A DNA stretch of 13,903 nucleotides. Source: Vicinamibacteria bacterium (GTDB taxonomy: Bacteria > Acidobacteriota > Vicinamibacteria > Vicinamibacterales > UBA2999). Below the pieces are notes generated by a model. It was not told where the DNA came from and searched no databases. It saw nothing but the letters and a program-made list of their open reading frames with translations. The DNA lies in NCBI GenBank assembly GCA_025938035.1, contig JAICQE010000126.1, positions 1 through 13,903 of the forward strand. Direction: 5' to 3'. The position numbers and the translations under genes were made by a program. Positions 1-13,903 of the stretch are shown one piece after another. Position 1 is the first letter of the stretch; each line of letters begins with the position of its first letter.

Positions 1-177
1 CAGCGCCACCGGCTCCGCGCCGAGCACCAGGGCGACGAGGAAAATGCCGCCGACGAGCGGCATCGCCAGCAGCACCTTGAACAGCGAATCGGCGATCTCC
101 TGAACGACGACGACCGGCCAGTTCGCGGCGGCGATGAGCGCGCCGCGTTTGAGCGCGTATTTCAGCGTGTCACGCAA
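1..177 (-). CDS. Hypothetical membrane protein, start only (cut by left edge)
   Basis: Reading the minus strand from 177 gives 59 codons without a stop to the window edge. The N-terminus is amphipathic and basic (RDTLKYALKRGALIAAANWP), followed by a strongly hydrophobic stretch (VLLAMPLVGGIFLVALVL) that looks like a membrane segment. The same frame has a TGA at 207-205, so the start must lie between 204 and 175. TTG at 177 is the best candidate and CTG at 201 the alternative; neither has a clear Shine-Dalgarno sequence. The gene diverges from the kinase gene at 238, and the roughly 60 bases between them hold a small heptamer repeat. I do not recognise the family. The frame looks coding because of its length, codon use and coherent hydrophobic profile, but most of the protein lies outside the window. 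Confidence 0.5.
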   Translation of the reverse strand, partial: MRDTLKYALKRGALIAAANWPVVVVQEIADSLFKVLLAMPLVGGIFLVALVLGAEPVAL

Positions 178-193
178 GAAATCGATCGTAACA

Positions 194-221
194 GGGATCA
201 GGAATCAGGGCTCAGGGTGGG
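194..221. repeat. Degenerate 7-base tandem repeat (4 units)
   Basis: Four successive units of exactly seven bases: GGGATCA, GGAATCA, GGGCTCA and GGGTGGG. They lie in the divergent gap between the left-edge membrane protein and the histidine kinase gene. No inverted partner array is visible nearby, unlike at the two sites flanking mutS. Short and degenerate, but the period matches those sites. Confidence 0.5.
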
Positions 222-237
222 ATCGGAGTGGCACAAT

Positions 238-3200
238 GTGCGTAGGGTGAAGGTTGTAGCCCGCGCACTCGTTCGACTTGGACTCGCCGCGGTCGGCGCG
301 GCCCTGTTGGTTGCCGCGGCGGGCTGGGTGGCACAGGGCGTATACCTCGGTGTGGGCGAGGCGGCGGCACGTGCGCGTGTCGAACGCGAAGTGCGCCAGA
401 CGTTCGACGACATGGCGCGGCAACTGCGGGCAGGCACGGCCGGCCTCGCCGACCCGGCGCTGGTGAGCCGCGCCGCGGGAGAGGACGAAGATGCAGCGGC
501 GCGGTTGTTTGCGGCGGCGCGCGATTCGATCACGGCCGGCACCGAAACCTCGGACGCGGCGCTGACCGTCTTTGCCGCGGACGGAACCCCGCTCGCCTGG
601 GCGGGCCGGCCGTCGCAACTGCCGGCGGCGAGAATCGGCGCGACGGAGTCGTATTTCTTCAGCGCGACTCCGCTCGGCGCCCGCCTCGTGTACATCCGTC
701 CCGTCGGTACGGGTACCAGCCGCGTCGGCACGATCGCCGCCGAGCGCTCGGTCGTGTCCGCCGAGCGGCTTACGCCTGGCGGCTCACTTCGCTTGCGCGC
801 GGCCAGAGACGAACCGGTCGCAATACGAACGCGCCACGCGGCAGTCACGATTGAACCAGCGGGTGCGGAACGTCCCGCCGCGCCGGATTCGGACACCTTC
901 AGGATCGACTCTCCGAACGGCGAACCGCTCATCACGGCCACCGTTTCGGCGGGCGATCTCCGCGCCACGCGTGGGCGCTGGCGCAGGGCCACCTGGTCCC
1001 TCTCGCTGCTGACGTTTGCCGGTGCCGTCGTGTTGCTGGTGGGTCCGCTGCTCGACTGGCGGAACCGGACGAAGCAGGCCTCGGACTACGTGCGCGCCAC
1101 CCTGTTCGCGGGCCTGGTCGTGTTTGCCGCGCGAATCATCGCGCGCATGGCGTCGCCGGCGGACTGGTCCGACATCCGGGTCTTCTCGTCGGCCGAGTAC
1201 GCCGGCACATGGCCGCTGCTGACCTCGCCGTTCGATTTCCTGCTCACGGCGGCGGCGGCCGGTGCGCTGACCGGCCTGCTGCTCTTCGCCGTCGAGGCGT
1301 GGCGGGTCGGTGGATGGCGGCGCCGGCATCCGGTCGTACAGTCGCGCGCCATCTTTCTGGGTGTACAGGTTGTGGCCGGCGTCGCTCTGGCGGCCGTCGT
1401 ATCCGGACACCAGGCGCTCCTCCGCAACACGATTGCCAATACCACGCTCGATCTCCTGCATTTTTCGTTGAGTGAGTGGAACGCACCGCGGCTGGCGCTT
1501 CAGCTGGGCCTGGTGCTCGCCCACGCAACGGCGGTCGGCCTGGCCGTGGCAGTTCTGCGTGCCGCGCTGGCGCGCTGGTCGGTGCCGCGCGGCCAGTGGC
1601 GCCTGCGCGCCGCCATCGTGGCGTGCTGGATTGCGCCGCTGGTGATCTGGCGGTTTATCGCTGAACGCCAGTGGGGCGAACAGCTCCCGCTGCTCGCCAG
1701 CGTCGTCGTCATTACGATGCTCGCGTTTGCCGGTACCCGCCTGATAGCGCGGTTTCGCCACGGCTCGCAGGCATTTCGGCTGACCCTGCTCACGCTGGCG
1801 CTTATCGCACCGGCGTTTGCGTTCTACCCCACCCTCTTTCAGCTGGCGTGGCGCGCCAAATCGGAGCTGGTCGAGAGCCTCTATGCGCCGCAAGCCCTCA
1901 ACCAGCGCACACAGGTCCAGAGGCTGCTCGGAGAGAGCCTCGACCAGATCGACGCCCTGCCCGACCTGAAGGAGCGCGTCTCGAACGCCTCGGATGCGAC
2001 CGAGGATCAGGCCGACACGGCTTTCGAGCTCTGGTGGGCGACGTCCCTCGCCGACTACCCCGTTACCACATCGTCCGTGGAGGTCTACAACGCGGATCGC
2101 AAACTGATCAGCCGCTATGCCTTCAATCTGCCGGATGAGGAGCTCGCGGCGCCGTCGGAATCCGAAGAGAGCTCCTGCCAGCAGTGGGTGATCGTCAGCG
2201 AGACGAATCCCTTCTTTGCGGACAACCGGCGCATTCTTCACGCGGGACGCCGCTTGTGCGATGCCTCCGGCGAGATGCTCGGGTCCATCGTGGTCCGCGC
2301 CCTCGAGGCAGACTACGAGAATCTCCCGTTCACCGCCTCGCGCAGTCCCTACGTTGATCTGGTGCGACCGGGAGACCGAGTCCGCAGTGAAGGCGTTGCC
2401 GGCGGAGACGTCGAGTACGCCGTCTACGGGTGGAGCCGCAGTCCTTTGTATTCCTCCGGCGGCACCGCGTGGCCGCTGCCAACCGATGTGTTCGCCCAGG
2501 TCGTCCGGTCGCGCGACTCGATCTGGGCCGAGCTGCGCCGGGGGGACGAACGCTTCGACGTGTACCTGATGAACGACCGTGGCGGTATTTACGCGCTCGG
2601 CTTCCCTGTCGTGTCAGCGCTCGATCACCTGGTGCACCTTGCCGAGCTCACCGTCCTGGCGGCGCTGGTGGCGTTGCTGCTGCGCGGCGCGAACGGCCTG
2701 TTTGCGCGTGCCAGCCGCCGTGTGAAGCGCGCGCCGGCTCTCTTCCGTGAGATTCGCGCCAGCTTCTACCGGAAGCTGTTGATCGCGTTCATCGCCGCGG
2801 TCTTTCTCCCGGTCGTCGCCCTGTCGATCGTGACCAGGCTCTACGTTGCGGAACGGATCCGCGCCAACATCGAGGAGGAAGCCGTCCGCACGGCGGATAC
2901 CGCCAGCCGCGTCGTGAAGGATCTGGTGGTGCCACGCGCCTCGGCGGACGGGGTTCCGATCGAAGACAACCTGATGGTGTGGGTCAGCCGCCTCATCGAT
3001 CAGGACGTGAACTACTTCGCCGGGGGCCAGCTGGTCGCGACCAGCGAGCGAAATCTGTTCGCGTCCGGTTTTCTGCCGACGCGCACGCCCGCGGAAGTGC
3101 ACCAGGCGCTGCAGCTCAGTCGCGAAGCCGCCATTGTCGTCCGCGAGCGCGTGGGCACACTCAGCCCGTATCTGGTGGCGGCGATGCCGCTCTTCGAGGG

Positions 3201-4176
3201 GGGCATCCTGACGGTCCCGCTTGCCTCCCGTCAGCAGGAAATCGAAGACGAAATCGAGGCACTCGATCGGCGCGTACTCCTGGCGGCGCTGCTCTTCATC
3301 CTTGCCGGCGCAGGCATCGGCTACTCGATGGCGGAGCGCATCTCCGACCCGGTGAACCGGCTGACCCGCGCGACCCGGCGCATTGCGCGCGGCGACCTTG
3401 ACGCCCGCATCGCCACCACGTCCTCCGACGAATTGGGCCGCCTCGTCGCCGATTTCAACTCGATGGCCGGGGATCTCCAGCGGCAGCGCGCCGAGCTGGA
3501 ACGCACCAACCGGCTCGAGGCGTGGGCCGAGATGGCGCGCCAGGTCGCGCACGAGATCAAGAACCCGCTGACGCCCATTCAGTTGAACGCCGAGCATCTG
3601 CGCCGCGTGCACGCCGATCGCGGTGAGCCGCTCAGCCCGGTGCTGCAGGACTGCGTCGCCACGATCCTCAGCCAGGTCCGGCTCCTGCGGCAGATCGCGT
3701 CGGAGTTTTCGAGCTTCGCCTCGTCGCCGACCGCCCGCCCGACGGCGGTCGACGTGCCCGAACTGCTCGACGAGGTCGTCAGTCCGTACCGCGCCGGCCT
3801 GTCCGAGCGCATTCGATTCGATATCGACGTTCCGGTGGACCTGCCGCGCGTGCAGATCGACCGCACGCTCATCGCGCGCTCGCTGACGAACATCGTGGAA
3901 AACGCGCTCCATGCGATGCCCAGCGCCGGCACGCTCGGCGTTTCGGCGCGGACCGTCGATCACCGCGTCACGATTCGTATCTCCGATACGGGCGTCGGCA
4001 TGGACCAGGAAGCGCTCGAACGCGCGTTCGAGCCGTATTTCTCCACCAAGGCGACAGGCACCGGACTGGGACTGCCGATCGCGAAACGCAACGTGGAGTT
4101 GACGGGAGGAACGATCGCTGTCAGCAGCGAACGCGATCGAGGGACGACAGTAGAGCTGTCGCTCCCTGTCGCTTAG
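238..4176 (+). CDS. Giant NtrY-like sensor histidine kinase
   Basis: A transmembrane two-component sensor kinase that should autophosphorylate on His and pass the phosphate to an NtrX-type regulator. Numbering from GTG 238 (1312 aa): TM1 about 12-34; an extracytoplasmic region to about 250; roughly eight TM segments between about 250 and 550; another soluble region; TMs near 800 and 850; a second sensor region; TM about 1013-1031; HAMP about 1033-1086. The H-box HEIKNPLTPIQLNAEHLRR has His1105 and is the NtrY type. The ATPase domain shows the N-box NIVENALHAM (Asn1222), DTGVGM (Asp1250) and GTGLGLP (from Gly1274). Usual NtrY proteins have about 700-770 residues and few TMs, so the polytopic N-terminal half is extra. 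Start: GGAG lies 10 bases before GTG 238; GTG 217 and GTG 247 are also possible. No response regulator is in the window, so the stimulus and partner are unknown. The stop overlaps that of pssA. Confidence 0.88.
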   Translation: MRRVKVVARALVRLGLAAVGAALLVAAAGWVAQGVYLGVGEAAARARVEREVRQTFDDMARQLRAGTAGLADPALVSRAAGEDEDAAARLFAAARDSITAGTETSDAALTVFAADGTPLAWAGRPSQLPAARIGATESYFFSATPLGARLVYIRPVGTGTSRVGTIAAERSVVSAERLTPGGSLRLRAARDEPVAIRTRHAAVTIEPAGAERPAAPDSDTFRIDSPNGEPLITATVSAGDLRATRGRWRRATWSLSLLTFAGAVVLLVGPLLDWRNRTKQASDYVRATLFAGLVVFAARIIARMASPADWSDIRVFSSAEYAGTWPLLTSPFDFLLTAAAAGALTGLLLFAVEAWRVGGWRRRHPVVQSRAIFLGVQVVAGVALAAVVSGHQALLRNTIANTTLDLLHFSLSEWNAPRLALQLGLVLAHATAVGLAVAVLRAALARWSVPRGQWRLRAAIVACWIAPLVIWRFIAERQWGEQLPLLASVVVITMLAFAGTRLIARFRHGSQAFRLTLLTLALIAPAFAFYPTLFQLAWRAKSELVESLYAPQALNQRTQVQRLLGESLDQIDALPDLKERVSNASDATEDQADTAFELWWATSLADYPVTTSSVEVYNADRKLISRYAFNLPDEELAAPSESEESSCQQWVIVSETNPFFADNRRILHAGRRLCDASGEMLGSIVVRALEADYENLPFTASRSPYVDLVRPGDRVRSEGVAGGDVEYAVYGWSRSPLYSSGGTAWPLPTDVFAQVVRSRDSIWAELRRGDERFDVYLMNDRGGIYALGFPVVSALDHLVHLAELTVLAALVALLLRGANGLFARASRRVKRAPALFREIRASFYRKLLIAFIAAVFLPVVALSIVTRLYVAERIRANIEEEAVRTADTASRVVKDLVVPRASADGVPIEDNLMVWVSRLIDQDVNYFAGGQLVATSERNLFASGFLPTRTPAEVHQALQLSREAAIVVRERVGTLSPYLVAAMPLFEGGILTVPLASRQQEIEDEIEALDRRVLLAALLFILAGAGIGYSMAERISDPVNRLTRATRRIARGDLDARIATTSSDELGRLVADFNSMAGDLQRQRAELERTNRLEAWAEMARQVAHEIKNPLTPIQLNAEHLRRVHADRGEPLSPVLQDCVATILSQVRLLRQIASEFSSFASSPTARPTAVDVPELLDEVVSPYRAGLSERIRFDIDVPVDLPRVQIDRTLIARSLTNIVENALHAMPSAGTLGVSARTVDHRVTIRISDTGVGMDQEALERAFEPYFSTKATGTGLGLPIAKRNVELTGGTIAVSSERDRGTTVELSLPVA

Positions 4177-5000
4177 CCGGTTTCCTTTGTGACTGACTCT
4201 TCGTGTTCCTGGTGGCTTTCAGGCGGCCGCCGGCGCAGGCGCGTCCACGCCAGCTCCACGAACGCGGACAGCAGATAACCATAAGCGAGAACAACGAATA
4301 GATAGTCCGGTTTGGCGGCGAAGAGCGCCAGCACGACCGCGACGAGCAACAGCACCGTGTAGCTGCGCCGCGTTTGCAGGTCGAAGGTCTTGAAACTGCG
4401 GAAGCGAATGGTGCTCACCATCAGCAGCGCGGGAACGAGGACCATCGCGATGACGGGCACGGCTTCGGTGTACGCCGTGAACCCGTACGGATAGGCGAAC
4501 ACAGTGGCGGCGGGAACCGCGGCGGCCGCCGGGCTCGGCATGCCGACGAAGTACCGCTTGTCCACCGATCCCGCCTGGATATTGAACCGCGCCAGCCGCA
4601 GCGCCGCGGCCGCCACGAACAGGAACCCGACGGCCCAGCCGAGCCGCCCGAGCGGCTGCAGTCCCCAGGAGAATGACAGTATCGCGGGCGCCATGCCGAA
4701 CGAGATCACGTCGGCCAGCGAATCGAGCTCGATGCCGAAATCGCTGGACGTGCCCGTCATACGCGCGATTCGCCCGTCGAGCATGTCGAGGACCATCGCG
4801 AACCCGATGAACGGTGCGGCGATATGAAACTCGCCGCGCATCGCGTGCACGATGCACGCGTAACCGCAGAACATGTTCCCGATCGTGAACATGCTCGGGA
4901 GGAGGTAGACGCCGCGCCGGAGCCGCCGCCCCGGACGGTCCGTGCTGCGGCGCAGCGGCCGCAGCATTCTCAGGCGCGGACGAACGTCATCCCGCTCCAC
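4173..5000 (-). CDS. pssA: CDP-diacylglycerol--serine O-phosphatidyltransferase
   Basis: Integral membrane enzyme that makes phosphatidylserine from CDP-diacylglycerol and L-serine, the first committed step to phosphatidylethanolamine. The 275-aa protein has an Arg-rich cytoplasmic N-terminus, then the PssA-like segment LLPSMFTIGNMFCGY (33-47). The complete CDP-alcohol phosphotransferase signature D-G-x2-A-R-x8-G-x3-D-x3-D follows at Asp75-Asp97, with Asp75, Asp93 and Asp97 all present. Several hydrophobic helices follow, and the tail is charged. It starts at GTG 5000, one base after the psd stop; with no strong Shine-Dalgarno sequence, translational coupling to psd is likely. Psd uses the product of this enzyme, so the pair forms a two-step pathway. 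The TAA stop (4175-4173) overlaps the TAG of the convergent kinase gene, leaving no room for a separate terminator. Confidence 0.93.
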   Translation of the reverse strand: MERDDVRPRLRMLRPLRRSTDRPGRRLRRGVYLLPSMFTIGNMFCGYACIVHAMRGEFHIAAPFIGFAMVLDMLDGRIARMTGTSSDFGIELDSLADVISFGMAPAILSFSWGLQPLGRLGWAVGFLFVAAAALRLARFNIQAGSVDKRYFVGMPSPAAAAVPAATVFAYPYGFTAYTEAVPVIAMVLVPALLMVSTIRFRSFKTFDLQTRRSYTVLLLVAVVLALFAAKPDYLFVVLAYGYLLSAFVELAWTRLRRRPPESHQEHEESVTKETG

Positions 5001-5001
5001 G

Positions 5002-5679
5002 TCAGTGCACCAGGCTCATGTGCGACTGCCCCTCGGCGGTGTGTGCGCGGGCATCGGGCAGCGCAGCCAGAACGGTGACCCCGCCGACCACCTTCTCGCC
5101 GACCCTGGTCTGCAGCGCCGCCTCGCGTGGCAGAAAGACATCCATCCTCGAGCCGAACTTCATGACGCCGAAGCGGTCGCCTGCCTTGACGACGTCCCCT
5201 TCCTTGATGCGGCAGACGATGCGCCGCGCGAGGATGCCGACGATCTGCCGCACCACAACCATCTGGCCGCCATGGTCAATCGTTACTTCGGTGTACTCGT
5301 TCAACTCGCCGGCATCGGATCTGTACGCCGGCAGGAAGCGTCCCGGATGGTACTTCACCGCGACGACCCGGCCGCCGACCGGCAGGCGGTTCACGTGCAC
5401 GTCCATCGGCGACAGAAAGATGCTGATCTGCTGCCACTGGCCGGATGAGAAGGTCGGCGACGTGGATGGCCCGGCGACCATGACCCGTCCGTCCGCGGGC
5501 GAAAGCACAGCCGTGTCTGGCGCGACGACCCTGCGATCCGGATCCCGGAAAAAGAACAGGAAAAACGTCGTCACGATCAGGAGCGTGATGCCGATGAGCG
5601 GCTTGAACAGCCAGAGGGCGACGATGGCGAGAACGAGGCCGCCGAGGATGAAAGGCCAGCCGGCCGGGTCGATGCGCAT
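5002..5679 (-). CDS. psd: Phosphatidylserine decarboxylase, short type (proenzyme)
   Basis: Decarboxylates phosphatidylserine to phosphatidylethanolamine at the membrane. The 225-aa protein has two closely spaced N-terminal hydrophobic segments (about 9-27 and 29-44), then RDPDRRVVAPDTAVLSPADG, typical of the family. ISIFLSPMDVHVNR (85-98) and HPGRFLPAY are core motifs. KFGSRMDVFLP near the C-terminus holds the self-cleavage site: cleavage before Ser177 would leave a pyruvoyl cofactor on the small alpha chain. Length and the FGS site match the short (PSD-A) class rather than the longer E. coli-type enzyme. The frame is open upstream to 5811, but that extension reads through the palindromic element at 5724-5805 and is not protein-like; ATG 5679, directly before RIDPAGWPF, is the natural start. 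The next gene, pssA, follows after one base. Confidence 0.93.
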   Translation of the reverse strand: MRIDPAGWPFILGGLVLAIVALWLFKPLIGITLLIVTTFFLFFFRDPDRRVVAPDTAVLSPADGRVMVAGPSTSPTFSSGQWQQISIFLSPMDVHVNRLPVGGRVVAVKYHPGRFLPAYRSDAGELNEYTEVTIDHGGQMVVVRQIVGILARRIVCRIKEGDVVKAGDRFGVMKFGSRMDVFLPREAALQTRVGEKVVGGVTVLAALPDARAHTAEGQSHMSLVH

Positions 5680-5723
5680 ACAAAAGAGAGTCCGAGTGTA
5701 CCCTCTTCGCCCCGGCACGAGAG

Positions 5724-5805
5724 CCGTGGGGCGCGCCGCGCCGAAGCCTTCCGGCGAAGGCGGGTCAGGCGCGCCAAGGCGGACGTAACAACGTCCGCCC
5801 CACGG
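5724..5805. repeat. REP/MITE-like palindromic element upstream of psd
   Basis: An 82-base element in the 152-base gap between the DUF465 gene and psd. Its ends are perfect 10-base inverted repeats, CCGTGGGGCG (5724-5733) and CGCCCCACGG (5796-5805). Inside are an inner stem GCCTTC/GAAGGC (5746-5751, 5756-5761; loop CGGC), the pair GGCGCGCC (5730-5737 and 5768-5775), and a perfect 9-base hairpin GGCGGACGT-AACA-ACGTCCGCC (5778-5799). Bases 5726-5777 are nearly the same as a segment inside tsaB (7051-7099, opposite orientation). It encodes nothing convincing. It may affect read-through from the DUF465 gene into psd, but there is no U-tract after the stems, so it is not a classical terminator. Confidence 0.7.
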
Positions 5806-5831
5806 CGCCACCTCAACCGGAAAAAATTCGG

Positions 5832-6074
5832 CTACGAAGTCGATCCGTGAGCCTGGGCGTACTCGCGCGCGATCCGTTCCATCTGATCCTTCACAGCGAG
5901 TTTCAATTTCTTGAGGGTAACTTCTTCGACTTGCTCGGAATCGGTGAGGTAGTAGCGGTCGGTGAACGTGTGGAGTCTGTCGTCTAACTGATGGTGCCGT
6001 TCGGCTAGCTGGCGGTAGGTCGGGTCGTCACGCAGCAAGAGGGTTTTTACCTCCTGCGCTTCCGCTGGGCTCAT
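5832..6074 (-). CDS. YdcH/DUF465 family small protein
   Basis: An 80-aa, highly charged, probably all-helical protein. The core HHQLDDRLHTFTDRYYLTD followed by EEVTLKKLKLAVKDQMERI fits the DUF465 (YdcH-like) pattern: a His/Leu-rich first helix, then an LKK-x-KL-x-x-KD second helix likely to form a hairpin or coiled coil. The function of the family is not established. The start is decided by an excellent Shine-Dalgarno sequence, AAGGAGGT (6088-6081 on this strand), six bases before ATG 6074. The frame stays open upstream to 6185, but that extension crosses the ribosome binding site and is not used. It lies 115 bases downstream of rimI, so it may have its own promoter. Length is usual for the family. 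Confidence 0.85.
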   Translation of the reverse strand: MSPAEAQEVKTLLLRDDPTYRQLAERHHQLDDRLHTFTDRYYLTDSEQVEEVTLKKLKLAVKDQMERIAREYAQAHGSTS

Positions 6075-6080
6075 GGCCGC

Positions 6081-6088
6081 ACCTCCTT
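6081..6088 (-). promoter_or_regulatory. Strong Shine-Dalgarno site of the DUF465 gene
   Basis: AAGGAGGT on the minus strand, six bases before ATG 6074. It is the only full-length consensus ribosome binding site I found before a gene in this window, and it settles the start of the 80-aa protein. Confidence 0.85.
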
Positions 6089-6189
6089 GAAAGAGGAAAC
6101 GTGCGCGTAAAGTAAGCGCAAGGTAACACACGCGGCGTCCGGCTTCAATCCCCTGACGACTGGACGGCAAAACGAATGGCCGCAACGGC

Positions 6190-6696
6190 TTAGCCGGGTT
6201 CGTCGCGCCACAGGATCAGCGCGTCTTCCACCGGATTTGTGTAGTAGTTGCGCCGCGTCGCGGCGACGTAGAACCCCAGCCGTTCGTACAGGCGCCGTGC
6301 GGCCTCGTTCGAGGCGCGGACTTCGAGCGTGGCCCGCCGCGCGCCAAGCTGCCTGGCCTCGGCCAGGACGTGGCGCAGCAGCGTCGAGCCCATGCCGGCG
6401 CCGCGAAATTGCGGGCGGACCGCGACGTTGTTGATGTGGATTTCGTCGAGCACCAGCCAGAACGCGCAGAAGCCCGCCACCGGGCAGTCACGCGTCCGGG
6501 CGACGAAGATGTGGCAGACCGACCGGTTCTGCAGTTCCCACGTGTACATCTCGCGCGTCCACGGATTGGTGAACGACTCGGACTCGACCTCGAGTACCCC
6601 GTCGAGATCCGCGTCTCCCTCCAGACGGTCGATCCAATAGCGCGGCGAAGGGCCTGAATCGCGGTCACGAACGCCGTCAGCGGACAGGTCGGGCAT
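6190..6696 (-). CDS. rimI: Ribosomal protein S18-alanine N-acetyltransferase-like GNAT
   Basis: A 168-aa GNAT acetyltransferase, expected to move acetyl from acetyl-CoA to the N-terminal alanine of ribosomal protein S18. The acetyl-CoA loop is RPQFRGAGMGSTLL (94-107; Arg98-x-x-Gly101-x-Gly103), after the strand EIHINNVAV. The C-terminal SNEAARRLYERLGFYVAATR (129-148) and the following RNYYTNPVEDALIL are characteristic of RimI, with Tyr137 at the place of the conserved GNAT tyrosine. ATG 6696 lies inside the end of tsaB (20-base overlap), the usual tsaB-rimI arrangement, so translation is probably coupled. The frame extends upstream to 6852, but that part is antiparallel-frame sequence of tsaB and not protein-like. 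The first 20 or so residues are a poorly conserved charged leader. Substrate specificity is inferred from family and context. Confidence 0.9.
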   Translation of the reverse strand: MPDLSADGVRDRDSGPSPRYWIDRLEGDADLDGVLEVESESFTNPWTREMYTWELQNRSVCHIFVARTRDCPVAGFCAFWLVLDEIHINNVAVRPQFRGAGMGSTLLRHVLAEARQLGARRATLEVRASNEAARRLYERLGFYVAATRRNYYTNPVEDALILWRDEPG

Positions 6697-7453
6697 CGCG
6701 GGCACGCTCGGCGTCCGGCCGGCGGATATAGAGGGGACGAATGTCATCGGGTGGCGGACAATGGCCCGCTCGCGCCTGTTCGGTGGCGAGCTGCGCAATC
6801 GTGCCGGCCAGCGGCGGTGCGGGCGGTTCGGCGAACAGCGCGCGGTCGCCACACGCGCGCAGGATCACATCGCCGTAAATCGGCACTGCATCGCCGACAA
6901 ACAGCGTTGGCGCCGCTATCCGTGCGAGCACGGCATCGGGCTTCTCGACGCTTGGCGGATCCACCTCGACATCGCCTTCGTAGCGTGCCGCGAACACTTC
7001 CCCGCGCCACGCGTCCACCCACGTCGCCACTGCTGGCGCGCGTTCAGCAGTTGGCGAGCCTGACCCGCCTTCGCTCAGCTTCGGCGCGGCTCGCCCCACG
7101 ATCACCGTGCCTTCGCTGGGCTTCGGCGAGGCTCGCCCCACGATGACCGCGCGCGCCAGCGCGTCGAATCCGGAGATCCCGATGAGCGGCTTCCCGGCCG
7201 CAAACGCGAGCCCCTGCATCGTCGCGATGCCGATGCGCAGCCCGGTGAACGAACCCGGGCCCGTCGCCACCGCGTACAGCTCGATCTCAGGAAGGCCGAG
7301 CCGCGCGTCGGCAAGGAGCGTCATCAGATCGCCGGGGAGACGCGTGTCGTGCGGACGATCGGGATCGCCGCGCAACTCGCGAATCACCACCCCGTCGCGC
7401 GCCACCGCGCAGCTTCCGCCGGGCGTCGTGGTGTCGAGGCTCAGGCAAACCAC
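6677..7453 (-). CDS. tsaB: tRNA threonylcarbamoyladenosine biosynthesis protein TsaB, with repeat-derived insert
   Basis: TsaB is the scaffold partner of TsaD (Kae1/Qri7) in making t6A37 on ANN-decoding tRNAs; it has the ASKHA fold but no kinase-like catalysis. The N-terminal LSLDTTTPGG (4-13) matches the usual ALDTS start, and the hallmark GPGSFTGLRIG is at 65-75. WVDAWRGEVFAARY follows, and the C-terminus has PLYIRRPDAE. Length is 258 aa against about 231 in E. coli; the extra residues are mostly 103-135, between the helix ending DALARA and the strand ATWVDA. There two copies of VIVGRA(A/S)PK are encoded by a palindromic repeat also found upstream of psd. I chose GTG 7453 because everything upstream translates from a GAAC-type heptamer array; no Shine-Dalgarno sequence is seen. 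A TATTAT box ends six bases before the start, so the mRNA may be leaderless. Confidence 0.92.
   Translation of the reverse strand: MVCLSLDTTTPGGSCAVARDGVVIRELRGDPDRPHDTRLPGDLMTLLADARLGLPEIELYAVATGPGSFTGLRIGIATMQGLAFAAGKPLIGISGFDALARAVIVGRASPKPSEGTVIVGRAAPKLSEGGSGSPTAERAPAVATWVDAWRGEVFAARYEGDVEVDPPSVEKPDAVLARIAAPTLFVGDAVPIYGDVILRACGDRALFAEPPAPPLAGTIAQLATEQARAGHCPPPDDIRPLYIRRPDAERARDARPVR
7051..7147 (-). repeat. Tandem palindromic element copies inside tsaB
   Basis: Two related copies in tandem within the tsaB reading frame. Copy A (7051-7105) is complete: an arm at 7078-7099, a four-base loop, then an arm at 7051-7073. The arms match the intergenic element (5726-5747 and 5755-5777) at 21 of 22 and 22 of 23 positions. 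Copy B (7109-7147) has the first arm, one base different from A, and only seven bases of the second. GGCGAGCC (7053-7060) pairs with GGCTCGCC (7088-7095). The encoded peptides are VIVGRASPKPSEGT and VIVGRAAPKLSEGGSGSP, which break no conserved TsaB motif. Confidence 0.75.
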
Positions 7454-7470
7454 TGAGCGATAATACAGGC

Positions 7471-7556
7471 GTTCACACTTCCAGGTTCTCGCTTCCGGGT
7501 TCGTGTTCTGAGTTCGGTGCGGAGTTCGAGGTTCGGGCGTTCGAGGTTCGAAGCTC
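7471..7556. repeat. Degenerate heptamer array, GTTC orientation (left arm before mutS)
   Basis: About twelve successive, mostly seven-base units of type GTTCNNN or CTTCNNN, for example GTTCACA, CTTCCAG, GTTCTCG, CTTCCGG and GTTCGTG, then GTTCGAG and GTTCGAA. It fills the upstream region of tsaB. It faces an opposite (GAAC) array at 7601-7656 across a 44-base unique spacer. Confidence 0.65.
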
Positions 7557-7600
7557 AACGCATGCACCGCGTATGGACCACGACATCGAAGGCGGCACCT

Positions 7601-7656
7601 GAACGGAACGTGAACACGAACACGAACGGAGAACAGAGCACTGGGAAGCGTGAACT
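7601..7656. repeat. Degenerate heptamer array, GAAC orientation (right arm, covers mutS start)
   Basis: Units of six to seven bases, including GAACGGA, GAACAC (twice), GAACGGA, GAACAGA, GAAGCGT and GAACTCC. The unit type is the reverse complement of the array at 7471-7556. The last units contain the mutS ribosome binding region (GGGAAGC) and its GTG start at 7650. Confidence 0.6.
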
Positions 7657-10286
7657 CCAGCGTCACCCCCGCCATGCGTCAGTATCTCGACGCGAAGCAT
7701 CAGTACCGCGATGCGATCGTGTTCTTCCGCATGGGCGACTTCTACGAGATGTTCTACGAGGACGCCCTCGTCGCCGCGCGGGCGCTCGAGCTCACGCTCA
7801 CCTCCCGGTCGAAGGACGCGGGCGGCAACGGCATTCCGATGTGCGGCGTGCCGCACCATGCGGCTGATGGGTACGTCGCGCGTCTGGTCAAGAAGGGATT
7901 TCGTGTCGCGATCTGCGAGCAGACGGAGGATCCGAAGAAGGCCAAAGGCCTCGTCAAGCGTGAGGTGGTCCGCGTGGTGTCGCCCGGGACGCTGACCGAC
8001 GCCGCGTACCTCGAAGCGCGTGAGCCCGCCTATCTGATGTCGATTGCCACCGCCGGGGAGCTCTATGGTGTGGGTCTCATCGACCTGTCGACCGGCGAAT
8101 TCACGACCGCCGAATATCGAAACGGCGACGGGCTGCAGGCGCTGGCCGACGAAATCGCGGTGCTCCGGCCGCGTGAAGTCGTCGTGCCCTCGCGGGAGAT
8201 CGTCGAGCGGCTGCCGGAGATCGCACGGCTGCAGATGCCGGTGACGACCGCCGACGCGTGGACCTTCGAGCCGGAGGCGGCCCGGCGCGCGCTGCTCGAT
8301 CAGCTTCGTGTGCACGGCCTCGACGGCTTCGGGCTCGAGGGGCGGACCGCCGCCATTCAGGCCGCCGGCGGGCTGACGACGTACCTGCGCGATACGCAGA
8401 AGGCGGATCTCGCGCACGTTCGCGCGATTGCCTATAAGACCGCCAGCGACTGTCTGGTGATCGATCCGATTACGCTGAAGCACCTCGAGGTCGTCGCCGG
8501 GAGCGAGGGCGGCGCGAAAGGATCGCTGCTCGACGAGATCGATCGCACCGTGACGTCGATGGGCGCACGGCTCCTCCGCGCGTGGCTGCTGCGGCCGCTG
8601 GCGTCGCTCGAGCGCATTCGCGACCGGCTCGACGCCGTCGAGGAGCTCGCCTTCCGAACCACCGAACGCGGCAAGTACCGCGAGACGCTCAAGTCGGTCC
8701 ATGACCTGGAGCGGCTGGTCGCGCGCGCGGCGCTCGGGACGGCCGGACCGCGTGATCTGGTCGCCCTTCGACAGTCGCTCGCCGCCATTCCCCGGCTGAA
8801 GCTGCTGCTCGAGCCGCTGCAGGCGCCGCTGGTGCGATCGCTCACCGCCTCGCTCGACGAGCTGGCCGATCTGCGGGACGACATCGAGCGCACGCTGATC
8901 GACGAACCGCCAGCGTTCACTCGCGACGGCGGGTTTACGCGCGACGGCGTCGACGCGGGCCTCGACGAGCTGCGCGCGATCAGCCGATCGGGGCGTCAGG
9001 TGATCGCCGACATGGAGGAGCGCGAGCGGGAGCGGACCGGAATCGGCTCCCTCAAGGTCCGGTTCAACCGCGTCTTCGGCTATTACATCGAGATTTCCAA
9101 GTCGAACCTCCACGCCGTGCCGGCGGACTACCACCGCAAGCAGACGATCGCCGGCGGCGAGCGCTTCACGACGCCGGCGCTGAAGGAATACGAGGAGAAG
9201 GTCCTGGGCGCGGACGAGCGGATCCTCGCCCGCGAGCTCGAGCTGTTCGAGGCCCTGCGGCTTCGCGTTGCAGCGGAGTCGCCGCGGATCCAGGAATCGG
9301 CGCGGGCGCTTTCGGCCCTCGACGTGTTGGCGGCACTGGCGGAAACGGCCGCGGTGGCGAACTACACCAAGCCGCACGTGCATGACGGCGAGGACTATCT
9401 CGTCACCGACGGCCGTCATCCCGTGGTCGAACGCTATGCCGCCGGCGCGTTCGTGCCCAACGACATCGATCTGAACGGCACTACCCGCCAGCTGGTGATC
9501 CTGACCGGCCCCAACATGGGCGGGAAATCGACGTATCTCCGCCAGGCGGCGCTCATTCCGCTGCTGGCCCAGATCGGCTCGTTCGTCCCGGCGAAGGACG
9601 CCAAGGTGCCGATCGTCGATCGCATCTTTGCCCGCGTCGGCGCCTCGGACAACATCGCCCGCGGCCAATCCACCTTCATGGTGGAAATGCAGGAGACAGC
9701 CAACATCCTGCACACCGCAACATCGCGAAGCCTCGTCGTGCTGGACGAGATCGGCCGCGGTACATCCACGTTCGACGGGTTGAGCATCGCCTGGGCAGTC
9801 GCCGAATACCTTGCGTCCAATCCGAAGGCGCGTCCGAAGACGCTCTTTGCGACCCACTACCACGAGCTGACGGACCTTGCCGACGCGCGTCCAGGGGTGG
9901 TGAACGCGCATGTCGCCGCCCGCGAGTGGAAGGACGACATCGTCTTCCTGAGGAAGATTGTCAGCGGCCGATCGGACCGCAGCTACGGCATCCAGGTGGC
10001 ACGGCTGGCGGGACTGCCGGCCAGCGTGGTGTTGCGCGCGAAGGAGATTCTGCGCGGGCTCGAGAGCGACGAGCTGTCGCGCGGCGGACGCCCCACGCTC
10101 TCCGGCACGGCCGGCGACGCGCAGACCGACCAGCTGGGCCTGTTCGCCCGCCCTGCCGAGAGCGGGCCGTATGCTGAGCATGACGCTCTCGCCGAGCGCC
10201 TGAAGGCCATCGACGTCGATGGGATCACACCGCGGCAGGCGCTGGAGCTGCTGGCGGAGTTGAAGAAGGTGGCTGAGGACCGGTAG
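7650..10286 (+). CDS. mutS: DNA mismatch repair protein MutS
   Basis: Recognises mismatches and small loops and starts repair with MutL. 878 aa, close to E. coli MutS (853). The mismatch-reading motif FFRMGDFYEMF is at 25-35, with Phe31 and Glu33 as the F-x-E pair. Connector, lever and clamp regions follow; FNRVFGYYIEISKSN marks the clamp/lever part. The ATPase has Walker A TGPNMGGKSTYLRQ (Lys626), Walker B LVVLDEIGRGTSTFDG (Asp699, Glu700) and the trailing ATHYHELTDL. GTG 7650 has GGGAAGC just upstream; both lie in a degenerate heptamer array. ATG 7674 would be an internal alternative without a Shine-Dalgarno sequence. The solute-binding protein gene begins one base after the stop, so the two are probably co-transcribed although unrelated in function. 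No mutL is in the window. All key residues are present. Confidence 0.97.
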   Translation: MNSSVTPAMRQYLDAKHQYRDAIVFFRMGDFYEMFYEDALVAARALELTLTSRSKDAGGNGIPMCGVPHHAADGYVARLVKKGFRVAICEQTEDPKKAKGLVKREVVRVVSPGTLTDAAYLEAREPAYLMSIATAGELYGVGLIDLSTGEFTTAEYRNGDGLQALADEIAVLRPREVVVPSREIVERLPEIARLQMPVTTADAWTFEPEAARRALLDQLRVHGLDGFGLEGRTAAIQAAGGLTTYLRDTQKADLAHVRAIAYKTASDCLVIDPITLKHLEVVAGSEGGAKGSLLDEIDRTVTSMGARLLRAWLLRPLASLERIRDRLDAVEELAFRTTERGKYRETLKSVHDLERLVARAALGTAGPRDLVALRQSLAAIPRLKLLLEPLQAPLVRSLTASLDELADLRDDIERTLIDEPPAFTRDGGFTRDGVDAGLDELRAISRSGRQVIADMEERERERTGIGSLKVRFNRVFGYYIEISKSNLHAVPADYHRKQTIAGGERFTTPALKEYEEKVLGADERILARELELFEALRLRVAAESPRIQESARALSALDVLAALAETAAVANYTKPHVHDGEDYLVTDGRHPVVERYAAGAFVPNDIDLNGTTRQLVILTGPNMGGKSTYLRQAALIPLLAQIGSFVPAKDAKVPIVDRIFARVGASDNIARGQSTFMVEMQETANILHTATSRSLVVLDEIGRGTSTFDGLSIAWAVAEYLASNPKARPKTLFATHYHELTDLADARPGVVNAHVAAREWKDDIVFLRKIVSGRSDRSYGIQVARLAGLPASVVLRAKEILRGLESDELSRGGRPTLSGTAGDAQTDQLGLFARPAESGPYAEHDALAERLKAIDVDGITPRQALELLAELKKVAEDR

Positions 10287-10287
10287 G

Positions 10288-11886
10288 TTGGAAATTCAGA
10301 ATTCTGAATTCAGAATGCAGATACGGCGTCGCAGACCAGGACACGGGGTCGTGTGGGCACTGCCTGCATTCTGCATTCTGAATTCTGCATTACTCGCCGG
10401 TTGCCTGCGTCCACAGCCGCCAGCCGATCCCAACATCATCACCATCGCCGCCCGCGTTGGGCCAAACAACCTGCACCCGCTGAAGGCCAACGACGAGGGA
10501 ACTGCCCGCGTCGGTCAGTTGATGTACGAGTCGCTGATGGATACGGGCGACGATCTCCGCGCGCATCCTCGCCTGGCCGAACGCCTGGAGCAGCCGGATC
10601 CGCTGACCTACGTCGTCCATCTCCGCCGCGGCGTGAAGTTTCACGACGGCCACGAGCTCACCGCCCGCGACGTCGTCTACACCTACAGCCTGTTTCTGGA
10701 CCCGGCGTTCGTGACACCGTTCAAGGGAGCGTTCACCCCGATGACCGCGGTGCGTGCGCTGGACGACTATACCGTGGCGTTCACGTTGAAGGCGCCGTTC
10801 CCGTCGTTCCCTGTGACCAACATGGTTCCGATACCGATCGTGCCCGCGGGCGTGGACGAGGCGACGCTGGCGCGCTCGCCAAACGGCACCGGGCCGTACC
10901 GGTTCGTCCGCTATGCCACGGACGACAAGGTAGAAGTGGCCGCGTTTGCCGACTACTGGAACGGGCCGCCGCGGAATTCAGGGGTCGTGTTCAAAGTCAT
11001 TCCCGACGACACGATGCGCGGGCTCGAGCTGCGCAAGGGCACCGCGGACCTGATCGTCAACGACGTGCCGCCGGACATCGTCCACCAGATGGAAAAAGGC
11101 GGCGACTTCTCTATCGTCCGCTCGCCCGGGCTCGATTTCTCGTATCTTGGATTCAACATGCGCGACCCCGTGGTGTCGGACAAACGCGTCCGGCACGCGA
11201 TCGGGTACGCGACGAACCGCGATGCGATTGTGAAATATCTGAGGCGCGGTCTCGCGATTCCCGCAACCAGCCTGCTGCCGCCGCGCGCGTGGGCCTACGA
11301 GCCGGACATCTTCATGTTCACTTACGACCCGGGGAAGGCGAAGCGGCTGCTGGACGAGGCGGGCTATCGCGATCCGGATGGCGACGGTCCGCTGCCGCGG
11401 CTGCGCCTCTCGTTGAAGATCTCGACCAACGAGGAGGTCCGGCTGCAGTCCACGGCTATCCAACAGGATCTCCGCCGTGTGGGCATCGACCTCGACGTTC
11501 GGTTGTACGAGTTTGCGACCGTCTTCGCCGACATCCTGAAAGGCAACTTCCAGATCATGTCGCTGCAGTGGGTTGGCGGCGCGGTGATCGACCCGGACAT
11601 CCTGCGGCGCGTGTTTCACTCGACGCAGACGCCGCCGAGCGGATTCAACCGAGGTCACTACCAGAATCCCGAAGTCGATCGGCTGCTCGATCTGGCGAGT
11701 ACCGCGCTGGCGGAGCCCGAGCGGAAGAAGTACTACGGCGCGGCGCAGCGTCTAATCGCCGAGGACGCCGTCTATATTCCGATCTGGAACCGGGTGAACG
11801 TGGCCGTCGCGCAGAAAGAGATCAGCGGCGTCCGCCTGATGCCGAGCATCGATTTCTCGATGCTCAAGGACGTTCGCCGCAACTAG
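10288..11886 (+). CDS. Lipoprotein solute-binding protein of the peptide/nickel ABC family (SBP family 5)
   Basis: Extracytoplasmic substrate-binding lipoprotein, probably for oligopeptides or related solutes. From TTG 10288 it has 532 aa. A basic run (RRRR) is followed by the hydrophobic stretch VVWALPAFCILNSALL and lipobox LAGC with Cys39, the likely lipidated residue. Family 5 features are the opening LHPLKANDEGTARVGQLMYE, the signature HLRRGVKFHDGHELTARDVV, NGTGPYRFVRY and the C-terminal EDAVYIPIWN. TTG 10288 has GAGG nine bases upstream and follows the mutS stop by one base. ATG 10315 would give a more usual 30-residue signal peptide but has no Shine-Dalgarno sequence. The signal peptide is partly encoded by heptamer repeats. 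No permease or ATPase genes adjoin it, so substrate and transporter partner are unknown. A terminator follows at 11908-11931. Confidence 0.9.
   Translation: MEIQNSEFRMQIRRRRPGHGVVWALPAFCILNSALLAGCLRPQPPADPNIITIAARVGPNNLHPLKANDEGTARVGQLMYESLMDTGDDLRAHPRLAERLEQPDPLTYVVHLRRGVKFHDGHELTARDVVYTYSLFLDPAFVTPFKGAFTPMTAVRALDDYTVAFTLKAPFPSFPVTNMVPIPIVPAGVDEATLARSPNGTGPYRFVRYATDDKVEVAAFADYWNGPPRNSGVVFKVIPDDTMRGLELRKGTADLIVNDVPPDIVHQMEKGGDFSIVRSPGLDFSYLGFNMRDPVVSDKRVRHAIGYATNRDAIVKYLRRGLAIPATSLLPPRAWAYEPDIFMFTYDPGKAKRLLDEAGYRDPDGDGPLPRLRLSLKISTNEEVRLQSTAIQQDLRRVGIDLDVRLYEFATVFADILKGNFQIMSLQWVGGAVIDPDILRRVFHSTQTPPSGFNRGHYQNPEVDRLLDLASTALAEPERKKYYGAAQRLIAEDAVYIPIWNRVNVAVAQKEISGVRLMPSIDFSMLKDVRRN
10293..10391. 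repeat. Inverted pair of heptamer arrays at the start of the solute-binding protein gene
   Basis: Left arm 10293-10320: AATTCAG, AATTCTG, AATTCAG, AATGCAG. Right arm 10364-10391: CTGCATT, CTGCATT, CTGAATT, CTGCATT. The right units are reverse complements of left units. The 43-base spacer carries a central hairpin ACACG-GGGT-CGTGT (10341-10354). All units are exactly seven bases. The right arm encodes AFCILNSAL of the lipoprotein signal peptide. Confidence 0.85.
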
Positions 11887-11907
11887 CGCATTCGAAAGAT
11901 GCGGCCT

Positions 11908-11931
11908 AGCCGAGGCTTAGCCCGGTTTTTT
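11908..11931 (+). terminator. Rho-independent terminator after the solute-binding protein gene
   Basis: Stem AGCCG-(A bulge)-GGC, loop TTA, then GCC-CGG, running directly into six T (11926-11931). It lies 22 bases after the stop at 11886 and faces the right way to end the mutS/solute-binding protein transcript. Confidence 0.75.
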
Positions 11932-12278
11932 GATTAGGGTGTGGCGGCCCCAGTGTGGCGCCGTCTGCACACATCACTTCGCATGGCCTTCGTCTCGTCC
12001 GTCACGCGTCACCGGGCAAGCCTGCTCGCGGCTCCGGTTCGCGCCGTGGAAAATCGAACCCTGCGGCGGGGACCTGGCGGTTACGTCGTCGCCTCGGGTG
12101 ATCCGTGCGACAGCCTTCAAATCGTGTCGGTAACCAGCTGCGTCGGGCGTCAATGGCAATAGCGGCGGCGACGACGCAGCAACGCCTGCGGGTCCGATTT
12201 TCGGTCGTCGCCGATCACGTCGCTCACAAGTCGCTCGCGATCAGGTTTGCCCGGTGAGGTATCTAATTGGCAGTATCC
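11932..12278. other. Gap without a convincing gene; competing RNA stems near 12137-12213
   Basis: No believable coding region: short open frames here have no ribosome binding site and unnatural composition. Two perfect stems share bases. GCTGCGTCG (12137-12145) pairs with CGACGCAGC (12172-12180), and CGGCGACGAC (12166-12175) pairs with GTCGTCGCCG (12204-12213); bases 12172-12175 belong to both, so the stems exclude each other. Inside the second there is also GCAG/CTGC (12176-12179, 12186-12189). The gap lies between converging transcripts, so it could hold a small RNA, a 3' regulatory region or a gene remnant. I see no promoter that decides between these. Confidence 0.35.
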
Positions 12279-12414
12279 CTTTGTCACTTCGTCTCGCAGA
12301 CACCAGCCGGAAACATTGCTGCGGCAGCGAGCCTTGCGAGCGGCGCGAGCGCCCGCGCCGTCGAGCGGTTCGCGAAGCAGCATGTTTGCGGCTGGAATCG
12401 TCGAAGTGACAAAG
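12279..12414. repeat. 136-base imperfect palindrome (MITE-like or structured RNA)
   Basis: The ends are perfect 13-base inverted repeats, CTTTGTCACTTCG (12279-12291) and CGAAGTGACAAAG (12402-12414). Inside, 12303-12322 pairs with 12377-12395 nearly throughout: CCAGCCG, AAACAT and GCTGC are all matched by complements, with one mismatch and one bulged T. GCGAGCC partly matches GGTTCGC further in, and the apex is GGCGCG/CGCGCC (12342-12347, 12354-12359). It begins 12 bases after the stop of the TPR gene. No target-site duplication and no T-tract are evident. Confidence 0.7.
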
Positions 12415-12426
12415 TCGTACGCTAGC

Positions 12427-13176
12427 CTAGCCCTTGAGATTGTCCAGTTCCGCGCGCGCTTCCTGCGTGTACGGGGACTGCGGATGTTTGTCGACGATCT
12501 CGGTGAAGGTTTTGCGCGCCTCGTCGCGGTTGCCCTTCTGCACATAGGCGCGGGCGAGCTGCATCAGGATCGCGTCCGCGGGCAGATCGTCGCTGTTGCG
12601 CGCCGCCAGCCCCTTGTAGGTTTCGATCGCGGCATCGACCTGTCCGCCCCGTGACTGCGCGTCGGCCTTCCCGAACTGCGCCATCTGGCCGTAGAGGCTG
12701 TTCTCTCCCGCCCGCGTGATCACCTCGTCGAACGCCGTCACGGCTTCCTCGTGCCGTCCCAGCGCCGCGAGCGCTCCAGCCATGTGATAGCGAGCCTGGA
12801 TACCTGCCGGGCTCCCGGGATACGCGTCGGCTGCGGCCTTGAGCTTCGGCAGCGCTGCCGTGAGCTTCGCCTCCTCGGTTGCGAACGTCCCCTCGGCACC
12901 AAGAGACGCGGCCGCAGGAGCACCCTCTGCACCGGTCACGCCGACCGGCACGACCTCGGCGTTCAGCGCCACCATGGCTTCCGCGAGCTCGGCCTGGCCC
13001 CGGCCGCTGTTCCATTCGCGCCAGACGCCGAATCCGATACCAGCGACGAGGACGACGAGCGCTCCGATGCCGACCTTCTTCAGCAGCTGCTGCCGCGGCT
13101 CGACGAACTCGCGGGCGGTGCGCAGCGTCTGCGCCAGCTCGTCTTCCTTCAAATGCTTTCGTTCAATTCGTTTCAC
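12427..13176 (-). CDS. Membrane-anchored tetratricopeptide repeat protein (YfgM-like)
   Basis: 249 aa from GTG 13176. A basic cytoplasmic N-terminus (KRIERKHLKEDELAQTL) leads into one TM helix, about 35-52 (VGIGALVVLVAGIGFGVW), then a low-complexity Ala/Gly-rich linker and a helical C-terminal half with TPR-type repeats. The clearest repeats are QARYHMAGALAALGRHEEAV and ILMQLARAYVQKGNRDEARK, the latter ending in TFTEIVDKHPQSP. This single-TM plus TPR layout resembles YfgM-type proteins, whose E. coli member works with the SecYEG/periplasmic chaperone network; that role here is inference only. The start is chosen because AGGGAG lies five bases before GTG 13176; GTG 13200 is a weaker upstream option. 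It follows the secreted-protein gene by 82 bases and may share its transcript. A long palindrome begins 12 bases after its stop. Confidence 0.8.
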   Translation of the reverse strand: MKRIERKHLKEDELAQTLRTAREFVEPRQQLLKKVGIGALVVLVAGIGFGVWREWNSGRGQAELAEAMVALNAEVVPVGVTGAEGAPAAASLGAEGTFATEEAKLTAALPKLKAAADAYPGSPAGIQARYHMAGALAALGRHEEAVTAFDEVITRAGENSLYGQMAQFGKADAQSRGGQVDAAIETYKGLAARNSDDLPADAILMQLARAYVQKGNRDEARKTFTEIVDKHPQSPYTQEARAELDNLKG

Positions 13177-13258
13177 GGGGACTCCCTCGCGCACGGCCAC
13201 AGGCCCGGCGAACTCCTGATTGTAACCTCGGCCGGGAAATGCAGGTGCCCGCGGGCGG

Positions 13259-13903
13259 TCAGCAGCCGCGTGAATGAAACCAGACGGTCGGCGCGCCGGA
13301 ATCGTCGTGCGCGCGTATCCAGCCCCGGGCTTTGACTGGGGCCGGCGGATCGGAGGTGCAGAACCGTTGGCTCATCACGTCGATCTGAAACCAGAGCCTG
13401 CCACCGACCGTGCGGAAGCCCTTGACCTCGACGTCGTCGCCTCCCTCGGCCCTTCTTTGGACGCGCGTGCGAGCGGCACTACCGGGCGAGGCGCTGACGA
13501 AACCGTCCCAGGCGCCGGTCAAATAGGCCAGGCCGTCCGCGACCAGCGTCTCGTACGAATGAAACGGCCCGGCATCTTCCGGCGCAAGCCAGGCGGTACC
13601 GCGAGCCGTTCGAATGAGGTAGTACCCCGCTTCCCGGCGGTAAACAAGCGCACCCGGTTCCTCATATCCGTATTCCGCATCGTCGATGGCCTGCGGGGCC
13701 GTGATCGTCGCTGCCTCCCGGCTGCTGGAATCGGGACGCGTGTAGAGCGTCAGCGCGCCGCGCGGCTCGAGGCGGCCGGTCTTCGGATCGAACGCAAACA
13801 TTTTGGGGATTTCGACGATGCCGAGGACCGGACCCGGCCCCCCACCATTCGGAGCCTGGGCGAGGACAACGGCCGAAGCGAGCGTGACTGCTGCGGTGCA
13901 GAG
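13259..13903 (-). CDS. Secreted protein of unknown function, start cut by right edge
   Basis: The minus-strand frame ending at TGA 13259 is open to the right edge (214 residues visible). An internal ATG at 13801 is not the start: upstream in the same frame lies a hydrophobic stretch (TAAVTLASAVVLAQA) ending in a likely signal peptidase I site, AQA, before PNGGGPGP. The real start is therefore beyond 13903. The mature part begins VLGIVEIPKMFAFDP, then TLYTRPDSSS and a region of short beta-like segments with YYLIRTARGTAWLAPEDAG, reminiscent of bacterial SH3-like domains. It ends with a Trp/Cys-containing tail (GWIRAHDDSGAPTVWFHSRG plus a final Cys). Two cysteines in the C-terminal part could form a disulfide. 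I do not recognise a named family; export is well supported, function is not. The TPR membrane protein gene lies downstream. Confidence 0.75.
   Translation of the reverse strand, partial: LCTAAVTLASAVVLAQAPNGGGPGPVLGIVEIPKMFAFDPKTGRLEPRGALTLYTRPDSSSREAATITAPQAIDDAEYGYEEPGALVYRREAGYYLIRTARGTAWLAPEDAGPFHSYETLVADGLAYLTGAWDGFVSASPGSAARTRVQRRAEGGDDVEVKGFRTVGGRLWFQIDVMSQRFCTSDPPAPVKARGWIRAHDDSGAPTVWFHSRGC

Follow-up and report, generated by a model that had tools for sequence, protein, structure and literature searches.

A palindromic repeat encodes extra residues at one loop of TsaB: a probable REP-like insertion in Vicinamibacteria

The window, that is, the whole analysed stretch of 13,903 nucleotides from a Vicinamibacteria bacterium (contig JAICQE010000126.1), carries tsaB, an essential gene for tRNA modification (t6A). 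The coordinates of the gene and of the repeat copies described below are collected in Table 1. The product was identified as TsaB both by the profile (TIGR03725, 139 bits, cut-off 69) and by its fold, and its GPGSFTGLR motif is undamaged. The nearest TsaB among the related genomes searched, that of genome G001, is 57% identical. Between the helix FDALARA and the strand VATWVDAWRG the protein has a loop of 43 residues, in which the segment VIVGRASP starts at residue 103 (numbered from the GTG start). The same loop is 9-10 residues long in most insert-free relatives, which leaves approximately 33 extra residues in the window TsaB, and these are encoded by a palindromic repeat at 7051-7150. The initial annotation, which had described about 33 additional residues made by a tandem palindromic repeat otherwise found between genes and placed them in a loop that spares GPGSFTGLR, was correct on these points.

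Table 1. Positions of tsaB and of the repeat copies in the window
Feature	Position	Strand	Remarks
tsaB coding sequence, host gene of the insert	6680-7453	minus	GTG start at 7453; stop 6677-6679
Tandem unit 1 (AVIVGRASPKPSEG)	7109-7150	minus	without right palindrome arm; 88% identity to unit 2; translation
Tandem unit 2 (TVIVGRAAPKLSEG)	7067-7108	minus	left stem arm (GGCGAGCC) at 7088-7095
Right end of palindrome	7051-7066	minus	GGGTCA, right stem arm (GGCTCGCC) at 7053-7060, AA; aligned with intergenic copy
Full element copy between genes	5723-5806	plus	Smith-Waterman alignment and DNA fold

This element and its relatives are designated F1 (peptide VGRASPKPSEGGSGSP); the loop core of the element, here in its long form, is CGCCGAAGCnnAGCGAAGGCGGG. 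The insert contains two 42-bp tandem units, the duplicated unit takes in the host codons TV/AV, and the second hairpin of the element is missing. Because the unit includes these host codons and the right arm is present in unit 2 only, one insertion followed by tandem duplication appears to be the simplest history. Of the two inserted copies proposed in the initial annotation, the two tandem units therefore stand, but two separate insertions do not, as one insertion plus a duplication reads better.

When the insert was aligned locally to the rest of the window, a score of 69 was obtained at 5725-5777 (53 bp), against a maximum of 39 in 100 dinucleotide shuffles, so a further copy of the repeat does exist, between genes and in the opposite orientation. 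As single-stranded DNA this copy folds into a two-hairpin Y consisting of a closing stem (GCCGTGGG/CCCACGGC), hairpin 1 with the core GCCGAAG..GCGAAGGC, and hairpin 2 (GGCGGACGTAACAACGTCCGCC); the fold had a z-score of -5.2, and 0 of 200 shuffles were as good, whereas the tsaB insert behaved far more mildly (z = -2.0; 5 of 200 shuffles as good). The intergenic copy is located 43 bp upstream of the probable start of psd (ATG at 5679), the position encoding the residue at which the psd profile match starts. If psd started at the GTG at 5811 instead, this element would lie inside a reading frame too. An Rfam scan of the window found no family at the gathering score, and a tRNA search of the window found no tRNA.

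In the AlphaFold model the window TsaB has a normal fold apart from the insert-bearing loop, which connects the two halves of the fold and is of low confidence (pLDDT 54-55 at residues 111-130, mean 88). The insert is probably floppy. The low confidence of the loop suggests that it may be exposed.

Four related genomes each hold between 16 and 24 occurrences of the F1 hairpin stem (GGGGCGAGCC...GGCTCGCC). With the search pattern GGGGCGAGCCN{3,33}GGCTCGCC, counted on both strands with some palindromes counted twice, 24 matches were found in G112, 23 in G106, 19 in G100 and 16 in G002, and the backward control had none in these four; lower numbers were obtained for G098 (6), G006 (5) and G001 (4). 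Altogether the pattern was present in 26 of 193 genomes of the class, mostly with one or two matches, and since the control matched once in 19 of the 193, single matches say little and only the rich genomes count. The dispersed copies expected of a REP element were found in G002, G100, G106 and G112, and the window shows the repeat at two places only.

The element is approximately 53 bp long in its short form and 84 bp in the intergenic copy of the window. A full short copy (e.g. at locus L230) reads GTGGGGCGAGCC-TTGTCA-GGCTCGCC-TC-GCGGACCTGACAAGGTCCGC-GCCAC and follows the same plan as the intergenic copy. In the TsaB frame the short form (GTG GGG CGA GCC TTG TCA GGC TCG CC) translates as VGRALSGSP, which is the exact loop peptide of the TsaB homologs P0005, P0007 and P0024 and is also encoded by an in-frame copy in G106 (L254). 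The long form is present in G002 too, and no match to its pattern was seen in the first 19 loci examined; the long core of the window is rare, being found in 2 of 193 genomes of the class with up to two mismatches allowed. A looser 19-nt core pattern was dropped as unspecific (147 of 193 genomes matched, with similar results for the controls in most). In the viral collection IMG/VR the long core was found on one contig only (L050, 4907-4934, GCCGAAGCGAAGCGAAGGCGGGTCAGGC), the genes of which appear by eye to belong to another kind of organism, and a TsaB search of IMG/VR found no relative.

A different palindrome, F2 (AGGAACGCCGTGAAGGCGTTCCG), had 57 matches in G001 (both strands counted) and none with the control. 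Its tandems in G001 translate as RNAVKAFRE, and among the five pairs read there the spacing was 33 bp in four (11 residues, as in TsaB) and 36 in one; one tandem pair in G100 had a spacing of 30.

Further protein-coding inserts of such repeats were seen in related genomes. In-frame copies with Pfam support were found in G106 and G112 in genes for PheT, MutS2, an amidase, a Wzt-type ABC ATPase and a TPR protein, and in G001 in genes for siroheme synthase, homoserine dehydrogenase (two F2 units), SMC, a UbiD-family decarboxylase, a VWA protein and a hydrolase; single G001 cases may be due to chance, because some differ from the core by 2-3 bases, a level at which one control matched. Copies of F1 in frame within genes numbered 5 of 36 in G106 and G112 by a GC3 frame criterion applied without a random-position control, the other 31 being intergenic or undecided; the 36 represent 18 distinct places per genome, from 20 listed of the 23 (G106) and 24 (G112) matches. 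As in TsaB, the repeat in homoserine dehydrogenase, the Wzt-type ATPase, PheT and MutS2 separates two domains or immediately precedes one; in siroheme synthase (F1-like and F2), SMC, UbiD and the amidase it falls within the Pfam domain match. In G100 palindromes form terminal extensions, e.g. of an acyltransferase and a PALP enzyme. The repeats thus occur both in frame within genes and between genes, a combination also described for the Rickettsia palindromic elements (RPEs). The siroheme synthase gene of G001 (L196, 899-2533, minus strand) was seen to have three separate in-frame palindrome-like stretches, one F1-like, one F2 and a third recognized by eye.

All counts given below for TsaB homologs, and the tree, refer to 120 homologs listed of 6553; as the query carried the F1 insert and 120 of 6553 were listed, the share of F1 is inflated. 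At least four extra residues follow one and the same column of the loop in 57 of the 120, with three more cases within a few columns, and insertions elsewhere are only nine, of 4-9 residues each, all round one other loop. The loops were sorted by our own peptide expressions, and by hand for P0046 (to F2), P0076 (to other) and P0108 (loop missing, to base), into base (57), F1 (26), F2 (22), F3 (10), F4 (1) and other (4). F1 loops are 16-43 residues long and contain VGRASPKPSEGGSGSP or shorter forms such as VGRALSGSP. F2 loops contain one to three tandem units of RNAVKAFRQTG, the F3 peptide is GPLRGTRP...GRVPRSGP, and that of F4 is PPEGGSH. Judged by sequence, the insert loops comprise at least three unrelated peptide families. 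We infer the palindromic nature of F2 in TsaB from the match of its peptide to the G001 DNA, and the peptides of F3 and F4 suggest that these, too, are probably palindromes. In P0104, P0105 and P0109 a different, GRPELVEGR-like peptide is lodged within F3, an apparent case of one insert nested in another. P0108 lacks the entire loop and the start of the next strand (SGFDAWRGEVYAA).

On a tree built from TsaB with the loop cut out, the loop labels required 17 changes (seven labels, outgroup included), against a mean of 62 after shuffling. The F1 clade has 36 rows, 26 with F1 and 10 without; in the F2 clade 3 of 25 rows are base, and F3 accounts for 7 of the 9 rows of one clade and for three rows elsewhere. 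With 60 of 123 inner branches open, gains and losses in the F1 clade are inseparable. The insert-bearing P0011 and P0024 group with the insert-free P0029-P0031, with end branches of 0.006-0.024. The reading frame is preserved in the 26 homolog clusters that have F1-type loops, one of which is that of the window. Clustered labels and close relatives without the insert mark it as lineage-specific. The loop was also surveyed at the level of the order in 90 genomes of 162, of which 45 loops could be delimited, 31 had no recognised end and 14 lacked a recognised start motif, among them the cut-off gene of G106. The 33 residues, which conservation as protein would have placed in distant homologs, were not seen in the 45 delimited loops (G100 has an insert of its own), and loop length varies across the order even in TsaB without such repeats.

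The tsaB gene of G100 likewise has a palindromic insert in this loop, where the F1 stem is translated in a different frame; the inserts of this gene are unsure, because the assembly here contains a stretch of N whose flank is repeated. The G106 contig that holds tsaB (C79) begins within the loop. Nearer the C-terminus of G100 TsaB (L022), before LFIGDGA, a second in-frame insert with tandem hairpins was noticed; two of these hairpins are followed by CCTAC (GTAG on the opposite strand), as in classical GTAG REPs.

Four short F1 copies in G100 flank a 163-aa gene (L208, 1913-2404, minus strand), with three copies to one side of it and the fourth to the other. The gene was identified as a REP-associated tyrosine transposase (RAYT) by NF047646 (114 bits, cut-off 80). 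Since its stem is common to the repeats that flank this RAYT, F1 is nearer to REP elements. The similarity to RPEs proposed in the initial annotation holds for the way in which the repeats work, in frame and between genes; nothing observed here points to kinship. Because no GTAG is present at the hairpin base, F1 was not filed as a classical GTAG REP: the copies of the window begin with GTGGGG and those of G100 with TGCGGGG (by eye), and GTGTAG is a few bases outside two of the four G100 copies. The Y1-type transposase profile PF01797 matched in 18 of the 24 genomes searched (four matches in G001, six in G100), and the F1 hairpin was absent at 9 of 10 RAYT-like loci (all four of G001 and five of the six of G100). 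Taking the flanked gene as the guide, which is one locus in one genome other than that of the window, F1 is likely to be mobilised by a RAYT. At two of these nine loci, L211 and L214, the RAYT-like gene is bordered on both sides by hairpins that match each other but differ in sequence from F1; these may represent additional REP families, each served by a transposase of its own.

The best-known examples of selfish, protein-encoding hairpin repeats are those of Rickettsia and isolated instances among REPs. In PMC3733652, REPs are described as mostly intergenic, some being in frame in housekeeping genes, dimers and groups as common, and RAYT genes as flanked by repeats. Intragenic GTAG and CGTC REPs are reported there from many bacteria, with genes for DNA repair and tRNA modification among those affected, and in two Xanthomonas species a REP is present at about the same site of recB. 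F1 resembles these in being short, palindromic, mostly intergenic, sometimes in frame and grouped, with a RAYT flanked by repeats, but it has no recognised GTAG or CGTC end, has the two-hairpin form and occurs in Acidobacteriota, and in TsaB several unrelated peptide families, apparently nested in places, share one loop. RPEs (Ogata et al. 2000 and 2002, as summarised in PMC10969869 and PMC3733652) are palindromes that occur in frame in protein genes, adding peptide segments, and between genes; the likeness to them is one of description, and they differ in being approximately 150 bp long and known from an obligate intracellular alphaproteobacterium. With MITEs F1 shares short length, non-autonomy and inverted-repeat ends, but the enzyme beside the F1 repeats in G100 is RAYT-like. 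In-frame REPs and RPEs are therefore known as a kind. In the open-access literature (subscription papers and preprints were mostly outside the scope) nothing was found on such inserts in this lineage, and the families of Acidobacteriota, the two-hairpin form and the pile-up of several families on one loop were not met there.

We consider it most probable (roughly 0.78) that a REP-like mobile palindrome inserted in frame into a tolerant loop between the domains of TsaB and was then tandemly duplicated. An element with two hairpins, its ends paired through a short inverted repeat, would have been copied into the loop, most likely by a RAYT acting on hairpins in single-stranded DNA. As the loop is unconserved and probably exposed and TsaB would go on working, the insertion could survive selection, and the insert is presumably translated and tolerated. 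Part of the copy would then have been duplicated as the 42-bp unit, probably by replication slippage. That the extra residues arose from slippage or expansion of host sequence at an intrinsic length hotspot, the REP likeness being secondary, agrees with the tandem units and with the variable loop length across the order, but it is very improbable and largely refuted by the dispersed copies: the insert matches both the intergenic copy, over 53 bp, and a family scattered through other genomes, and translating dispersed palindromes gives the F1 and F2 peptides. Recruitment of the insert for a function kept by selection, such as the tuning of TsaB-TsaD or TsaB-TsaE contacts, is only slightly less improbable; the insert is present in 26 of the 36 rows in the F1 clade and the loop joins two fold halves, but 10 rows lack it, F1 loops vary from 16 to 43 residues, the model confidence is low, and sister clades have unrelated sequences at the same place. 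Least credible of all is an assembly artefact by which repeats were collapsed into tsaB: the window is probably a metagenome contig, and the G106 contig start and the G100 run of N both fall in tsaB, but the frame is kept in all 26 clusters with F1-type loops.

More weight, though still well short of even odds, is given to a spread of F1 independent of RAYT, through another transposase as on MITEs or through recombination among the repeats themselves; the RAYT gene next to the G100 copies would then be there by coincidence. The missing GTAG, the short terminal inverted repeats, the nine RAYT-like loci without F1 and the lack of a PF01797 match in 6 of 24 genomes, including G098 with its six stem-pattern matches, fit such a spread, as do the CGTC repeats, for which PMC3733652 reports no transposase partner; the three-and-one arrangement of copies around the G100 gene and the PF01797 matches in the other 18 genomes argue for RAYT. 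Similarly doubtful is the stronger proposal that the loop is a true landing site, where unrelated REP-like families (F1, F2, probably F3 and F4, and the insert of G100) settled repeatedly, sometimes nestedly, at the same codon positions through target preference of the enzyme or DNA structure and not through tolerance alone; the presence of several families at a single site of one protein is compatible with tolerance and preference alike. If that proposal were true, essential enzymes of the lineage would steadily gain new linkers from coding palindromes.

In this little-studied lineage, natural TsaB variants that have or lack an insert at a single loop number in the dozens, so that tolerance, target choice and linker origin become directly testable in one essential enzyme. 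Annotators should also bear in mind that an unusual loop in a genome of this kind may represent mobile DNA. Two other repeats were noticed in the window. The spacer between tsaB and mutS (7468-7658) contains imperfect GTTCGAGGTTCG-like repeats and a 41-nt inverted repeat (76% complementary). At 10293-10391, at the start of a gene for a lipoprotein-like substrate-binding protein, there is an AT-rich inverted repeat with arms of 28 nt (89% complementary), part of which seems to encode the signal peptide (FCILNSALLAGC) and which is possibly another coding palindrome.
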